In this document: piece after piece, positions 1 through 64,000 of the stretch
How positions within the stretch are numbered: position 1 is the first letter of the stretch
How the letters are laid out: each line of letters begins with the position of its first letter
NCBI RefSeq assembly: GCF_000023225.1
Contig: NC_013173.1
Coordinates: 2,916,501 to 2,980,500, forward strand
Source: Desulfomicrobium baculatum DSM 4028
GTDB taxonomy: Bacteria > Desulfobacterota > Desulfovibrionia > Desulfovibrionales > Desulfomicrobiaceae
Reading direction: 5' to 3'
Length of the DNA: 64,000 bases
Program-made: the position numbers and the translations under genes
Notes under the pieces: model-generated
Told to the model about the DNA's origin: nothing
Database searches by the model: none
What the model saw: only the letters and a program-made list of their open reading frames with translations

Positions 1-200
1 CTTGAAAAAAATAGAACTTTAATTCTTCCACCAGCATAAGGCTTTGCCCATTTAGTATGAGGTGTTTCAAAAGATAATGTTAAATCATGATCAATCTCAA
101 GGTCTTTTAAATTTTGACCTGAAGCACTAGCATGCGATGAATAAAAAGAAACAATGATTGACACCAATAAAAGCATCAGTGATTCTTTTGTGAATTTCAT
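1..200 (-). CDS. N-terminal part of an exported protein (runs off the window)
   Basis: The minus strand is open from an ATG at 200 to the window edge, 66 codons. The product begins MKFTKESLMLLLVSIIV and continues to a small-residue stretch (SSHASAS), a typical Sec signal peptide, followed by a soluble start with LTLSFETPHTKWAKPYAGG. The DNA is AT-rich compared with the rfb genes next to it. I do not recognise the family, and the missing C-terminus lies to the left. The ORF is too short inside the window to be listed by an ORF finder, but signal peptide, start codon and unbroken frame support it. Confidence 0.6.
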   Translation of the reverse strand, partial: MKFTKESLMLLLVSIIVSFYSSHASASGQNLKDLEIDHDLTLSFETPHTKWAKPYAGGRIKVLFFS

Positions 201-325
201 TTTATATTTTTTGCTTTCGTTCAAAATTAATATCTCAATATATTTTACACAAATAGCCTGCATGAGCGATTTTAAACTTCACTTTCACCCGCATTCTACA
301 TGAGTGCCTAAGCCAAAAATATCAA

Positions 326-889
326 CTAAAATTCACTTTCAAAGCCTTCAGCTAAAACAAGCGACGTTCCAAGCTTGTCTTTCTTTGAAAGGAAGGGTGC
401 TTCCGAATATGGCCAATCAATGCCAATATCCAAATCGTTCCATCTAATGCAACGTTCCGCTACAGGTGCATAGTAGGCTGTTGTTTTGTAAAGAAACTCA
501 GCGCGATCACTCAACGTGATGAATCCGTGGGCGAATCCTGGCGGGATCCATAATTGACGCTTGTTCTCAGCCGACAGCAACGTCCCTACCCACTTCCCGA
601 AAGTCGATGAATATCTCCTGATGTCTACGGCAACATCAAAGACCTCACCATGCACGACACGGACGAGTTTGCCCTGCGCATACGGAGGAAGTTGGTAATG
701 AAGGCCCCTCAACACACCCCGCTGAGAACACGAATGATTGTCCTGCACAAAAACTGTGGCAACGCCAGTTGCCTTTGTGAAAGCTTGAGCATTGAAGCTT
801 TCGTAAAAAAAGCCCCGGTCATCACCGAAGACACGGGGGGTCAACAAGATGACCTCAGGGATCGAAAGCGGCTTGGCGTTCATTTGCAC
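326..889 (-). CDS. rfbC: dTDP-4-dehydrorhamnose 3,5-epimerase
   Basis: A 187-residue cytosolic enzyme of normal family length that epimerises C3 and C5 of dTDP-4-keto-6-deoxyglucose on the way to dTDP-L-rhamnose. The family core [10 protein letters not shown] (residues about 57-66) carries the catalytic His, and [10 protein letters not shown] and the PPGFAHGF segment are also diagnostic. Its start overlaps the end of rfbA by 10 bp, so the two are co-transcribed on the minus strand. The reading frame could begin at the first ATG or at the second (MNAKPLS). The rfbB and rfbD partners needed for dTDP-rhamnose are not in this window. Confidence 0.95.
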
Positions 890-1767
890 CCCTGACTCTT
901 CACGAGGTTCATCAGATAGCGGCCGTACCCGTTTTTGAGCAGGGGTTCGGCCAAACGCATAACTTGAGCCTCATCAATCCAGCCCTGACGGAAACAGACC
1001 TCCTCTGGACAGGCAACCTTGAGCCCTTGCCGTTTCTCCAAGGTAGCGATGTACATACTTGCTTCGAGCAGACTATCGTGAGTGCCCGTATCCAGCCAAG
1101 CGTATCCGCGTCCCATCATCTCTACACGGAGACGGCCTTGCTCCAAATAAAGACGGTTCAAGTCCGTAATCTCTAATTCGCCACGCACTGAGGGCTTGAG
1201 TGATCGTGCGTACTCGGTCACATTGCCGTCATAGAAATACAAACCCGTAACGGCATAGTTGGATTTGGGGCAGGAGGGCTTCTCCTCAAGAGAGAGGACC
1301 CTTCCCGAATTGTCGAATTCCGCCACTCCGTAGCGTTCTGGGTCCTGAACATGGTAGGCGAACACTGTGGCTTGGTCAGTCCTGGCTACGGCGCTGGCCA
1401 GCAATTTATGAAGATCATGCCCATAGAAGATGTTGTCGCCCAGTACTAGTGCGCACGGACTTCCATCAATGAACTCCTCGCCAATCAAAAAGGCCTGTGC
1501 CAATCCGTCCGGATGAGGTTGCACCGAATAGCTCAAATGGATGCCCCACTGACTGCCATCCCCAAGCAGGCTTTCGAACCGTGGCGTATCTTGGGGTGTG
1601 GAGATAACCAAAATGTCCCTGATTCCCGCCAAGAGCAGCGTGCTCAGGGGGTAATAAATCATGGGTTTGTCGTAGACAGGAATTAGCTGCTTGGAGATAG
1701 AGAGTGTTGCAGGATGCAGGCGGGTCCCTGTACCACCAGCGAGGATTATGCCTTTGCGTGTCGTCAT
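880..1767 (-). CDS. rfbA: Glucose-1-phosphate thymidylyltransferase
   Basis: A 295-residue nucleotidyltransferase making dTDP-glucose from dTTP and glucose-1-phosphate, the first step of dTDP-sugar synthesis. The N-terminus has the signature [16 protein letters not shown] (residues 5-20), followed by [20 protein letters not shown] and the sugar-binding [12 protein letters not shown] and [20 protein letters not shown] segments, all typical of RmlA. Full length for the family. It directly precedes rfbC with overlapping ends. About 208 bp without recognisable features separate its start from the manC stop. Confidence 0.96.
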
Positions 1768-1975
1768 GAAAGTGATCTTTTAATCGCCTTGGTCAGCTTC
1801 GGCCATGATGCCATTAACTGCCTAATCTTGATATTTTTCTCTCAATAAATGGCCTCTTTTGGGCCTCAGGTTTGCATTTGCCACGGAAATTTAGCTTTTT
1901 AATTCAATAGACCACTATCATTGATAAAAATTTGAGATACAGAAGGCAAATTTCATCCCAACGTGAAAACTCCAA

Positions 1976-3397
1976 TCAATTCCCCCGCCCATAAACATCC
2001 TCAACTCTAACAATATCATCCTCCCCCAAATAACTCCCCGTCTGCACCTCAACCAACTCCAGATCAATCTTTCCCGGATTTTCCAATCGATGCATAAAAC
2101 CAAGCGGTATATAAGTGGACTCATCTTCTTTTAGTAGTAAACTTTCTTCTCCCCGCGTCACCAACGCGGTTCCCCTCACAACAACCCAATGTTCCGCCCG
2201 GTGGTGATGTTTCTGCAATGACAGTACAGCACCCGGTTTGACCGTGATTCTCTTCACCTGAAAGCGATCTTCAAGATTGATGGTTTCATAAGTGCCCCAA
2301 GGCCTGTAAACCTTCTTGTGCAGCGAGACCTCCGGACGCTTTTTTGATTTCAGCTTGTCCACGAGTTTCTTTACATCCTGCACTCGATCCTTTGGCGAAA
2401 CCATCACGGCATCAGCCGTTTCCACAATGACATGGTCCCTGACCCCGACAACCGCCAACAGCCTTCCAGTCGAATGCATGTATGATCCATGCGAGTCCTC
2501 GGAAACCACATCTCCGATGGCTACGTTTTGATTCTCGTCCTTGTCCTTGACGTCCCAAAGGGCGCTCCAAGACCCGATATCGTTCCACCCGGCATAAAGC
2601 GGTATCACCGCGCCGTGGGCAGTATGCTCCATAACTGCGTAATCTATCGAATCACTCGGACACGATTCAAAATTTGCGGCATCCAGGCGGAAAAAATCCA
2701 GATCGCTTTTCCCTTCGGCAATGGCTTTTTGGCAGGCATCCGCCATTTCTGGACGGAATCGCTCAAGCTCCTGCATGAACTGCTTTGCTGAAAACATGAA
2801 CATACCGCTGTTCCAATAGAATTTGCCTGAATCAAGATACGACTGTGCGGTCTGGGTATCCGGCTTTTCGACAAAGCGTTTGATGTGAAAGGCATCGCTA
2901 TCGACACCAAGCTGTTCACCACGCTCGATGTATCCGTATCCGGTTTCGGCATACTGGGGCACGATTCCGAACGTGACGAGGGAGCCGGCGCTGGCTACGC
3001 TCGCGCCGATCTCGATGGTTGAAAGCAGCATGGACAGATCACGGATATGGTGATCCGCCGGCAAGACCAGAAGGATCGGATCGTCGTGCAATTCACTGGC
3101 AAGCCGGGCGGCGACGTATGCTGCGGGAGCGGTGTTTTTCCCTGCGGGCTCAAGGACAATCTTCGAAAGCTGCACATCCTGTTGCCGGGCCTGCTCCGCG
3201 ACCATGAAGCGATGCTCTTCGTTGCACACGACGATGGGAGGCGCGATTTCCGGGTTCTGTCCAAGCCTGAGCGCTGTCTCCTGGAAAAGAGTCTTGCCAT
3301 TGACCAGAGGAAGAAACTGCTTCGGATACAATTGTCTGGATAAAGGCCACAACCGTGTTCCGGAACCACCGGCCAGAATGACAGGAATGATCATCAC
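1976..3397 (-). CDS. manC: Mannose-1-phosphate guanylyltransferase / mannose-6-phosphate isomerase
   Basis: A 473-residue bifunctional cytosolic enzyme. The N-terminal two thirds is the GDP-mannose pyrophosphorylase domain (PVILAGGSGTRLWPLSR at 5-21, FVEKPD near 175), producing GDP-mannose. The C-terminal cupin is the type II phosphomannose isomerase, with the metal-binding run LSLQKHHHRAEHWVVVRG. Length matches ManC/AlgA/XanB proteins. It is followed upstream, 35 bp away on the same strand, by fcl and gmd, so this block makes GDP-mannose and converts it to GDP-4-keto-6-deoxymannose and GDP-fucose for surface polysaccharide. Confidence 0.95.
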   Translation of the reverse strand: MMIIPVILAGGSGTRLWPLSRQLYPKQFLPLVNGKTLFQETALRLGQNPEIAPPIVVCNEEHRFMVAEQARQQDVQLSKIVLEPAGKNTAPAAYVAARLASELHDDPILLVLPADHHIRDLSMLLSTIEIGASVASAGSLVTFGIVPQYAETGYGYIERGEQLGVDSDAFHIKRFVEKPDTQTAQSYLDSGKFYWNSGMFMFSAKQFMQELERFRPEMADACQKAIAEGKSDLDFFRLDAANFESCPSDSIDYAVMEHTAHGAVIPLYAGWNDIGSWSALWDVKDKDENQNVAIGDVVSEDSHGSYMHSTGRLLAVVGVRDHVIVETADAVMVSPKDRVQDVKKLVDKLKSKKRPEVSLHKKVYRPWGTYETINLEDRFQVKRITVKPGAVLSLQKHHHRAEHWVVVRGTALVTRGEESLLLKEDESTYIPLGFMHRLENPGKIDLELVEVQTGSYLGEDDIVRVEDVYGRGN

Positions 3398-3432
3398 TTC
3401 TCCCGTTGCATGATGTCTGAAATAATTGGACG

Positions 3433-4440
3433 CTACTGCCGCGTCCCCTCATTCTCCAAAAACCACCGATAAGCGCCCCCCACTCCCTCTTCCAACCCAA
3501 TCTCAGCCTTCCAGCCAAGTCCGGTCAGCCTTGAAGCATCAAGAAGTTTCTTTGGCGTCCCTTCGGGCTTCTCGGCATCAAAAAACAGCTTTCCGTCATA
3601 GCCCACAATCCGGGCCACGGTCTCGGCCAACTCCAGAATACTCACATCTACCCCACACCCCACATTCACAAAACAAGGATTAGGGTAGCTCAAAAGCTCC
3701 CGTTCAAATACCGCGTCTTCTAGATTCAAGACAAAAAGGCATGCCTGCGCCATGTCATCCACATGCAAAAACTCCCGCCTGGCATTCCCCGTCCCCCACA
3801 CAACCACCTCTTCAACCCCGCTCTCCTTGGCCTCATGAAACCGCCGTATAAGCGCAGGCAACACATGGGAATTCACCGGATGAAAATTGTCCCCCGGCCC
3901 ATAGAGATTGGTCGGCATCACGGCCACGAACTTGGTGCCATACTGCCGATTGTAGGACTCGCACATCTTGATCCCGGCGATCTTGGCCAGGGCATACGGC
4001 TCGTTGGTCGGCTCCAGCGGTCCGGTCAGCAGATGCTCTTCGCGCATGGGCTGCGGGGCAAGCTTGGGATAGATGCAGGACGATCCCAGAAAAAGCAGAC
4101 GATCAACGCCTGACTCATAGGCCGAATGGATGACATTGGACTGGATGACCAGATTGTCGTGGATGAAGGATGCCGGATAGGTATTGTTGGCATGTATCCC
4201 GCCGACTTTTGCAGCTGCAAGAAAGACATGATCCGGACGCTCCACTTTAAAAAAATCACGGACTGCAGCCTGATCCAGTAAATCAAGCATTTCCAGCCTT
4301 ACTCGCCCCCCAAAATCCGGAGCAGCATTATGAATGGTCCCGACGATATTCTGAAAGCCTTGCGCCAAAAGAGCGCGAATGATCGCACTACCGACCATCC
4401 CGGCGGCACCGGCTATTAGAATCTTGTCTGTTATTTTCAT
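3433..4440 (-). CDS. fcl: GDP-L-fucose synthase
   Basis: A short-chain dehydrogenase/reductase that epimerises and reduces GDP-4-keto-6-deoxymannose to GDP-L-fucose. The start used here (ATG at 4440, product [20 protein letters not shown], 335 residues) is preferred over an upstream in-frame ATG at 4497 because the Rossmann GxxGxxG motif (AGAAGMVG) then lies in its usual place and an AGGAAAG ribosome site precedes it. The catalytic Tyr-x3-Lys is seen in [10 protein letters not shown], and LGSSCIYPK and [11 protein letters not shown] are typical of the family. It is downstream of gmd, separated by a 121-bp inverted-repeat element. Confidence 0.94.
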
Positions 4441-4471
4441 TCTTTTTGCTTTCCTGGAAATCCAACCTGAA

Positions 4472-4592
4472 GGCTGTTCAAAAAGGTTCGAGTGCAAGGC
4501 GCAAGGTGAAAAGGGAAGCCGATGTGTGGCCGTCTACATGAGGCTTCCATTTTCACCGCAGCAACGCAGCAATCGGGCCTTTTTCAACAGCC
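4472..4592. repeat. MITE-like 121-bp inverted-repeat element
   Basis: The ends are 15-bp inverted repeats with one mismatch: GGCTGTTCAAAAAGG on the left and the complement of GGCTGTTGAAAAAGG on the right. Inside is a second inverted pair (AGGTGAAAAGGGAAGC against GCTTCCATTTTCACC). The element starts immediately after the gmd stop codon and has no coding capacity. From general knowledge, GGCTGTTGAAAAAG-type ends recur in many deltaproteobacterial genomes; here it could act as a terminator or be a mobile palindrome. Confidence 0.7.
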
Positions 4593-4593
4593 G

Positions 4594-5682
4594 CTACTCG
4601 CACGGAGAGCTAACAGTAAAACCAGCACGCACACACAACTCTTCCTTTTTCGCGTCTTCCAGATCAAACCGCACCATCTCGGCTACCAGTTCCTCAAAGC
4701 GGACCTTGGGGGTCCAGCCGAGTTGCTTTTTACCTTTGGCCGGATCGCCCAGCAGCGTCTCCACTTCCGTAGGCCTAAAATAGCGAGGGTCCACGGCCAC
4801 GACCGTTTTGCCATTGGCCGGATTGACGCCTTTCTCGTCCAGGCCTTCGCCTGAGAATTGAATGGTCATGCCCAGCTCCTTGGCAGCAGCCTGCACGAAA
4901 TCCCGCACGGAATGCTGTTCACCAGTGGCGATGACATAGTCGTCCGGCGAATCCTGCTGTAGCATGAGCCACTGCATCTCCACGTAATCCTTGGCGTGCC
5001 CCCAGTCGCGCAAGGCGTTCAGGTTGCCTAGGTGCAGGCAGTCCTGAAGGCCAAGATGGATACGGGCCAAGGCGCGGGTGATCTTGCGGGTAACGAAGGT
5101 CTCACCGCGAAGGGGTGATTCATGGTTGAAGAGGATGCCGTTGCACGCATACATGCCGTATGCCTCGCGATAATTGACCGCGATCCAGTAGGCGAAAAGC
5201 TTGGCGCAGGCATAGGGAGAGCGCGGATAAAAGGGCGTCTTCTCAGTCTGGGGGACTTCCTGCACCAGGCCAAACAGCTCGGAGGTGGAAGCCTGATAAA
5301 AACGCGTCTTCTTCTCCAGGCCCAGGATGCGGATAGCTTCAAGAATACGCAGCGTACCCAGACCATCCACGTTGGCCGTGTATTCTGGCGTATCAAAAGA
5401 CACCTGCACGTGAGACTGTGCAGCGAGGTTGTAAATCTCGTCAGGCTGGACCTGCTGGATGATGCGGATCAGGTTGGTGGCATCGGACAGATCGCCGTAA
5501 TGCAGAACAAAACGCCGTCCGGTCTCATGCGGATCCTGATAGAGATGATCGATGCGATCAGTGTTGAACAGCGATGCGCGGCGCTTGATGCCATGCACCT
5601 CATAGCCTTTCTCAAGAAGAAATTCCGCCAGATATGCGCCATCCTGACCTGTGATGCCTGTGATGAGAGCTACTTTATTCAA
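4594..5682 (-). CDS. gmd: GDP-mannose 4,6-dehydratase
   Basis: Converts GDP-mannose to GDP-4-keto-6-deoxymannose, the precursor of GDP-fucose and related sugars. The product carries the NAD(P) motif [27 protein letters not shown], the [11 protein letters not shown] segment, and the catalytic Tyr-x3-Lys in [14 protein letters not shown]. The start chosen is a TTG at 5682 (362 residues, normal length) because AAGGA lies 7 bp before it and the domain starts there; an upstream in-frame ATG at 5802 would add 40 unconserved residues. Upstream are a TGGCAC-type promoter-like site at 5822-5837 and a palindrome at 5922-5940. The whole upstream region is duplicated at 8276-8521. Confidence 0.95.
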
Positions 5683-5821
5683 TGGATAATCCTTGCGAAC
5701 AGTGAATGGAGAGCGGCGACCGGAAATAAACAACGGGATCAGGAGCCGACCCTTGTCAGCTGCCTGCCCTGAAGTCAGACACGTATCTTTCCGGATTTTC
5801 ACCTAAAAACCGAAAAGAGTT

Positions 5822-5837
5822 TACAAGTCCCGTGCCA
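5822..5837 (-). promoter_or_regulatory. Candidate RpoN-type promoter of gmd
   Basis: On the minus strand the sequence reads TGGCACGGGACTTGTA. The -24 box TGGCAC is perfect for sigma-54; the -12 box is TTGTA where TTGCA is expected, so one base of the usually invariant GC is changed. It is 139 bp before the chosen gmd start and 84 bp downstream of the palindrome at 5922-5940. The identical 16 bases occur upstream of xrtD. Confidence 0.45.
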
Positions 5838-5921
5838 TGAAGCCTTTTTACTCCACACGCCGAAAAGCGCCGCCAGCCGTAGCTTTTCTTGTTTTACGCA
5901 GTAGCGATGACGAGGACGAGG

Positions 5922-5940
5922 TGTCTGATTTAGCTGGACT
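5922..5940. promoter_or_regulatory. 19-bp palindrome, putative PrsR enhancer site (gmd)
   Basis: TGTCTGATTTAGCTGGACT fits the recurrent pattern NGTCYGA-N5-YNRGACN seen upstream of the exosortase-locus genes. Position relative to the TGGCAC box matches the xrtD case to within one base. Function as an activator-binding site is inferred. Confidence 0.45.
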
Positions 5941-6001
5941 GGATTGGGGGAGGCAGCGGCAAAGGTAGCGATGGAAGATTCAGAGATCTTGAGAACAAAA
6001 A

Positions 6002-6044
6002 ATCCCGGCATGAAAGAGAGGCAATCTCTCCCTCATGCCGGGAT
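6002..6044 (-). terminator. Rho-independent terminator of the first VPLPGA gene
   Basis: Two perfect 12-bp arms, ATCCCGGCATGA and TCATGCCGGGAT, enclose a 19-nt loop that can pair further. On the minus strand the stem is followed by a run of T residues (ATTTTTTGTTC). It lies 20 bp beyond the stop codon of the gene at 6065. Confidence 0.85.
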
Positions 6045-6064
6045 AAAGTCAGATAGAATGCAGC

Positions 6065-6595
6065 CTAGACGATCTGACGGCGACGCAGGCCGACAAGACC
6101 AAGCAGGCCCGAGCCGAGAAGGATTGCGGCACCGGGAACTGGGACGGAACTCGTGGCGGAAACAAAGCCAGTATACGCTCCTCCTGCGAAGGGAGCTTGA
6201 CCGGACCCAAAACCAGTCAAAGCTAGAAAATAGTCACCTGCAAGCAAATTAAACTGAGTTTTAATCAATGCGTCACCTGCAACCTCAAATATTTGAGTAA
6301 AACTATTTGATCCATTATCTTTAAATAAGTATCCTTCAAAATTATCTATGTCAGTATAAGGAGCAAAATTAAATGAAACAATTGCTGCTGCAAAATCTGA
6401 TGCTGGCAAAGTCATTGTATATTTATGATAAAATTCACCAATGATACCAGTCTGATAAATAGGGATTTCTGTTCCAAGTGTAATCGGGTTTAAATCAATA
6501 GGAGCTATTGTTGGCGCAGATGATGGATCAAAAGAAGCAAACGCACTTGAATAAGCCAAAATCAAACTCAACGTCAGAAACAAAATCTTTTTCAT
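6065..6595 (-). CDS. VPLPGA-CTERM exported protein (FxDxF-like)
   Basis: A 176-residue protein with a Sec signal peptide (MKKILFLTLSLILAYSSAFA) and a C-terminal exosortase sorting signal: VPVPGA at 151-156, a hydrophobic helix and the basic end LRRRQ. This tripartite end is the type processed by exosortase D, which is encoded at 23242-24792. The body contains NFEGYLF and LLAGDYFLALTG, which resembles small FxDxF-type PEP-CTERM proteins; that assignment is an inference. ATG at 6595 is preferred over 6649 because it opens the signal peptide and is preceded by GAGG. The body is AT-rich while the tag is GC-rich. Upstream lie a TGGCAC box and two copies of the 19-bp palindrome, downstream a strong terminator. 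Confidence 0.85.
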   Translation of the reverse strand: MKKILFLTLSLILAYSSAFASFDPSSAPTIAPIDLNPITLGTEIPIYQTGIIGEFYHKYTMTLPASDFAAAIVSFNFAPYTDIDNFEGYLFKDNGSNSFTQIFEVAGDALIKTQFNLLAGDYFLALTGFGSGQAPFAGGAYTGFVSATSSVPVPGAAILLGSGLLGLVGLRRRQIV

Positions 6596-6657
6596 TCTCA
6601 ACCTCGTACTATTAAGGGTTGCAATTTTATTGTTCAGCGCTTCAGTCACTGCCCATA

Positions 6658-6673
6658 TGAAAATACCGTGCCA
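6658..6673 (-). promoter_or_regulatory. Candidate RpoN-type promoter of the first VPLPGA gene
   Basis: Minus-strand sequence TGGCACGGTATTTTCA: perfect -24 box, and a -12 box TTTCA with one mismatch to TTGCA. It is 62 bp before the start codon. The following TATGG matches the TATGA that follows the similar site before the PilZ gene at 32149. Confidence 0.45.
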
Positions 6674-6744
6674 AAAATGAAAAATGTTTTATTTCGGATA
6701 GATACTAAAATTCGGTCCACCCTGACCAACTCCTAGCCTGGCCC

Positions 6745-6763
6745 AGTCCGATTCCCTCAGATA
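6745..6763. promoter_or_regulatory. 19-bp palindrome, putative PrsR enhancer site (proximal)
   Basis: AGTCCGATTCCCTCAGATA matches the NGTCYGA-N5-YNRGACN pattern with one mismatch in the right arm. It is 71 bp upstream of the TGGCAC box of the first VPLPGA gene. Confidence 0.4.
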
Positions 6764-6835
6764 CGCCTTGCCTGCCATGGCCGTGTAACCCCAAGCAATA
6801 TAAAGAGACCTGCACTTAGCTGTTGCAAAATCCAA

Positions 6836-6854
6836 TGTCTGATTCTTTCGGATG
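6836..6854. promoter_or_regulatory. 19-bp palindrome, putative PrsR enhancer site (distal)
   Basis: TGTCTGATTCTTTCGGATG matches the same pattern with one mismatch. With the copy at 6745-6763 it forms a pair, an arrangement common for RpoN activators. Confidence 0.4.
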
Positions 6855-6900
6855 GAAATTTTGCATTTCGGACCGTTCCATTTTCACAGATCGCGCCGAC

Positions 6901-7093
6901 CTGGGTCTCTGAGACCAAGAAGTGCCTTATTTTCTTATCTTTTTCTTCAAAAAAGGCCCTTTTTTCGACCTTAGAATGAGGTCATCAACTCAAAATCAGC
7001 CTATTTTTATAGCTAACACACAAATATCATTAATAAAAACTCGCGTTGCGGACTTTCAAAATCCCCACTCCAGCATGTTTCCGCAATCCTGTT
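6901..7093. mobile_element. RAYT-element derivative R1 (internally deleted, about 190 bp)
   Basis: Begins with the 13-bp palindrome GGTCTCTGAGACC (6904-6916) and continues through the same AT-rich 3' flank and last codons of the RAYT gene that are found at 7116-7304. The transposase body is absent. The block from CCCTTTTTTCGACCTTAGAA onwards is almost identical among all copies. Confidence 0.75.
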
Positions 7094-7115
7094 TTATCGC
7101 CTGGGTCTCTATCGC

Positions 7116-8272
7116 CTGGGTCTCTGAGACCAAGAAACCACCAATTTCATTCACTTTTTTCTCGAAAAAGGCCCTTTTTTCGACCTTAGAATGAGGTCAT
7201 CAACTCAAAATCAGCCTATTTTTATAGCTAACACACAAATATCATTAATAAAAACTCGCGTTGCGGACTTTCAAAATCCCCACTCCAGCATGTTTCCGCA
7301 ATCCTGCGCTCCGTACGGGGCCGGTTGTTCGCCGAGCATGTTGCTTTCGTCCTTCAGAATGGGCGCATATCCGCTCTGCCTGCGCACATGATCAACAAAC
7401 TTCACGCTCCCCACGGCCAGCTCCGCCGTCCACACATCGTCTCGGCACAGATGCCCGCGCTTGACCACGTTATCCACCCAGCCCGCATAATGCTCTGGAA
7501 ATGTCGGATCATCCGGCAAGCCTGCCAGCCTGGACAGCTCGGACAGGTTCACTGTCTTGTAACGCTGCTTGGGCTTCACGATCTCGTGGTAGCCGCCGTG
7601 CTTCCACTCCGAAGGATGCCTGACCACTCCGGCCCGAACCATGTTTGTGTCGATGTACAGCGAGCACCGAACCAGATGCTCTCCGCTCTCCACCGCCGTG
7701 GCATGGTAGCGCCGCTCCCAGAAGCTTCCCTTGCGGTCGCTCTTCTTGTTGTACGTTGCGGCCACCTTGGAACCCAGATCGCGCATCATCTCCGGTATCG
7801 CTTCCCTGTCTGTCGGGCTGACCACGAGCAGATGAACGTGGTTGGAAGTCACCGTGAAGTTCAGCACCGGCACCCGGTAACGGCCCTGATTTTCAAAGAG
7901 CGTGTCTGTCAGCAGCTTGCGGTACAATACCTGATTCAAGAGAAAGTCCCGATTGTGACAACGGGCAGTCAGATGCCAGACATAACCAGGCTCGAAAAAT
8001 CGTTGCGGGTAACCCATAAAGACCAGACCTGCGTTGATAGGCACTCCCATCGGCCCAACCGATAACCCATCGATCTAAGCCGCGCCTCGTCCAAGGCTTG
8101 CACGCTCATACTCCCCGTCATCGCTTGTGGAGAAACAAACTCTATGTGCACCGCCTGGATGAACTGCTACCAGCGCAAAAATCTTATTCCAATTGGACCT
8201 GCTACCCATTCTGTCTGAAAATCGCTGGCCTTCAAAAAAAAGTTAGGCCCCGCCCGGGTCTCTGAGACCTAG
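7116..8272. mobile_element. RAYT element E1, full length, bounded by 13-bp palindromes
   Basis: A 1.15-kb unit that starts and ends with the palindrome GGTCTCTGAGACC (7119-7131 and 8257-8269) and contains one complete RAYT transposase gene (7271-8017, minus strand). A half palindrome lies just outside at 7103-7110. Its 3' portion is repeated as short derivatives at 6901, 8556 and 8758 and as a longer truncated copy at 8964. Boundaries are inferred from the shared ends of these copies. Confidence 0.75.
7271..8017 (-). CDS. RAYT-family (Y1, REP-associated) transposase
   Basis: A 248-residue single-strand DNA transposase of the REP-associated tyrosine transposase group related to IS200/IS605. 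The metal-binding HUH motif appears as NHVHLLV, a Tyr-containing helix as AATYNKKSDRKGSFWERRYHAT, and the C-terminal part carries TNMVRAGVVRHPSEWKHGGYHE, all typical of RAYTs. ATG at 8017 (MGYPQRFFEPGYVWHLTARCHNRD) is chosen over the ATG at 8050 because family members begin at this point. RAYTs are known to be associated with short palindromic REP sequences, and this one is bracketed by GGTCTCTGAGACC palindromes. A copy of the gmd promoter module sits upstream. Confidence 0.9.
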   Translation of the reverse strand: MGYPQRFFEPGYVWHLTARCHNRDFLLNQVLYRKLLTDTLFENQGRYRVPVLNFTVTSNHVHLLVVSPTDREAIPEMMRDLGSKVAATYNKKSDRKGSFWERRYHATAVESGEHLVRCSLYIDTNMVRAGVVRHPSEWKHGGYHEIVKPKQRYKTVNLSELSRLAGLPDDPTFPEHYAGWVDNVVKRGHLCRDDVWTAELAVGSVKFVDHVRRQSGYAPILKDESNMLGEQPAPYGAQDCGNMLEWGF

Positions 8273-8275
8273 AAC

Positions 8276-8521
8276 AATCCTTGCGAACAGTGAGCGGTGA
8301 TCGGAAAAAGGCAACGGGATCAGGAGCTGGCCCCTGCCAGCACCCTGCCCTGAAGTCGGACACGTATCTTTCCGGATTTTCACCTAAAAACGCAAAAGAG
8401 TTTACAAGACCCGTGCCATGAAGCCTTTTTACTCCATACGCCGAAAAGCCCCGCCAGACGTGGCTTTTCTTGTTTTACCCGGTAGCGATGACGAGAATGG
8501 GATGTCTGATTTTGCTGGACA
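8276..8521. repeat. gmd upstream region, copy 2 (upstream of the RAYT gene)
   Basis: Close copy of 5688-5940, starting 6 bp after the palindrome that ends RAYT element E1. It retains a TGGCAC -24 box (8403-8418, minus strand, followed by TTGTA) and the 19-bp palindrome at 8503-8521, again 84 bp apart. It has no gmd gene behind it, only the transposase. Confidence 0.8.
8503..8521. promoter_or_regulatory. 19-bp palindrome in the duplicated gmd promoter module
   Basis: TGTCTGATTTTGCTGGACA, counterpart of 5922-5940, with a better-matching right arm. It would act, if at all, towards the RAYT gene. Confidence 0.35.
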
Positions 8522-8555
8522 GTCTTGGTTGGTGAATGGTGATTGGTGCCTATGC

Positions 8556-8746
8556 CTGGGTCTCTGAGACCAAGAACTTACCAATTTCATTCACTTTTTT
8601 CTCTAAAAAGGCCCTTTTTTCGACCTTAGAATGAGGTCATCAACCCAAAACCAGCCTATTTTTATAGCTAACACACAAATATCATTAATAAAAACTCGCG
8701 TTGCGGACTTTCAAAATCCCCACTCCAGCATGTTTCCGCAATCCTG
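8556..8746. mobile_element. RAYT-element derivative R3
   Basis: Palindrome GGTCTCTGAGACC at 8559-8571 followed by the conserved AT-rich flank and the last codons of the transposase gene, with the body of the gene missing. Nearly identical to R4 and to the left part of E2. Confidence 0.75.
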
Positions 8747-8757
8747 GCCTGGGTCGC

Positions 8758-8947
8758 CTGGGTCTCTGAGACCAAGAAACCACTAATTTCATTCACTTTT
8801 TTTTCAAAAAAGGCCTTTTTTTCGACCTTAGAATGAGGTCATCAACCCAAAACCAGCCTATTTTTATAGCTAACACACAAATATCATTAATAAAAACTCG
8901 CGTTGCGGACTTTCAAAATCCCCACTCCAGCATGTTTCCGCAATCCT
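8758..8947. mobile_element. RAYT-element derivative R4
   Basis: Palindrome at 8761-8773, preceded by a half copy (GGGTCGCCTGGGTC), then the same flank and the same last codons of the transposase. Tandem with R3 and E2. Confidence 0.75.
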
Positions 8948-8963
8948 GCGCTCCGTATCAAGT

Positions 8964-9594
8964 CTGGGTCTCTGAGACCAAGAACTTACCAATTTCATTC
9001 ACTTTTTTCTCTAAAAAGGCCCTTTTTTCGACCTTAGAATGAGGTCATCAACCCAAAACCAGCCTATTTTTATAGCTAACACACAAATATCATTAATAAA
9101 AACTCGCGTTGCGGACTTTCAAAATCCCCACTCCAGCATGTTTCCGCAATCCTGCGCTCCGTACGGGGCCGGTTGTTCGCCGAGCATGTTGCTTTCGTCC
9201 TTCAGAATGGGCGCATATCCGCTCTGCCTGCGCACATGATCAACAAACTTCACGCTCCCCACGGCCAGCTCCGCCGTCCACACATCGTCTCGGCACAGAT
9301 GCCCGCGCTTGACCACGTTATCCACCCAGCCCGCATAATGCTCTGGAAATGTCGGATCATCCGGCAAGCCTGCCAGCCTGGACAACTCGGACAGGTTCAC
9401 TGTCTTGTAACGCTGCTTGGGCTTCACGATCTCGTGATAGCCGCCGTGCTTCCACTCCGAAGGATGCCTGACCACTCCGGCCCGCAGCATGTTGGTGTCG
9501 ATGTACAGCGAGCAGCGCACCAAGTGCTCTCCGCTCTCCACCGCCGTCGCATGATAGCGCCGCTCCCAGACTTGCCTGGGTCTCTGAGACCAAG
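8964..9594. mobile_element. RAYT element E2, truncated
   Basis: Starts at the palindrome 8967-8979, contains the 3' flank and the 3' half of a transposase gene, and ends at the palindrome 9579-9591. The 5' half of the gene is missing exactly where the second palindrome joins, so the deletion used the palindrome as end point. Confidence 0.75.
9119..9571 (-). pseudogene. Truncated RAYT transposase (C-terminal 150 codons)
   Basis: The encoded segment from WERRYHATAVESGEHL to the stop CGNMLEWGF is nearly identical to the same part of the intact gene at 7271-8017 (one visible change is TNML for TNMV). The N-terminal half with the HUH motif is lost. An ORF reaching 9637 exists only because the frame runs through the palindrome into unrelated duplicated DNA. 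Confidence 0.85.
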
Positions 9595-9598
9595 AACA

Positions 9599-9770
9599 GC
9601 CTGGTCGGCATCCGAAGAAAACTCGCCGCATAAGCAATACCAGAACGCAAAGGCGGAGCCACCCTCCGCCTTTTTACTGCCCCGTCGCCATCAATCCAAA
9701 TTAAGTTTTGCTGCCTGTAGCTCAGCCTTCTCAGCCACCATCCCCGCCGCGCCCGCTGTCTCCGTTCCTG
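9599..9770 (+). pseudogene. Duplicated 3' end of the second VPLPGA gene with its terminator
   Basis: This 172-bp stretch is almost identical to 12247-12418. It encodes the last ten codons of the VPLPGA gene (LVGIRRKLAA then TAA at 9631-9633), followed by the same Rho-independent terminator (9652-9675) and downstream DNA. It adjoins a RAYT palindrome on the left and the 12-bp tandem array on the right. Confidence 0.85.
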
Positions 9771-10072
9771 CTTCCGTCGCTGGTTCTGTCGCTGCCTCCA
9801 TCGCTGCCTCCATCGCTGCCTCCATCGCTGCCTCCATCGCTGCCTCCGTCGCTGCCTCCGTCGCTGCCTCCGTCGCTGCCTCCGTCGTTGCCTCCATCGC
9901 TGCCTCCGTCGTTGCCTCCGTCGTTGCCTCCGTCGTTGCCTCCGTCGCTGCCTCCGTCGCTGCCTCCGTCGCTGCCTCCATCGCTGCCTCCGTCGCTGCC
10001 TCCGTCGTTGCCTCCATCGCTGCCTCCGTCGTTGCCTCCGTCGCTGCCTCCGTCGCTGCCTCTCCCGCTGCC
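9771..10072. repeat. 12-bp tandem array, about 25 units
   Basis: Units of GCTGCCTCCGTC, with variation almost only at two positions (GTC/ATC and GCT/GTT). Because the unit is a multiple of three and lacks stops, frames on both strands stay open and translate to repeats such as SVAA, SLPP and TEAA; none of these has a credible gene around it. Degenerate relatives of the unit occur in at least six other intergenic places in the window. Confidence 0.9.
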
Positions 10073-10080
10073 ATCATTAA

Positions 10081-10096
10081 TGGTGCAATCTTTGCT
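10081..10096 (+). promoter_or_regulatory. Candidate sigma-54 promoter of the second VPLPGA gene
   Basis: TGGTGCAATCTTTGCT has GG and GC spaced by exactly 10 bp and a perfect TTGCT -12 box. It lies between the 12-bp array and the 19-bp palindrome at 10117-10135, 205 bp before the start codon. Confidence 0.4.
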
Positions 10097-10116
10097 TTAT
10101 GGCATCGTCCGTCCCG

Positions 10117-10135
10117 TATCCGATCCGATCAGACT
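10117..10135. promoter_or_regulatory. 19-bp palindrome-like site upstream of the second VPLPGA gene
   Basis: TATCCGATCCGATCAGACT matches NGTCYGA-N5-YNRGACN with one mismatch in the left arm. It is 20 bp downstream of the candidate -12 box, similar to the arrangement before the third VPLPGA gene. Confidence 0.35.
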
Positions 10136-10301
10136 CAGCGAGGAACAGGTTGTAAATGATCGATCCCATGCAGAGCATAACCGGCCAACCGGACATGCAT
10201 CCTGGGCGCAGACACTTCCCTCGCCGCATGCGGAGGGAAACGGCGAGAGGAAATTCCTGTTGCTGACTTCAAACCTGACAACGAAGCAGAGAGGCTTCAC
10301 C

Positions 10302-12281
10302 ATGAAATCAAAAATGCGTTGTATGTTTGCATTTGCTTTTGTATTTTTTCTGATTTCATGCCCCACATGGGCAGCAGATAGTTCCACATCATGGATCGGC
10401 ACTGGGGACACATCCTGGAGCAATTCAATGAATTGGGACAATGGCGTGCCCGTAACCGGCTCCAGGGTCGTACTATCTCTGCCGGATGCCAATAACGGCG
10501 ATTATACAGTCGTCTATGACGTTCTCGGTGATGACTTTCCAAAACTCACAGATATCATCATAAATGGATCCACCGACTTTCAGCCGATACTCCAACTCCA
10601 AAAAGGTACTGATTCTTCCCCGCTCTATTTCGAAAGCGCATCCATGCTCGTCGGCGATACCGGAAAAGGGAGCTTGGTTCATGAATACGGGACGGTCGAA
10701 ACGCAAAGCCTAATCTTGGGCGACGATACCGATAGCGTCGGCCGATACGCCATTTCGGGTGAATTCAAGCTTCCTGATGAAATCGAAGCTCCCGCAGAGT
10801 GGGGGCCTGACCAGACAGACTCATTTCTCGGAGTACTCGGCAATCTCCTGGTCGGTAATGCCGGGGATGGGGCATTCTCGCAACAAGGCGGAATAGTTAT
10901 CGTTAAAGACGACCTGATCCTTGGATCAACTTTCACCGGCGAGGGCTCATACACCCTTGCCAACGGCGTGCTGTGGACGGGCAACACCGTTGTGGGCGGC
11001 GACGGAACCGGACTTTTCACACAATCTGGCGGACTCCACCTCATCGGTTTCGACCCGTTCAACTTAACGCCCATCGAGAGCGAAGAGCACACCCTTGTCG
11101 TCAACGCAGGAAGTTACGACATGAGCGACGGCAGACTCCTTGTCTCGTCCGAGATCATCGGGAACGGAGGTCAGTTCCTTCAAAGCGACGGTGAGCATCA
11201 CGTCTACAAGAATATGGTGGTCGGGAGTGCTTCCGCAGGTAGCATCACCCTGAGTGACCAGGCGAAACTCGTTGTTGAGTCTGACATCCTCCTGGGTCTC
11301 AACGGAGGAGAAGGATCCGTGAGCTTGGACAACACGGCCTCACTCAGGGTCAACGGAAACATGCTCCTAGGAATGCGCGAACCTGGAGGGTCCGAGTCAG
11401 GCAATGGCATAGTGATTCAAGGCAGTGAACAAACATCGGCGGAAGGCGGCCCTTCAGTTTCCGCAGGCAGTGTGATCCTTGGCAACGACGCGACAACCAC
11501 CGGCGCGTACACCCTGCATAGCGGTACCTTCACTGCCGGTGGCGTGGTTGTCGGCCAGGGCGGGTCAGGCACTTTCAGGCAGACAGGCGGTGTCGCCGCC
11601 ATCCGCGGCAACCTGGAACTTGGGGCGGTGTTCGACAGCATCGGGACCTATGAACTCTCCAGCGGATCGCTCGACGTCTCGGGTCTTGAACACATCGGCG
11701 GCAAAGGTACCGCGACATTCACCCAGACCGGCGGGTCCAACACTGCGGGCAGCATGACAGTAGGGACAGGCAGCAACTACTCTTTCCAAGGCGGGTCACT
11801 GACAGTCACAGATACCATCAACAACTACGGCCTGTTCCAGGGTGCTGGCGAAATCAATGTCGAGACATTCAACAACGATGGCACGCTGGCACCAGGGAAT
11901 TCGCCTGGAACGCTTTCCATTACAGGCGATTTCAATCAGGGCAGCGAAGGTATCCTAGCCATCGAACTCGGCGGCACGCAACCAAGCCTGTTCGACACTC
12001 TGAACATCATGGGGGAAGCAAATCTTGCCGGAACCCTGCTCATCGAATCATGGGACAACTTCATGCCAAAAGCCGGCGACTCGTTCACCATCCTCACAGC
12101 GCAAAACCTCTCGGGCCAGTTCCTTATCGACAGTAAAATCACCGGCATCAACTGGATCGCCAGCTACCGCGACAACAAGGTCAGCCTGACCGCCAGTTCC
12201 GTCCCTCTCCCCGGCGCAGCGCTACTTCTCGCCCCGGTCCTCCTCGGCCTGGTAGGCTTCCGAAGAAAACTCGCCGCATAA
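10302..12281 (+). CDS. Large VPLPGA-CTERM surface protein with glycine-rich beta repeats
   Basis: A 659-residue exported protein: signal peptide (MKSKMRCMFAFAFVFFLISC, then PTWA), a long body of repeated units around patterns like GxGGxGTFxQTGG and GxYxLSSGSL that suggest a beta-helical, autotransporter-like fold, and a C-terminal VPLPGA tag with hydrophobic helix and FRRK end. The start at 10302 is supported by GAGAGG just upstream; an open frame extending to 9708 is only read-through of the tandem array. The end segment ('GDFNQGSEGILAIELGG') is also seen in autotransporter-type and PEP-CTERM surface proteins. Likely substrate of XrtD and an extracellular matrix or adhesion protein. Followed by a strong terminator. 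Confidence 0.88.
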   Translation: MKSKMRCMFAFAFVFFLISCPTWAADSSTSWIGTGDTSWSNSMNWDNGVPVTGSRVVLSLPDANNGDYTVVYDVLGDDFPKLTDIIINGSTDFQPILQLQKGTDSSPLYFESASMLVGDTGKGSLVHEYGTVETQSLILGDDTDSVGRYAISGEFKLPDEIEAPAEWGPDQTDSFLGVLGNLLVGNAGDGAFSQQGGIVIVKDDLILGSTFTGEGSYTLANGVLWTGNTVVGGDGTGLFTQSGGLHLIGFDPFNLTPIESEEHTLVVNAGSYDMSDGRLLVSSEIIGNGGQFLQSDGEHHVYKNMVVGSASAGSITLSDQAKLVVESDILLGLNGGEGSVSLDNTASLRVNGNMLLGMREPGGSESGNGIVIQGSEQTSAEGGPSVSAGSVILGNDATTTGAYTLHSGTFTAGGVVVGQGGSGTFRQTGGVAAIRGNLELGAVFDSIGTYELSSGSLDVSGLEHIGGKGTATFTQTGGSNTAGSMTVGTGSNYSFQGGSLTVTDTINNYGLFQGAGEINVETFNNDGTLAPGNSPGTLSITGDFNQGSEGILAIELGGTQPSLFDTLNIMGEANLAGTLLIESWDNFMPKAGDSFTILTAQNLSGQFLIDSKITGINWIASYRDNKVSLTASSVPLPGAALLLAPVLLGLVGFRRKLAA

Positions 12282-12299
12282 GCAATACCAGAACGCAAA

Positions 12300-12323
12300 G
12301 GCGGAGCCACCCTCCGCCTTTTT
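12300..12323 (+). terminator. Rho-independent terminator of the second VPLPGA gene
   Basis: GGCGGAG, 5-nt loop, CTCCGCC, then five T residues. It starts 19 bp after the stop codon. An identical copy is at 9652-9675 in the duplicated 3' end. Confidence 0.9.
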
Positions 12324-12418
12324 ACTGCCCCGTCGCCATCAATCCAAATTAAGTTTTGCTGCCTGTAGCTCAGCCTTCTCAGCCACCATCCCCGCCGCGC
12401 CCGCTGTCTCCGTTCCTG

Positions 12419-12650
12419 TTTCGTGCATGGATCTCTGTCGTGCATGGGTCTCTGAGACAAATAACACCTCAACTTCATTCATTTTTTTCTCTAAAAAGGC
12501 CCTTTTCTCGACCTCAAAATGGTGATTGGTGAGTAGTGACTGGGGTAAGCCGGGCCTTGGAGACCCAATGTCGTATACGTACTTGACCGAATTTCCACAC
12601 AAAGCGGAAGCTGGTAACTCCGAATGCCTGGGTCTCTGAGACCAATAACA
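12419..12650. repeat. Decayed RAYT-element fragments with two palindromes
   Basis: Contains GGTCTCTGAGACA at 12447-12459 followed by a fragment of the RAYT 3' flank (CATTCATTTTTTTCTCTAAA), and an intact GGTCTCTGAGACC at 12631-12643. A half copy lies at 12427. The rest of this gap shows no gene. Confidence 0.6.
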
Positions 12651-12697
12651 CACTGGACTCATCCCCGACTCCAACTTATAAATAAAGGGTATGAAAA

Positions 12698-12967
12698 ATG
12701 CCGACCATTAGCATGTTTTACGGAATCCTCGTAATGATCATGTACGAAGACTATGGGCGACATAACCTCCCGCATATCCACGTACGCTATGCGGGACACA
12801 AGGCATCGATATGCATTGACGATGGCGTCCTCCTCGCAGGGGACTTCCCCGCCAAGCAACTGAAACTTGTGCAGGCATGGATCGAAATTCACAAAGACGA
12901 ACTGCTGGCAAACTGGGAACTGGCCGTAGCCGGAGAAGAACTTTTCAACATAGCCCCGCTTCGCTGA
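12698..12967 (+). CDS. DUF4160 protein
   Basis: An 89-residue protein with the DUF4160 pattern: ISMFYGILVMIMYEDYGRHNLPHIHVRYAGHKASI, where the HNLPHIHV histidine cluster is characteristic, and the end LLANWELAVAGEELFNIAPL. DUF4160 and DUF2442 genes are commonly found as adjacent pairs and are regarded as a possible toxin-antitoxin type module; the biochemical role is unknown. It is followed after a few base pairs by the DUF2442 gene. A purine-rich AAGGGT precedes the ATG. Confidence 0.88.
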   Translation: MPTISMFYGILVMIMYEDYGRHNLPHIHVRYAGHKASICIDDGVLLAGDFPAKQLKLVQAWIEIHKDELLANWELAVAGEELFNIAPLR

Positions 12968-12983
12968 CAATTGGATGGTAACT

Positions 12984-13241
12984 ATGGAAAAACAGCTGCT
13001 GGATGTAGTCGCCGTCGAGCCCCGGCCCGACCATAGCCTCTATCTCACTTTCGAGAACGGTGAAAAACGCATTTTCGATATGCGGCATCTTCTGACAAAA
13101 CCTCCTTTTCACCGCCTCAAGGAATCGCCGTTCTTCATGCTTGCTAAAGTAGGCTACGGAACAGTGATCTGGCCCGGCAACATCGATATCGCGCCGGAAA
13201 CCCTCTATGATCAATCACGACCTGCAGGCAGCGGTATCTGA
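12984..13241 (+). CDS. DUF2442 protein
   Basis: An 85-residue protein (or 88 if the ATG at 12975 is used) with the DUF2442 core LYLTFENGEKRIFDMRHLL and the end GTVIWPGNIDIAPETLY. Partner of the DUF4160 gene 16 bp upstream; the two are probably translated from one mRNA. No experimentally assigned function for the family is known to me. Its stop is followed at once by the heptamer-repeat region. Confidence 0.88.
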   Translation: MEKQLLDVVAVEPRPDHSLYLTFENGEKRIFDMRHLLTKPPFHRLKESPFFMLAKVGYGTVIWPGNIDIAPETLYDQSRPAGSGI

Positions 13242-13660
13242 ATAGTGAATGGTGATTGGGAAGAAATATTATTAGTGATCGGTGAACAGTGAATGGTGAT
13301 TGGGAAGAGATATTATTAGTGATCGGTGAACAGTGAATGGTGATTGGAAAGAGTTTTTGTATTTTTTAAATTATCAAACGATAATTTAATTTTCTTACCC
13401 ATTCACTATTCACTATTCACCATTCACCACTCACTACTCACAATTCACTATTCGCTTAGCATAATTCAATACTCATTTCTTCGCATTGTTTCTCATACGT
13501 TCGTATGAGATGGTGAATGGTGAACAGTGAATGGTGATTGGAAATAGTTTTTGTATTTTTTAAATTATCAAACGATAATTTAATTTTCTTACCCATTCAC
13601 TATTCACAATTCACTATTCACCAACCACTATTCACCAATCACTATTCACCAATAAAAAAC
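13242..13660. repeat. Heptamer-type repeat region with duplicated palindromic core
   Basis: Arrays of GTGAATGGTGATTGG-like units on one side and their complement (CCATTCACTATTCAC-like) on the other flank an AT-rich core with the hairpin AAATTATC-AAAC-GATAATTT. The core with its flanks occurs twice, near 13326-13430 and 13514-13620. Between the copies is a perfect hairpin TCTCATACG-TT-CGTATGAGA (13491-13510). No gene is seen; an ORF starting at 13538 is just the open frame before the real start at 13661. Confidence 0.8.
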
Positions 13661-14008
13661 ATGGACCACAAACAACTAGACGCTTGGAAATTGAGCATCG
13701 ATTTGACCATTGACATTTACAACATATCCAAGAACTTCCCACGAGAAGAAGTTTACGCGTTGACTCAGCAAATACGAAGGGCCGCTACGAGCATTCCAAG
13801 CAATATTGCAGAAGGAGCAGCTCGAAAATCCAACAAGGAATTTTCGCAATTTCTACACATCGCCCTTGGGTCTCTTGCTGAAGTAGAGACACAGCTTTTT
13901 ATCGCTCAAAGACTCAACTATACTGATCAGTACTCGAAATTTTCCTCTCAAATCACTTCAATAAGGAAGCTGATTCTTGGATTGATACGGTATCTTAGTG
14001 GTGAATAG
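13661..14008 (+). CDS. Four-helix-bundle protein (23S rRNA intervening-sequence family)
   Basis: A 115-residue protein matching the four-helix-bundle (S23, 23S rRNA IVP) family: MDHKQLDAWKLSIDLTIDIYNISKNFP, then YALTQQIRRAATSIPSNIAEGAARKS, the strongest signature, and a C-terminal LGSLAEVETQLFIAQRL. Such genes are frequently scattered in accessory regions and their function is unsettled. There is no rRNA nearby. The start follows directly on the repeat region and has no clear ribosome site. Confidence 0.9.
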   Translation: MDHKQLDAWKLSIDLTIDIYNISKNFPREEVYALTQQIRRAATSIPSNIAEGAARKSNKEFSQFLHIALGSLAEVETQLFIAQRLNYTDQYSKFSSQITSIRKLILGLIRYLSGE

Positions 14009-14210
14009 TGATTGGTGAATGGTGAATGGAAAAGGCAGCGACCGGAGAACGACGGAGGCAGCGACAATGACAACGACAAAGGGAAAGGCAATCCAAATGG
14101 GGGTGTCTGTCGATGCCCCCATCGATGGTTCCGTCGCTGGTTCTATCGATGCCTCCGTCGCTGATTCTATCGCTGGTTCTATCGATGCCTCCATCTCTGC
14201 TGTGCCGGCC
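14009..14210. repeat. Composite dispersed repeat, copy C1
   Basis: Order of parts: heptamer units (GTGAATGGTGAATGG), a purine-rich block with AAAAGGCAGCGACCGGAGAA, GGTGTCTGTCGATG, then degenerate 12-bp units (TCGCTGGTTCTA). The same order recurs at 14418 and 15063. The last part is read as codons of the XRE gene at 14097. Confidence 0.75.
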
Positions 14211-14417
14211 GAGGACGTATTCCACGACTCTACACCGGGCAAGGTCCTGTCCGGCGCACGGGGTCTGCGCGGGTTGACCCAGGCTGCCCTGGCCGCCGCC
14301 ATCGGCGTCCACAAATCACATATCTCCGGCATGGAGAGAGACGTCCGCCCCATCGGCAAAGCAATGGCGAAAAAGCTTGGCCACGCGCTGGAAATGAATT
14401 GGCGGATTTTTTTATAG
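14097..14417 (+). CDS. XRE-family HTH protein with repeat-encoded N-terminus
   Basis: A 106-residue DNA-binding protein. The C-terminal 60 residues form a Cro/CI-type helix-turn-helix: KVLSGARGLRGLTQAALAAAIGVHKSHISGMERDVRPIG. The first 35-40 residues (APIDGSVAGSIDASVADSIA and onward) are translated from the 12-bp dispersed repeat. The true start is uncertain: ATG at 14097 gives this protein, while a start inside the HTH would exclude the repeat. No toxin gene is adjacent, so it is either a lone regulator or an orphan antitoxin. Confidence 0.7.
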   Translation: MGVSVDAPIDGSVAGSIDASVADSIAGSIDASISAVPAEDVFHDSTPGKVLSGARGLRGLTQAALAAAIGVHKSHISGMERDVRPIGKAMAKKLGHALEMNWRIFL

Positions 14418-14590
14418 TGAATGGTGAATGATGATTGGTGAATGGAAAAGGCAACGACCGGAGAACGACGGAAGCAGCGGGAAAGACAATCAAGAAGGTG
14501 GTGTCTGTCGATGATTCCTTCGCTGATTATATCGCTGCCGCCGTCACCGGTTCTGTCGATGGTCTTGGCTCCTGGGCCTCTGAGACCAAA
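14418..14590. repeat. Composite dispersed repeat, copy C2
   Basis: Same order as C1: heptamers, AAAAGGCAACGACCGGAGAA, GGTGTCTGTCGATG, degenerate 12-bp units, ending at a variant RAYT palindrome GGCCTCTGAGACC (14575-14587). A further variant palindrome is at 14674-14686. Confidence 0.7.
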
Positions 14591-14732
14591 AACACCTGCC
14601 TTTGCCCTGTCTTTGCCCTGCCTTTGCCCTATCCATTCACGATTCACTAATCACCATTCACAACAAACTGCATGGATCTCTCAGACCAAGAACTCACGTT
14701 ATCAACTATCTCGACTATCACTAGGAGGCCAT

Positions 14733-15062
14733 ATGCAGAACAGAACCCGCAAGCCAAGCCATCCCGGAGGCATTTTGCTCCGGATGTACCTGGAACCGTT
14801 GAAGCTGACCGTCACGGCAGTAGCTGGACACTTGGGCGTTTCTCGCAAGCATCTTTCCAACCTGGTCAACGAAAAGGTCGGCATCACCCCGGACATGGCC
14901 ATGAGGCTTTCCCGTGCCTTCGCCACTTCGCCGGATCTGTGGATGAACATGCAGAAGACGCGGGATCTATGGGAAGCGGAACACGAGCGCACCGGCTGGG
15001 AAGCGGTGACACCTTTGCCCGGCGTGCAAGATGTTAGCGGCGTTGATGCGGCAGCTGATTAG
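14733..15062 (+). CDS. higA: HigA-family antitoxin (orphan)
   Basis: A 109-residue HigA/VapI-type protein with an XRE helix-turn-helix: KPSHPGGILLRMYLEPLKLTVTAVAGHLGVSRKHLSNLVNEK, then AMRLSRAFATSPDLWMNMQ, which is diagnostic of HigA. The start is fixed by a strong AGGAGG (14723-14728) 4 bp before the ATG at 14733; a frame reaching 14442 is read-through of repeat DNA. HigB toxins are normally encoded directly upstream, but here the upstream DNA is repeat C2, so the toxin appears to be lost or absent. Confidence 0.9.
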   Translation: MQNRTRKPSHPGGILLRMYLEPLKLTVTAVAGHLGVSRKHLSNLVNEKVGITPDMAMRLSRAFATSPDLWMNMQKTRDLWEAEHERTGWEAVTPLPGVQDVSGVDAAAD

Positions 15063-15235
15063 TGATTGGTGAATGGTGAATAGTGAATGGTGATTAGAAA
15101 TGGCAACGACTGAGGCAACGGGGAAAGACATCCAGAAGGTGGTGTCTGTCAATGGCTCCGTCGCTGATTCTATCGCTGCCCTGTCGCTGATTCTTTCGCT
15201 GCCCTGTCGTTGGCTCTGTCGTTACCTCCGAGTGA
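15063..15235. repeat. Composite dispersed repeat, copy C3
   Basis: Heptamers (GTGAATGGTGAATAGTGAA), a purine-rich block, GGTGTCTGTCAATGG and degenerate 12-bp units (TCGCTGATTCTA, TCGCTGCCCTG). Lies between higA and the HicB-type gene. Confidence 0.7.
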
Positions 15236-15275
15236 CGTTCCGATTCGAATATCTTGCAACCCTGGGGGTCAAACC

Positions 15276-15608
15276 ATGAACGCCATGAAATATAAAGGGT
15301 ACACCGCCCGCATGGACTTTGACGCGGAAGACAACATTCTTGTGGGCAAGATTTTAGACATCGAAGACGTCATCGTCTTCCATGCCGAGTCCGTCCACGA
15401 GTTCCAGACTGCATTCCACACCGCCATCGATGACTATATAGCGGCCTGCGAAAAACTGAATCAGAAACCCGAAAAACCGGCCAGCGGCCGCCTGATGCTG
15501 CGCATCAATCCCCAGGTTCACGCGGCGGCATTCCGCAAGGCAGCCCATGAAAGCCAAAGCCTGAACAAGTGGGCGGAAAAGGTCATTGAGCAAGCGACCC
15601 GGATCTGA
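15276..15608 (+). CDS. hicB: HicB-family antitoxin (orphan)
   Basis: A 110-residue protein with the HicB partial RNase H-like fold (MKYKGYTARMDFDAEDNILVGKI, then FHAESVHEFQTAFHTAIDDYI) and a C-terminal ribbon-helix-helix (RLMLRINPQVHAAAFRKAAH, SLNKWAEKVIEQA). ATG at 15276 is chosen because the fold begins there and CCTGGGGG precedes it. The expected small HicA toxin gene is not found on either side. Confidence 0.88.
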   Translation: MNAMKYKGYTARMDFDAEDNILVGKILDIEDVIVFHAESVHEFQTAFHTAIDDYIAACEKLNQKPEKPASGRLMLRINPQVHAAAFRKAAHESQSLNKWAEKVIEQATRI

Positions 15609-15738
15609 TGTGTGGAGGATGTACACCAAGTCTAGCACATGGCTAACTCCAGGGCGACAGGATTTGAATCCGATCGCATTGGAGTTTTATTAGGATCGCA
15701 ATACTATTTTTGCTGAATGGATGGCCGTGGAATGGAGG

Positions 15739-16764
15739 TCAGATAAGCCCAGCTAAAGCAAGCGCCCGTTCCGTGCCTTTGGACTCAGGCACATATTCAG
15801 ACATTGCCTGAAACGAATGAATCATTTTTTTACACCACGTCTTATGAATACTGCTTGCGATCTCGGTCAATTCAGTAATATCTTTCGGATTCCAAATTAT
15901 CGTTTTACACACAGCCTCTACCTGCTTATAATCTTTTATTTTTTTTGCAGCATCCTTCCGACAATCCGCTACGATAAGCTTGTGAACGACAAATGCCGGC
16001 ATTGAGGGGACACACACCCGCCCCAGATCTCTAGCGGTGAGAATAGTCGGATTGCTCAACAAGATGTTCAAATAAGGCAGTGCTTGCGTTGTTATGCCCA
16101 GATCCTGCGTATCATTACCTGATTTTCTTTTAGTTCCATCACCTTGTTGATACTGAAGAAATTCAACAACAAAATCATTACAACGGTAGCGAACACTGTT
16201 AGACTGATAATCAAACTGTTCGTCAAAACCCATACTTTTTAATATCTTTGAAAGGTCAACAGGCTTTCCTTTATACGGAACATTGACAGCCATATCTATA
16301 TCTAAAGTTCGCTCTGGATAGAATTCAACTCCAAAATTATTTTGATAAATTATAAAACACCAAGAACCTATGATTTGAAGGCCTTCATCCCAAAGGCCTT
16401 CTTGTTCAAATCGTTCAAACAACGTGCGCAAAGAGGGCACATAGTTTTCATTAGCAATTTCTGACGGATCGATGCGAAGCTCTTTCATGGCAGACTTTGA
16501 CTTTCTTAGTTGTTCAATATTTCTCTTGCGACTCTTTAATTTCTCTGAAATATTCAATAATATATCTTCATTTTTTGGACCAATGTACAAATCTGTACGT
16601 TTTTTTTGTATATTTTTACGAATGTATAAATACTCACTTCCCCGAATATACTTTATTACCAAAGAACCACCAGCGTTTAAAAGCAACTTGCCGACTAACT
16701 CTTGCTTTAATGTCCGGTAATAATCTCGGCTTTCTTTGAGAATTTCTGTGATTACTGCTGCCAT
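15739..16764 (-). CDS. GSU2403-type nucleotidyltransferase-fold protein
   Basis: A 341-residue protein resembling the NTP_transf_8 (GSU2403) family of nucleotidyltransferase-fold proteins. Visible features are the N-terminal helical section, then GLQIIGSWCFIIYQNNFGVEFYPERTLDIDMAVNVPYKGK, where TLDIDMAV supplies the paired Asp residues of the fold, and an all-helical C-terminal part. The gene is clearly more AT-rich than its neighbours, suggesting transfer. MenAT-like toxin activity is conceivable for this superfamily but is not shown by the sequence. No partner gene is adjacent. Confidence 0.75.
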   Translation of the reverse strand: MAAVITEILKESRDYYRTLKQELVGKLLLNAGGSLVIKYIRGSEYLYIRKNIQKKRTDLYIGPKNEDILLNISEKLKSRKRNIEQLRKSKSAMKELRIDPSEIANENYVPSLRTLFERFEQEGLWDEGLQIIGSWCFIIYQNNFGVEFYPERTLDIDMAVNVPYKGKPVDLSKILKSMGFDEQFDYQSNSVRYRCNDFVVEFLQYQQGDGTKRKSGNDTQDLGITTQALPYLNILLSNPTILTARDLGRVCVPSMPAFVVHKLIVADCRKDAAKKIKDYKQVEAVCKTIIWNPKDITELTEIASSIHKTWCKKMIHSFQAMSEYVPESKGTERALALAGLI

Positions 16765-17234
16765 AATTACGCCTCGTGAAAACCTTGATTACCCACTTTA
16801 ATTGAAAAAATCAATCTTTGGTGGGTAACTAACCTTTAATGACGTGTTGATCTTCTTGTTCGAGGAGAGGCTATTCTTGGCTGCAGCATGCAGAACCTTT
16901 TCCTCGATGTCCATGGTCTGAACCTTATCGCGGAAGATCATCTCGACCCAGCACAGGGAGAACTCGTGGAGACGAGCATTGGTGAATGGTGAAGTGAAGA
17001 TAGCTCAGTCGCGTCCCCATCGCTGCCCCGTCTCTGGTTCTATCGCTGTCCCGTCGCTGCTTTGGTTCTATCGCTGCCCCGTCGCTGGTTTTGTCGCTGA
17101 TTCTATCGTTGCATCTGTCGTTGCCCCGTCGCTGGCTCTGTCGCTGCCCCGTCACTGGTTCTATCGTTGTTGTTGACAACTCTCCCGACCTTGAACGATA
17201 CAAGATACTACTTACGACTACCAAGGAGGTTGTC
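16765..17234. other. Gap with a decayed coding trace and a 12-bp repeat array
   Basis: From about 16800 to 16977 the minus strand keeps an open frame reading HEFSLCWVEMIFRDKVQTMD and further without a start codon; it looks like the end of a lost gene but I do not recognise it. From 16978 to 17175 there is a heptamer followed by degenerate 12-bp units (TCGCTGCCCCG, TCGCTGGTTCTA). The 132-codon minus-strand ORF at 16925-17323 is translated repeat and not supported. Confidence 0.5.
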
Positions 17235-17528
17235 ATGCCCTCGCAAGGACCGATCAAGCCCACGAGCATCAAGCTTCCCCTGGAATTGCACGCACGCGTG
17301 CAGCACATTGCCATGGTCCGCAAGCGTTCGGTTCATGAAGTCATGATCAGGGCGATGGAGACCTATGTGGACAGGGAGGAGAAGCGGGAGGCCATCCGTC
17401 AGGAGTGTATCAAGGCCCACGACGAGTATATGCTGACCGGACTGCATGTCACAGGCGAAGAGGTAGACGCATGGATTGATCAACTCGTTGATGGCAACGA
17501 GACGGAAATGCCCGCATGCCACGTCTGA
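17235..17528 (+). CDS. Ribbon-helix-helix antitoxin (CopG/ParD-like)
   Basis: A 97-residue protein. The N-terminus PTSIKLPLELHARVQHIAM continuing RKRSVHEVMIRAMETYVD is a ribbon-helix-helix DNA-binding domain; the rest (REEKREAIRQECIKAHDEYM, GEEVDAWIDQLVDG) is the toxin-binding tail typical of ParD/RHH antitoxins. Start at 17235 is set by AAGGAGG at 17223-17229. It overlaps the toxin gene by 13 bp, implying translational coupling, and likely represses its own operon. Confidence 0.92.
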   Translation: MPSQGPIKPTSIKLPLELHARVQHIAMVRKRSVHEVMIRAMETYVDREEKREAIRQECIKAHDEYMLTGLHVTGEEVDAWIDQLVDGNETEMPACHV

Positions 17529-17806
17529 TCTGGACCGCGGGGGCCGTTGACGGACTCGGTAAAATCCACCGCTTTCTTGCCGAAAAGGATGCGCAGGCCG
17601 CTGCGAAAGCCCTGGACGCCATCCGCAAGGGAGCAAACATCCTGCGATACTTTCCCCAGGCCGGACGCCCGACGGAGGACCTGGAACCGGAACATCGCGA
17701 ATTGCTCATCCCGTTCGGGGCTTCAGGCTACGCCGTTTTCTACGAAACCATCGACGACTGCGTATGCATCCTCACCGTCAAACATCAGAAAGAAGCGGGA
17801 TACTGA
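17516..17806 (+). CDS. RelE/ParE-family toxin
   Basis: A 96-residue ParE/RelE-type toxin: MPRLIWTAGAVDGLGKIHRFLAEKD, the middle KGANILRYFPQAGRPTEDL and the end YAVFYETIDDCVCILTVKHQKEAGY follow the family, including the PxxGRPxE and Y-x-V-x-F-Y motifs. Normal length, intact frame, directly coupled to the RHH antitoxin. ParE members poison DNA gyrase, RelE members cleave mRNA; the PxxGRP pattern points to the ParE branch. This is the only apparently complete classical TA pair in the island. Confidence 0.92.
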   Translation: MPRLIWTAGAVDGLGKIHRFLAEKDAQAAAKALDAIRKGANILRYFPQAGRPTEDLEPEHRELLIPFGASGYAVFYETIDDCVCILTVKHQKEAGY

Positions 17807-17810
17807 TTAG

Positions 17811-17988
17811 TAATAGAGGCAGCGACAAAGGCAGCGGGAAAGGCGGCGACGGGAGAACGACGGGGGCAACTTCGGAGATGGCGATGGAGCCTGCGTCGAA
17901 TTCGTAGACGGGCCTGCCAACAGGGTGGACAAAACAAAAAAGCCCACTCCCGAAAGAACAGGCTCAACCAAAAACAAGAAACCAAAAA
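17811..17988. repeat. Inverted 12-bp repeat units after the TA pair
   Basis: Complementary-orientation units GAGGCAGCGACAAAGGCAGC and GGCGGCGACGGGAGAACGAC, followed by about 100 bp with no recognised feature up to the PilZ stop codon. Confidence 0.6.
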
Positions 17989-18312
17989 CTAATAAACATA
18001 CCGCCGGGGAGTCTGCCTGGCCAGTTCCACGCCTACTCCGTAAAACCCGCCGCAGCTTCCGTCCTGGGCCTTGCACCAGCGCACCATGCCGAGGCAACAG
18101 CAGGCGCCGTAAAGCCCGGTCTCCTCGGCGTCGGAAGCGAACTGGATCTTGATGGCGTCACCGGGGCTCAGGGGATAATCCAGTTCGAGCATGAAGCCCG
18201 TGGCGCTGAAATTGACCGTGCGGGACGAAATCTGGCCGTCCTTCGAAAAGCATTTCTCCACCGTACACCGCGTCAGCGAGGCCCTGCGAGGCGATTTTCT
18301 TGAGTCCAGCAC
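17989..18312 (-). CDS. PilZ-domain protein (putative c-di-GMP binding)
   Basis: A 107-residue single-domain protein. The PilZ pattern is seen as RKSPRRASLTRC (the RxxxR element that binds c-di-GMP), VNFSATGFMLELDYPLSPGD (the [D/N]xSxxG element) and the end GFYGVGVELARQ. A GTG at 18312 is chosen as start because AAGGAG lies 7 bp before it; the open frame continues to 18618 but the extra part is unconserved and overlaps another small gene. The gene is next to prsT in the exosortase locus, suggesting c-di-GMP control of the polysaccharide or matrix. Confidence 0.8.
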   Translation of the reverse strand: MLDSRKSPRRASLTRCTVEKCFSKDGQISSRTVNFSATGFMLELDYPLSPGDAIKIQFASDAEETGLYGACCCLGMVRWCKAQDGSCGGFYGVGVELARQTPRRYVY

Positions 18313-18323
18313 TGGTTGGCTCC

Positions 18324-18482
18324 TTATCCCTTCCTCAAATAACACACTCCGCCGCTGTAAAGCATGAGCACTCCGCCAAGGGCCAGACTGGCCGAACTGC
18401 CGGCCAGGCACCCGGCCAGACCCACTGTGCCGACAAAAAGAGGGAAGGTCTTGTAGATGCAGTGAGGAAGCCAGACTCGCAT
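18324..18482 (-). CDS. Small hydrophobic membrane protein (52 residues)
   Basis: An ATG at 18482, preceded by GAGG at 6 bp, opens a frame of 52 codons ending TAA at 18324. The product MRVWLPHCIYKTFPLFVGTV is followed by LAGCLAGSSASLALGGVLML, giving one or two membrane segments and ending YLRKG. It stops 11 bp before the GTG of the PilZ gene, whose ribosome site overlaps this stop region, so the two look like one operon. Not recognised; the short length keeps it out of usual ORF lists. Confidence 0.55.
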   Translation of the reverse strand: MRVWLPHCIYKTFPLFVGTVGLAGCLAGSSASLALGGVLMLYSGGVCYLRKG

Positions 18483-18850
18483 GCTGTACCTCGTGTTTGT
18501 TGAGCGGCACGCGCCTGCTCATATCAAAAAAATCCACGAATATGAGAACAAACCATAAAAACACATCTATATCGCAACATGTAACACAAGTGTTTACTTT
18601 ATGCAACACAAATTGCAATTTGTGAACAAAAAAAAATATTACTCAGCTAAAATCATGATATAAATACAGAGAAGATCCTGGCATGAAAGAGCGCACAGAC
18701 ACTTTTCAAGCCAGGATATGGTTATGATGCGTGCAACCTAAATGATCTCGCAGCAGCACTGCAGAGGTGGTCGGATTCAGTCCGAACCTGCCGGGCCCTA
18801 CCCTGTCCGACTCGGCAAGACCGCACTCGGACGCATCCTGTCCGACCAAA
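18483..18850. other. Gap: stem-loop, possible VPLPGA gene remnant, palindrome-like sites
   Basis: A stem-loop with arms ATCCTGGC/GCCAGGAT at 18675-18717 and the adjoining 18706-18765 resemble the terminator and 3' end of the first VPLPGA gene (6035-6090): the minus strand reads a TAG at 18740-18738 after codons that align with LRRRQIV. Sites TGTCCGACTCGGCAAGACC (18804-18822) and TGTCCGACCAAATCAGATG (18839-18857) fit the 19-bp palindrome loosely. About 150 bp nearest 18483-18660 is AT-rich and holds nothing I recognise. Confidence 0.4.
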
Positions 18851-21211
18851 TCAGATGCTCGCCAACAGCTCACGGGCACGGGTCAGTTCCGGAAAATCCT
18901 GAGTGCGGGCCAGCAGGGCCGTGAGCAGCTCGCGCGCTTCCCCGGTCTGCCCAAGATCGGCCAGGACCCGGGCCAGGTGGTAGGTCACGGCCGGGTCCTC
19001 GGGCAGGGATTCGTGGGCCTTGCGCAGGAACTGCAGGGCCGCGTCCTTGTCGCCCAGGCGGTAATGCACCCAGCCCACCGTATCCAGCGCCGACGGGTCG
19101 CCGCCCGCGCTGGCACGCGTGGCCAATGCCAACGCTTCGCTCAGCTGCTCCGTTGTGGGCGCGTCATGAGAAACCAGCAGGTAGGCCAGGTTGTTGGCTG
19201 CGGGCAGCAGGTCCGGATGGCGGGCCAGGAGCTTGCGAAAGATGGCCTCGGCCTCGGCCGTTTCCCCGCCCAGCTGCAGTAACTGACCCAGCAGCAGGCC
19301 CTCCGGCACGGAGTCCGGGTTCTTGGCCAGGGCCGCGCGGCATTCCGCCACAGCCGTATCCTTGCGGCCCGTGGACGCGTACAGCCCGGCCAGCCTGGCC
19401 GAGGGCACGGACCATTCCGGGGCGCGCCGCTGGGCTTCGCGAAAGGCTTTTTCCGCCTCGTCCACATTGCCTAGGCGCAGGGCCGTGCGCCCCTGCAGAT
19501 CCGCGGCCAGCGGGTCCGAAGGCCGGGACGCGGACCGCTCCGCCGCCCAGGCCAGAGCCGCCTCGCCCCGCCCCGCAGCCAGTTCCACCGCCACCACGCC
19601 TTCGGCGCCGCCGTGGGCATCGGGACTGGCCAGGAGCAGCTCGTCGAAGGTCCGCCGCGCCGCATCCCAGTCCTTGCGGCCGCCGTGCATGCTGCCCAGC
19701 CGCAACAAGGCCGGAGCGTGCGCCTCGTTCTCCTGAGCGGCCTGCCGGTAGTAGATCTCGGCCGCGTCGAAATGTTCGCGCCGCGCCTCGATATCGCCCA
19801 TGGCCAGCATCAACTGGGCGGGCATCCTGCCGCCATTCTCACCGCCCTGCAACACGGCCAGGGCCGCGTCGGGCTCACCTGCCCGCTGATGATGCGCGGC
19901 CAGTTCCAGGCGCACGGGCACGGCGTCCGGCTTCTTCAGAAGAAAATTGCGCAGCGCCTCCACCCCGGACAGGGTGTTGCCCAGCGCGAACTGGGCGCGG
20001 GCCATGAGCACGGCCACGGCCATGTCGTCGGGGGCGTCGTGCAGGGCGATGCGCAGCTCGGCCAACGCTTCTTCGAAGCGGTCCTGCAGCATGAAGATGC
20101 GTCCGCGCGCGGCATGGGCGCGGGCGTCGGCGGGGTTGAGGCGCAGCACCTCGTCCACCTCGGCCAGGGCCCCGTCGCGGTCGCCCCGGCGCAGCTTGAT
20201 CTCGGACATGCGCAGCCGTGCCTCGATGCCCGCCGGGCCCGCCTCTTTATCCCCAGCCAGGGCGACCAGAGCCGCTTCACCCTCATCGGCCCGCCCCACG
20301 GTCAAAAGCACCGCGGCGGAAGCCAGCCGCAGCTTGGGCGACGGCTCTCCTTCTTGCGCCACTGCAAGCGCGTCCTCAGCCTTTCCGGTGCGCATCAGGT
20401 AGTCCATCAAGCGCAGCCGCCCCTCTTCCGAGCCGGGTTCGGCCGCGAGAAGCTCCCGCAGGATACCCTCCACGCGCCCATTCTGCCCCATGCGCTCATA
20501 AAGCGCCGCCAGCAGGATCTGCACGCCCCTGTTGGCGGGGTCGAGCTCTTTGAGCTTCAAAAGATGCTGCTCGGCCGCGGCGTAATCTTCCATGTCCGCA
20601 GCCAGGCTTGCCGCGCGGAAATGCAGCGGCCTGCTGTCCGGCTTCTTACCAATTCCCTTGCCAATCACGGCCAGCGCATCTGAGTTTCTTCCTTGTTCAG
20701 AATGGATGACCGAAAGCGCCAGCAGCGCATCCTCGTTTGCCGGGTCTTTGGCAAAGACCAGATCCAACTGCCGGCCGGCTTCTTCAAAACGCTTGGCGCG
20801 CAGCATGGCTCCGGCCCGCAGCAACAATCCATCCACGGACTGTGGGTCCAATGCCAGCACCTGACCCGCATGCGCTTCAGCCTGGTTCGTATCGCCGGAT
20901 AGCAGGTACAGGCGCCCCACTCCGAGCAGGGCCTCCGTATTGGCGGGCTCAAGCTCCACGGCCCGCTGAAAATTCCCGAAGGCTTCACGCCAATTCTGCT
21001 CCTTCAACGCGCAACGGGCGAGCAGCAGGTGCGCGCCGACATGATTGGGGTCGAGCTTGATGACATTCCTTCCCTCAACCCTGGCCTCGGAAAAGCGACC
21101 CGCCTCCTCGAACTTGAGGCCGTTGGCATAAAACCCATCCCTGCGGTTCTCCTTGGATCCACAAGCACCGAGCATCATGACCAGAAGCAAAAAACATAAA
21201 ACCCGCTGCAT
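18851..21211 (-). CDS. prsT: PrsT-type TPR lipoprotein of the exosortase system
   Basis: A 786-residue lipoprotein. The N-terminus MQRVLCFLLLVMMLGACGSK has a lipobox with the modified Cys at residue 17. The rest is a solenoid of about 20 tetratricopeptide repeats (for example FEEAGRQLDLVFAKDPANED and AYAEHLLKLKELDPAN-like units). Length and architecture fit the PEP-CTERM system TPR lipoprotein PrsT, which is generally encoded with exosortases and exopolysaccharide genes. It probably scaffolds polysaccharide or protein secretion in the periplasm. A perfect 19-bp palindrome lies 84 bp upstream, the best example in the window. Confidence 0.88.
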   Translation of the reverse strand: MQRVLCFLLLVMMLGACGSKENRRDGFYANGLKFEEAGRFSEARVEGRNVIKLDPNHVGAHLLLARCALKEQNWREAFGNFQRAVELEPANTEALLGVGRLYLLSGDTNQAEAHAGQVLALDPQSVDGLLLRAGAMLRAKRFEEAGRQLDLVFAKDPANEDALLALSVIHSEQGRNSDALAVIGKGIGKKPDSRPLHFRAASLAADMEDYAAAEQHLLKLKELDPANRGVQILLAALYERMGQNGRVEGILRELLAAEPGSEEGRLRLMDYLMRTGKAEDALAVAQEGEPSPKLRLASAAVLLTVGRADEGEAALVALAGDKEAGPAGIEARLRMSEIKLRRGDRDGALAEVDEVLRLNPADARAHAARGRIFMLQDRFEEALAELRIALHDAPDDMAVAVLMARAQFALGNTLSGVEALRNFLLKKPDAVPVRLELAAHHQRAGEPDAALAVLQGGENGGRMPAQLMLAMGDIEARREHFDAAEIYYRQAAQENEAHAPALLRLGSMHGGRKDWDAARRTFDELLLASPDAHGGAEGVVAVELAAGRGEAALAWAAERSASRPSDPLAADLQGRTALRLGNVDEAEKAFREAQRRAPEWSVPSARLAGLYASTGRKDTAVAECRAALAKNPDSVPEGLLLGQLLQLGGETAEAEAIFRKLLARHPDLLPAANNLAYLLVSHDAPTTEQLSEALALATRASAGGDPSALDTVGWVHYRLGDKDAALQFLRKAHESLPEDPAVTYHLARVLADLGQTGEARELLTALLARTQDFPELTRARELLASI

Positions 21212-21580
21212 TCAGATCTCCTTATAAGTAGCCGCCCGGACACGACACGTGCCGCTCTTCCCCGCAAAGTCCCCCAGCCCTGACCGCGCCCATCCTGTCC
21301 GACCCCATCGGACACGCCACGACCACGCCGCACGGGTCCACAAGGCTGCACAACCGTCCGATCGCCCCTGCACCGGACTCATGACAAAATATAACGAACT
21401 TAAATAACAAGAAAAAAACACACAAACAGTTCTTCCGCGGCACGAATGCGCGGTGACCGGACACGAGCCGACTCTTCGCTGTACGCCGGACAATCCGCCT
21501 GAATTTGCAATATCAAAGCCAACGACCGAAGATGCCAAGAGTCGCGGATGCACCCCACATCCCGGTCCGCAACGCGCCAT
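21212..21580. other. Upstream region of prsT
   Basis: Apart from the palindrome at 21296-21314, the stretch is a spacer between prsT and the WecA-like gene. A CGGCAC box at 21249-21254 (minus strand) is a weak -24 match with no acceptable -12 box. A short AT-rich run lies near 21380-21420. The ORFs called here (80 and 122 codons) are not supported. Confidence 0.5.
21296..21314. promoter_or_regulatory. Perfect 19-bp palindrome, putative PrsR enhancer site (prsT)
   Basis: TGTCCGACCCCATCGGACA: two perfect 7-bp arms around 5 bp. Identical arms occur at 32326-32344. It is 84 bp upstream of the prsT start codon. Confidence 0.55.
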
Positions 21581-23245
21581 TCAGGAAAACACCCCCGTGA
21601 ATACGGCCAGCATCAGCGTCTCCAGACAGAGCAGGGACAACAGGAAAAGCACGTAGTCCCTGTTTCTGCTGATGCGCGAATAGATCAGGTTCAGGCCCAA
21701 CCCGAGCAGCACGGCCTTCATGGCGATCTGCCTCAATTCAAAAAGTTCGGCATGGGTTTCGGTCATGAGCGCAAGGGAGCTGATGAAAGCGATAAGAATA
21801 TAGTCCAGCGCATTGAGCGGCACTTTTTCCGGGGTCAGGATGATGCAGGCGAAGTACAGTGCGCTCAAGACGTAGAAAATGCCCGTGACCCCGTCTGGGC
21901 CCATGATCAGAAAGACGCTGTCCGTCTTCATGACCTCCCCGAATACGACCACGTACAAAATAACTGCCAGCATCATGTAGTACATGACAGGGACAAGCCG
22001 CGCGCTATGTCTTCTGTATAGAAAAGCGAGAATGCAAATCACGGCCATAGACGCAATCATCATAGGTAATGGAGAATGGCGTATGAAGTATACATTGATG
22101 AAAAAGAAGAATGTAAAGAGCAGAAAAAAGCTTTTCCAACACAGCCATGAGATACAGTGCCGCACATTGATGCTTCTCGTATTCCAGACAAAAATCGCTT
22201 GGGCCACTCTCTTCACCGCTGAATACATGTTTTGAGCGCTTACGTCCTTGCCCTGCACCGCATGGCGGAATGCGAACACGGCACCAAGTATGAGAATATA
22301 GAGGAGAAGGCCAAGATAGTCGGCCACGAAACGCAGGGCGAAGCCGGTCACGATGAGCGCGAAATGCAGGAAATAGATACTGACCACGGCCTGTTCCTGG
22401 GTCAGGCCCGCGCGCAGCAGCTTGTGGTGCAGGTGGTTCTTGTCCGGCTTGAACGGACTCTGCCCGCTCTGGATGCGCTCGTACATGACCATGGCCGTAT
22501 CGAGGATCGGCGTGCCTAAGAGAAACAAGGGCAGGACCGGGGTATAGATGGAGTGGTTCTGGGTCAGCATGATCAGGCACGCGCCGATGGTGTAGCCCAG
22601 AAACTGGCTGCCTGTGTCGCCCATGAACACTTCCGCCGGGTGCACGTTGTAGCGCATGAACCCGACCAGTCCACCCGAAACGGCCAGGGCGATGGCGATG
22701 GGCAGCATCGCTTCCTGAATGTAGCCCAGAAAGGCGCAGGCCAAGAGGATGAGCAGGGACAACCCGCCCGCCAGGCCGTCCAGGCCGTCACTCAGATTGA
22801 TGATGTTGATGACCGCCAGCATGAAGATGATGGTCAAAGCGATGGACGCGGGCCCCAGATTCACGACCAGGCCGGGCATAAGTTCCCCCAGGCAGGAAAC
22901 CTGGATGCCGGAGACCAGGGTGAAGGTCAGGATGGCCGCGATCTGCCCAATAAACTTGATGCGGTAGCCAAGCTCGCGCATGTCGTCCCACATGCCGAAG
23001 AAAAGGATGATCAGCCCGCCGCCCAGATACCCGCCCAGCTCCCTGGACATGGTCAGGGGCACGAGCAGGGAGGCCACCGTGGCCACTGCGATGGCCATGC
23101 CGCCCGTGCGAGGAATCAACCCGGTGTGGACCTTGCGCGGGTCAGGCTTGTCCACGATGCCCCAGCGCCGCCCCAGGCGGATGCCTACGGGCACCAGCAG
23201 CGTGGAGAGCAGAAAGGCGATATAGAAGCTGATCAGAAAATTCAT
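21581..23245 (-). CDS. WecA/MraY-family sugar-phosphate transferase with membrane extension
   Basis: A 554-residue polytopic membrane protein. The first 350 residues are a glycosyl-1-phosphate transferase of the WecA/TagO group that loads a sugar phosphate onto undecaprenyl phosphate: DKPDPRKVHTGLIPRTGGMAI, GMWDDMREL, NLSDGLDGLAGG with the catalytic Asp pair, FMGDTGSQFLGY, and the loop HLHHKLLRAG. About 200 further residues add five or more membrane helices not found in plain WecA. The ATG overlaps the xrtD stop (ATGA), so both are one operon. It probably starts the exopolysaccharide repeat unit. Confidence 0.88.
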   Translation of the reverse strand: MNFLISFYIAFLLSTLLVPVGIRLGRRWGIVDKPDPRKVHTGLIPRTGGMAIAVATVASLLVPLTMSRELGGYLGGGLIILFFGMWDDMRELGYRIKFIGQIAAILTFTLVSGIQVSCLGELMPGLVVNLGPASIALTIIFMLAVINIINLSDGLDGLAGGLSLLILLACAFLGYIQEAMLPIAIALAVSGGLVGFMRYNVHPAEVFMGDTGSQFLGYTIGACLIMLTQNHSIYTPVLPLFLLGTPILDTAMVMYERIQSGQSPFKPDKNHLHHKLLRAGLTQEQAVVSIYFLHFALIVTGFALRFVADYLGLLLYILILGAVFAFRHAVQGKDVSAQNMYSAVKRVAQAIFVWNTRSINVRHCISWLCWKSFFLLFTFFFFINVYFIRHSPLPMMIASMAVICILAFLYRRHSARLVPVMYYMMLAVILYVVVFGEVMKTDSVFLIMGPDGVTGIFYVLSALYFACIILTPEKVPLNALDYILIAFISSLALMTETHAELFELRQIAMKAVLLGLGLNLIYSRISRNRDYVLFLLSLLCLETLMLAVFTGVFS

Positions 23246-24792
23246 GAGGCCTTTCCGCCCGGCAACACGGGCTCGATGTTCTCGCCCGGCAAGATCCCTT
23301 CCAAAGGCGGCAGGGCCTGGGCCAGGAAGTCAAGGAGCCGTTGCTCGGCGTCCACCTCTGCTTCTCCCGGATACAAGGGAGTGATAAGCCGGACCAGGGC
23401 CCCGTCCGTACGCCGCAGGGTCAGGGAATCCCACATGGTGTAGAGCTTGAGCTCCACCCCGTTGGTCAGATAGCGCCCCCGGGCCGGAAACCAGAAGTAG
23501 GAGAGCATGCGCTGGCCGTTCTGCTCCAGCATCGTGCGGTTGACGCGCATCGTCTTGTAGCCCGGCACGTCCACCTCCACCGCCCCGTTGCGCTCGAAGC
23601 GCCACCCGCCGCCGCGCAGGCAGGTCTCGGGGGAATGAATGGACTCGCCCTTGCTCTGCCGTTCGTACCAGGCCACGTAGAAATCAACGACCCGTTGGCG
23701 GCCGTCGCGAAAGTCGATCTGCACGTAGTCCGTGAAATCGAGTTCTTCGATGAACTCGCGCTCCATGGGCACCGACCGCCCCTCCCACTCGCCCAGGCGC
23801 AAAGGAAACGCCGACAGGTTGCGGGCCCGGGGCAGCACGTCGGGGGTCATGGCCCGGTACTGCAGATAGCCCGCGGCCACCGCCAGCAGCACCAGACCGG
23901 CCAGGAGCGGCGCGGTCGCAACCCTGGTCTGGACAATATCGCCGGCAGCATGGGGAAAGGTTACCAGCATGGGTTTTCCCCTGGCGGTCAAAAGCTTCAT
24001 GCCGCCGGTCAGAATCGCCGCCGACAGGAGGAACATGACCCATCCCATGGCGTCATGAGCCGCGCCCTCCACGATCGCGGGCCCGTAGCTGCGCGCCAGC
24101 ACGCCGCTGATGCCGATGCGCAGTCCGTTCATGGCGATGGCGAGCGGCAGGGTGAAAAGCATGAGCAGGGTCCGCTTCCACCATTTTTCCCGGAAGTAAT
24201 AGGTCAGGAGCATGCCGACGATGACCAGGGGAATGAGAAACCGAAGCCCCGAACAGGCGGCCACGACCTCAAGCTGGGTGAAGCCCATGTCGATGACGTT
24301 GCCCTCGCGATAGGCGGGGATGCCAAGTATGTGCAAAAATTCGACGCCCAGCCGCGTTGACAGCAGCTGCATGCCCAGGGTCAGGCGGCTGTAGAGATAG
24401 TTCGGTGGCGGAAAGGCCATCGCAAACAGGAAGAGGGGAAAGAGCACGACCTTGAGCTTGCGCCAGCCCAGCAGGGTCCAGCTCACGCCGAGGATTGCGA
24501 ACCACAGCGAGAGGTACAGGGACAGAAACTCCCCCCCCAGTTCTCCCAGCAGCAAAAAACACACGGCAGCCCCAAAGGCCCACAGCCCGGCCCAGGAGGC
24601 CTTGGAGGGGATGCTCGCAAGCTCCCCGCGCCGCTCCCAGATGAGATAGGCCATGACAAAGGGGATCAGGTAGCAGTAGTCGAAATCCGCCCTGCCCCAC
24701 TCGTTGCCTACCAGTCGGATGATGACCGCGTGATAGACAATCGCGACGAGGGCCGCTCCGGCTCCCCATCCCAGCCAATTGATACGAGGCAT
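23242..24792 (-). CDS. xrtD: Exosortase D fused to an EpsI domain (VPLPA-CTERM specific)
   Basis: A 516-residue inner-membrane protein. Residues 1-270 form the eight-helix exosortase with the catalytic triad Cys170 (VVAACSGLRFL), Arg215 (AMNGLRIG) and His236 (EGAAHDAMGW). After about residue 300 comes a periplasmic EpsI (DUF3485) domain with SPETCLRGGGW. This fusion and the three VPLPGA-tagged proteins in the window point to XrtD, which cleaves the tag and transfers the protein to a cell-surface acceptor. ATG at 24792 is used because GGAG stands 5 bp before it; a longer frame starts at 24843. A TGGCAC-type site and a palindrome lie upstream. Confidence 0.92.
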   Translation of the reverse strand: MPRINWLGWGAGAALVAIVYHAVIIRLVGNEWGRADFDYCYLIPFVMAYLIWERRGELASIPSKASWAGLWAFGAAVCFLLLGELGGEFLSLYLSLWFAILGVSWTLLGWRKLKVVLFPLFLFAMAFPPPNYLYSRLTLGMQLLSTRLGVEFLHILGIPAYREGNVIDMGFTQLEVVAACSGLRFLIPLVIVGMLLTYYFREKWWKRTLLMLFTLPLAIAMNGLRIGISGVLARSYGPAIVEGAAHDAMGWVMFLLSAAILTGGMKLLTARGKPMLVTFPHAAGDIVQTRVATAPLLAGLVLLAVAAGYLQYRAMTPDVLPRARNLSAFPLRLGEWEGRSVPMEREFIEELDFTDYVQIDFRDGRQRVVDFYVAWYERQSKGESIHSPETCLRGGGWRFERNGAVEVDVPGYKTMRVNRTMLEQNGQRMLSYFWFPARGRYLTNGVELKLYTMWDSLTLRRTDGALVRLITPLYPGEAEVDAEQRLLDFLAQALPPLEGILPGENIEPVLPGGKAS

Positions 24793-24903
24793 GCGCGCTC
24801 CAGACTTTGTATTGAATAGTGCGAATTCACCGGAAAGATTCAAAAGCCCCTGGACCCAAACACAAAATCTTCAGGCCGGATGCCAATAAAATCCCACCTT
24901 TTT

Positions 24904-24919
24904 TACAAGTCCCGTGCCA
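24904..24919 (-). promoter_or_regulatory. Candidate RpoN-type promoter of xrtD
   Basis: Minus-strand TGGCACGGGACTTGTA, identical to the site before gmd: perfect -24 box, one mismatch in the -12 box. 111 bp before the xrtD start. Confidence 0.45.
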
Positions 24920-25002
24920 AGCACAAACCCTGGCCAGGAAACGCCAAAGCGTTGCCAGACGTGCGTTTTGAGACTTTCAAACCCAAGAGGATGGTCCGGG
25001 CA

Positions 25003-25021
25003 AGTCCGACAATACTGGACT
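25003..25021. promoter_or_regulatory. 19-bp palindrome, putative PrsR enhancer site (xrtD)
   Basis: AGTCCGACAATACTGGACT has symmetric arms AGTCC/GGACT. It is 83 bp upstream of the TGGCAC box, against 84 bp at gmd. Confidence 0.45.
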
Positions 25022-25039
25022 GCGTGCGCAGAAGCGGCC

Positions 25040-25264
25040 CGACGTGGCCGCCCTTCTTCTGCCCGACGTGGGTGTATGGCGGTACACCGAAACGGGGCGG
25101 ACACAAAAACGGGCAGACACAAAGACAGGGCGGACACAAAGACAGGGCAGACACATAGGTCTGCCCCTACGCGACGTGTCGTCGTGGTCATGATCGGGCG
25201 GGAAATTTTCGTGGTGGCGTAGGGGCGAAAAATTTTTCGCCCCTACAGGTATCGCACCGGAATC
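25040..25264. repeat. Intergenic repeat unit, copy 1, with 28-bp palindrome
   Basis: Starts GACGTGGCCGCCCTTCTTCT and includes TAGGTCTGCCCCTACGCGAC, GTCGTGGTCATGATC and a perfect 28-bp palindrome at 25219-25246 (arms GTAGGGGCGAAAAA and its complement). Repeated in shortened form at 25374-25585. No coding sense despite several open frames. Confidence 0.8.
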
Positions 25265-25373
25265 ACATCATCGCATCAACGGCACAACGTAGGGGCGGCC
25301 CTGCGTGGCCGCCCTTCTTCTACCCTGCGTGGCCACCCTTCTTCTGCCCTGCGTGGCCGCCCTTCTTCTGCCC

Positions 25374-25585
25374 GACGTGGCCGCCCTTCTTCTGCCCGAC
25401 GTGGGTGTATGGCGGTATACCGAAACAGGGCAGGCACAAAAATTGGACGGACAGAAAAACAGGGCAGACACATAGGTCTGCCCCTACGCGACGTATCGTC
25501 GTGGTCATGATCAGGCGGGAAATTTTCGTGGGGGCGTGGGGGCGAAAAATTTTCGCCCCTACAGGTATCGCGCCGGAATCGCATC
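25374..25585. repeat. Intergenic repeat unit, copy 2
   Basis: Same order of blocks as 25040-25264 with a few deletions and an imperfect version of the palindrome near 25537-25561. Between the copies, the phrase GGCCGCCCTTCTTCTGCCC is iterated in a row (25295-25390). From 25586 to 25640 are 12-bp repeat units next to the ATPase stop codon. Confidence 0.75.
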
Positions 25586-25637
25586 TGTTGTTATCGCGGC
25601 CTCTATCGTTGCTCCGTCGCTGCCTTTCGCGCTGCCT

Positions 25638-26783
25638 TCACCCCCACAGCCATTTCAAAAAACCACCGGACTTTTGCGGTTTCTTTTCCGCAGGGGCGCG
25701 CTGCTCTTCGGCAGGCATTTCAATGGGGATGCTGACCACGCCTTGCGCGGGGGCGGCTTTGGTGTCCGTTAGAGGCGCGGCCTGCGCGGCATTGACCCGC
25801 TCCTTCAGCGCCCCAAGCTCCAGGGTCAGCAGCTGCACATCCGTGCCCCAGGCCGCAAAGCGCTCTTCCATGACCGTGAGGCGGCGTTCCAGGGCGGACA
25901 GGCGTTCCTCCAGATCCGGCGTGACCTCCATTCCGGCCGAGGGCTCGGTGTCCGCCGTGGTCTGGATGCCGTTCGAATGCAGCATGGGCGCCATTTGCCG
26001 GGCCACGTCCTGCACCACCTCGGGGCCGATGACGGGCAACTCGTCGGCGAAGCCGTGCACCAGGGCCGCGTCGCAGAGAATGTTGATCAGGCGCGGCACC
26101 CCGGCCGAGAGCGCGTGGATGGCTTCCATGGCCTCGGGCGTGAACAGGAGCGGATTGCCCCCGGCATGGGCCAGGCGGAAGCAGATGTAGGCTTTGGCCT
26201 CGTCGAGTTCCAGAGAGGGCAGGTGAAAGGTCGAGGTGATGCGCTGGGCCAGCTGGGTCAGGGTCGGGTCGGCCAGCTTGCGGCGCAGCTCCGGCTGCCC
26301 GACCAGGACCACCTGCAAGAGCGGCCGGCTGTTGCCCTGCAGGTTGGAGAGCAGGCGCACCTCCTCCAGGGCGTCGCGGGACAGGTTCTGGGCCTCGTCC
26401 ACGATGACGATGGCGTGCCGCCCCTGGCTGAAGCGGTCAATGAGATACTCGTTGAGCATGGCCAGGTTCGCGGCCTTGTCGCCGCCCGGCTCCCCGGCCT
26501 CGAACTCACGGATGATGAGCCGCAGCAGTTCCTCGCCCGTGACATTGGTATTGAAGACCAGAGCCACGTCCACGGCCTTCTCGATGCGGCCCAACAAATA
26601 GCGGATGAGCGTGGTCTTGCCCGTGCCGATGCCACCGGTGAGGACCACGAACCCGGTCCCCTCCCCCAGGCCGTACTTGAGGTGCGCGAAAGCCAGCTTG
26701 TGCTTCTCGCTCATGTACAGGTAGCCCGGATTGGGCACGATGGTGAAGGGCCGCTCGCGTAGGCCGTAGAAATTTTCGTACAT
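25638..26783 (-). CDS. Exosortase-system AAA ATPase (ExeA/GspA-like)
   Basis: A 381-residue P-loop ATPase. Residues 1-260 are the ExeA/GspA-type domain: MYENFYGLRERPFTIVPNPGYLYMSE start, Walker A GGIGTGKTT at 50-58, Walker B IVIVDEAQNLS, sensor region RITSTFHLPSL. It matches the putative secretion ATPase usually found in exosortase/exopolysaccharide loci. The C-terminal 120 residues contain a coiled-coil stretch (EERLSALERRLTVMEERFAA) and a low-complexity basic end. It is 47 bp downstream of the CpsD-like gene on the same strand. Role in polysaccharide export is inferred from context. Confidence 0.88.
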   Translation of the reverse strand: MYENFYGLRERPFTIVPNPGYLYMSEKHKLAFAHLKYGLGEGTGFVVLTGGIGTGKTTLIRYLLGRIEKAVDVALVFNTNVTGEELLRLIIREFEAGEPGGDKAANLAMLNEYLIDRFSQGRHAIVIVDEAQNLSRDALEEVRLLSNLQGNSRPLLQVVLVGQPELRRKLADPTLTQLAQRITSTFHLPSLELDEAKAYICFRLAHAGGNPLLFTPEAMEAIHALSAGVPRLINILCDAALVHGFADELPVIGPEVVQDVARQMAPMLHSNGIQTTADTEPSAGMEVTPDLEERLSALERRLTVMEERFAAWGTDVQLLTLELGALKERVNAAQAAPLTDTKAAPAQGVVSIPIEMPAEEQRAPAEKKPQKSGGFLKWLWG

Positions 26784-26830
26784 AGTTTTTTTGCTCTATC
26801 CCCGCCTTTTTCCTTCTCTTGTCCTCGCCT

Positions 26831-27718
26831 TCACCCAACCTTATTCAACACCACTCCAAGCAAATTCCGCCCTTCCAGCATGCCGAGCGCTGTTTTCAAA
26901 TCGTTTTGCGCGGTGTGGCCTTCGCCCGCCACCAGGACGATGCCGTCCACGTATTCGGCAAAGACCAGGGCGTCGGGGATGCCCAAGAGGTGCGGGCAGT
27001 CGAAGATGACGTAGCGGTCCGGATAGCGGCTCTTCAGTTCCCCAACAAGGTTCTGCATGCCGGGCGAGCTGATGATGTCCACCGAATCTTCCTGCGACGC
27101 GCCCGCAGGCAGGACCACGAGCTTGTCGATGCCCGGGTTCACGAACAGGCTCTCCACGGGCAAACCGCGCAAGAAATGGTCCGACAGCCCGGGCCGCAAG
27201 TCCATGCCCAGACCGCAGGAGATGCCGGGCCAGCGCAGGTTGGCGTCCACCAGCAGGGCGGTCTGGCTGGCGTCGCGGGCAATGGTGATGGCCAGATTGG
27301 TGGCCACCGTGGTCTTGCCCTCGCCCCGGCCAGGGCTGGTGACCATGATCGTGTTCAACCCCTTGGAGCGGGTCTGCTGCAGGATCTGCGTGCGCACCAC
27401 GTTGAAGGCGTCGCGCAATTCGCGCGGAGCGCCCTCGCCCAGGAGCCTGCGCTCCTCCATCTTGTGAAAGCAGGCCTGCTCGATCTTGGTCTGTTCATAA
27501 CGCACCTCAACACTGTCCCGCCGCTCCGCACCCCCGGCCTGCGACTTCGCCTTATACACAGGCGCGACAGGTGCGGCCGGTGCGACAGGTTCGACCTGCG
27601 CCACGTGCATGGCAGGCCGCGCTGGTGCCGAGTCCGGCACAATGATCCCGCCCGGAGTCCCCGCCGCCAGCCTCTCCGCTTCCTCGGCCTTTTCAAGGGC
27701 CTTGATTATTTTACTCAT
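26831..27718 (-). CDS. CpsD/Wzc-type kinase domain protein of the exosortase system
   Basis: A 295-residue cytoplasmic ATPase of the BY-kinase group. The start MSKIIKALEKAEEAERLA is typical of the exosortase-associated members. The nucleotide site is TSPGRGEGKTTVATNLA (Walker A near 135-145), with Walker A' TALLVDANLRWP and the region VIFDCPHLLG. A tyrosine-rich C-terminal cluster, used for autophosphorylation in classical BY-kinases, is not seen. It would work with the chain-length protein encoded at 27872-29599. Confidence 0.88.
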   Translation of the reverse strand: MSKIIKALEKAEEAERLAAGTPGGIIVPDSAPARPAMHVAQVEPVAPAAPVAPVYKAKSQAGGAERRDSVEVRYEQTKIEQACFHKMEERRLLGEGAPRELRDAFNVVRTQILQQTRSKGLNTIMVTSPGRGEGKTTVATNLAITIARDASQTALLVDANLRWPGISCGLGMDLRPGLSDHFLRGLPVESLFVNPGIDKLVVLPAGASQEDSVDIISSPGMQNLVGELKSRYPDRYVIFDCPHLLGIPDALVFAEYVDGIVLVAGEGHTAQNDLKTALGMLEGRNLLGVVLNKVG

Positions 27719-27721
27719 GTT

Positions 27722-27871
27722 GCTCTCTTATTGGTGAATGGTGATCGGGAGGAAAGGGGCAAAGGCATGGCTCAAACGGACGCATGATGACCTGTCTCCG
27801 CCCTGCCTAAGCCCGCCTTAACCCATTCACAATTCACAATTCACAATTCACAATTCACAATTCACAATTTC
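27722..27871. repeat. Heptamer repeats between kinase and chain-length genes
   Basis: ATTGGTGAATGGTGATCGGG at the left and a pure array of ATTCACA units at 27824-27870. The stretch between shows no gene. Confidence 0.75.
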
Positions 27872-29599
27872 CTAAAACCGATCCAGAATCTGATAAAAAA
27901 TAATATCCAAGGGCCGCACATACACGTGGATGAGCAGTACCAGCACGGCAAGCGCCCCCGCCATTCCCGTCACGGCCATGGTGATCTTGCGTTTGCGCCG
28001 GGCCACTTCAGCGCCCGTGGCGACGTAGGGGATGGACCCCAGGAGCGGAACCTTGGTCAGGGCGTGCAGGCTGCGCAGCCCGCGCACCGAGCCGTCCATG
28101 GCCTCGGCCAGGGCGCCGCAGCCGGCCCCGAAGCCCAGCGACATGACGAAACCGACCAGCATGAGCAGCATGCGCTTGGGCTTGGAAGGCACTTCCGGGA
28201 GCATGGGCGGTTCGATCAGGGTCAGCTTCTCGCCCGCCCGCTCCTCTTCCAGTTCCTTGGAATCCCGCGCGGCCATGAGCTTCTGCGAGGTCTCCTGGAA
28301 TTTGAGCTGGGCGTTCTGATGATCGCGCTCCAGCTTGCGGTATTCCTGCTCGACCCTTGGCGTGTTCTCCAGGCGGCGGGTCAGCTCGTCCTGGCGAAGG
28401 CGCAGGTCCGCGAGCATGACCTGCTGGCTGCGCAGATCCATGTCCGTGGCCTGCAGCTGGCTTTTGAGGGCCATCCAGGCCGGGTTGTCCGCGCTGTCGG
28501 CCACGGAACTGGCCACCATGCGACTGCGTCCCGCGCCGCTCTTCTCCAGGGCCGCCACGCGGCGCTCGGCCGCCTGCACGTCCGGGTGTTTCAGGCCATA
28601 CTTGGCATTCAGGTCCGCCAAGTTGGCGCGTGCGGCCGCCAGCTCCTCGGCCAGGTCCACGCTTACGCCGCTGCCCTCCAGGGCCGCGATCTGCTCGCGC
28701 AGCTTGATGACCTCCGGGTGCTTGTCCGAATGCGTGGCCGTGAGCGACACGTACCTGGTCTTGAGCGCCCGCAGCTCCTCGGCCGGGGGCAGCACGCGCC
28801 CGCCTTCGGCCGTGACCAGGGTGCGCTGCGGCGTGACCGTGGCCAACTGCCCTTCCAGAAAGGCCCGACGCTCCAGGATACCGCGAATATTCTCCTGCAC
28901 GGCCTGCGCATCGCGCTCGATGCGCTCCAGCGTCTGCAGGTTGAGCTGGGTCAGCTCCGGCAGGGAGCCCAGATGCTCCTCCTTGAAGCGGGCGATGAGC
29001 TCCTCGGACTGGGCCACTTCGTCACGCAAGGCCACGAGCTGCTTTTCGAGAAAAGAGTAGGCCGTGGACGCCTTTTCCTCGCGATTCTTGAGATTCTCCT
29101 CCAGAAAAAGCGAGACCAGCGTGTTGGTGGTCTGCAGCACCTTGGCGGGCTCGGTGCCCTCGAAGGCCACGGAAAAGGCGATGGTCGCCGTGGCGGGGCG
29201 GCCCGTGTTGCTCATGACTTCGGCCTGGATGGGCTCCATGGTTATGTCTTTACGCATCATCTCGACCAGGGCCTCGGAGGTCATGCTCTTGCGCTGATCC
29301 TGGTACAGGCCGACGCGGTCGATGATGCTCATCAGATTGGCGCGGTTCAGCACCACCTGCGTGATGGTCTGCAGCCGCTCTTCCACGAACCCGGTCACGG
29401 TGGAACGCACCAGCTCCTGCGGCACCTCCTGGCCCTCGATCAAAATCGTGGCCGAGGACTCATATTTGGCCGGCAACAAAGCCACCACCACCGCAACCAC
29501 GACAAACACGGCAACGGCCGGCAAAACCATCTGCCAGATACGACGCCGGATGACGCCAAACAGATATCCGAGTTCGGTCTCTTCACTGAAACTGGTCAT
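27872..29599 (-). CDS. Polysaccharide chain-length/co-polymerase protein (Wzz/GumC-like)
   Basis: A 575-residue inner-membrane protein. It has an N-terminal Wzz segment (ELGYLFGVIRRRIWQMVLPAVAVFVVVAVVVALLPAKYESSATILIEG), a long periplasmic coiled-coil portion, and a C-terminal membrane helix after LTLIEPPMLPEVPSKPKR, the conserved Pro-rich Wzz end. ATG at 29599 is preferred over 29659 because AAGGAG lies 5 bp upstream. No kinase domain is fused; that is the separate protein at 26831. It would set polymer length and form the periplasmic part of the export complex. Confidence 0.9.
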   Translation of the reverse strand: MTSFSEETELGYLFGVIRRRIWQMVLPAVAVFVVVAVVVALLPAKYESSATILIEGQEVPQELVRSTVTGFVEERLQTITQVVLNRANLMSIIDRVGLYQDQRKSMTSEALVEMMRKDITMEPIQAEVMSNTGRPATATIAFSVAFEGTEPAKVLQTTNTLVSLFLEENLKNREEKASTAYSFLEKQLVALRDEVAQSEELIARFKEEHLGSLPELTQLNLQTLERIERDAQAVQENIRGILERRAFLEGQLATVTPQRTLVTAEGGRVLPPAEELRALKTRYVSLTATHSDKHPEVIKLREQIAALEGSGVSVDLAEELAAARANLADLNAKYGLKHPDVQAAERRVAALEKSGAGRSRMVASSVADSADNPAWMALKSQLQATDMDLRSQQVMLADLRLRQDELTRRLENTPRVEQEYRKLERDHQNAQLKFQETSQKLMAARDSKELEEERAGEKLTLIEPPMLPEVPSKPKRMLLMLVGFVMSLGFGAGCGALAEAMDGSVRGLRSLHALTKVPLLGSIPYVATGAEVARRKRKITMAVTGMAGALAVLVLLIHVYVRPLDIIFYQILDRF

Positions 29600-29713
29600 T
29601 GAAACTCCTTGGAAAGGCAAGGCAGGGCAAAACCAAGGCAGAACCATGGAAACCCGCAAGCGCTCATACTGATTCGCAAATCACTAAAATATATTTGAAA
29701 AAATCTTATCCGC

Positions 29714-29737
29714 AGGGGCGAAAAATTTTTCGCCCCT
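29714..29737. repeat. 24-bp perfect palindrome, third copy of the GGGGCGAAAAA family
   Basis: Arms AGGGGCGAAAAA and its exact complement with no loop. Same core as the palindromes near 25219 and 25537. It is followed (29748-29800) by 12-bp repeat units. The 203-bp gap between the two flanking genes holds nothing else. Confidence 0.8.
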
Positions 29738-29802
29738 ACCGCGTCATTCCCGCTGCCTTTATCGTTGCCTCTGTCGCTGCCTTTCTCGCTGCCTTCATCC
29801 CC

Positions 29803-30972
29803 TCACCAAACCCCCGGCCATGCCGCCGTCACGCCCAGGTACACGCGGTTGCGATCCGTTACCTCGCTTGCTTCGATGTCGTCTTCGTGGGTGTACTGGT
29901 AGCCGCCGTCGAGGGTGATGTCCTCGGTCAGGCGGTAGCGCAGGGTCGGGCCGATGCTGTAGGTCTGCGTGTTCTCGTCCTGCACCAGGCCTGCGGTCTT
30001 GGACATGTACCAGGCCAGCTGCAACCCGAGATAAAGGCGTTCGGTCAGGTTGCGCCCGAAAGAGGCCCGCAGGCGGTCGCGGGTGATGAGTTCGCCGTAG
30101 GTCGAAGGCGACTCGGACCTGTCCGCGCTTAAGGTCAGTCTCCAGATTTCGTCCGTCCACGTGCCCGAGACCGATCCCGAGAACGTCAGCTGGCTGTCGC
30201 TCATGCTCTGGCCCCAGTCAAAATCCACGTTCGATTCGGTCTGGCTGACTCCGCCCAGAACCTGAAATTCCAGGGTCTCGGAGGCTTTCCAGGCGAAACC
30301 GGCCAGAGCGGAGAGGACCATCTGCTCCGTCTCGCCGTCGACACGGTCGAAGCGGTAGTTCTGGGCCCCGGCCTGGCCGATGATCCGCCACAGGCCGTCG
30401 CCCAGGGCGTGGCTCCAGGTCGTGGTCAGGCCTGTGGACAGATAGTCGGTGTACCCCGAGGATTCGTACTGCATGAGCCCCGCGCTGCCCTCCACGGACA
30501 CGTCGTCACGCTCGCTCACGCGCAGGGTCAGCCCCGGGGTCGCGGAGTAATGGTTGCGCGCCGCCTTTTCCGTGGTGATGCCGGATTCGTCGAACTCGCT
30601 CTCGACACTGTGGTCGCGGACCCACTTCGCGCCAAGGCGCAACTCCAACCGCTCGCTGACACCATGGGAGACGTCGGCCCCGAGCTGCGCGTTTTCGCGG
30701 CTGTAGTCCTCGTGCTCGGCGTACTGATAGGCGTCCAGGCGTCCCTGCAGCCCCAGACGCGTCACCTCGGAGCCCCCTTCGACCTTGAAGGACGGAGAGA
30801 GCAGGAATTCCAAATCCGAGTCGCCCTTGCCGAGGGTGCTGTCGTCAAAGGTCGTGCGCACCCCGATGGATGGCGTGACCACGGTTTCGCACACGCCGCT
30901 TTTCGCGGCCGGACCAAGGATGAGAATGCCGGCCAGAAACGAGGCGGCAAGGCGTTTGATACAAGGCGTCAT
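29803..30972 (-). CDS. Outer-membrane beta-barrel protein of the exopolysaccharide locus
   Basis: A 389-residue protein with a signal peptide (MTPCIKRLAASFLAGILILG, ending near SGVCE) and a body of alternating amphipathic strands ending with the aromatic residue W, as expected of a barrel. Segments such as LEFLLSPSFKVEGGSEVTRL and GPTLRYRLTEDITLDGGYQY resemble EpsL/DUF560-like outer-membrane proteins encoded in exosortase-type exopolysaccharide clusters. It lies 8 bp downstream of the Wza-like gene. It may be a secretion channel or anchor; exact role unknown. Confidence 0.75.
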   Translation of the reverse strand: MTPCIKRLAASFLAGILILGPAAKSGVCETVVTPSIGVRTTFDDSTLGKGDSDLEFLLSPSFKVEGGSEVTRLGLQGRLDAYQYAEHEDYSRENAQLGADVSHGVSERLELRLGAKWVRDHSVESEFDESGITTEKAARNHYSATPGLTLRVSERDDVSVEGSAGLMQYESSGYTDYLSTGLTTTWSHALGDGLWRIIGQAGAQNYRFDRVDGETEQMVLSALAGFAWKASETLEFQVLGGVSQTESNVDFDWGQSMSDSQLTFSGSVSGTWTDEIWRLTLSADRSESPSTYGELITRDRLRASFGRNLTERLYLGLQLAWYMSKTAGLVQDENTQTYSIGPTLRYRLTEDITLDGGYQYTHEDDIEASEVTDRNRVYLGVTAAWPGVW

Positions 30973-30980
30973 GGGAGCGG

Positions 30981-31535
30981 TCAGGGGACGATGACGATGT
31001 CGCCGGGTACGAGCAGGACGTTCTGCTCCAGGCTCTTGCCGCCCGCGACGTGGTCGTAGTCAAAGGGAAGATAGCTTTGTACGCCCGCCGCGTCCGTGCG
31101 CACGACACGCACCGAACCGGTCGAGGCGTAAGGCGTCATCCCCCCGGCCATGGCCAGGGCCTGCAGCACGGACATGGGCCCGTCCATGGGAAACACGCCG
31201 GGTTTTTGCACCTTGCCGACCACGGAAACCTTTGAGCTGCGCGACTCGATGAGCATCACGGTCACGGGCGCGCCATGGATGTATTCGCCGATCCTGGTCT
31301 CAAGCTCCGTCCGCAGATCCTCGACGCTGACCCCGGCGGCCTGCATGTCCCCGACCAGGGGAAAGGAAATCTTGCCGTCCGGACGCACCAGCACCTTACG
31401 CGCCAGGCTCTCGTCGCCCCACACGGAAATTTCGAGCACGTCTCCGCTGCCCAGGGGAAAGGTCGGGCTCTGGCTGGCGTGGGCTGTGGCGCAAAACAGA
31501 AAAAAAAGAATCGAGACCCGCATGAAAAAACTCAT
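30981..31535 (-). CDS. Wza-like polysaccharide export protein
   Basis: A 184-residue periplasmic/outer-membrane protein. After the signal peptide (MSFFMRVSILFFLFCATAHA) it has the poly-export domain (LGSGDVLEISVWGDESLARK, VRPDGKISFPLVGDM) and a SLBB domain (VSVVGKVQKPGVFPMDGPMS). No lipobox Cys is seen, and the protein is short for Wza, as in the exosortase-associated export proteins. GGAG at 5 bp precedes the ATG. It forms an operon with the barrel protein. Confidence 0.9.
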   Translation of the reverse strand: MSFFMRVSILFFLFCATAHASQSPTFPLGSGDVLEISVWGDESLARKVLVRPDGKISFPLVGDMQAAGVSVEDLRTELETRIGEYIHGAPVTVMLIESRSSKVSVVGKVQKPGVFPMDGPMSVLQALAMAGGMTPYASTGSVRVVRTDAAGVQSYLPFDYDHVAGGKSLEQNVLLVPGDIVIVP

Positions 31536-31693
31536 AACTGCTCCATTAACTACAGAAATTAATAATCCATTTCAATCCAGCCAATCAGGCCGGGATTCAA
31601 GGCCATGAAAAGAATCAGGGCGCGCTGGAACGTGGGACGGGGCAAACCCTTTCCGGGAAAGAGGGAATGCGCCCAAGCCATTTCAGGCAGCCC

Positions 31694-32149
31694 TCAGCAA
31701 CTGATTTCAGCCAGTGATCCCAAGGGATTTCTGAAGACCGCGCCGATGATCACCCCGGCCTCGTCCAGCGCCTTGCGACAGGCGGTGCAGGCCATGTGCA
31801 GAGGTTTGCCCTGATCCGAGAACTGGAAAAGAACCTCGAACTCACGACCCTCCGTGAAACTCTCGGGTTCGGTCGAATTCAGGCGCAAACCGATGCCCGT
31901 AGTCGAGATGTCGCGCAGCTGCGCCACCCGATACCGCCCCTTGCGCCCGTCCGGGTCCAGCGTGTGGACAACGGCAAAGCCGGTCAGAAGCTGCCGGGTC
32001 GCTCTGCGCCGATCCTTCGCGCTGTCATCGGCAATGGTCTGAGGGGGGGCGCTCGGGGCAGCCACGGCCTCGCCGCCGGACTTGTCCTGGTCTCGCAAAT
32101 AACGGTCAAGGTCGGTGTTCAACCAGAGGAGGGGACGTTTTTGTGTCAT
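31694..32149 (-). CDS. PilZ-domain protein
   Basis: A 151-residue protein. After a 45-residue variable N-terminus, the PilZ motif RRRATRQLLTGFAV and then LRDISTTGIGLRL are seen, the two elements that bind c-di-GMP. ATG at 32149 is chosen because GGGAG lies just before it and an upstream ATG at 32197 would add residues overlapping the promoter. It leads the minus-strand export operon and is preceded by a TGGCAC-type site and two palindromes, so it probably reports c-di-GMP to the polysaccharide machinery. Confidence 0.85.
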   Translation of the reverse strand: MTQKRPLLWLNTDLDRYLRDQDKSGGEAVAAPSAPPQTIADDSAKDRRRATRQLLTGFAVVHTLDPDGRKGRYRVAQLRDISTTGIGLRLNSTEPESFTEGREFEVLFQFSDQGKPLHMACTACRKALDEAGVIIGAVFRNPLGSLAEISC

Positions 32150-32180
32150 GGAAACTCCCATGCAAATTTTCGCAATCATA

Positions 32181-32196
32181 TGAAAGAATTGTGCCA
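32181..32196 (-). promoter_or_regulatory. Candidate RpoN-type promoter of the PilZ/export operon
   Basis: Minus-strand TGGCACAATTCTTTCA: perfect -24 box, -12 box TTTCA with one mismatch. It stands 31 bp before the ATG. The continuation TATG is shared with the site of the first VPLPGA gene. Confidence 0.45.
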
Positions 32197-32274
32197 TTTA
32201 CAATTCAGCAGGCCATTTCCCTGACATCCTCCCACAGCGGGAGGTTTCACGCCTTCCTCCCCCTCCCCCGATTC

Positions 32275-32293
32275 AGTCCGACGAAACAGGACT
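32275..32293. promoter_or_regulatory. 19-bp palindrome, putative PrsR enhancer site
   Basis: AGTCCGACGAAACAGGACT, arms AGTCC/GGACT. It is 78 bp upstream of the TGGCAC box of the PilZ gene. Confidence 0.45.
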
Positions 32294-32325
32294 ACCACAA
32301 AGCCGCACAGATCAAGCGCCACTTA

Positions 32326-32344
32326 TGTCCGATCGAGTCGGACA
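32326..32344. promoter_or_regulatory. Perfect 19-bp palindrome, putative PrsR enhancer site
   Basis: TGTCCGATCGAGTCGGACA, perfect 7-bp arms identical to those at 21296-21314. Centre-to-centre distance to the neighbouring site is 51 bp. It lies between the PilZ gene and prsR, so it could also serve autoregulation. Confidence 0.55.
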
Positions 32345-32467
32345 TTCATCATCTCAAGAAGTTATGAAACATCCATGACATAACAGTTATCGCACCAATA
32401 CATGCTTCACATTCATTATTGTTTCGTGTAGTCGCCCATTTTTAGGGATACAATACAAAAATTTACA

Positions 32468-32542
32468 TGTCTTACATTGACGTCATACATACATGCAACA
32501 ATTTTTAATGAAATTTTAATGTCATACGCTGGCGTCATACAT
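32468..32542. promoter_or_regulatory. Four phased GTCATAC iterons upstream of prsR
   Basis: GTC[T/A]TAC or GTCATAC begins at 32469, 32482, 32521 and 32534, all in steps of 13 bp or multiples. The two pairs form a 23-bp direct repeat with four differences, 52 bp apart. Placed 52 bp before the prsR start, they look like a binding array for a direct-repeat regulator; the regulator is unknown. The rest of the 445-bp gap includes a short hairpin CCTCCC/GGGAGG at 32228-32244. Confidence 0.5.
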
Positions 32543-32594
32543 TCCCGACTGTTTCGATCTGCATGACAGACATATTCCAGAGGCAAAAAGTATT

Positions 32595-34283
32595 ATGGGA
32601 TCAGTACTTATCATTCATGAGCGCAGTGATATCTGTCACATGCTGAGTCCGGCCATCGAAAGCCACGGACATGAATGCTTTTCCCTTGCCTCCTGTGCCG
32701 ATGCCGTTCATGTCCTTAAAAGCAACGCATTCGACATCGCCATTCTTGATATCGACATCACGGAAAATCCCGCTGAAGCAGTAGCGGCACTGGCCAAATC
32801 CGAGTGCAGGCCGCACATCCTGGTCATCACAAACGGCTGCAATCCAGTGATACTGGAAGAGGCCATCCGGGCCGGGGCATGGGACGTCATCTGCGCCCCT
32901 TTCACCCAGGACGAACTCGGCCAGGCCATCAACCGTTGCCTGCACCATCGTCGCGCCAGAATGGGGATAAAGAGCCATGGCGACATCAAGCGCGATGCCA
33001 TCATCGGGACCAGCCCGTGCCTGGAGCATTGCCTGGACCACATCGCCACCGCAGCGAACAGCAACGTCAACATCCTCATTCTGGGCGAGACCGGGACCGG
33101 CAAGGAACTCTTCGCCAACGCCATCCACGAGAACAGCACCCGGGCGACGAACAGCTTCATCGTCGTGGACTGCACCAACATCCCGAGGACCCTGGCCGAG
33201 AGCCTGCTCTTCGGTCACGAGCGCGGCTCGTTCACCGGGGCTGCCGAATCGCGGGACGGCCTCTTCCGCCAGGCCGACGGGGGGACCATTTTCCTGGACG
33301 AGATCGGCGACCTGGATCTTGATGTGCAGAAGTCCCTGCTACGGGTCCTGCAGGAACGCCGCTTCCGCCCATTGAGCTCCAAAAAGGAAGTCGCCAGCAA
33401 TTTCAGATTGGTTGCGGCCACCAACCGCAATCTTGAAGGCATGGTCAAGCGGGGCGAGTTCCGCAAGGACCTGTATCATCGGCTGTGCACCAACGTGATC
33501 CAACTTCCGCCTCTGCGCGAACGAAAGGAAGATATCCTGCCCATTGCAAGCTATCATGTGCGCCAGATTTGCGCCGAACTCGGCTGCGAGGAAAAGGAGA
33601 TCTCCTACGAACTGCACCACGCCCTGACCCTGTACGACTGGCCTGGCAATGTGCGTGAACTGATCAACGTCCTGCACGCCACGGCGCAGAACGGCACGGG
33701 CGAATGCAGGCTCTACCCCCAGCACCTGCCCGTGGACATCCGCGCCAGGGTGATGCTCAAGCGCTCCGGCAGGCCCCAGACCGGCGGCTACCTCGTGGTC
33801 CCCGAAGTATGCGACTGCACGTCCGGCGACGGAAGCTTCCCCTGCCCGCTCCTGCCGCAGGCAGCCGCCTCGGCTTGCCGGACACCGGGCTTTGCGAGCA
33901 CACACCCGCATCTGCCAGCCAGGGACGTCGCCCAACCCGGGCCGAGCGCCGACAGCGGCCTTGCAGCGCCTCCGCAAGAGCGTCCGACACCCAAAGGGCT
34001 TGTGGGTTCGCCCACGGAGCACAAACCCGGGAACGGCTTCGCGCACATCGAGGGCCCCTACATCACCCTGCCCCTGGCCCCGGAAAACGCCATTAATGCG
34101 CAACTGCTCCCTTTGCGCACAGTCCGAGAACTGGCCATGCAGGAAGTGGAGGCCGCCTACTTGAAACGTCTGGTGGCCAGCAGCCAAGGCAACTTCCAAC
34201 GCGCCCTGACCATCTCCGGCCTCTCCCGCGCCCGCCTCTACGACCTGCTCAGCAAGCACAGCATGAGCATCAGCGGGAACTGA
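32595..34283 (+). CDS. prsR: PrsR-type sigma-54 activator with degenerate receiver
   Basis: A 562-residue transcription activator: receiver domain (1-115), AAA+ RpoN-interaction domain (about 135-380), long variable linker, and a C-terminal Fis-type helix-turn-helix (RALTISGLSRARLYDLLSKH). The AAA+ part has Walker A GETGTGKE, the RpoN contact loop GSFTGA, Walker B FLDEIGD and the R-finger region. The receiver keeps the acceptor Asp52 (AILDIDI) but has HE at 8-9 in place of the acidic pair and Ala101 in place of the conserved Lys (ICAPF). Position amid exosortase genes identifies it as PrsR-like. No PrsK kinase is in the window. Ribosome site is weak. Confidence 0.85.
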   Translation: MGSVLIIHERSDICHMLSPAIESHGHECFSLASCADAVHVLKSNAFDIAILDIDITENPAEAVAALAKSECRPHILVITNGCNPVILEEAIRAGAWDVICAPFTQDELGQAINRCLHHRRARMGIKSHGDIKRDAIIGTSPCLEHCLDHIATAANSNVNILILGETGTGKELFANAIHENSTRATNSFIVVDCTNIPRTLAESLLFGHERGSFTGAAESRDGLFRQADGGTIFLDEIGDLDLDVQKSLLRVLQERRFRPLSSKKEVASNFRLVAATNRNLEGMVKRGEFRKDLYHRLCTNVIQLPPLRERKEDILPIASYHVRQICAELGCEEKEISYELHHALTLYDWPGNVRELINVLHATAQNGTGECRLYPQHLPVDIRARVMLKRSGRPQTGGYLVVPEVCDCTSGDGSFPCPLLPQAAASACRTPGFASTHPHLPARDVAQPGPSADSGLAAPPQERPTPKGLVGSPTEHKPGNGFAHIEGPYITLPLAPENAINAQLLPLRTVRELAMQEVEAAYLKRLVASSQGNFQRALTISGLSRARLYDLLSKHSMSISGN

Positions 34284-34303
34284 CCAACACCCCCCTCTCC
34301 CCA

Positions 34304-34319
34304 TGGTTCAATTCTTGCT
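34304..34319 (+). promoter_or_regulatory. Candidate sigma-54 promoter of the third VPLPGA gene
   Basis: TGGTTCAATTCTTGCT: GG and GC exactly 10 bp apart and a perfect TTGCT -12 box. It lies just after prsR and 103 bp before the start codon. Confidence 0.45.
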
Positions 34320-34342
34320 CAAAGCGGCCGGGATAGTTCATT

Positions 34343-34361
34343 TGTCTTGTCAAATCAGACA
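34343..34361. promoter_or_regulatory. 19-bp palindrome-like site before the third VPLPGA gene
   Basis: TGTCTTGTCAAATCAGACA: outer arms TGTCT/AGACA are perfect; the inner GA of the left arm is not kept. It lies 23 bp downstream of the candidate -12 box. Confidence 0.35.
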
Positions 34362-34422
34362 ACTGGAATTCATGCACATAGCGTCCGGCCCAGAAAGCCG
34401 GAAAACTCAGATAAGGACACGT

Positions 34423-35070
34423 ATGCAGATCAAGATGAAGGGACTTGTGCTGGCTATGGTTTTGCTTTTGTGCGCCGGGAATGTGTGGGCGTCGCTTGTA
34501 AATATTAATTATGGGAATGTATATAACTATACATTGCAAAATTGGAAATCTATCTCAACAACACAATTTTCAATAAATTTTGGCGATTTCAGCTCATACG
34601 GATTTTGCATAGATCCAAGCACAGAAATTTCAAAAAATAACTATTCATATACATTAACTGATTTGAATGAAAATTATTTTTCTGCAGCATATCTGATGCA
34701 CACATTTGCAAAAGATCAAAATGAAATTAATACTCGAAGAGAAACTGTCGGACTTCAAGCAGCGATTTGGACATCTGTCGAAAACAATAATAATTACAAA
34801 CCATTATTTAACTATCTAGGACAAAAAAATTACTATAATTATTACATCAATGATATACCATCATCTTTTTCTGAAGAACTTCAGAATATATTAAAAAATG
34901 AATACAAAATATTAATCCCCTATTTAACCAGCATTGATGGCAGTGAAATCTTTAAACAAGCACTTATAGTAAAATACCCTTCCTCCTCCGTCCCCCTCCC
35001 CGGCGCGGCCATTCTGCTGGGTTCCGGATTGCTCGGGCTGGTCGGATTGCGGCGTCGGCAGATTCGCTGA
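34423..35070 (+). CDS. VPLPGA-CTERM protein with possible thioester (TQXA-like) domain
   Basis: A 215-residue exported protein. The signal peptide is followed by an AT-rich coded body and a GC-rich coded VPLPGA tag (V190 to A195) with hydrophobic helix and LRRRQ. Within the body, YGFCIDPS (Cys62), SAAYLMHTF and GLQAAIW (Gln112) resemble the Cys...LQxAIW pattern of thioester domains of surface adhesins. ATG at 34423 is chosen because AAGGA lies before it and it starts the signal peptide. It follows prsR on the same strand, with its own sigma-54-like site. Likely XrtD substrate. Confidence 0.85.
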   Translation: MQIKMKGLVLAMVLLLCAGNVWASLVNINYGNVYNYTLQNWKSISTTQFSINFGDFSSYGFCIDPSTEISKNNYSYTLTDLNENYFSAAYLMHTFAKDQNEINTRRETVGLQAAIWTSVENNNNYKPLFNYLGQKNYYNYYINDIPSSFSEELQNILKNEYKILIPYLTSIDGSEIFKQALIVKYPSSSVPLPGAAILLGSGLLGLVGLRRRQIR

Positions 35071-35096
35071 CAGCGTCCCGGCGTCTTGCAAAAGCA

Positions 35097-35133
35097 AACG
35101 GCCATCCGTGTTTAGGCGGATGGCCGTTTTTTG
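35097..35133 (+). terminator. Rho-independent terminator of the third VPLPGA gene
   Basis: Arms ACGGCCATCCG and CGGATGGCCGT around an 8-nt loop, followed by TTTTTTG. It starts 27 bp after the stop codon. Confidence 0.9.
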
Positions 35134-35165
35134 TTGTGAGGAGCACGTGGAACGGTGCACAGTCC

Positions 35166-35720
35166 TTACCAGCTCCGCACCGCTCCGGTATCGACGTGCA
35201 CGAATTTGTCCTGCGGGTAAAAGCCCACGCCGCCCCTGCGGGAGGCCTTGGCCGCATCGCGCAGGTCATGCAGCGAGACGCCCGAAATGCGAATGTCCAG
35301 CGCCTTGCCTTCCATGTGCAGGCTCCGCTTGGCGACCCCGCCCCTGCTTTTCTGGCGCAGTTTCGTGTTCGTAGCCGGGCAGCGGTAGCCGGAAATGACC
35401 TGAAACGGGGCATCGCTGCCAAGGGTTTGCTTGAGCCTGAACAGGTAGTCGAAAAGCTTCGGGTCCATGCGGCAGACCTGGCCGGAATAATGGTCGCGCA
35501 GGAGATGATTGAGTTTCTTGAGCGCCTCGGGAACATACTTGTCCCCCACTGCGTATACGATGCGCAGCTTTTCGCGGGTGTGCGTGTGCTCGAAGGCCAG
35601 GCTGCGCGCTCCGGTCTGAGAAGGCAGGGCGGCCAGGGCTGCGGGGGCTGCTGAAAGCACTATGCCGGCGGCGGCCAGATTGGCCATGCGGCACAGGAAA
35701 TGACGGCGTGAATGGTTCAT
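35166..35720 (-). CDS. DUF882 (YcbK-like) peptidase-fold protein, Tat exported
   Basis: A 184-residue protein with a twin-arginine signal (SRRHFLCRMANLAAAGIVLS) and a DUF882/peptidase M15-like domain: KLRIVYAVGDKYVPEALKKL, then FQVISGYRCPATNTKLR, SLHMEGKALDIRISG and FVHVDTG, which supply the His-Asp-His zinc ligands. It lies 7 bp from the L,D-transpeptidase gene on the same strand, so both probably act on peptidoglycan cross-links in the periplasm. ATG at 35720 is chosen over 35816 because it starts the Tat signal. Confidence 0.88.
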   Translation of the reverse strand: MNHSRRHFLCRMANLAAAGIVLSAAPAALAALPSQTGARSLAFEHTHTREKLRIVYAVGDKYVPEALKKLNHLLRDHYSGQVCRMDPKLFDYLFRLKQTLGSDAPFQVISGYRCPATNTKLRQKSRGGVAKRSLHMEGKALDIRISGVSLHDLRDAAKASRRGGVGFYPQDKFVHVDTGAVRSW

Positions 35721-35727
35721 AAATTGG

Positions 35728-37359
35728 TCATTGGCTGGTTTGGACAGATCTGCGCAAGGCCTGATCAAGAAGCTTGTCCTGTCCGTAAATGTCTTGAAAA
35801 AAGTGGACGCGACCACCGTTTTTGACCTGCACCGTGTTGTAGGCCAGCACGACCTGCGGGGGCTCCCGCAGGCGAAGCGTGGAAGAAACGCCTGCGCTCA
35901 TCGCTTCGCGGATGCGCTCTTCGCCCCAAACCTGGTCGTGTTGCAGGACAAATTTCGCCAGCCCTACCGGGTCTTCCACTCGAATGCAACCATGGCTCAA
36001 ATCGCGCCGCTGCTTTTCAAAAAGATGCGTGGTTGGCGTATGATGCAAAAAGATGCTGTCTTTGTTGGGGAATATGAACTTGATGTCGCCCAGGGCATTC
36101 CTGGGGCCAGGACGCTGCCGAATCCGCATCTGCCCACTGCGTACGGCTTCCAGATCATCCATGGACAAGGTCGTGATGATCTGGCCGTCGGCAGCGACGA
36201 ATTCAAACCCCTGCCGCACGAAATAGCTCGGGTCGCGCAAAATTTTGGGCACGACCTCGGAGCGCGCGATGGACAGGGGGACGTTCCAGTAGGGGCTGAA
36301 CTCGATGGACCGCATCCGGCCGTCAAAAAGCGGCGTGCGCATATTGAGAGCGCTGCCGATGATAACCCGCATCGTCGTCTGAACCTGGACCGTGCCGTTC
36401 TGAACCTCGTAGGCCTCCAGGACGTGTTCCGGGATATTGACGGCGATCATGCGCGGCGCATGCAGGAGCGGCGTCCAGCGCAGCCTCTCCATGGACAGCT
36501 CGATCTGGCGCACGCGGGCGGATGGCGTGACCCCGAGTTGCGCATATGTCTTGCGGCCGATAACGCCATCCGGCTCCAGCCCGTGCCGGACCTGAAAGTC
36601 CATGATGCCCTTCACGATATGGCCTTCATAGCGTTCGGTCATGACTGTTTCGCGCGGCAGGTCGCCAAGGGCGATGAGGCGCAGCACAACCAGCGGCATC
36701 CCGGCGTAGGATTCCCCGATTTCCAGCTTACCGTTCGGCAGCGGGGGCAGCGACGACTGCCACAACTGGCTGAAAACCGGATCCTCGGAAAGTTGGCGGT
36801 ATTGGGCCAGGGCCTCTCGCAAGCGTCCATATAGAGGCACCTGCGGAGCGGCCTCGCGCACGGCCTCACGCAGACGCTTTTCCCGCACCGCCCTCTGCAG
36901 GTGGGCGAGCGGATCAAACCTGTCGGGGGCAGGCGGTGTGAAATTCTCCTGGATCTGACGCGGATCGATCTGCCCGAAATGCAGATCTCTGAAATAGCGG
37001 ACCATCGCCTCCGTCAAATCCTGCTCAAGGCGCATGATGACGCCCAAAGGCAGAGCCTCGGGGCCCTGCGACGCCTCCAGCGCCTGGCCAAGGGTGACTG
37101 CTCCGTATTTTCGCGGCGAAAGCCCTTCGGTGTCGGCATCCGCCAGGATCGCGACAGCCTCAAACGCCTCCCTGCCCGGCCTGCCATCCCTGAACCAGAA
37201 CAGGCTGTCGTCGGCAAAGGCCGTCGCCCAGGAACCCGTCAAAAAAAACAGGCCCAGCAGCACGATGGACACAACGCCCGGACACGGCAGTGCGTGGGCC
37301 TGAAGGCACGCAGGACAAGCACGGTTGCGACAGCTCAAATCGAATCTCTCCATATGCAT
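35728..37359 (-). CDS. YcbB-type L,D-transpeptidase
   Basis: A protein of about 543 residues: an N-terminal hydrophobic export signal (GVVSIVLLGLFFLTGSW), a scaffold region, a peptidoglycan-binding domain (IMDFQVRHGLEPDGVIGRKT) and a YkuD catalytic domain ending with the signature LSHGCIRVEDP, whose Cys is the nucleophile. This is the domain order of YcbB/LdtD, which makes 3-3 cross-links. The start is uncertain: ATG at 37359 (MHMERFDLS) is taken, because a longer frame to 37461 runs into a hairpin. It is followed closely by the DUF882 gene. Confidence 0.88.
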   Translation of the reverse strand: MHMERFDLSCRNRACPACLQAHALPCPGVVSIVLLGLFFLTGSWATAFADDSLFWFRDGRPGREAFEAVAILADADTEGLSPRKYGAVTLGQALEASQGPEALPLGVIMRLEQDLTEAMVRYFRDLHFGQIDPRQIQENFTPPAPDRFDPLAHLQRAVREKRLREAVREAAPQVPLYGRLREALAQYRQLSEDPVFSQLWQSSLPPLPNGKLEIGESYAGMPLVVLRLIALGDLPRETVMTERYEGHIVKGIMDFQVRHGLEPDGVIGRKTYAQLGVTPSARVRQIELSMERLRWTPLLHAPRMIAVNIPEHVLEAYEVQNGTVQVQTTMRVIIGSALNMRTPLFDGRMRSIEFSPYWNVPLSIARSEVVPKILRDPSYFVRQGFEFVAADGQIITTLSMDDLEAVRSGQMRIRQRPGPRNALGDIKFIFPNKDSIFLHHTPTTHLFEKQRRDLSHGCIRVEDPVGLAKFVLQHDQVWGEERIREAMSAGVSSTLRLREPPQVVLAYNTVQVKNGGRVHFFQDIYGQDKLLDQALRRSVQTSQ

Positions 37360-37450
37360 GTGTGAAAATCCAATCCTTAAAAGACACAAATCCATCCCAC
37401 ACCGCGATTGGAATCGAAAAAATATTCCGGCCGCGAGCGCGCAAATGAAT

Positions 37451-37489
37451 ACGCCACTCATGTTCCTTATGAAGGAACATGAGTGGCGT
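37451..37489. terminator. 18-bp perfect stem-loop between pal and the L,D-transpeptidase gene
   Basis: Arms ACGCCACTCATGTTCCTT and AAGGAACATGAGTGGCGT with a 3-nt loop. It is 61 bp beyond the pal stop codon on the minus strand. No long T run follows, so it may be a terminator of another type or an mRNA stabiliser. Confidence 0.6.
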
Positions 37490-37549
37490 TATAGTGCCCA
37501 GCGCTCAGTAGTTCAAGACGAAAGAAACAGGACTCCCGGTGCTGGTGTG

Positions 37550-38080
37550 CTAGTTGACAGAGGCCTTGAACTCGTCGCGTCTGTTCTTGGCCCAGGCTTC
37601 CTCATTGGAGCCGGGAACTGCCGGATATTCTTCGCCATAACTGATGATCGTGATACGATCGGAAGCGATGCCCATGAGAACCAGATATTCATAGGCCGCC
37701 CGCGCCCGGCGTTCGCCAAGGGCCATGTTGTACTCGTTGGTGCCGCGCTCGTCGCAATGCCCTTCGATAAGCAGGCTTAAGGCCGCATGCGTCTTCAGCA
37801 GCTCCGCCTTTTCCGCCAGGACCTGGCGGGACTGGTCCGACAGCTCGCTTCTGTCGAAGGCAAAATAGATCCGATCGGCTCCGATCTTGTCGATAGCCTG
37901 GCGCTGCAGCTCGGCCAGGCGCTGCGCTTCAAGCTGTGCGGAGCTGAGGCCGCCCGCGTCCGGGCTTGAACTTGCGGCAGAAGTGCCGGCAGGGGTGGAG
38001 CTCACTTTCTTGGAACAACCGCCGGCCATTGCAAGGCTGAACGCCAGCACAATCAATACGAACATGCTTAATTTTCTCAT
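37550..38080 (-). CDS. pal: Peptidoglycan-associated lipoprotein Pal
   Basis: A 176-residue outer-membrane lipoprotein. The signal ends in the lipobox AMAGGC with Cys at residue 22. The C-terminal OmpA domain holds IYFAFDRSELSDQSRQVL, LLIEGHCDERGTNEYNMALGERRA and the ISYGEEYP region, which bind the peptide stem of peptidoglycan. Pal works with TolA/B, whose genes are not seen here. AGGGGG precedes the ATG. Confidence 0.93.
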   Translation of the reverse strand: MRKLSMFVLIVLAFSLAMAGGCSKKVSSTPAGTSAASSSPDAGGLSSAQLEAQRLAELQRQAIDKIGADRIYFAFDRSELSDQSRQVLAEKAELLKTHAALSLLIEGHCDERGTNEYNMALGERRARAAYEYLVLMGIASDRITIISYGEEYPAVPGSNEEAWAKNRRDEFKASVN

Positions 38081-38516
38081 GAAATCCCCCTGTGGTGAAG
38101 ATGTTGAAAAATATTCTCATCCATTTTTACGTGCGTATATAACACATGTGTAAAACAAAGTGTAGAATAATTATTTCAAATGATTCGCCCCTTCAAAATA
38201 ATCACGCGCCAGGACATGTCCCGGCCTGTAAGAATCACTCCTCACGTGCACCAATACCCGCCGAAATCTGTCGATTAAAGAGCAACCCGTTGACCTTTAT
38301 CGCGTGAAGGTTAAAAAGAATGCTCAAATGTTTCGGCCTGATCGCTGGAAACAATTTTTTTTCGCAAACCGTTAACCCCTTCGAGGACGCCGGCGTGGAA
38401 CGCTTTCAATTCGATTCTTCACGGCTCCCGGCCTTGCAATGTTTCCCATCTGTGCTAAATTTAAACCATGAAATCGACCTGATATGGAAATCAACCATCT
38501 GCCAGGAGGTAGAGTG
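38081..38516. other. Divergent intergenic region between pal and the stress-protein gene
   Basis: The region of 436 bp must hold both promoters. Visible elements are TATATA within GTTATATACG (minus strand, before pal), an ACACATGTGT palindrome next to it, and AGGAGG before the stress-protein start. I see no coding sequence. Confidence 0.5.
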
Positions 38517-38957
38517 ATGAGCATGTTTTCCAAAATTCTCTGTCCTGTGGATTTTTCCGAATCCAGCGCGGACATAGCCAAGACTGCCAGGGAATTCGCC
38601 CTCAAATTCAATGCTGAAATTCTTGTCGTGTACGTTGCGCCCTCGATGATCCAGTACGAGATCTTCGACCTGCCTGCCGCCTCCCTGCCGCAGCTTGTCG
38701 GGGATATTGTCAGCGGGGCGGAAAAAACCATGACCGAATTCGTGGCCAAGCATTTCCCTGATGTAAATGCGACAGGAAAGGTGGTCAGCGGCGACGCGGC
38801 CGAAGCCATCGTCACCCTGGCCCAGGCGGAAAAAGCGGACATCATCATCATGTCCACGCATGGTCGCCAGGGCCTGAACCGCCTTCTTTTCGGTTCCGTG
38901 GCCGAAAAAGTCGTCAAGACATCGGCCGTGCCCGTCATGACCATCCGTCCACAATAA
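38517..38957 (+). CDS. Universal stress protein (UspA family)
   Basis: A 146-residue UspA-fold protein: KILCPVDFSESSADIAKTA at the start and the ATP-binding signature ADIIIMSTHGRQGLNRLLFGSVAEKVVKTSAVPVMTIRP, i.e. G-2x-G-9x-G[S/T], near residues 110-130. It therefore belongs to the nucleotide-binding branch. ATG at 38517 is set by AGGAGG at 38504-38509. A stem-loop follows the stop codon. Confidence 0.93.
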   Translation: MSMFSKILCPVDFSESSADIAKTAREFALKFNAEILVVYVAPSMIQYEIFDLPAASLPQLVGDIVSGAEKTMTEFVAKHFPDVNATGKVVSGDAAEAIVTLAQAEKADIIIMSTHGRQGLNRLLFGSVAEKVVKTSAVPVMTIRPQ

Positions 38958-38965
38958 CAATCCTC

Positions 38966-38994
38966 CTCCTGCGGCCCCTGAGGGGCCGCAGGAG
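38966..38994 (+). promoter_or_regulatory. Hairpin covering the ribosome site of the ABC permease gene
   Basis: Arms CTCCTGCGGCCCC and GGGGCCGCAGGAG, perfect 13 bp with a 3-nt loop. The right arm contains AGGAG (38990-38994), the ribosome site 6 bp before the ATG at 39001, so the stem would block it. No T run follows, which makes a plain terminator less likely. Confidence 0.6.
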
Positions 38995-39000
38995 CCTGCC

Positions 39001-39816
39001 ATGTCAGCCAGACTTTTTTCCTTAAGGTGCCGTTGCGGCACACTGTGTTCCGTCGTCGCCTACGCGCTGACCATGCTGTGCGTGTTCTGGGTCGTGCTGC
39101 GCGGGGCGGAAAGCATGGGCTACAACTGGCAATGGTACCGGGTTCCGCGCTTCATCCTGCTCCCGGACGGCAGCCCCGGCCCCCTGTTGCAGGGCGCGGG
39201 CATCACCCTGCTCGTTTCGGCTCTGGGCTTTGTCGGCGCGGCGGTCCTGGCCTTGGGCACGGCGCTGCTGCGCCTCTCGGGTTCCGTGGTCGGCCAGGCC
39301 GCGGCCCGCTGCTACCTGGAGTTGATCCGCAACACGCCGCTGCTGGTCCAGATCTTCTTTGTCTATTTCGTTCTCGCCCCGGCCGTGGGCCTCGGACGAC
39401 TGCCGTCCGCCGTACTGGCCCTGGCCCTGTTCGAAGGGGCCTACGCTTCGGAAATCATCCGAGCCGGTATCCTGGCCATCCCGCGCGGCCAATGGGAAGG
39501 CGCGCTGAGTCTCGGCATGAGCAGGGCCAGCGTCTACATGCAGGTCATCCTGCCACAGGCGTTGCGCAACATCCTTCCCCCTCTGACCAGCCAGGCCGTA
39601 TCGCTCATCAAAGACTCGGCGCTGGTCTCGACCATCGCCATTTACGACCTGACCATGCACGGGCAGGCCATTATCGCGGAGACGTTCCTGAGCTTTGAAA
39701 TCTGGTCTGTCGTAGCGGCCATCTATCTTGTATTCACAGTCACTCTATCGTCGCTGGCCAGGCTGCTGGAAAAGCGTTCATCATCACCACACTTGGAGGG
39801 ATCATGTACAGAATAA
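39001..39816 (+). CDS. Polar amino-acid ABC transporter permease (HisM/GlnP family)
   Basis: A 271-residue inner-membrane permease: an N-terminal helix, then the HisMQ-type domain starting LLQGAGITLLVSALGFVGAAV, with ELIRNTPLLVQIFFVYFV and the EAA loop ASEIIRAGILAIPRGQWEGALSLGMS. It forms a transporter with the binding protein (start overlaps by 13 bp) and the second permease. No ATPase gene is present, so the energy-coupling subunit must come from elsewhere. Confidence 0.9.
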   Translation: MSARLFSLRCRCGTLCSVVAYALTMLCVFWVVLRGAESMGYNWQWYRVPRFILLPDGSPGPLLQGAGITLLVSALGFVGAAVLALGTALLRLSGSVVGQAAARCYLELIRNTPLLVQIFFVYFVLAPAVGLGRLPSAVLALALFEGAYASEIIRAGILAIPRGQWEGALSLGMSRASVYMQVILPQALRNILPPLTSQAVSLIKDSALVSTIAIYDLTMHGQAIIAETFLSFEIWSVVAAIYLVFTVTLSSLARLLEKRSSSPHLEGSCTE

Positions 39817-40616
39817 CCGCAATCTTAATCGTGTGTCTCAGCCTCAGCGCAGGGTTCATGCCGAGGGAGAGCTCGGCTGCTGAAAAAAGCGTACTCGACC
39901 AGGTCATGGAACGAGGGGTACTGCGCGTGGGATTCGACACCTTCGTGCCCTGGGCCATGAAGGACAAAAACGGTGACTATATCGGTTTCGAGATCGACGT
40001 GGCCCGCAAGGTGGCGGCGGACATGGGCGTCGAGATAGAATTGGTGCCCACCAAATGGTCCGGCATCATCCCGGCCCTGTTGACCGGAAAATTCGACATC
40101 ATCATCGGCGGCATGGGCATCCAGCCCTCCCGCAATCTCAAGGTCAACTTCAGCAGCCCGTACGAATTCTCCGGCATGTCCCTGGTCGCAAGCATTGCGG
40201 CAGCGCCGAACCTGTCGTCGCTCGACGATTTCAACAAGCCGGAAATCATCCTGTCCGCAAAGACCGGAGCCTCCTCCGTGGCCGCAGCCAAGAAACACAT
40301 ACCCAAAGCCACCGTGCGCATGTTCGACGACGAGGCCCAGGCCCTGCAGGAGGTCCTGAACGGCCGGGCGCATGCCATGGTCGCATCGGCCCCCTTTCCC
40401 GAACAGCAGGCGATTCGCAACAAGGACACGTTATACCTACCGCTGCAGGGTGAAACCTTTGCCCAAGAACCCATCGGCTTTGCGGTGCGCAAGGGCGACC
40501 ATGACTTCCTGAACTTTTTGAACAACTGGGTGCTTGTGGCCGGAACCGAAGGCTGGTTGGCCGAAAGATATGCATACTGGTTCAAGACCATGGACTGGGA
40601 AACCCAGATCAAGTGA
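39804..40616 (+). CDS. Periplasmic amino-acid binding protein of the ABC transporter
   Basis: A 270-residue solute-binding protein of family 3. Signal peptide MYRITAILIVCLSLSAGFMP, then VMERGVLRVGFDTFVPWAMKDKNG-style start, GDYIGFEIDVARKVAADMGV and the ligand segment FDIIIGGMGIQPSRNLKVNFSSPY, which carries the conserved Arg for the alpha-carboxylate. GGAGG lies 5 bp before the ATG. Its stop overlaps the start of the second permease. Confidence 0.92.
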   Translation: MYRITAILIVCLSLSAGFMPRESSAAEKSVLDQVMERGVLRVGFDTFVPWAMKDKNGDYIGFEIDVARKVAADMGVEIELVPTKWSGIIPALLTGKFDIIIGGMGIQPSRNLKVNFSSPYEFSGMSLVASIAAAPNLSSLDDFNKPEIILSAKTGASSVAAAKKHIPKATVRMFDDEAQALQEVLNGRAHAMVASAPFPEQQAIRNKDTLYLPLQGETFAQEPIGFAVRKGDHDFLNFLNNWVLVAGTEGWLAERYAYWFKTMDWETQIK

Positions 40617-41530
40617 TTCCCGCAACGCGCCAGACCCCAGGCGGCGGACTTCAGGCTGGGAAAGTTCCCAGGCCGCCCCTGACAAAACTCGACGCTGTCC
40701 TGCTCATTTTGCTTGCAGGCTGTGCCTGGTACGTTGTCTGGCGCGTAACCACCCATAATGCAAAGCCCTGGGAGTGGGCGGTGCTCGGTCAGTATCTGGT
40801 GCGCGCGGACGGGGGGCCAGGCTTGCTGCTGCAGGGCCTCTTCACCACCCTGCGCCTGACCTGCTGGTCCGCGGTCATCGCCCTTTTCCTCGGCGTATGG
40901 GCCGGGCTGGCGCGCACCAGTCCCAGCCTGTACCTGCGGCTGGTGGGCAGCACCTATGTCGAACTGTGCCGCAACCTGCCGCCCCTGGTTCTCATTTTTC
41001 TGTGTTATTTTTTTCTGGCCGACCAGATCGCCCCGACCATCGGCCTGCAGGACGCACTGCGCACGGCCCCGGACACAGTCAAGGCCGTGGCCGGAGTCCT
41101 GATCGGCCGCCTGGATCAGGTCGACGCCTTTGTCACGGCGGCCTTCACCCTTGGGCTCTACGAAGGAGCGTATGTCGCTGAAATCGTGCGCGGGGGAATC
41201 CGATCGGTGGATGCCGGGCAATGGGAGGCGGGACGTGCGCAGGGGTTCCCGCGCTTTGGGCTCATGGTCTTCATCATCATGCCCCAGGCGGTGCGGAACA
41301 TGATCCCCCCGCTGGCCGGGCAGATCATCTCCACCATCAAGGACTCGGCCATCGTGTCGGTCATCTCCATCCAGGAACTGACCTTCCAGGGCATGCAGCT
41401 CATGGCCACGACCTACCTGACCATGGAAGTCTGGACCTGCGTGGCGCTCCTCTATTTCGTGCTGACCTTCTCCTGCTCCATGGGCGCGGCCCGCCTGGAA
41501 CATCGGCTGCGGCGCAGCTACACGGACTGA
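40613..41530 (+). CDS. Second amino-acid ABC transporter permease
   Basis: A 305-residue inner-membrane protein with the HisMQ domain: LLLQGLFTTLRLTCWSAVIAL, VELCRNLPPLVLIFLCYFF, and the EAA loop AEIVRGGIRSVDAGQWEAGRAQGF. It overlaps the binding-protein gene by 4 bp. A longer periplasmic loop (residues about 150-175) than in the first permease is visible. Its stop directly abuts that of the convergent TonB-dependent receptor gene. Confidence 0.9.
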   Translation: MIPATRQTPGGGLQAGKVPRPPLTKLDAVLLILLAGCAWYVVWRVTTHNAKPWEWAVLGQYLVRADGGPGLLLQGLFTTLRLTCWSAVIALFLGVWAGLARTSPSLYLRLVGSTYVELCRNLPPLVLIFLCYFFLADQIAPTIGLQDALRTAPDTVKAVAGVLIGRLDQVDAFVTAAFTLGLYEGAYVAEIVRGGIRSVDAGQWEAGRAQGFPRFGLMVFIIMPQAVRNMIPPLAGQIISTIKDSAIVSVISIQELTFQGMQLMATTYLTMEVWTCVALLYFVLTFSCSMGAARLEHRLRRSYTD

Positions 41531-44200
41531 TCAGAACTCGCAACGGACGCCGGCGTAATAGCCACGTCCGTATTCGGAGCGCGGGGCCGGCACGTCTCCA
41601 GACCCGATCTGCGACACTCCGACGTGCCCGTCTGCCGCGAACACATTGAAGACATCGAGCATGAGACTCATGGTGAAAAGTTCTTCCTTCACGACGTCGA
41701 GTTCGAGCGAGACGTCCGTGACCAGGCTGCCGGAGATGATTCCCGTCTTGTAGGCGTCATGATAGAGGCCATCCTCGTCAAGCCATTTGGAACTCGACGT
41801 GGTTTTCTTCTTTTCCGCGGTGCCGTAAGGCGTCTCGTCGAATGTCCGCGCATCGTTCTTGAGCCCGGAGGTAGAGTCCCTCCAACGGGACACGCAATTG
41901 ACCCGAAACCTGTCATCAAAAAAAAGCCCCATCCAGCGCAGGGTCACCACGGCGGGCGCGTTGTAGTCGTCGGGCGGAAGGGAACTGCGATCCACCAGTT
42001 CCCCCTCGTAGAAAACCCTGTCGTAATCGTACTCGTAGCCATTTGATTCCTCGTACTCGTCGATCTCGCTATCGAAAGCGCCATTGAACGTTTTGGTTCT
42101 GGATTGCGAGACTCCGAGGGACAGGGAGTGCGATCCAAAACGCTTTGTCTCGAAAGAGCGGGCCAGGGTCAGAGAAATACCGTCGTAGGTACTTTTGCCG
42201 TCATTGGTCAGTTCGTACACGTCCTCTTCCCGGGCTTTGCTGATGATCTGCTTGCGGTGGTCCCGATGCACGAATTCCAAGCCGTATTCGAACCCGGCGA
42301 CATCCCCGAGTAAGCCCCCCATGAGTTCATCGGAATAGGGGGTGTCCAGTCCCTTGGCCTCGTAGCTCTGGTCATCGCTCACCTTGACCGGCGGCAGGTT
42401 GTCGGGATCGGTATTGTACCGGATGAGCAGTGACGATGACGGTCGATACCGGTCGAAGGCATAGGCCCGAAGCTGACCGCCGTAGTATCGGTTGACCCCG
42501 GCCACCACGCGCAGAGCACCGTCCCCCATGGTGTCAAGTTCCATCTTCAAGCGAGTGGAGATATCAGTATTGTGCGAGAAGTCGTCATAATCGACACGCA
42601 AGCCGGGAGTGAGGGTGAACCGGCTCCATTCCATCTCGGCCTGAACGTACCAGCCTAGCGTGTTGAGTGTCCGACGCTGATCGCTTTCGGGATACGTCGT
42701 GAAAACCTGAGTCCATTTTCCAGAGGAAGGCAGCGTCAGAATTTCCATTCGAGCTTCTTCGTTCCACATGTCCGTAGTCACGTTGCTCAGAGTAAGACCC
42801 GAAGAAAGCCCCCAACTGAGGTCTCCGGTCTTGAACGTGGACAAATCAACGTCCAACCCGGCATCGATGCCCCGGTTGACGACCTTGGCATCGCCGAGCC
42901 CTCCTCGATAGTACCAGTCCTCTTCCGGCACCCCGGTTCCGGCATACGTTTCCCGCAAGTTGCTCATGGAATCCCTGCTGTACCCGTTCCGCGAATAGGC
43001 GACTCGTCCGCCGAGCTCGCCCCATGTTCCGCCTAGCGTGGCCGACCCGGCCAGACGAAAGGCTTCGTTTTGCGTTTTCCAATCGCTGTTCTCGTACAAG
43101 GGCTTCCAGCGCTCTTCGCTATACGGCGCGTAGGTGGCGTCCAGGGTCAATTTCAAGTCATCGTCAGGCGTGAAAAGCAACTTCGTAAAAAAATTCTCGC
43201 TGCTCCGCTTCTGATCCTTGTCATAGAAAGAATCCTCAGGCGTCTCCATCTTTAGCGGTATGACCGAACGCCGCTGCGAAGCCGCCACCAAAAGAGCGAC
43301 GTTATCCGTAAGAGGACCGTCCGCGCCGGCCCGAAGAGCATAGGTCCGGAAACGCGGCTGGTTGGCGGACGTGGTTGAATCCTCGTTCACGCCCCGCAAG
43401 TCGAACCACTCGCTGCGGGAATGCCCGCCCGAAAAAACCGCGTGCCAGCGGTCGATGCGCGGATCAATAAGCTCCGCCCCCACGACTCCGCCCACGAACC
43501 CGCCATACTTTGCCGGAACATTGCTGGTATAGACCGTAACGGTGTCCACCAGGCTGGAATCATAAAAAATCGTCTGGTCACCGCCATTCACGTGCAGGTC
43601 ATTGGGGCCGATACCGTCGCCGTCGGCGTCCAGCCCGCTAGGATTAAGCGTGTTCGTCACGCTCATGCCGTCGATGAGAAAATTGTTTTCGTAGGGTTTG
43701 GCTCCGGCGATGGAGACGCGGGGCGGGCGGATTTCACCACCCGTCAGACTGGAGGTATCTTCGTTGGAAAACTGGACGTTGGAGAAGCCCTTGATGGCTT
43801 CGGTGATAGACCCGGTATGGGAGGGCAGGGATTGCAACTCCGCGCCTTCGATCGTCGCCTTGCCGGATTGATGTTTGTCCCCCAGCACGTTCACCGGCTC
43901 AAGCTGATAAACAACATCGCCCTGGTCAGTCAGGAGAGCCTGCCACTGGTCTGCGGAACCTTCGGAGCGGCCACTGGCATTGTGCGGACTGGTCCCGTTT
44001 CCTGACCCGTGATCGTCCCTCTCTGCAACTGATTGCGAGCCATGGGGCACCATCGGGAAGGTTCCGTCCGTCAAGTTTTCTGCCCGGGCGCTGCCCTGAA
44101 TCAGCAAGAACAACAGAAAAAAAAGAGAGTACGCGCCTCCCCTTTTTTTCCTGACTTTTTTCGAAGCCTGATGGTTGCTCTTTTTTCCGACAAATGCCAC
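41531..44200 (-). CDS. TonB-dependent outer-membrane receptor
   Basis: An 889-residue receptor. A long basic N-terminus precedes the signal helix (GGAYSLFFLLFLLIQGSARA). A TonB-box-like EPVNVLGD lies near residue 120, then the plug domain (GSITEAIKGFSNVQF, YENNFLIDGMSVTN, VPAKYGGFVGGVVGAEL) and a barrel ending in GVRCEF with the terminal Phe of outer-membrane proteins. The ligand is not evident. Divergent from the diguanylate cyclase gene (72 bp apart). The stop codon is back to back with that of the permease, with no terminator between. Confidence 0.88.
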   Translation of the reverse strand: MAFVGKKSNHQASKKVRKKRGGAYSLFFLLFLLIQGSARAENLTDGTFPMVPHGSQSVAERDDHGSGNGTSPHNASGRSEGSADQWQALLTDQGDVVYQLEPVNVLGDKHQSGKATIEGAELQSLPSHTGSITEAIKGFSNVQFSNEDTSSLTGGEIRPPRVSIAGAKPYENNFLIDGMSVTNTLNPSGLDADGDGIGPNDLHVNGGDQTIFYDSSLVDTVTVYTSNVPAKYGGFVGGVVGAELIDPRIDRWHAVFSGGHSRSEWFDLRGVNEDSTTSANQPRFRTYALRAGADGPLTDNVALLVAASQRRSVIPLKMETPEDSFYDKDQKRSSENFFTKLLFTPDDDLKLTLDATYAPYSEERWKPLYENSDWKTQNEAFRLAGSATLGGTWGELGGRVAYSRNGYSRDSMSNLRETYAGTGVPEEDWYYRGGLGDAKVVNRGIDAGLDVDLSTFKTGDLSWGLSSGLTLSNVTTDMWNEEARMEILTLPSSGKWTQVFTTYPESDQRRTLNTLGWYVQAEMEWSRFTLTPGLRVDYDDFSHNTDISTRLKMELDTMGDGALRVVAGVNRYYGGQLRAYAFDRYRPSSSLLIRYNTDPDNLPPVKVSDDQSYEAKGLDTPYSDELMGGLLGDVAGFEYGLEFVHRDHRKQIISKAREEDVYELTNDGKSTYDGISLTLARSFETKRFGSHSLSLGVSQSRTKTFNGAFDSEIDEYEESNGYEYDYDRVFYEGELVDRSSLPPDDYNAPAVVTLRWMGLFFDDRFRVNCVSRWRDSTSGLKNDARTFDETPYGTAEKKKTTSSSKWLDEDGLYHDAYKTGIISGSLVTDVSLELDVVKEELFTMSLMLDVFNVFAADGHVGVSQIGSGDVPAPRSEYGRGYYAGVRCEF

Positions 44201-44272
44201 GCACCTGTTGCACAGTAATTATCTGACGCAGAAAACTACCTGAAGTATGTATTACAAAAGATCAAGTACTCC

Positions 44273-47206
44273 ATGCGAACCCTGATTTTCATACTCACAT
44301 TGCTACTTATCCCGCAACCAGCGCGTGCCATCCCGGATATTCCCCTTGATGTCAGTAAGTTGGATATTTCCTTCGAGCGGGGCAGCCACAACAGCGTCAT
44401 CGCCTCCGCCCAGGATTCCCAAGGCTATATTTGGCTGGCCTCCATTCGCGGCCTGCATGTGTATGACGGTCGGGCGTTCCGTCCCGTGCTCAACGAAGTA
44501 TTGCAGGGAAATAACATTCGAGACATTCGGATCGACGCCAACGACGTCCTGTGGGTGGGCACCAATTCTGGCGTGCTCGCCTACCCGCTGGCAACAAAAA
44601 CCCCGCGCTGGTACCAGATGGCCAAGACACCCGCAGGGTTCCCCGCCACAAGCGCCAACATCATCTACCAGGATCAGAAAGGCTCTCTCTGGGCGGGAAC
44701 AGGCAACGGCGGGCTGCACCGCTACGAGCCCTCCTTCGACAAATTCGAGAGGATCGACATCATCCCCCCGGATCCGGATACTCCCTGGACGGTTTTCGAC
44801 ATCGCCGAGAATGCCCAGCGCGACATGTGGCTGGGCACGGGACAGGGCGTACTTCGGTTGACAGGCACCAAGGGTCTGGCCACGGCCATTCCCTTGTCCA
44901 CGGGCGAATCCTACTCTGCCAAAAAAATCACCTTTGACGGCGCGGGCAACCTCTGGGTCGGCGTAGCGGGTAAAGGCCTGTGGATTCTGCCGGCGCAGGC
45001 CTCGCAAAATGAACTCGTTGCCGTGGACGAACTGAAGACGGCACGCATCCTCGATCTCTACACCGACAGCAACGGCGACGTCTGGATTGCCACAGCCCAG
45101 GGGCTGTTCCGATATGGCTTTCGCCAAGGCAGCATTTTTCACCACCCCTTCCGCATACCCGGTTCGCAGGGCAAGACACCCCGCTCCATCGCATCCTTCA
45201 TGGAAACAAAAGCAGGGACGCTATGGATCGGAACGTACAATCACGGGGTGTTGCACCGTCCGCCCTATCCCGGCGCGAAGCTGCTTGAACTGAGGATCAA
45301 GGGCCAAAGCGAACCGGTGCAAAACGCCGACATCATCTGCGCAACCAGCCCGGACTCCCGCGTCTATGTCGGTCTCAAGCAAGGCGGCGTTTATCGCTCC
45401 GCGCCGCTTGACGTTAATCAGATATCCTTGTCGAACAGTATCGAGATCGAACCATTTCTCGACGCGCCGAGAGTCAACGCGCTGGTCTGGAGCACCGACA
45501 ATTCCCTTCTTTGCGGCGCCAAGAATGCCCTTTTGCGTGTCACTCCCAATGGTGAGGCGGAGCATAAGCAGCTCGTTTTTAACGACCCCGATCCATCATT
45601 GTCGACTCACTCCGTTCGTCACATCGCCCTCATGGATGACGGACGCATCTGGGTCTCCAACACCAAAGAGCTCTATTCCTGGAAACCCGGCGACACCGAC
45701 GTGCGCAAAGAACTGACCTTCCCCCCGCAAGCGGGAGGTGCATCGGTCATGCGGTCCGGCGCCGAGCTTTGGGTCGCTTATGGGAGCACTCTTCACAAAA
45801 TCGATCCCCGCTCCGGGCACCAGCGCATGTATGCGCTGCCGGAACCGGCAAACACGGAAGAGGCCATGAGCGTCAAGAGCTTGCTCATGACACGCTCCGA
45901 GGAATTGATTGTCGGGACAACGAAAGAGCTGCTCCGCTACAACCTGCGCTCAGGAACCGCCACTCCCGTCCACACGATAGGAAACGAGCACATTCCGAAC
46001 GTCCTGTCGCTCTGGGCCGACAAGGACGGAGGTACCTGGATGCATACCCAGACAAAAATCTACCATCTTCCGCCCGGATCAAACCAGGCCCGGGAGATGG
46101 CTATCGGAGCAAGACACCCCGCCTCCAGCATCACCGCGTCGCCTGCGGTTCTGGACAAGATGCTTGTCTACGGACATTCCGACGGGCTGTTGCTCGTCGA
46201 TCCGCAGCAACTTTTCTCCCGTCCGCCCACGCTCCCCAAAATATCCGAGATCCGCATTTACGAGCGCAAGGTGCCCGCCACCCCTTTAGGCCGCATGCCC
46301 AAAGCCCTGGAGCTCGACCATCTTCAAAACTTCCTGTCCTTTTCTTTTTCCATGCCCGAAATCAGCGCCTTGGACGCACCCCGTTTTGTCTACAAGCTCG
46401 AAGGCGTGGACTCCGCCTGGACCGACGCCGGAACGCAGTCGTCAGTCAGCTACGCGCACTTGCAGCCGGGTCGCTACGTGTTCCATCTCAAAGACGGCTT
46501 TGACGGCCCTGTCACCGAGTCCGTGAGCATCACCATTCATCCGCCCTGGTGGCTGACGGTGTGGGCCAAGACAAGCTATGCGCTTTTCCTTGCGCTCACC
46601 TTCCTGATCTCGTCGTTGCTGCTTGCACGCCTGCAGACCGCCCGCATCCGCAAGGACATGCTCGAAAACCTGGTCATGCAGGACCCGCTGACCGGAGTGC
46701 CCAACCGACGCAAATTCCAGGAAGTGCTTGCAGCCGAAAAAAGCCGCTGCAAACGCAGCAACCACCAGATCTCGGTGCTCATGATCGACATTGATTATTT
46801 CAAGGGGTTCAACGACCGCTTCGGCCATCAAGCCGGCGACTTGGCCCTGCGCAGCGTCGCTCAGACCCTGAACGCCACGCTCAAGCGACCGGAAGATTTC
46901 GTGGGGAGATACGGGGGGGAGGAATTCGTGGTGGTATTGCCCAGCACCAATCGGAGCGGAGCGGAGCGGGTGGCTCAAAAGATTCAGCAGGCCCTTTTCT
47001 TGACCAACATTCCCTATCCGGGCTCGCCGCTTTCGGACAGAATCACGGTAAGTCTCGGCATCTCGACATTCAGTCCGCAAACCGACCTGCACATCGATTC
47101 GGGACTCTTTTCAGCGGATCAGGCCCTCTACCAGGCCAAACGCAACGGACGGAACTGTTTCTTCTACAAGGACCATTGTCTGGCCCTAACGCCCCTGCGG
47201 CAATGA
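44273..47206 (+). CDS. Beta-propeller/Y_Y_Y sensor with GGDEF diguanylate cyclase
   Basis: A 977-residue membrane sensor. Signal peptide MRTLIFILTLLLIPQPARA, then a periplasmic regulator-type beta-propeller with repeats such as QDSQGYIWLASIRGLHVYDG and ANDVLWVGTNSGV, a Y_Y_Y domain (FVYKLEGVDSAWTDAGTQSS, PGRYVFHLKD), a membrane helix near 780, and a GGDEF domain with intact RYGGEEF and an RPED inhibitory site five residues upstream. It should make c-di-GMP in response to a periplasmic signal and could supply the PilZ proteins of this window. It overlaps the convergent radical SAM gene by 21 bp. Confidence 0.93.
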   Translation: MRTLIFILTLLLIPQPARAIPDIPLDVSKLDISFERGSHNSVIASAQDSQGYIWLASIRGLHVYDGRAFRPVLNEVLQGNNIRDIRIDANDVLWVGTNSGVLAYPLATKTPRWYQMAKTPAGFPATSANIIYQDQKGSLWAGTGNGGLHRYEPSFDKFERIDIIPPDPDTPWTVFDIAENAQRDMWLGTGQGVLRLTGTKGLATAIPLSTGESYSAKKITFDGAGNLWVGVAGKGLWILPAQASQNELVAVDELKTARILDLYTDSNGDVWIATAQGLFRYGFRQGSIFHHPFRIPGSQGKTPRSIASFMETKAGTLWIGTYNHGVLHRPPYPGAKLLELRIKGQSEPVQNADIICATSPDSRVYVGLKQGGVYRSAPLDVNQISLSNSIEIEPFLDAPRVNALVWSTDNSLLCGAKNALLRVTPNGEAEHKQLVFNDPDPSLSTHSVRHIALMDDGRIWVSNTKELYSWKPGDTDVRKELTFPPQAGGASVMRSGAELWVAYGSTLHKIDPRSGHQRMYALPEPANTEEAMSVKSLLMTRSEELIVGTTKELLRYNLRSGTATPVHTIGNEHIPNVLSLWADKDGGTWMHTQTKIYHLPPGSNQAREMAIGARHPASSITASPAVLDKMLVYGHSDGLLLVDPQQLFSRPPTLPKISEIRIYERKVPATPLGRMPKALELDHLQNFLSFSFSMPEISALDAPRFVYKLEGVDSAWTDAGTQSSVSYAHLQPGRYVFHLKDGFDGPVTESVSITIHPPWWLTVWAKTSYALFLALTFLISSLLLARLQTARIRKDMLENLVMQDPLTGVPNRRKFQEVLAAEKSRCKRSNHQISVLMIDIDYFKGFNDRFGHQAGDLALRSVAQTLNATLKRPEDFVGRYGGEEFVVVLPSTNRSGAERVAQKIQQALFLTNIPYPGSPLSDRITVSLGISTFSPQTDLHIDSGLFSADQALYQAKRNGRNCFFYKDHCLALTPLRQ

Positions 47207-48859
47207 CAGGAAGCGGTCCATCCCGCAGACCCGGCACTCATCGCAGCCCGACACGGGGCAGGGCGGGCTGACCATCCCGTGCCTGTACTTGGTCCACTCC
47301 GAGTACAGGAACTTTCTCGAAACCCCTATGTCCAGGCGTTCCCACGGGAACACGCTGTCCCGGTCCAGCGGACGATGCAAGACCTGCCGCACCAGTTCTT
47401 CAAAGTCCCTGACGGCTGCGGCAAGTCCTGTTTGGGCAGCCCGCTCAAGGCAGGGAAAAATCTCCTCGCCGCCCCTGGCCAGGAACATCTGCACCCGGGC
47501 CTGAGCGGGATTCTCTCCCGCGAAACGCATGCCCTTGAAACGTCCGACAGCGCCCTTGAAACGCCGCATGGCCTTTTTGAACCAGTCCTCTTCCGGAATG
47601 GCTGCCCACTGCAGGGGAGTCCAGGCCTTGGGCACAAGACAGCTGACCGAGAGGGAGATGAGCTCGACCCCTTTCTTGCGGTTCCCCTGCCCGAGCCTCC
47701 TGGCTTCTTCGATGCGGCCCAGGAAAGACTCGAATTCCGCCCAATCCTCTTCATTCTCGTCCGGCCAGCCGGTGATCATGTACAGCTTCAAGGTGCCGAA
47801 CTGCAGGCGGCTGATGCGCGTCACGGCCTCCAGAAAGGCTTCTTCCGAAAAATGTTTGTTCATGGCCTGACGCAGGCGGCGGCTCGCCCCTTCCAGCGCC
47901 AGGGTCACGGAACGGGTGCCGGTATGGCGAAGAAATCCGAGCAGCTCATCGGTCAAGCCATCGGCGCGAAGCGACGACAGCGAAAATTTGACCTTGCGCT
48001 CCTGCAACCAACGCAAAAAAGGAAGCAGGTCGGGCCAGTCGGTCAGGGCCGTGCCGACCAGCCCCACTTTCTGCGGAACGCACCGCGTCACGATGTTTTG
48101 CAACGTCTCCATCTCGGCATGGCGGGGAGGCTTGTAGATGCTGCCTGCCGCGCAAAAGCGGCAACCGTAAGGACAGCCCCGGTTGACTTCCAGCAGCAGC
48201 ATGTCCCGGAACTGCGCTTCGGAGCTGACAAAACAGGAATAGGCGGGTTCGCGCAGATTTTTGGACCCGGAGGTGTCGACCAGCCTGCGCACGGGTTCGG
48301 GGCTTTTGCCGGGAACCAGCATTCCGGGCAACGCTGCTATGCCTTCAAGAGCCGCGGCCTTCTCCCCGCCGCTGTTCCAGATCCGGACTATCGTATCGGT
48401 AACGGCCAAAAGGCCGGCCTCGGCCTCGCCGACAAATATCCCGTCCAGCGCGGGCAGGATCGGAAAAGGATTGAGAAACGCCAAGGGACCGCCTGCCAGA
48501 ATCATGGGCCAGGAGTGGCGCTCCTCGGCTCTGACGGAAATGTCCGCATTCTGCAGCAGTCTGATGACCGTGGGAAAATCGCCTTCGAAATTGAGGCTGA
48601 AAAGAACAAGGGGGAAGAGGCCCAGGTCACGTCCGGAGTCAACGGACCTGGGCCTCGGGGAAGTGGGGTCCCAGAAGAAACGTTCGACGGCCAGCTCCTC
48701 GCAACTCGCGAGCAGCCGGTAAACAACCTGCCAGCCCAGGGTGGAGAGCGCGTGCTGCGCGGCTTCCGGAAAAACCAGAGCCACGGGCAGCCGTCCTCCC
48801 CATTCCTTCAGTTGCGGGACTGTTCGGCCTAGATAGAGCTCGGACACAGTTCCCTCCAC
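47186..48859 (-). CDS. Radical SAM protein with cobalamin-binding-like N-terminus
   Basis: A 557-residue protein. The N-terminal half resembles a B12-binding fold (ILAGGPLAFLNPFPILPALDG). The radical SAM site is NRGCPYGCRFCAAG, i.e. Cys-x3-Cys-x2-Cys. The C-terminus has a second Cys cluster, CPVSGCDECRVCGMDRF, which could bind another Fe-S centre. In Desulfovibrionales such a gene is commonly found next to ftsZ; its reaction is unknown. It lies 33 bp downstream of the ftsZ stop on the same strand. Confidence 0.85.
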   Translation of the reverse strand: MEGTVSELYLGRTVPQLKEWGGRLPVALVFPEAAQHALSTLGWQVVYRLLASCEELAVERFFWDPTSPRPRSVDSGRDLGLFPLVLFSLNFEGDFPTVIRLLQNADISVRAEERHSWPMILAGGPLAFLNPFPILPALDGIFVGEAEAGLLAVTDTIVRIWNSGGEKAAALEGIAALPGMLVPGKSPEPVRRLVDTSGSKNLREPAYSCFVSSEAQFRDMLLLEVNRGCPYGCRFCAAGSIYKPPRHAEMETLQNIVTRCVPQKVGLVGTALTDWPDLLPFLRWLQERKVKFSLSSLRADGLTDELLGFLRHTGTRSVTLALEGASRRLRQAMNKHFSEEAFLEAVTRISRLQFGTLKLYMITGWPDENEEDWAEFESFLGRIEEARRLGQGNRKKGVELISLSVSCLVPKAWTPLQWAAIPEEDWFKKAMRRFKGAVGRFKGMRFAGENPAQARVQMFLARGGEEIFPCLERAAQTGLAAAVRDFEELVRQVLHRPLDRDSVFPWERLDIGVSRKFLYSEWTKYRHGMVSPPCPVSGCDECRVCGMDRFLSLPQGR

Positions 48860-48892
48860 GGGCGGGCTGACACGCCTTGAATACTGATAATT

Positions 48893-50143
48893 CTAGTCTG
48901 CCTGCATTCTGATGAACGACGGAATTTCAAACTCCTCCTCTTCGAACAGGAACTCGGCGTCCTCGCCACCGTTCACGATCTTGCGGGGCTCATGCCGCCG
49001 CTCTTCCACGCCGGGCTGGGTCTTGGCCCTGATATAAGCGGGCACGCTCAGATCGGCGCTTTCGTTGACCGTAATCTTGCGGGTGCGCGGACGGATGAAC
49101 GTCCCCTCGCTTTCAGCGCCAAGCCGGCTCGCGGCCGGGTTCGCGGCGAACGGAGTGACCTTGGTTCCTTTTTCCAGGGGGGCATTGCCGTCCTGAATGC
49201 CGGTGGCGATGACGGTGATGCGCATTTCGTCCACGCAATCCATGTCGAAGACCGTACCGAAGTAGATCTTGGCATCCTCATGAGCGGCTTCATGCACGAT
49301 GCTGGCGGCTTCGCTGACTTCTTCGATGGTCAGGTCGGGTCCGCAGGTGATGTTCATGAGCACGCCGCGAGCGCCGTCGATGGTCACGTCTTCCAGCAGC
49401 GGGCTGGTGATGGCCTTCAGCGCCGCCTCGCGAGCTCTGCCGTCGCCGGAAGCGATGCCCGTGCCCATCATGGCCAGACCCATCTCTTCCATGACCGCCT
49501 TCACGTCGGCGAAGTCGAGGTTGATGAGGCCGGGGACCATGATCAGGTCGGAAATACCCTTCACGGCGTGAAAAAGGACTTCGTCGGCCTTGCCCAGCAT
49601 GTCGACGAACGAGGCCTTCTTGGAGGCCAGGGTCAGCAGGCGGTCGTTGGGGATGGTGATGATGCTGTCGACGATGTCGCGCAGCTCCTTGATCCCGCGT
49701 TCGGCCTGCTGCTGGCGGCGCTTGCCTTCAAAAAAGAAAGGCTTGGTCACGACGGCCACGGTCAGCGCGCCCATGTCCTTGGCCACCTGGGCGATGACCG
49801 GAGCCGCGCCCGTGCCCGTGCCGCCGCCCATGCCGGCGGTGACGAAGACCATGTCGCAGTCGCCCAGGATGTCCCGGATCTGGGCCTGGCTCTCCAGGGC
49901 CGCGTCCCGGCCCATGTCCGGATTGGCGCCAGCGCCGAGGCCCTTGGTCAGCTTGTCGCCGAGCTGGATCTTGTATTCTGCCTGCGAATGTTTCAGGGCC
50001 TGCATGTCCGTGTTCGCGGCGATGAAGGTCACGCCTTGCATGGCGGCCTTGATCATGTTGTTCACCGCGTTGCCGCCTCCGCCACCCACTCCGATGACTT
50101 TGATCAAAGCATTGTCTTCGCGTTCAATTTCTAGGAAATCCAT
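48893..50143 (-). CDS. ftsZ: Cell division protein FtsZ
   Basis: The 416-residue tubulin homologue that forms the division ring. The GTPase signature [13 protein letters not shown], the N-terminal [18 protein letters not shown] and the T7 loop [11 protein letters not shown] are intact. The variable linker ends in the conserved tail [11 protein letters not shown], which binds FtsA. ATG at 50143 is used because GGGGGAAG precedes it. It follows ftsA in the dcw cluster. Confidence 0.98.
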
Positions 50144-50200
50144 ACTTCCCCCCACGTTTGCATTGTTCCGTTCTCCGTTTCCCCGTGCTCGTCAAACCCG

Positions 50201-51430
50201 TCAACTGATGTCCACGAACCATTTCTTCATCCGCGCCAGGATGGAGTGAAAGATGTTCTTGTCGCGGATGCGGATCTTGCTGTCCCGCCCGTGCTTTTCC
50301 GCGCCATAGAGCAAGAGCCCCACCGCCGTGGCGTAGGTGGGGCTGTCCACCACATCCTTGAGCCCGCCCACTCCGGCAGGCGAACCCGTCCTGGTCGGCA
50401 GGTTGAAGACCTGCTCCGCCAATTCCTGAATCCCTTCGATGCGCGAGGCGCCGCCGGTCAGCACCACTCCCGCGCCGATAAGCTTTTTGTACCCGGAGCG
50501 GATCAGCTCCTGGTCCACCAAGGCCAGAAGCTCCTCCATGCGCGGCTCGCAGATCTCGGCCAGGACCTGCCTGGTCAGCTTGCGCGGCTCGCGGCCCCCG
50601 ACGCTCGGCACCTCGATGATCTCGTCCTTCTTGACCAGCTCCGCCAAGGCGCAGCCGTACTTGATCTTGATCTTCTCGGCGGCCTGGGTCGGCGTGCGCA
50701 GACCAAAGGCGATGTCGTTGGTCAGGTTGGTCCCGCCAAGGGCGATAACCCCGGTGTGCTTGATGGAGTTGCCATGAAAAATTGCAATATCCGACGTGCC
50801 GCCGCCGATGTCGACCAGGGCCACGCCGATCTCGCGTTCCTCGTCGGTCAGCACGGCCTTGGAAGAGGCGAAGGCTTCGAGCACGATGTCTTCAACGTCG
50901 AGGCCGGACTTATGACAGCTCTTGACGATGTTCTGGGCGCTGGTCACGGCGCCGGTGACGATGTGCACCTTCACCTCAAGCCGCACACCGGCCATGCCCA
51001 AGGGATCGGCGATGCCGGTCTGGTCATCGACGATGTATTCCTGGGGCAGGATGTGGATGACCTCCCGGTCCAGCGGAATGGCCACGGCCTTGGCCGCGTC
51101 GATGACTCGCTCGATGTCGCGGGCAGTCACTTCGCCGCCCTTGACGGCGATCACGCCATGGCTGTTGAAGCCCTTGATGTGGCTGCCCGCGATCCCGGCG
51201 TATACGGCCCGGATCTCGCAGCCGGCCATGAGCTCGGCTTCTTCGAGGGCCTTCTTGATGGACTGCACGGTCTGTTCAATGTTGACGACCACGCCCTTCC
51301 GAAGGCCCGTGGACGGGCTGGTGCCGATGCCGATGATATCCACCAGCGAGTCCGTCCCCACCTCACCCACAACGGTACATATCTTGGTCGTTCCGATGTC
51401 CAGACCGACAATCAATTCAGACTTGGCCAT
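50201..51430 (-). CDS. ftsA: Cell division protein FtsA
   Basis: The 409-residue actin-like protein that tethers FtsZ to the membrane. ELIVGLDIGTTKICTVVGEV begins the ATPase fold; VDIGGGTSDIAIF is the second phosphate loop; the C-terminal amphipathic helix is IFHSILARMKKWFVD. ATG at 51430 is preferred over 51442 because GGGGAAG lies before it. It sits between ftsQ and ftsZ. Confidence 0.97.
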   Translation of the reverse strand: MAKSELIVGLDIGTTKICTVVGEVGTDSLVDIIGIGTSPSTGLRKGVVVNIEQTVQSIKKALEEAELMAGCEIRAVYAGIAGSHIKGFNSHGVIAVKGGEVTARDIERVIDAAKAVAIPLDREVIHILPQEYIVDDQTGIADPLGMAGVRLEVKVHIVTGAVTSAQNIVKSCHKSGLDVEDIVLEAFASSKAVLTDEEREIGVALVDIGGGTSDIAIFHGNSIKHTGVIALGGTNLTNDIAFGLRTPTQAAEKIKIKYGCALAELVKKDEIIEVPSVGGREPRKLTRQVLAEICEPRMEELLALVDQELIRSGYKKLIGAGVVLTGGASRIEGIQELAEQVFNLPTRTGSPAGVGGLKDVVDSPTYATAVGLLLYGAEKHGRDSKIRIRDKNIFHSILARMKKWFVDIS

Positions 51431-51469
51431 ACTTCCCCTCATCTCCCGGCCCTGGCCGGCATGCTTTCC

Positions 51470-52315
51470 CTAGAGTGTTTGATCGGCGTGTAGCCTGATC
51501 CATGCCCGCCCGGGCATGACAAACATGAATTCGGTGCGATCCAGCTCGCCCCGGCGCCCCAAATCAGCCCAAACCTTGGTCAGGCTTTTCAGCGCGGAAT
51601 CCAGATCCGCACCATCCAACTGCACGAGCACCCGTGGCTTTTCCAGAAATATGCTGAACTGATCCGCGCTGTCCTGCCGCAGCCAGGCGATCTGGCTCAT
51701 GCCGAACGGCAGAGAGTTCCGGGCAACCTCATCCAGCAGGGTCCTGATTCCGTTTCCCACCTGCACGCCCTCTTCCGTTTCCAGCAGCGGAAGCGAAATG
51801 AACTTGTCCACGCTCACGGCCGCGATGGTTTGCCCGTTCACGTCCGCGTAGTAGAGTTGTTCGTCGCGGCGCGTCAGAAAGGCCGGTTCACGCTCCTTCA
51901 CCTCGATGATCAGGCCGTCGGGCAGAACCCTGGTCACGGCCACGCTTTCCACCCATTCACTGGCGGCGATGCGGCGCTGCACCTCCGCGATGTTGATGCT
52001 CAAGACATTTGATCCCGTGCTGACCCCGCCCATTTCCGCAATCTCGTCGCGGCCAAGCCGCTGGGAGCCTTCGATCTGCAGATTGGCGAGCGCGAAAAAC
52101 TCATGGGTCGTGACCCACCGGTAGGCAAAAAGAATTCCGAAACTGACCACGACCACCGCGGCAATGCCCAACGTCCAGCGCGTCAGGAGGAAAACCGTGC
52201 GCCCCAGGCCAAGAAGAAGTCCGCCAAGCACCGCGCCCGTGTTCACGGGTTGCTTGCGCTCCTTGCGCCGGGCTACGTTCCGGCGAATCTTCTTGCCCAT
52301 GACCGCAGTGCTCAC
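51470..52315 (-). CDS. ftsQ: Cell division protein FtsQ
   Basis: A 281-residue bitopic divisome protein. A basic N-terminus ([15 protein letters not shown]), a membrane helix, a POTRA domain ([24 protein letters not shown]) and the FtsQ domain ([25 protein letters not shown]) follow. The start is a GTG at 52315 that overlaps the murC stop as GTGA, with GAGGTG upstream; an ATG at 52300 is an alternative. The neighbourhood fixes the assignment, since FtsQ sequences are poorly conserved. No murB or ddl lies before it. Confidence 0.92.
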
Positions 52316-53688
52316 GGATTTTTCACCTCTTCGTCCAGATAACCCTGGCCGACAGTCCAAATGCTGCCCGCGCCCAGCGTCAAAAACAAATCGCCTTCCT
52401 GCAGGATCTCGCCAAGAGCGGCCTGCATGGAACCAAAATCCTCGAAAAATCGCACCGGCGTGCTCGTGACCTGCCTGATGGCCTGAGCCAGACTCTGACC
52501 GCTGACTCCGGGGATGGGCGATTCGCTGGCCGGATAAATTTCGGTCAGCAGCAGCTGATCGACCCCTGCGAACACTTTGGAAAAATCACCGAACAGGGCC
52601 TGCGTCCTGGTGAACCTGTGCGGCTGAAAAGCCACCACCAGCCGCTTGTGCGGATAACAAAGCCTGGCGGTTTCAAGGGTGGCTGCGATTTCCGTCGGAT
52701 GATGGCCGTAGTCGTCAACGACCAGAACTCCGTTCCGCTCGCCCTTGTGCTCAAATCGGCGCCCCACTCCGGCGAACGCGCCCAGCCCGTGGATGATGTC
52801 CTTTTTGGGTACCCCGGCTTCCATGGCCACGCCAATAGCGGCCAGCGCGTTCAGGACATTGTGCCGGCCGGGATGGGTCAGGGTCACCTCGCCCCAGAAT
52901 TCGCTCTGTCGATAGACGTTGAATCTCGACCCCGCCTCGCAGCTGATGATCTCGGCACGCAAGTCGTTTTCTTCCCCGAATCCGTAAGTCATGACCGGGC
53001 GGCGGACCCGGGACAGGATCGATTGCACGCCCTTGTCATCGCCGCAGACCACGTTCAGGCCGTAAAACGGCACGCTGTTCATGAAGTCGACAAAGCTGTC
53101 CCGGATTTCGTCCAGATCCTTGTAATAATCGAGATGGTCGGCATCGACGTTGGTGACGATGGATATTCTCGGCAAAAGGCACAGAAACGATCCGTCCGAC
53201 TCGTCGGCTTCGGCGATGAGATAGCGGCCCTGGCCGAGCATGGCGTTGGAGCCGTAGGCGTTGAGACGCCCCCCGATGATCACGGTGGGATCGAGATGGG
53301 CTTCCATGAAAATCGTGGCCAAAAGCGAGGTGGTCGTGGTTTTTCCGTGGGTACCGGCCACGGCCACGCCAACTTTCAAGCGCATCAGCTCGGCCAGCAT
53401 TTCCGCACGCGGGATGATCGGCACGCCGTGGGCCCTGGCTTCCTCCAGCTCGGGGTTGTCCTCGCTCACGGCCGTCGAGCGGACCACGACCTGCGCGCCC
53501 TGCACGTTTTTCCTCTCGTGTCCGGCATGGACCGTAGCTCCGAGAGTTTCCAGGCGCAGCGCCACCGGCCCCTTGACCAGATCCGAACCCGACACTTCAT
53601 AGCCGAGGGTCAAGAGCACTTCGGCGATGCCGCTCATGCCTGCGCCGCCAATGCCGACCATGTGTATTTTTTTGATCTTCGACTTCAT
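52312..53688 (-). CDS. murC: UDP-N-acetylmuramate--L-alanine ligase
   Basis: A 458-residue Mur ligase adding L-Ala to UDP-MurNAc. [17 protein letters not shown] is the N-terminal UDP-binding motif; [15 protein letters not shown] the ATP loop; [18 protein letters not shown] is characteristic of MurC. ATG at 53688 is used; a GTG at 53694 that overlaps the murG stop as GTGA would add two residues. Part of the dcw operon. Confidence 0.97.
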
Positions 53689-53690
53689 AT

Positions 53691-54782
53691 TCACCGTCTG
53701 TCACGCCGCGCTTTACTCGACGCCAAATCCTGCAATTGAGCCACCACCCGGTCTCCGGCGTCGGGAATACCCGCTTCACGGGCGGCCCGGGCCATTCTGG
53801 CCAGATTTTCCGGCATTTGAAAAAGATCACCCACCACCGAGGACAAATTCAATTCTTCCAATTGACGCTGCTGAATGACCAGAGCCGCCCCGACCTTTTC
53901 CAGGGAGCGGGCGTTCTTGAGCTGGTGGTCGTGCGTCGCGTAGGGAAAAGGAACCAGGATGCTCGGCTTTCCCGCGACGGTGAGTTCGGCGATGGTCGTG
54001 GCCCCGGCCCGGCAGATGACCAGATCGGCGAAGCGGTAAGCCTCGTGCATGTCGCTGATGAACGGCTCCACGCGCGCAGCAGGGTATTTCTCGGCGTAAA
54101 CGTCGCGGATAGCCTCGAATTCGTCCTTTCCCGTCTGATGCCAGATGCCAAGGCCCAGCTCTTTGAGCCGATCCAGTTCGCGCACCACGAAACCATTCAG
54201 GGCCGAAGCGCCCTGGCTGCCTCCCACAATCAAAATATTGCGCCCCAGCATGCGCCGTTCATCACGCAAAGAGCGAATTTCGGCACGGACGGGGTTGCCG
54301 GTGACAACGGCGTTGTCGCCGCCAAAGGCCGCGGCTTCCATATCGCCAAAGCTGACCAGGATGCGGTCGACGCGACGCGCCAGAATCCGGTTGGTCACCC
54401 CGGGTACGCTGTTCTGCTCATGAATGGCCGAGGGGATGCCCATGAGGCTTGCCGCCAGGGGGCAGGAAAATCCCGCGTATCCGCCCAGCCCCAGCACCAC
54501 GTCCGGCTTGAACTCACGCAGCAGCCGCCAGGACTTGTAGAGACTGCGCCCCAGCCATACGGCCGTGGCCGCGTTCTTGATGCCGCGCCCCAGAACGCCC
54601 TGGGCAGGCAGGGCCACAAAAGGCAACCCGGCCGCCCGCGCCCATTCGCCTTCGGGTCCGCGCTCCGACCCCACGAACAGAATCTCGCAGCCTGGCACTG
54701 CGGCGCGAACAGACTCCGCCACGGCCAAAGCTGGGAAAATGTGGCCTCCGGTGCCGCCTGTGGTCAGGATCAAACGTTTCAT
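53691..54782 (-). CDS. murG: UDP-GlcNAc:lipid I GlcNAc transferase MurG
   Basis: A 363-residue peripheral glycosyltransferase that turns lipid I into lipid [19 protein letters not shown] is the N-terminal G-loop; [10 protein letters not shown] the second; [32 protein letters not shown] is the UDP-GlcNAc site. The ATG overlaps the ftsW stop as ATGA. A longer frame to 55013 is read-through in ftsW DNA. Confidence 0.97.
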
Positions 54783-55900
54783 GCCTTGACCTTCCGGGAC
54801 AGGTTGAGCAGCACCCCGGTACAGAAAAAAGCGGCCAGCAGATGGCTGCCGCCATAGCTCAAAAACGGCATGGGCACGCCCTTGGGAGGAATTGCGCCCA
54901 AAACAACGCCCATGTTCAGGATTCCGCCGACAATCACGATCGCCCCCATGCCGAAGGCGGTGATGCGATCGTGCATGGAAGCCTGCCTGATACTGATCGC
55001 GAGCGTCCTCCACAGGACCACGCCGAGCAGGATGATGATGAGCGATACGCCGACAAAACCCAACTCTTCGCCGAGTACGGACATGATGAAGTCATTGTGC
55101 GCTTCGGGCAGGAAGAAAAGCTTCTGCTTGCCCTCGCCCAGCCCCTGTCCGACCCATCCGCCGGAACCCAGCCCGTAAAGCGACTGCACCAGCTGATACC
55201 CCGAGTTCTGGGCGTCCTGGAACGGATCCAGAAAGGAAAAGACCCTTCTGAACCGATACGGCGAATTGACCACCAGCAGCGCCGCCGAGACCAGGGCCAG
55301 GATGATGGCCGAGCCCAGGAAAATGATGCGTGTTCCGCCGACCAGACACATCAGAAAAAGCAGCCCCGCCAGAAACACCGCGCCGCCGAAATCCGGCTGC
55401 AGCAGCAGCAGAAAACAGAGGCTGCCGGTCACGATGATCGGCGGCAGAAAACCCACGCTGAACGTTTTGACCAGATCCTGCTTGTTGGCGAAAAAATAGG
55501 ACAGATAGAAAACCAGCGCGATTTTCGCGGCCTCCAGCGGCTGAACCGAAAAAGGCCCTATCCGCAGCCAGCGGCTTGCTCCGCCCGCAGTGGTGGCGAA
55601 TGGCGAAAAAACGGTCATGAGCAGAAGTCCCGCCGCCAGCAAAATCCAGAGGTAGGTGTGGCGATAGAAAAATTCCATGTTCGCGCGGGCCGCGATTGTC
55701 AGCACGACGCCCCCGGCGACCATGAACAGCACCTGCTTCCAGAACAGGGCGTACTTGTCGCCGTAAACCTTCTCGGCCATGATTCCGCTTGCGCTGAGGA
55801 CCATGATGAGCCCGATGGAGGCCAGGCAAATCACCGCCCCCAAAAGGATGACGTCAAAGCTCATGAGTTGGCGGGCCGCTTCGCGCTGAGTGATCCTCAT
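54779..55900 (-). CDS. ftsW: Peptidoglycan polymerase FtsW
   Basis: A 373-residue SEDS glycosyltransferase with about ten membrane helices that polymerises lipid II at the septum. Family motifs include GGASRWLRIGPFSVQPLEAAKIALVFYLS, QPDFGGAVFLAGL and the end MGVVLGAIPPKGVPMPFLSYGGSH. ATG at 55900 overlaps the murD stop as ATGA. It lies between murD and murG as in other dcw clusters. Confidence 0.97.
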   Translation of the reverse strand: MRITQREAARQLMSFDVILLGAVICLASIGLIMVLSASGIMAEKVYGDKYALFWKQVLFMVAGGVVLTIAARANMEFFYRHTYLWILLAAGLLLMTVFSPFATTAGGASRWLRIGPFSVQPLEAAKIALVFYLSYFFANKQDLVKTFSVGFLPPIIVTGSLCFLLLLQPDFGGAVFLAGLLFLMCLVGGTRIIFLGSAIILALVSAALLVVNSPYRFRRVFSFLDPFQDAQNSGYQLVQSLYGLGSGGWVGQGLGEGKQKLFFLPEAHNDFIMSVLGEELGFVGVSLIIILLGVVLWRTLAISIRQASMHDRITAFGMGAIVIVGGILNMGVVLGAIPPKGVPMPFLSYGGSHLLAAFFCTGVLLNLSRKVKA

Positions 55901-57189
55901 GATGCGCCCTCCACCCATTCGCGTACCGCACGCTGGAAAGTCTTGCCCCGCTCCTTGTAGTTGGCAAAAAGGTCAAAGCTGGCCGTGGCGGGAGACAGCA
56001 GCACGCACTCCCCGCTGCGGGCGTCGGCGGCGGCCCTGAACACGGCCTCTTCCAGCGTCGCATCCCAGCTGATTTCCTTGCCGCAATCACTCCAGGCCTC
56101 TTCAAAAATTTCCCGCGACTGCCCGAACAGATACACGGCGCGAACCTTCTCACGCAGAACCGGCAACACCGCTCCAAGATCACCGCCTTTGAACACGCCG
56201 CCTGCCAAGAGACGCACGGGACGGTCCTGGCTTTTGAGCGCCGCGATCATGGAGTCGATGGTCGTGGACTTGGAATCGTCGATAAAAACGATGCCGTTGT
56301 GCTCCGCCACGGCCTCGATGCGATGTGCCAGAGTGGAGAAGCCATCGATTCCGCGCTGCACATCCTCCGGGGAAAGTCCGAAATAACGGCAGGCCAGATA
56401 GGCAGCTTCCATGTTTTCGCGGTTGTGCTCGCCAGGCAATCCCGGACACGTAAAACGGGGGCTGGCCACGAAATAGACCCTGCGGCTGCGGGTGAAATCC
56501 CGTTTCTCCAGCTCATCCTTCATGGACAGTGGCACCACGGCCAGATCCTCTGCACCCATGTGCGTGAACATGGAGAGCTTTGCGCTCAGGTACTCTTCCA
56601 TGGTCTCATGGTAGTCGAGATGGTTGGCCGAAAAATTGAGCAGCACGCCCACCCGGGGATGGAACGACGGAGAATTCTGCAGCTGGAAACTGGAGACTTC
56701 GAGCACCAGGATGTCGGCCTGCTCGGCGCCCAGCAGATACTCGCAAAGTGGCGTGCCGATATTTCCGCCGGTGAAGACCTTTTTGCCGTTTGCTTCCAGG
56801 ATGCGGCTGATGAGCGTCGTGGTCGTGGTTTTCCCGTTGGTTCCGGTCACCGCGATGATGGGTTCGGACACGAACCAGCTCGCCAGTTCCAGCTCGGACA
56901 CCACCTGCACGCCTGCAGGCAGGAGCGAGGCTACTTTCGAGCGGGCGATGCCCGGGCTCAAGACAATGAGGTCGGCCCCTTCGAAATGCGCGGGTTTGTG
57001 CTCGCCGGCGCAGACCTCAAAGCCCAGGTCGGCGGGAACCTTGGCAGCGCTGGCCTCGTTTTTCTCCAGCACACGCACAGCCGCGCCCATGCGCGCCAGA
57101 AGACGCGCCGCCGCGATGCCGGAAGCTCCCGCTCCCAGCACAACCGCGGTGTGGCCGCGAAGCTGATTATCGTGGATGAATTCGCGCAT
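55897..57189 (-). CDS. murD: UDP-N-acetylmuramoylalanine--D-glutamate ligase
   Basis: A 430-residue Mur ligase adding D-Glu. AVVLGAGASGIAAARLLARMGA forms the N-terminal domain, AVTGTNGKTTTTTLIS the ATP loop, FIDDSKSTTIDSMIAAL and RLLAGGVFKGGDLGAV the C-terminal domain. Seven bp separate it from the mraY stop. Confidence 0.97.
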   Translation of the reverse strand: MREFIHDNQLRGHTAVVLGAGASGIAAARLLARMGAAVRVLEKNEASAAKVPADLGFEVCAGEHKPAHFEGADLIVLSPGIARSKVASLLPAGVQVVSELELASWFVSEPIIAVTGTNGKTTTTTLISRILEANGKKVFTGGNIGTPLCEYLLGAEQADILVLEVSSFQLQNSPSFHPRVGVLLNFSANHLDYHETMEEYLSAKLSMFTHMGAEDLAVVPLSMKDELEKRDFTRSRRVYFVASPRFTCPGLPGEHNRENMEAAYLACRYFGLSPEDVQRGIDGFSTLAHRIEAVAEHNGIVFIDDSKSTTIDSMIAALKSQDRPVRLLAGGVFKGGDLGAVLPVLREKVRAVYLFGQSREIFEEAWSDCGKEISWDATLEEAVFRAAADARSGECVLLSPATASFDLFANYKERGKTFQRAVREWVEGAS

Positions 57190-57196
57190 TGCCTTC

Positions 57197-58273
57197 CTAC
57201 CTGAGCTTCAGTGTTCCCAGAGCCATGACCGCCAGCAAGAGCGACAGAATCCAGAAACGGATGATGATTTTCGACTCGTGAATGCCTTTCTTCTCGAAAT
57301 GATGGTGCAACGGAGCCATGCGGAAGATCCTTTTGCCGCCGCTGACCTTGAAATATCCGACCTGCAGGATGACCGACAGGGTCTCGACCACGAAGAGGCC
57401 GCCCACGATGACAAGCAGCAGCTCCTGCTTGCACAGGATGGCGATGAACCCGAGGGTGCCGCCGATGCTCAGGCTCCCCACGTCGCCCATGAAGACCTGC
57501 GCCGGGAAGGCGTTGAACCACAGAAACCCCAGGCCCGCCCCGACCATGGCGCCGCAGATCACCGTGACCTCGCCGACCCCGGCGATGTAGGACACCTGCA
57601 GATAGTTCGCGAGATTCACGTGTCCGGCCACATAGACGAAGAGGGCGAAGCACCCGGCCGAAACCACGGCCGGGCCGATGGCCAGACCATCAAGACCGTC
57701 GGTCAGGTTCACCCCGTTGGAAGCCCCGATCATGACGAATAGTCCGAAGGGCACATAAAACCAGGTCAGGTCCGGATTGAAATTCTTGAAAAACGGCACC
57801 ATGAGCTTGGTCGAATACTCCGGAAACGAGACCAGCAATGAGACCGCGCCCACGCTGACGATGAGCTGCCCCAGAAGCTTGATCCTCGGTGAGAGGCCAT
57901 CGTTGTGCCTGCGCACAACCTTGATGTAGTCGTCGACAAATCCGACCGCGCCGAAACCAAGAAAGACCAGCACCGTCAGCCAGATGTACTTGTTGGTTAA
58001 ATCGCTCCACAAAAAGACGCTGACCAGCATGCAGAATCCGAACAGCAAGCCGCCCATGGTCGGAGTTCCGCTCTTGGCCTGATGATCCGGGCCGCCTTCC
58101 TTGATATACTGGCCGAATTTCAGCCTACGCAGCCATCTGATACAGATGGGGCCAATGATGATGGACAAGATGAGCGCCGTCAGCATGGCATAGATGGAGC
58201 GGAACGTTATGTAGCGAAAAACGTTCAGCATGCTCACTTGGTCGCTTAAGGGGTACAGCAGATGATAGATCAC
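57197..58273 (-). CDS. mraY: Phospho-N-acetylmuramoyl-pentapeptide transferase
   Basis: A 358-residue polytopic enzyme making lipid I. Motifs: [26 protein letters not shown] (Asp-Asp), [28 protein letters not shown] and the MraY HHHFEKKG. The start is a GTG at 58273 overlapping the murF stop as GTGA. Confidence 0.97.
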
Positions 58274-59628
58274 GCCCAGCTCCTCTCCAGAGCAGAATAA
58301 TACTGCTCCATTTTACAGCCCCGCGACCCCTTGAAGAGCATCACGCCCTGATCGCGGCGCACCGCGTTCAAGGCCTGCAGAACCTCTTCCGCCCCGGACA
58401 CTTTCATAAAAATACCATTGTAATCGCCCAGTCCATCCTTGACGTCTTCCGCGTAGCGTCCCTGAAAAAAGCAGTGCGATGCGCCCGTGTCCGCGATCAG
58501 CCCGCCCAACTCGCGATGAGCGCGGACGCTGTCCCGGCCGAGCTCGAGCATGTCGCCAAGGACCAGCACCAGCCGCTTGCCTTCACCAAGGCGTTTGGCC
58601 TCGCCGATGGAGCGGGCCATGGACACCGGGTTGGCATTGTAGGTGTCGTCGATGAAAAGCCACGTTCCGACGCGGGTCTGCACGAAGCGCTGGGCCACCG
58701 GGCTGTATGCGGACAGCGCGGACTCGATGGTCGCAAAGGTCATGCCCAGCTCCATGGCCATGGCCACAACCGCAGCCAGATTCTCAGCGACATGGATGCC
58801 GGCCGACACCGTGCACCGCAGCTCCTCGTGCCCGACGCGAAAGGTGTAGGAAATTGCGCCCGCAACGTTCTCCTGCCGCAGGCATGAATAGTCGGCCCGG
58901 GCTCCGGTTCCGGAAAACGTGACCAGCTTCGGGCTGCGCTTCGTGCTCTCCTGCATGAGCTCGGGATAGTCGGCATTGACGCAGGCGAACCCGCCTTTGC
59001 GGACATGATCGAGCAAAACGGCCTTCTGCTCCGCCACTCCGGCCAGACTGCCCAGCCCTTCCAGATGACAGGCGCCGATGTTGACCAGAAGCGCCGCGTC
59101 GGGGGCCAGGATATATCCCAGCTCGTCCATGTCTCCAGGACGGCTGATGCCAAGCTCCAGAACCCAGAAATCCTCGTCGCCATCCATCTCCAGAATGGAC
59201 AGGGGCAGGCCAATCTGGTTGTTCAGATTGCGAAAATTCTTGGCGGTGCGACCTGCCGCCGACAGCACCTGCGCCAGCATCTCCTTGACCGTGGTCTTGC
59301 CCGCCGATCCACTCACCCCGATAACCCTGGCGCGGGTCTTTTCCCGCCAGGCCCGGGCCAGCCGGCCCAGCGCCGATGTCGTATCCCGCACCAGCAGCAC
59401 AGGTACGTCCAGATCGAGAGGTGCGCTGGCCACCACGGCGCAGGCGCCATTTTCCACTGCCTGGCGCGCGAATTCATGCCCGTCGAGCTTTTGCCCGACG
59501 ATGCAGAAAAAGAGGTCGCCTTTGCGAACGGCCCGGCTATCGATGCAGACCCGGCCCACGGTCAGGTCATGGTCCTGTTCGATGCTTGAGGCCATGGCTG
59601 AGGCGATTTGCGTCAGGGTCATGTTCAT
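58270..59628 (-). CDS. murF: UDP-MurNAc-tripeptide--D-alanyl-D-alanine ligase
   Basis: A 452-residue Mur ligase adding D-Ala-D-Ala. [20 protein letters not shown] is the ATP loop (GSAGKT, an accepted MurF variant), [15 protein letters not shown] and [17 protein letters not shown] are typical of MurF. ATG at 59628 overlaps the murE stop as ATGA; a GTG at 59637 is less likely. No ddl gene is seen nearby. Confidence 0.96.
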
Positions 59629-61055
59629 GCCAGGCACTCCCGCACGACCTCGAAGTCCGAAAAATGACGCTTTTCCGTGCCGATGACCTGATAATCCTCA
59701 TGGCCCTTGCCGGCGATGAGCAGGGCGTCTCCGGGCTGCATGCTCTGTACGGCCAGCGCGATGGCCTTGCGCCGATCGACCTCGCGCAGGACCAGACGCG
59801 CGCCGGCCAGGCCCGGTTCGATCTGGTCGAGGATGGACTCGGGATCCTCGGTGCGCGGGTTGTCCGAAGTGACCACGGCCACGTCGGCATGCCTCGCCAC
59901 AGCGGCCCCCATGAGCGGCCTCTTGCTCGCATCGCGATCGCCGCCGCAACCGAACACCGTGATCAGACGCTTGAAACCCATGCTTTTGAGCGCCACGGAT
60001 ACTTTTTCCAGCGCGTCCGGAGTGTGGGCATAGTCAATAAAGATGTTCAGCTCGCGCGTGTTGGGCACCCTCTCCAGGCGTCCGGGAGCACCCAGAGCCT
60101 GACTCAGGCAAGCGCACTGCGCCGCGGTCAGCCCCAGCAGCAGCCCCGCGCCCACGGCCGAAAGCAGATTGTAGGCGTTGTGACGGCCCACCAGACTGGT
60201 GCGCAGTTCCCAGGCATTTCCGTCGTGACTGATGCCAAGGGTCATGCCCTCGGTCCCGGCGCCAAGGATCCGGCACCGCAGCTCGGCATCCTCGGAATCG
60301 AGTCCGAATCCCAGCAGATCGGGACGCATCATTTTCAGACGCCGCCCATACTCGTCGTCGACATTGACGAGGCCCCGGGCGCAACGCGCCGGGCCATCCA
60401 GAAACAGACGGCTCTTGGCCTCGAAATACCGCTCCATGTCCCCATGGTAGTCCAGGTGGTCCTGGGTCAGGTTGGAGAACACGCCCACGGCCATGGGCAA
60501 CCCGGCGGTGCGTTCCTGATCCAGGGCGTGGGAGGAGACTTCCATGACCAGATCCTCCACGCCGTCGCGGACCATGCGGCCGATGATCCCGTGCAGGCTC
60601 AGGCAGTCCGGCGTGGTCATGGTCGCCGCAACCTTCGCTCCGGGCCAGGAACAGTGCACCGTGCCGATGAGACCCGTCATCAATCCATTGGCGCTGAGCA
60701 GAAAATGAATCAGATGCGCGGTCGTGGTCTTGCCGTTGGTGCCGGTCACGCCGACAATCCTCGGCAGACGGGACTCCGTCCCGCAGGCAGCGCGGGCCAG
60801 TACGCCAAGGGTCTGCGCGGGGTTCGGCACCGCGAGAGTGGAGACGCCTGCGGCCGGGGCGACAGCGACACCCTCTTTGTGCACCACGACCCGTGCGCCG
60901 CGAGCCACCGCATCCTCGATGAACCGCGCGCCGTCGACCCGCGTACCTGATAACGCAACGAAAACGTCGCCAGGCGTGACCGCACCCGAATGGGTGCGCA
61001 GCCCGGTTCCGCTTCGAAGCATTTCAAGCACGTTCTGTAGATTCATCTGGTTCAT
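59625..61055 (-). CDS. murE: UDP-MurNAc-L-Ala-D-Glu:meso-DAP ligase
   Basis: A 476-residue Mur ligase. GVTGTNGKTTTAHLIHFLL is the ATP loop. SDNPRTEDPESIL contains the DNPR motif that selects meso-diaminopimelate, in line with a Gram-negative wall. ATG at 61055 is used, two bases after the ftsI stop; a frame reaching 61109 is unsupported. Confidence 0.97.
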   Translation of the reverse strand: MNQMNLQNVLEMLRSGTGLRTHSGAVTPGDVFVALSGTRVDGARFIEDAVARGARVVVHKEGVAVAPAAGVSTLAVPNPAQTLGVLARAACGTESRLPRIVGVTGTNGKTTTAHLIHFLLSANGLMTGLIGTVHCSWPGAKVAATMTTPDCLSLHGIIGRMVRDGVEDLVMEVSSHALDQERTAGLPMAVGVFSNLTQDHLDYHGDMERYFEAKSRLFLDGPARCARGLVNVDDEYGRRLKMMRPDLLGFGLDSEDAELRCRILGAGTEGMTLGISHDGNAWELRTSLVGRHNAYNLLSAVGAGLLLGLTAAQCACLSQALGAPGRLERVPNTRELNIFIDYAHTPDALEKVSVALKSMGFKRLITVFGCGGDRDASKRPLMGAAVARHADVAVVTSDNPRTEDPESILDQIEPGLAGARLVLREVDRRKAIALAVQSMQPGDALLIAGKGHEDYQVIGTEKRHFSDFEVVRECLA

Positions 61056-61057
61056 CC

Positions 61058-62992
61058 CTAACCCGGTTGCCCTGTCAGCCAGAGCTGACATTTCTTGTCC
61101 GCCGGCCATTTTTCGCCGGGGAGCGGCTTTTGCTTATCGATGATCACGCCCTGCCCCTTGACCACGGGAACAATCCCGCGCGCCACAAGGATCTCAAGCG
61201 CTTCGCGCACTGTCGCGCCCTGCAGATCCGGCATGAATTCCTGATCCACGCTGATATTTTCCATGCGTTGCACCGGGGCCCAAAACCGCTCCGGCGACAC
61301 TTTCGCCATCTGCATCGTCTCCACCGGCTCGGCCAGCATGCCCGAAGAGTTGAGCAGCTGGACCCCTATATTGCGGACTTCGGGTGCGACCAGCACGCCG
61401 CCGTAGTGTCCGGCCTGGGGCTCATCAACCATCATGCAAACCAGATAGCGGGGCTTGTCGGCCGGAAAAATGGCCACAAACGATGCGACATATTCCCCAC
61501 CATAACCACCGGTCGGACTCGCTTTCTGGGCCGTCCCGGTCTTGCCCGCGACCCTCACCCCCTCGATGCGCGCCTGGGTGCCGGTGCCGTCCTCCTGGAC
61601 CACCTCTTCGAGCATGGCCATGACCATCCTGGCCACATTCGAATCAAAGATGCGTTTGCCTTCCACCGGTCTTCCGGCCTCGTGCACGAGACGCAGCGGC
61701 TGGCGGACCCCACCGTTGGCGATGCACAGATATGCATCGGCCATCTGCAGCATGGTCACGCCCAAACCCTGCCCAAAAGAAATATTGGCCAACTCGACAT
61801 CTTTCCATTGATGGACGGGATTGAGCAGCCCCGCCGATTCTCCGGGCAGGGGCAGTCCGATCCTGCGTCCGAAGCCAAGCTCCTGCAAATACCGATGGAA
61901 CTTGGCCGCGCCGAGCTCAAGGCCGATTTTTGCCGCGCCGATATTGCTCGAATAACGGATGATCTTGCTTACGGTCAGGTTTTCGTACTTGTGCGTATCC
62001 TTGACGCGGCGGCCTTTGACGCTCCATTTTCCGTTTTCGCAATAATACTCTTTCGTCGGGGTGCAGACCTTCTCCTGCAACGCCGCCGCGACCATGATCG
62101 GCTTCATGGTCGAACCCGGCTCGAAAATATCCACGGCCATGCGGTTCTTCCACTCGCCACGCGTCTTTTTGACCGCGTTGGGATTGAAGAACGGATAGTG
62201 CCCCCAGGCCAGGATCTCGCCGGTGGGCACCTCGACCACCAACGCCATCCCGGATTTGCCCTTGGCCCGGAGCACGCTGCGCGCCAGGGCTTCCTCGGTG
62301 GCCAGCTGGACCTGGCTGTCCAGAGTCAGGCGCAGGTCCTGGCCGTTGAACGAGCTTCTGTCCCCGCTTTCCAGCGACGACAGCCTTTTGCCGGCCGCGT
62401 CTTTTTGCACCGTGTACTTGGTGGACGAAGGCACAAGCAGGTCATTGAAACTTTTCTCCAGACCTTCGATGCCTTGCCCGTCCATGTTCACGAAGCCGAG
62501 CAACTGCCCGGCCATGTGCCCCTGCGGATACTGACGGGAATTCTCGGTTTCCAGATAGACCCCGGGGAGCATCTCGGCCTTGACCGCCTCCGCCTGCGCG
62601 TCGCTGATCTTGCGGGCCACCCACACGAAACGTTTCTTGGGACCCAGCATGGCCGCGAGGCTTTTGGGACTCATGCCCAGAATCGAACCAAGACGATGCG
62701 AGACCGCCCAGACGTCCTTGACCTCGTTGGGACGGACATAGACGGACGGAGTCGCGATGGTCTTGGCCAGCAGGAGTCCGTTGCGATCGAATATTTCACC
62801 GCGCTTTCCGGAAACGGTCTCCGAGGCCCAGTACTGACGGTTGGCCATCTTGGCGTACTCGGGCCCCTTGACCACCTGCACGAAGTAGGCCCGGGCCCAG
62901 AGCCCCAGAAGCGCCAAGGCGAAAAGAACCCCGGCAAAGAGTATCTTGCCGCGGCTTCTGTCCTTTGATGGCTTGCTTCCGGTTTTCGTCAC
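61058..62992 (-). CDS. ftsI: Penicillin-binding protein FtsI (PBP3-like) with PASTA domain
   Basis: A 644-residue septal transpeptidase. One N-terminal membrane helix, the dimerisation domain (SGKRGEIFDRNGLLLAKT), then the catalytic domain with STMKP (Ser nucleophile), SSN (in RYSSNIGAAKIG) and KTGTAQK. The C-terminus has one PASTA-like domain (MPDLQGATVREALEILVARG), a feature more often seen in SpoVD/Gram-positive PBPs but also known in deltaproteobacterial FtsI. It is 18 bp from ftsL. Confidence 0.95.
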   Translation of the reverse strand: MTKTGSKPSKDRSRGKILFAGVLFALALLGLWARAYFVQVVKGPEYAKMANRQYWASETVSGKRGEIFDRNGLLLAKTIATPSVYVRPNEVKDVWAVSHRLGSILGMSPKSLAAMLGPKKRFVWVARKISDAQAEAVKAEMLPGVYLETENSRQYPQGHMAGQLLGFVNMDGQGIEGLEKSFNDLLVPSSTKYTVQKDAAGKRLSSLESGDRSSFNGQDLRLTLDSQVQLATEEALARSVLRAKGKSGMALVVEVPTGEILAWGHYPFFNPNAVKKTRGEWKNRMAVDIFEPGSTMKPIMVAAALQEKVCTPTKEYYCENGKWSVKGRRVKDTHKYENLTVSKIIRYSSNIGAAKIGLELGAAKFHRYLQELGFGRRIGLPLPGESAGLLNPVHQWKDVELANISFGQGLGVTMLQMADAYLCIANGGVRQPLRLVHEAGRPVEGKRIFDSNVARMVMAMLEEVVQEDGTGTQARIEGVRVAGKTGTAQKASPTGGYGGEYVASFVAIFPADKPRYLVCMMVDEPQAGHYGGVLVAPEVRNIGVQLLNSSGMLAEPVETMQMAKVSPERFWAPVQRMENISVDQEFMPDLQGATVREALEILVARGIVPVVKGQGVIIDKQKPLPGEKWPADKKCQLWLTGQPG

Positions 62993-63010
62993 TATTGAGC
63001 CCTACCCCGC

Positions 63011-63286
63011 CTATTGCTGCATGGTGCGTATCTGGTCCCGCCTGGGAGGCTGCAAACCCGCCTTTTGCGCCCGGTCGCGCAGCGTCGCCGGAGCGAGCAG
63101 ATAATGCAGTTCCACCTGTAATTTTGAATGCTGGTCCTGCTTTTCCTGCAGTTCGCGTTCGAGTACTTTCAATTCATAAGCCAGATCGACCCGTTCGATA
63201 TTGACCCATACCAAAGCCAATCCGAGAATAATGGTCACCAAAAACATGACTCCGATGGTCATATACCCCTGGCCGGTCTCGCTCAC
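63011..63286 (-). CDS. ftsL: FtsL-like cell division protein
   Basis: A 91-residue bitopic protein: one membrane helix (MTIGVMFLVTIILGLALVWV), then a leucine-zipper coiled coil (LAYELKVLERELQEKQDQHS) and the tail LRDRAQKAGLQPP. Size, topology and position between rsmH and ftsI identify FtsL. The start is a GTG at 63286 overlapping the rsmH stop as GTGA. Confidence 0.9.
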   Translation of the reverse strand: MSETGQGYMTIGVMFLVTIILGLALVWVNIERVDLAYELKVLERELQEKQDQHSKLQVELHYLLAPATLRDRAQKAGLQPPRRDQIRTMQQ

Positions 63287-64000
63287 CGCGTCTCTCCGTC
63301 GACTCGCTCCGCCACGCGCAGCTTGGCGCTGCGACTACGGCTGTTGGCCCGCATCTCGTCCTCGGTGGGGATAAGGGGCTTGCGAAAGGGAAGCCTGAGC
63401 TTTTGCGTATGTCCGCACTGACACACGGGGTACTCCCGCGGACACAGGCAAGCGGAACTTTCCTTGCGAAAAGCCCTCTTCACAATGCGGTCTTCCAAAG
63501 AGTGGAAGGAAATGACGCAGATACGCGCTCCAGGCCGCAAATGATCAACAATCCGCTCCAGAAAAAATTCAACTTCCCGCAACTCCTGATTCACTTCCAG
63601 CCGCAGGGCCTGAAAGGTCTTGGTCGCGGGATGATTGCGCGACAATGCGCGCCGCTTGGCCGGATACGCCGCAGCCACGATGCGGGCCAACTCAAGGGTG
63701 GAGTCGATCCGGGCAGTTTCCCTGATCTTGACGATGGCGCCTGCGATGCGCCCGGCCATGGGCTCTTCGCCGTAGTCCCACAGCAGTTGACGCAGCCGCT
63801 CGAAAGAGGCTCCGTTGACGATGACCGATGCGGGTTCACCGCCTGACCCAGGGTCCATGCGCATGTCAAGAGGGCCGTCCTGCAAAAAGGAAAAGCCCCG
63901 CTCAGGGCTGTCCAGTTGCAGGGAAGACACGCCCAGATCGGCGATCACGCCGTCGAGCTTGTCCCAGCCCACTTCCCGAAGGGCCCGGGAAAAATGCTGA
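63283..64000 (-). CDS. rsmH: 16S rRNA m4C1402 methyltransferase (C-terminal part, window edge)
   Basis: The frame is open to the window edge, giving 238 residues; the N-terminus with the SAM site lies outside. ADLGVSSLQLDSPERGFSFLQDGPLDMRM, LARIVAAAYPAKRR, HPATKTFQALRLEVNQELREVE and ICVISFHSLEDRIVKRAFR are diagnostic of RsmH (MraW). First gene visible of the dcw cluster. The cluster probably continues with mraZ to the right. Confidence 0.96.
   Translation of the reverse strand, partial: QHFSRALREVGWDKLDGVIADLGVSSLQLDSPERGFSFLQDGPLDMRMDPGSGGEPASVIVNGASFERLRQLLWDYGEEPMAGRIAGAIVKIRETARIDSTLELARIVAAAYPAKRRALSRNHPATKTFQALRLEVNQELREVEFFLERIVDHLRPGARICVISFHSLEDRIVKRAFRKESSACLCPREYPVCQCGHTQKLRLPFRKPLIPTEDEMRANSRSRSAKLRVAERVDGETR

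Follow-up and report, generated by a model that had tools for sequence, protein, structure and literature searches.

To our knowledge, how RAYTs multiply REPs is still unproven. REPtrons, tandem REP clusters with flanks, captured rayt 3' ends and a rolling-circle model have all been published already. TnpAREP proteins that have been characterised cleave REPs in single-stranded form, on the 5' or the 3' side of the stem and mostly between C and T (C/T); they bond to the 5' end and join it to another 3'-OH (PMC8266576). A 2010 study reported four BIMEs in which the 3' end of a rayt gene had been captured between REPs, and proposed a rolling-circle model for REP amplification (PMC2817692). Tandem REPIN/REP clusters contain flanking DNA of variable length, often with short unrepeated spacers (PMC3116915, PMC3733652).

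Here we describe a REPtron-like locus of divergent type, with one intact RAYT and its cognate palindrome, in a window of 64,000 nucleotides (the whole stretch of DNA analysed) from Desulfomicrobium baculatum DSM 4028. Like the REPtrons in the accessible sections of PMC2817692, PMC6006769 and PMC8266576, it has one full-length copy of a gene for a TnpAREP-type Y1/HUH protein, palindromes that flank this gene and cluster nearby, and rayt 3' ends captured between palindromes. The sequence-only reading had set such retention of the gene end against usual RAYTs, whose REPs would lack transposase sequence; the 2010 report removes this contrast. Unlike the REPs and BIMEs in the same sections, the palindromes here are direct rather than inverted, have no GT[AG]G foot and often travel with a conserved 3' flank of 150-200 bp; canonical REPs number in the hundreds, whereas this genome has 15 copies. 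Tandem REPIN/REP clusters likewise consist of tandem units with variable-length flanks and short unrepeated spacers, but their units are mostly based on inverted REP pairs or GTAG REPs, and the accessible sections (PMC3116915, PMC3733652) contain no mention of half-palindrome stutters at the joints. Neither the GGTCTCTGAGACC palindrome nor such stutters are named in the REP/RAYT literature searched (mostly open-access articles, accessible in part and exclusive of supplements), and the main texts of PMC6006769, PMC3733652 and PMC2817692 contain no word starting with "Desulfo". The direct-only orientation, the non-GT[AG]G foot, the long travelling 3' flank and the half-palindrome joints are distinct here. 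Joints with a partial palindrome and a repeated foot may record intermediate steps of REP multiplication, and a family this small and low in copy number could allow the rolling-circle proposal to be tested.

The RAYT open reading frame (7271-8050, minus strand) is intact and encodes 259 aa. The protein matched Y1_Tnp in Pfam (1.6e-11) and scored 79.3 bits with the NCBIfam RAYT model NF047646, just under the cut-off of 80, but only 25 bits with the IS200 model NF033573 (cut-off 55). H71, H73 and Y132 do not vary among seven aligned sequences, and the HVH motif (71-73) and Y132 (in YIDTN) are likely to be the catalytic residues. Among PDB folds, the AlphaFold2 model (pLDDT 61) was closest to 4er8, a RAYT in complex with a REP hairpin; the IS608 and ISDra2 transposases came next. 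Taken together, the NF047646 score, the HVH/YIDTN motifs and the best fold match identify the gene as a RAYT, as had been proposed from the sequence alone: it encodes a Y1 transposase with the HUH and Y motifs, nearer to TnpAREP than to IS200. A search of the PDB by sequence gave no hit up to E 0.001, and Rfam gave no match in window 5700-13200 up to E 0.5. The features of the locus are as follows.

6904-7118 (215 bp), minus strand: short unit U1; 188 bp homologous to the complete unit (93.1%), then filler and a 15-bp stutter
7119-8269, minus strand: complete unit (3' palindrome, 3' flank, RAYT gene, 5' palindrome), ~1.15 kb
7271-8050, minus strand: RAYT gene, Y1/HUH transposase, 259 aa; HVH at 71-73, Y132 in YIDTN
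8257-8269, plus strand: 5'-side palindrome of the RAYT gene, with flanks CCCG..TAGAAC
8270-8530, no strand assigned: module 5' of the RAYT gene, with further copies at 5688-5947 (86%) and in G002, G007 and G010
8559-8760 (202 bp), minus strand: short unit U3; 188 bp homologous to the complete unit (96.8%)
8761-8966 (206 bp), minus strand: short unit U4; 197 bp homologous (97.0%)
8967-9578 (612 bp), minus strand: half-length unit U5; 604 bp homologous (97.2%)
9579-9591, plus strand: final array palindrome, then AAGAACAG and a copy, starting at 9599, of the end of a PEP-CTERM-type gene
12447-12521, plus strand: 75-bp remnant made up of a degenerate palindrome (1 mismatch) and 62 bp of the 3' flank seen in the array
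12631-12643, plus strand: eighth exact palindrome, upstream of a small ORF (12698-12967)

The array contains seven exact copies of GGTCTCTGAGACC, at 6904, 7119, 8257, 8559, 8761, 8967 and 9579, which share one orientation (read from the central T) and are spaced by 215, 1138, 302, 202, 206 and 612 bp. At up to 2 mismatches the window has 23 matches, most palindromes being counted on both strands; 100 shuffles averaged 1.46 and never attained 23. The sequence-only reading had seen these sites delimit a complete 1.15-kb element, a half-length truncated copy and three short copies; this arrangement was confirmed, the short copies measuring 202-215 bp, with the truncated units U1, U3, U4 and U5 beside the full element in the same array. 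The layout of the complete unit is also found in G002, where window 7113-8528 was matched at 90.6%.

The homologous stretches listed above correspond to the first 188 (U1), 188 (U3), 197 (U4) and 604 bp (U5) of the complete unit (7119-8269). As also noticed from the letters, U1, U3 and U4 keep the 3' flank and the last codons, namely 152 bp, the stop codon and 11-14 codons; the gene copy in U5 starts near residue 104 and has lost the HUH motif but kept Y132. U3 and U5 are identical over 188 bp and over exactly 3 further bases (CTG) to the left of the palindrome, indicating that CTG is the left edge of the unit. The right ends of the truncated units vary (188, 188, 197 and 604 bp); U1 and U3 end at the same gene position (gcaatcctg), and the 188 bp of U3 are followed by the stutter gcctgGGTC/gcctg. 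Alignment of the junctions thus yielded a fixed left edge, CTG before the palindrome, but variable right ends. The short units had been called internal-deletion derivatives, which does not fit units that share one end with the full unit and vary at the other; a tandem pair in G002, whose unit continues beyond the element, also disfavours it. The palindrome at 8257 has flanks unlike those of the others (mostly CCTG..AAGAA), indicating that the short units lack the element's 5' end. The 302-bp stretch 8257-8558 contains the module upstream of the RAYT gene; this module is found again elsewhere and seems to belong to the RAYT unit. Its 86% copy at 5688-5947 is found on the 5' side of a GDP-mannose dehydratase-like gene, a position it also has in G010.

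In its own genome, CTGGGTCTCTGAGACCAAGA occurs at 15 distinct places at up to 3 mismatches in 20 (18 rows, 3 of which repeat a site on the opposite strand); 11 of these places lie in the window and 4 outside it, and the reversed-pattern control gave 0. Genome mapping, proposed earlier as a check, thus found further copies. Among 16 genus genomes, including its own, there are 50 exact palindromes on both strands, versus 6 with the pattern reversed; exact copies are missing from 6 of the 16 genomes. The genus set used below comprises 56 sites, all 50 exact ones and 6 with one mismatch in the loci analysed; two one-mismatch L080 sites (own genome, other context) were excluded from an original 58, and some further degenerate sites in the genus lie outside the set. 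The order-level set outside the genus consists of 21 sites in nine chosen loci, with further sites in the order left out.

The left foot of the palindrome is CTG at 44 of the 56 genus sites and CCA at 10 of the 21 order-level sites, and a search of both strands up to 6 bases from the stem found GT[AG]G at no site of either set (0/56 and 0/21). Adjacent palindromes within 1500 bp form 27 direct and 0 inverted pairs in the genus loci, and 6 direct and 0 inverted adjacent pairs in the nine order-level loci. Taken in isolation, the hairpin is weak and does not clearly outdo shuffled sequences (z -0.8 to -1.2). Two types of element follow the palindrome: type A is the RAYT 3' flank, and type B is a different sequence of ~200 bp. 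The type-B elements in L083, L084, L095, L099 and L100 are ~200 bp long and end near GGTATGTA or GTCAGTA, and no RAYT was seen beside them in the stretches around these five loci.

A close RAYT is present in 4 of the 16 genus genomes: its own, G002 (92%), G007 (91%) and G004 (88%, interrupted by a contig end). G000 (its own), G002 and G007 have a single full-length copy each, and G013 has a 34-residue relic. Exact palindromes occur without a close full RAYT in G001, G008, G009, G010, G013 and G014. The palindrome stands on both sides of the RAYT gene in G000, G002 and G024, the last a member of another family of the order with a 56%-identical RAYT; in G007 it is on the 3' side, and the 5' one is degenerate. 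A search of genome contigs, in a set that may omit records near the window's genome, gave two distant relatives (42-43%). An apparent C-terminal bias of gene fragments in the order was dropped after inspection by eye, as N-terminal fragments occur too.

We compared the arrangements between species. G010 is syntenic with the window, with matches to 4618-5956 and 14696-15178, but the array is missing: between the matches to 5956 and 12575, where the window has 5957-12574, G010 has 877 bp without similarity. The context of the RAYT differs between G000 and G002. In G002 the RAYT unit comes after a truncated copy of an ExeA-like gene. Elsewhere the sequence of this gene continues beyond the truncation point: in the window (an intact ORF at 25638-26783), in another G002 copy, and also in G007, G010 and G001. 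Considered as a filled site of the ExeA-like gene, the G002 locus was rejected as a clean insertion, since the gene copy ends close to the joint and the rest of the gene is not found beyond it. A search for filled and empty sites had been suggested; with dissimilar intervening DNA in G010 and a RAYT abutting a cut-off gene copy in G002, no clean pair for the whole RAYT element was found at these two loci. TnpB-like and IS200-type TnpA-like ORFs (L085 4759-6455, as read from the ORFs) adjoin the G002 RAYT locus.

Smaller units differ as well. G002 C66 matches window 12518-13251 at 95%, and the adjoining element remnants differ: in G002, the palindrome, 22 bp and the 5' module (69% alike) without the gene; in the window, 75 bp including the palindrome. 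Where G014 C21 has one type-B element, G002 C46 has two in tandem, alike at 98.1% over 314 bp. The G002 unit continues for ~110 bp after its similarity to other type-B elements has ended, and its tandem joint reads GTTG/GGTC/GGCCTG-palindrome. In this pair only the right flank is common, the left flanks being unlike and the G014 palindrome having 2 mismatches, so that the difference may be a gain in G002 or a loss in G014. L078, L095 and L081 share elements and differ on their left sides, but were not used as a before/after pair, since their flank order varies from species to species. The sequence comparison indicates that arrangements change between species, against one frozen old duplication. 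The earlier reading had named as the outcome against mobility no further copies and an identical arrangement in all relatives; copies lie elsewhere in the genome, and the arrangements differ.

Many joints show a stutter, in which the foot and a partial palindrome precede the same foot and the whole palindrome, as at 7119, where tatcgcctgGGTCTC is directly followed by tatcgcctgGGTCTCTGAGACC; a 17-bp stutter lies to the left of the degenerate palindrome at 12447. Exact tandem duplications with a period of 5-60 touch 12 of the 56 genus palindromes, in 10 distinct arrays; the corresponding figures are 35/2726 for random sites and 4/403 for other stem-6 hairpins. The 10 arrays include one mirror image (L079) and two whole-palindrome units; tandem units of 27 and 40 bp occur in G014 and G007. 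Under a stricter rule, with the foot and partial palindrome to the left, there are 13 events at 9 of the 56 genus sites, two of the events (L089 3715) repeating stutters counted for 3688; the controls gave 48/6756 random sites, 5/677 other stem-6 hairpins and 2/371 GC-rich hairpins (both strands). Because the pattern was already known when the rule was drawn up, and because sites of one genome are related, these figures describe rather than prove the excess, and Fisher values for the counts overstate independence. Outside the genus, the rule found 0 of 21 sites in the nine order-level loci. TGGGTC occurs within 40 bases to the left of the palindrome at 9 of the 56 genus sites, versus 0-3 of 56 in twelve other 40-base windows, and at 1 of the 21 order-level sites.

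At full extension, 6 of the 13 stutters stop after base 4 or 6 of the palindrome, that is, at C/T, and 7 elsewhere; the position of the six fits TnpAREP cutting, which is suggestive only. Those left edges that were inspected by eye are mostly off C/T. The stutter ends cluster in the 5' arm and near the hairpin apex. Stutters also occur in genomes without a close RAYT, at 1 of 6 sites in G001 and 1 of 9 in G014, suggesting that the RAYT may be dispensable or was lost later.

The CTG left edge, the variable right ends, the G002/G014 pair and the excess of stutters over controls point to local copying of DNA anchored at the foot, as do the six stutter ends at C/T and the palindromes on both sides of the 56%-identical RAYT of G024. 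We put at about 0.5 the probability that nicking by the RAYT, followed by short synthesis, generated these foot-anchored tandem duplications. We infer the nick site, the strand, the role of the enzyme and the synthesis step in the following way. The left foot of the palindrome (CTG with a few further bases) would be a restart point for local copying. The RAYT, an HUH enzyme that bonds the 5' end and frees a 3'-OH, would nick single-stranded DNA at the palindrome, and synthesis from the 3'-OH would copy the palindrome, its 3' flank and a variable stretch of the gene or neighbouring DNA. The held 5' end would then be joined to the new 3' end, so that every round would add one tandem unit whose left edge is fixed and whose right end varies, and very short rounds would leave half-palindrome stutters. 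If TnpAREP cutting applies here, nicking, extension and rejoining would be expected to give fixed starts, variable ends and aborted units that stop in the palindrome. More tentatively, and as a rather doubtful extension, the order may have a separate RAYT lineage that uses a short direct-repeat, non-GTAG palindrome as its restart point; aborted rolling-circle rounds, anchored at the foot, would write tandem units of any length (half a palindrome up to 600 bp) that include gene or neighbouring sequence, and the enzyme's strand transfer would have left the half-palindrome stutters as its footprint.

Several results weaken the copying by the RAYT: the lack of stutters at the 21 sites outside the genus, the left edges and 7 of 13 ends off C/T, the relatedness of the sites, the two repeated events and the limits of the G002/G014 pair, besides a weak hairpin and stutter ends near the apex, as plain polymerase slippage predicts. 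Slippage at the hairpin is the main rival, in which polymerase stalling and template switching at the palindrome make the units and the presence of the RAYT is coincidental. The clustering of ends in the 5' arm and apex, the mirror-image case in L079, the stutters in G001 and G014, and CCTG on both sides of the U3 joint as possible microhomology all agree with it, as does the absence of stutters at order-level sites, some of whose genomes have RAYTs. We nevertheless consider it somewhat unlikely, as other stem-6 hairpins in the same loci (5/677) and GC-rich ones (2/371) rarely stutter, the palindrome's own hairpin is not unusually stable, and the foot is reused by long units too.

IS200/IS605 elements end in palindromes that lie on one strand at both sides of the gene. 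The RAYT gene is flanked in the same manner and its product has a related fold, so that a real transposon of this kind, with direct palindromes on both gene sides and MITE-like derivatives arising by internal deletion, has to be weighed; the different RAYT contexts in G000 and G002 and the gene-less remnant of G002 C66 would suit it. It is nonetheless improbable in our view, given a single full-length copy in each of G000, G002 and G007, window short units without the flanks of the gene's 5'-side palindrome, and no empty site in the loci compared; unlike IS200/IS605, the family is of low copy number, its protein reaches 25 bits with NF033573, and excision or insertion of the whole unit is not evidenced. 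Ordinary old tandem duplication with unequal crossing-over, lacking any palindrome specificity, was already disfavoured and is very hard to sustain: the units are indeed in tandem and 93-97% alike to the full unit, near a 98.3% duplication of other sequence, but every unit begins at the palindrome foot, copies are dispersed and arrangements differ between species.

That nearby 176-bp duplication (9599-9774 and 12247-12422) comprises the PEP-CTERM-type gene end and its downstream region, one copy directly to the right of the array's last palindrome and the other directly to the left of the palindrome at 12447. A 12-bp tandem array (CGCTGCCTCCGT) of ~26 copies occupies 9754-10062, and similar arrays are found in L079 and G010 L150. 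The stretch 12500-15230 contains small genes with, as read from the ORFs, a toxin-antitoxin look, separated by heptamer tracts such as TGGTGAA/ATTCACT. At 14675-14710, a degenerate palindrome with AAGAACTCAC abuts the last codons of a small gene that is apparently longer in G010, where its counterpart, read by eye, extends up to about 11551 in L150.
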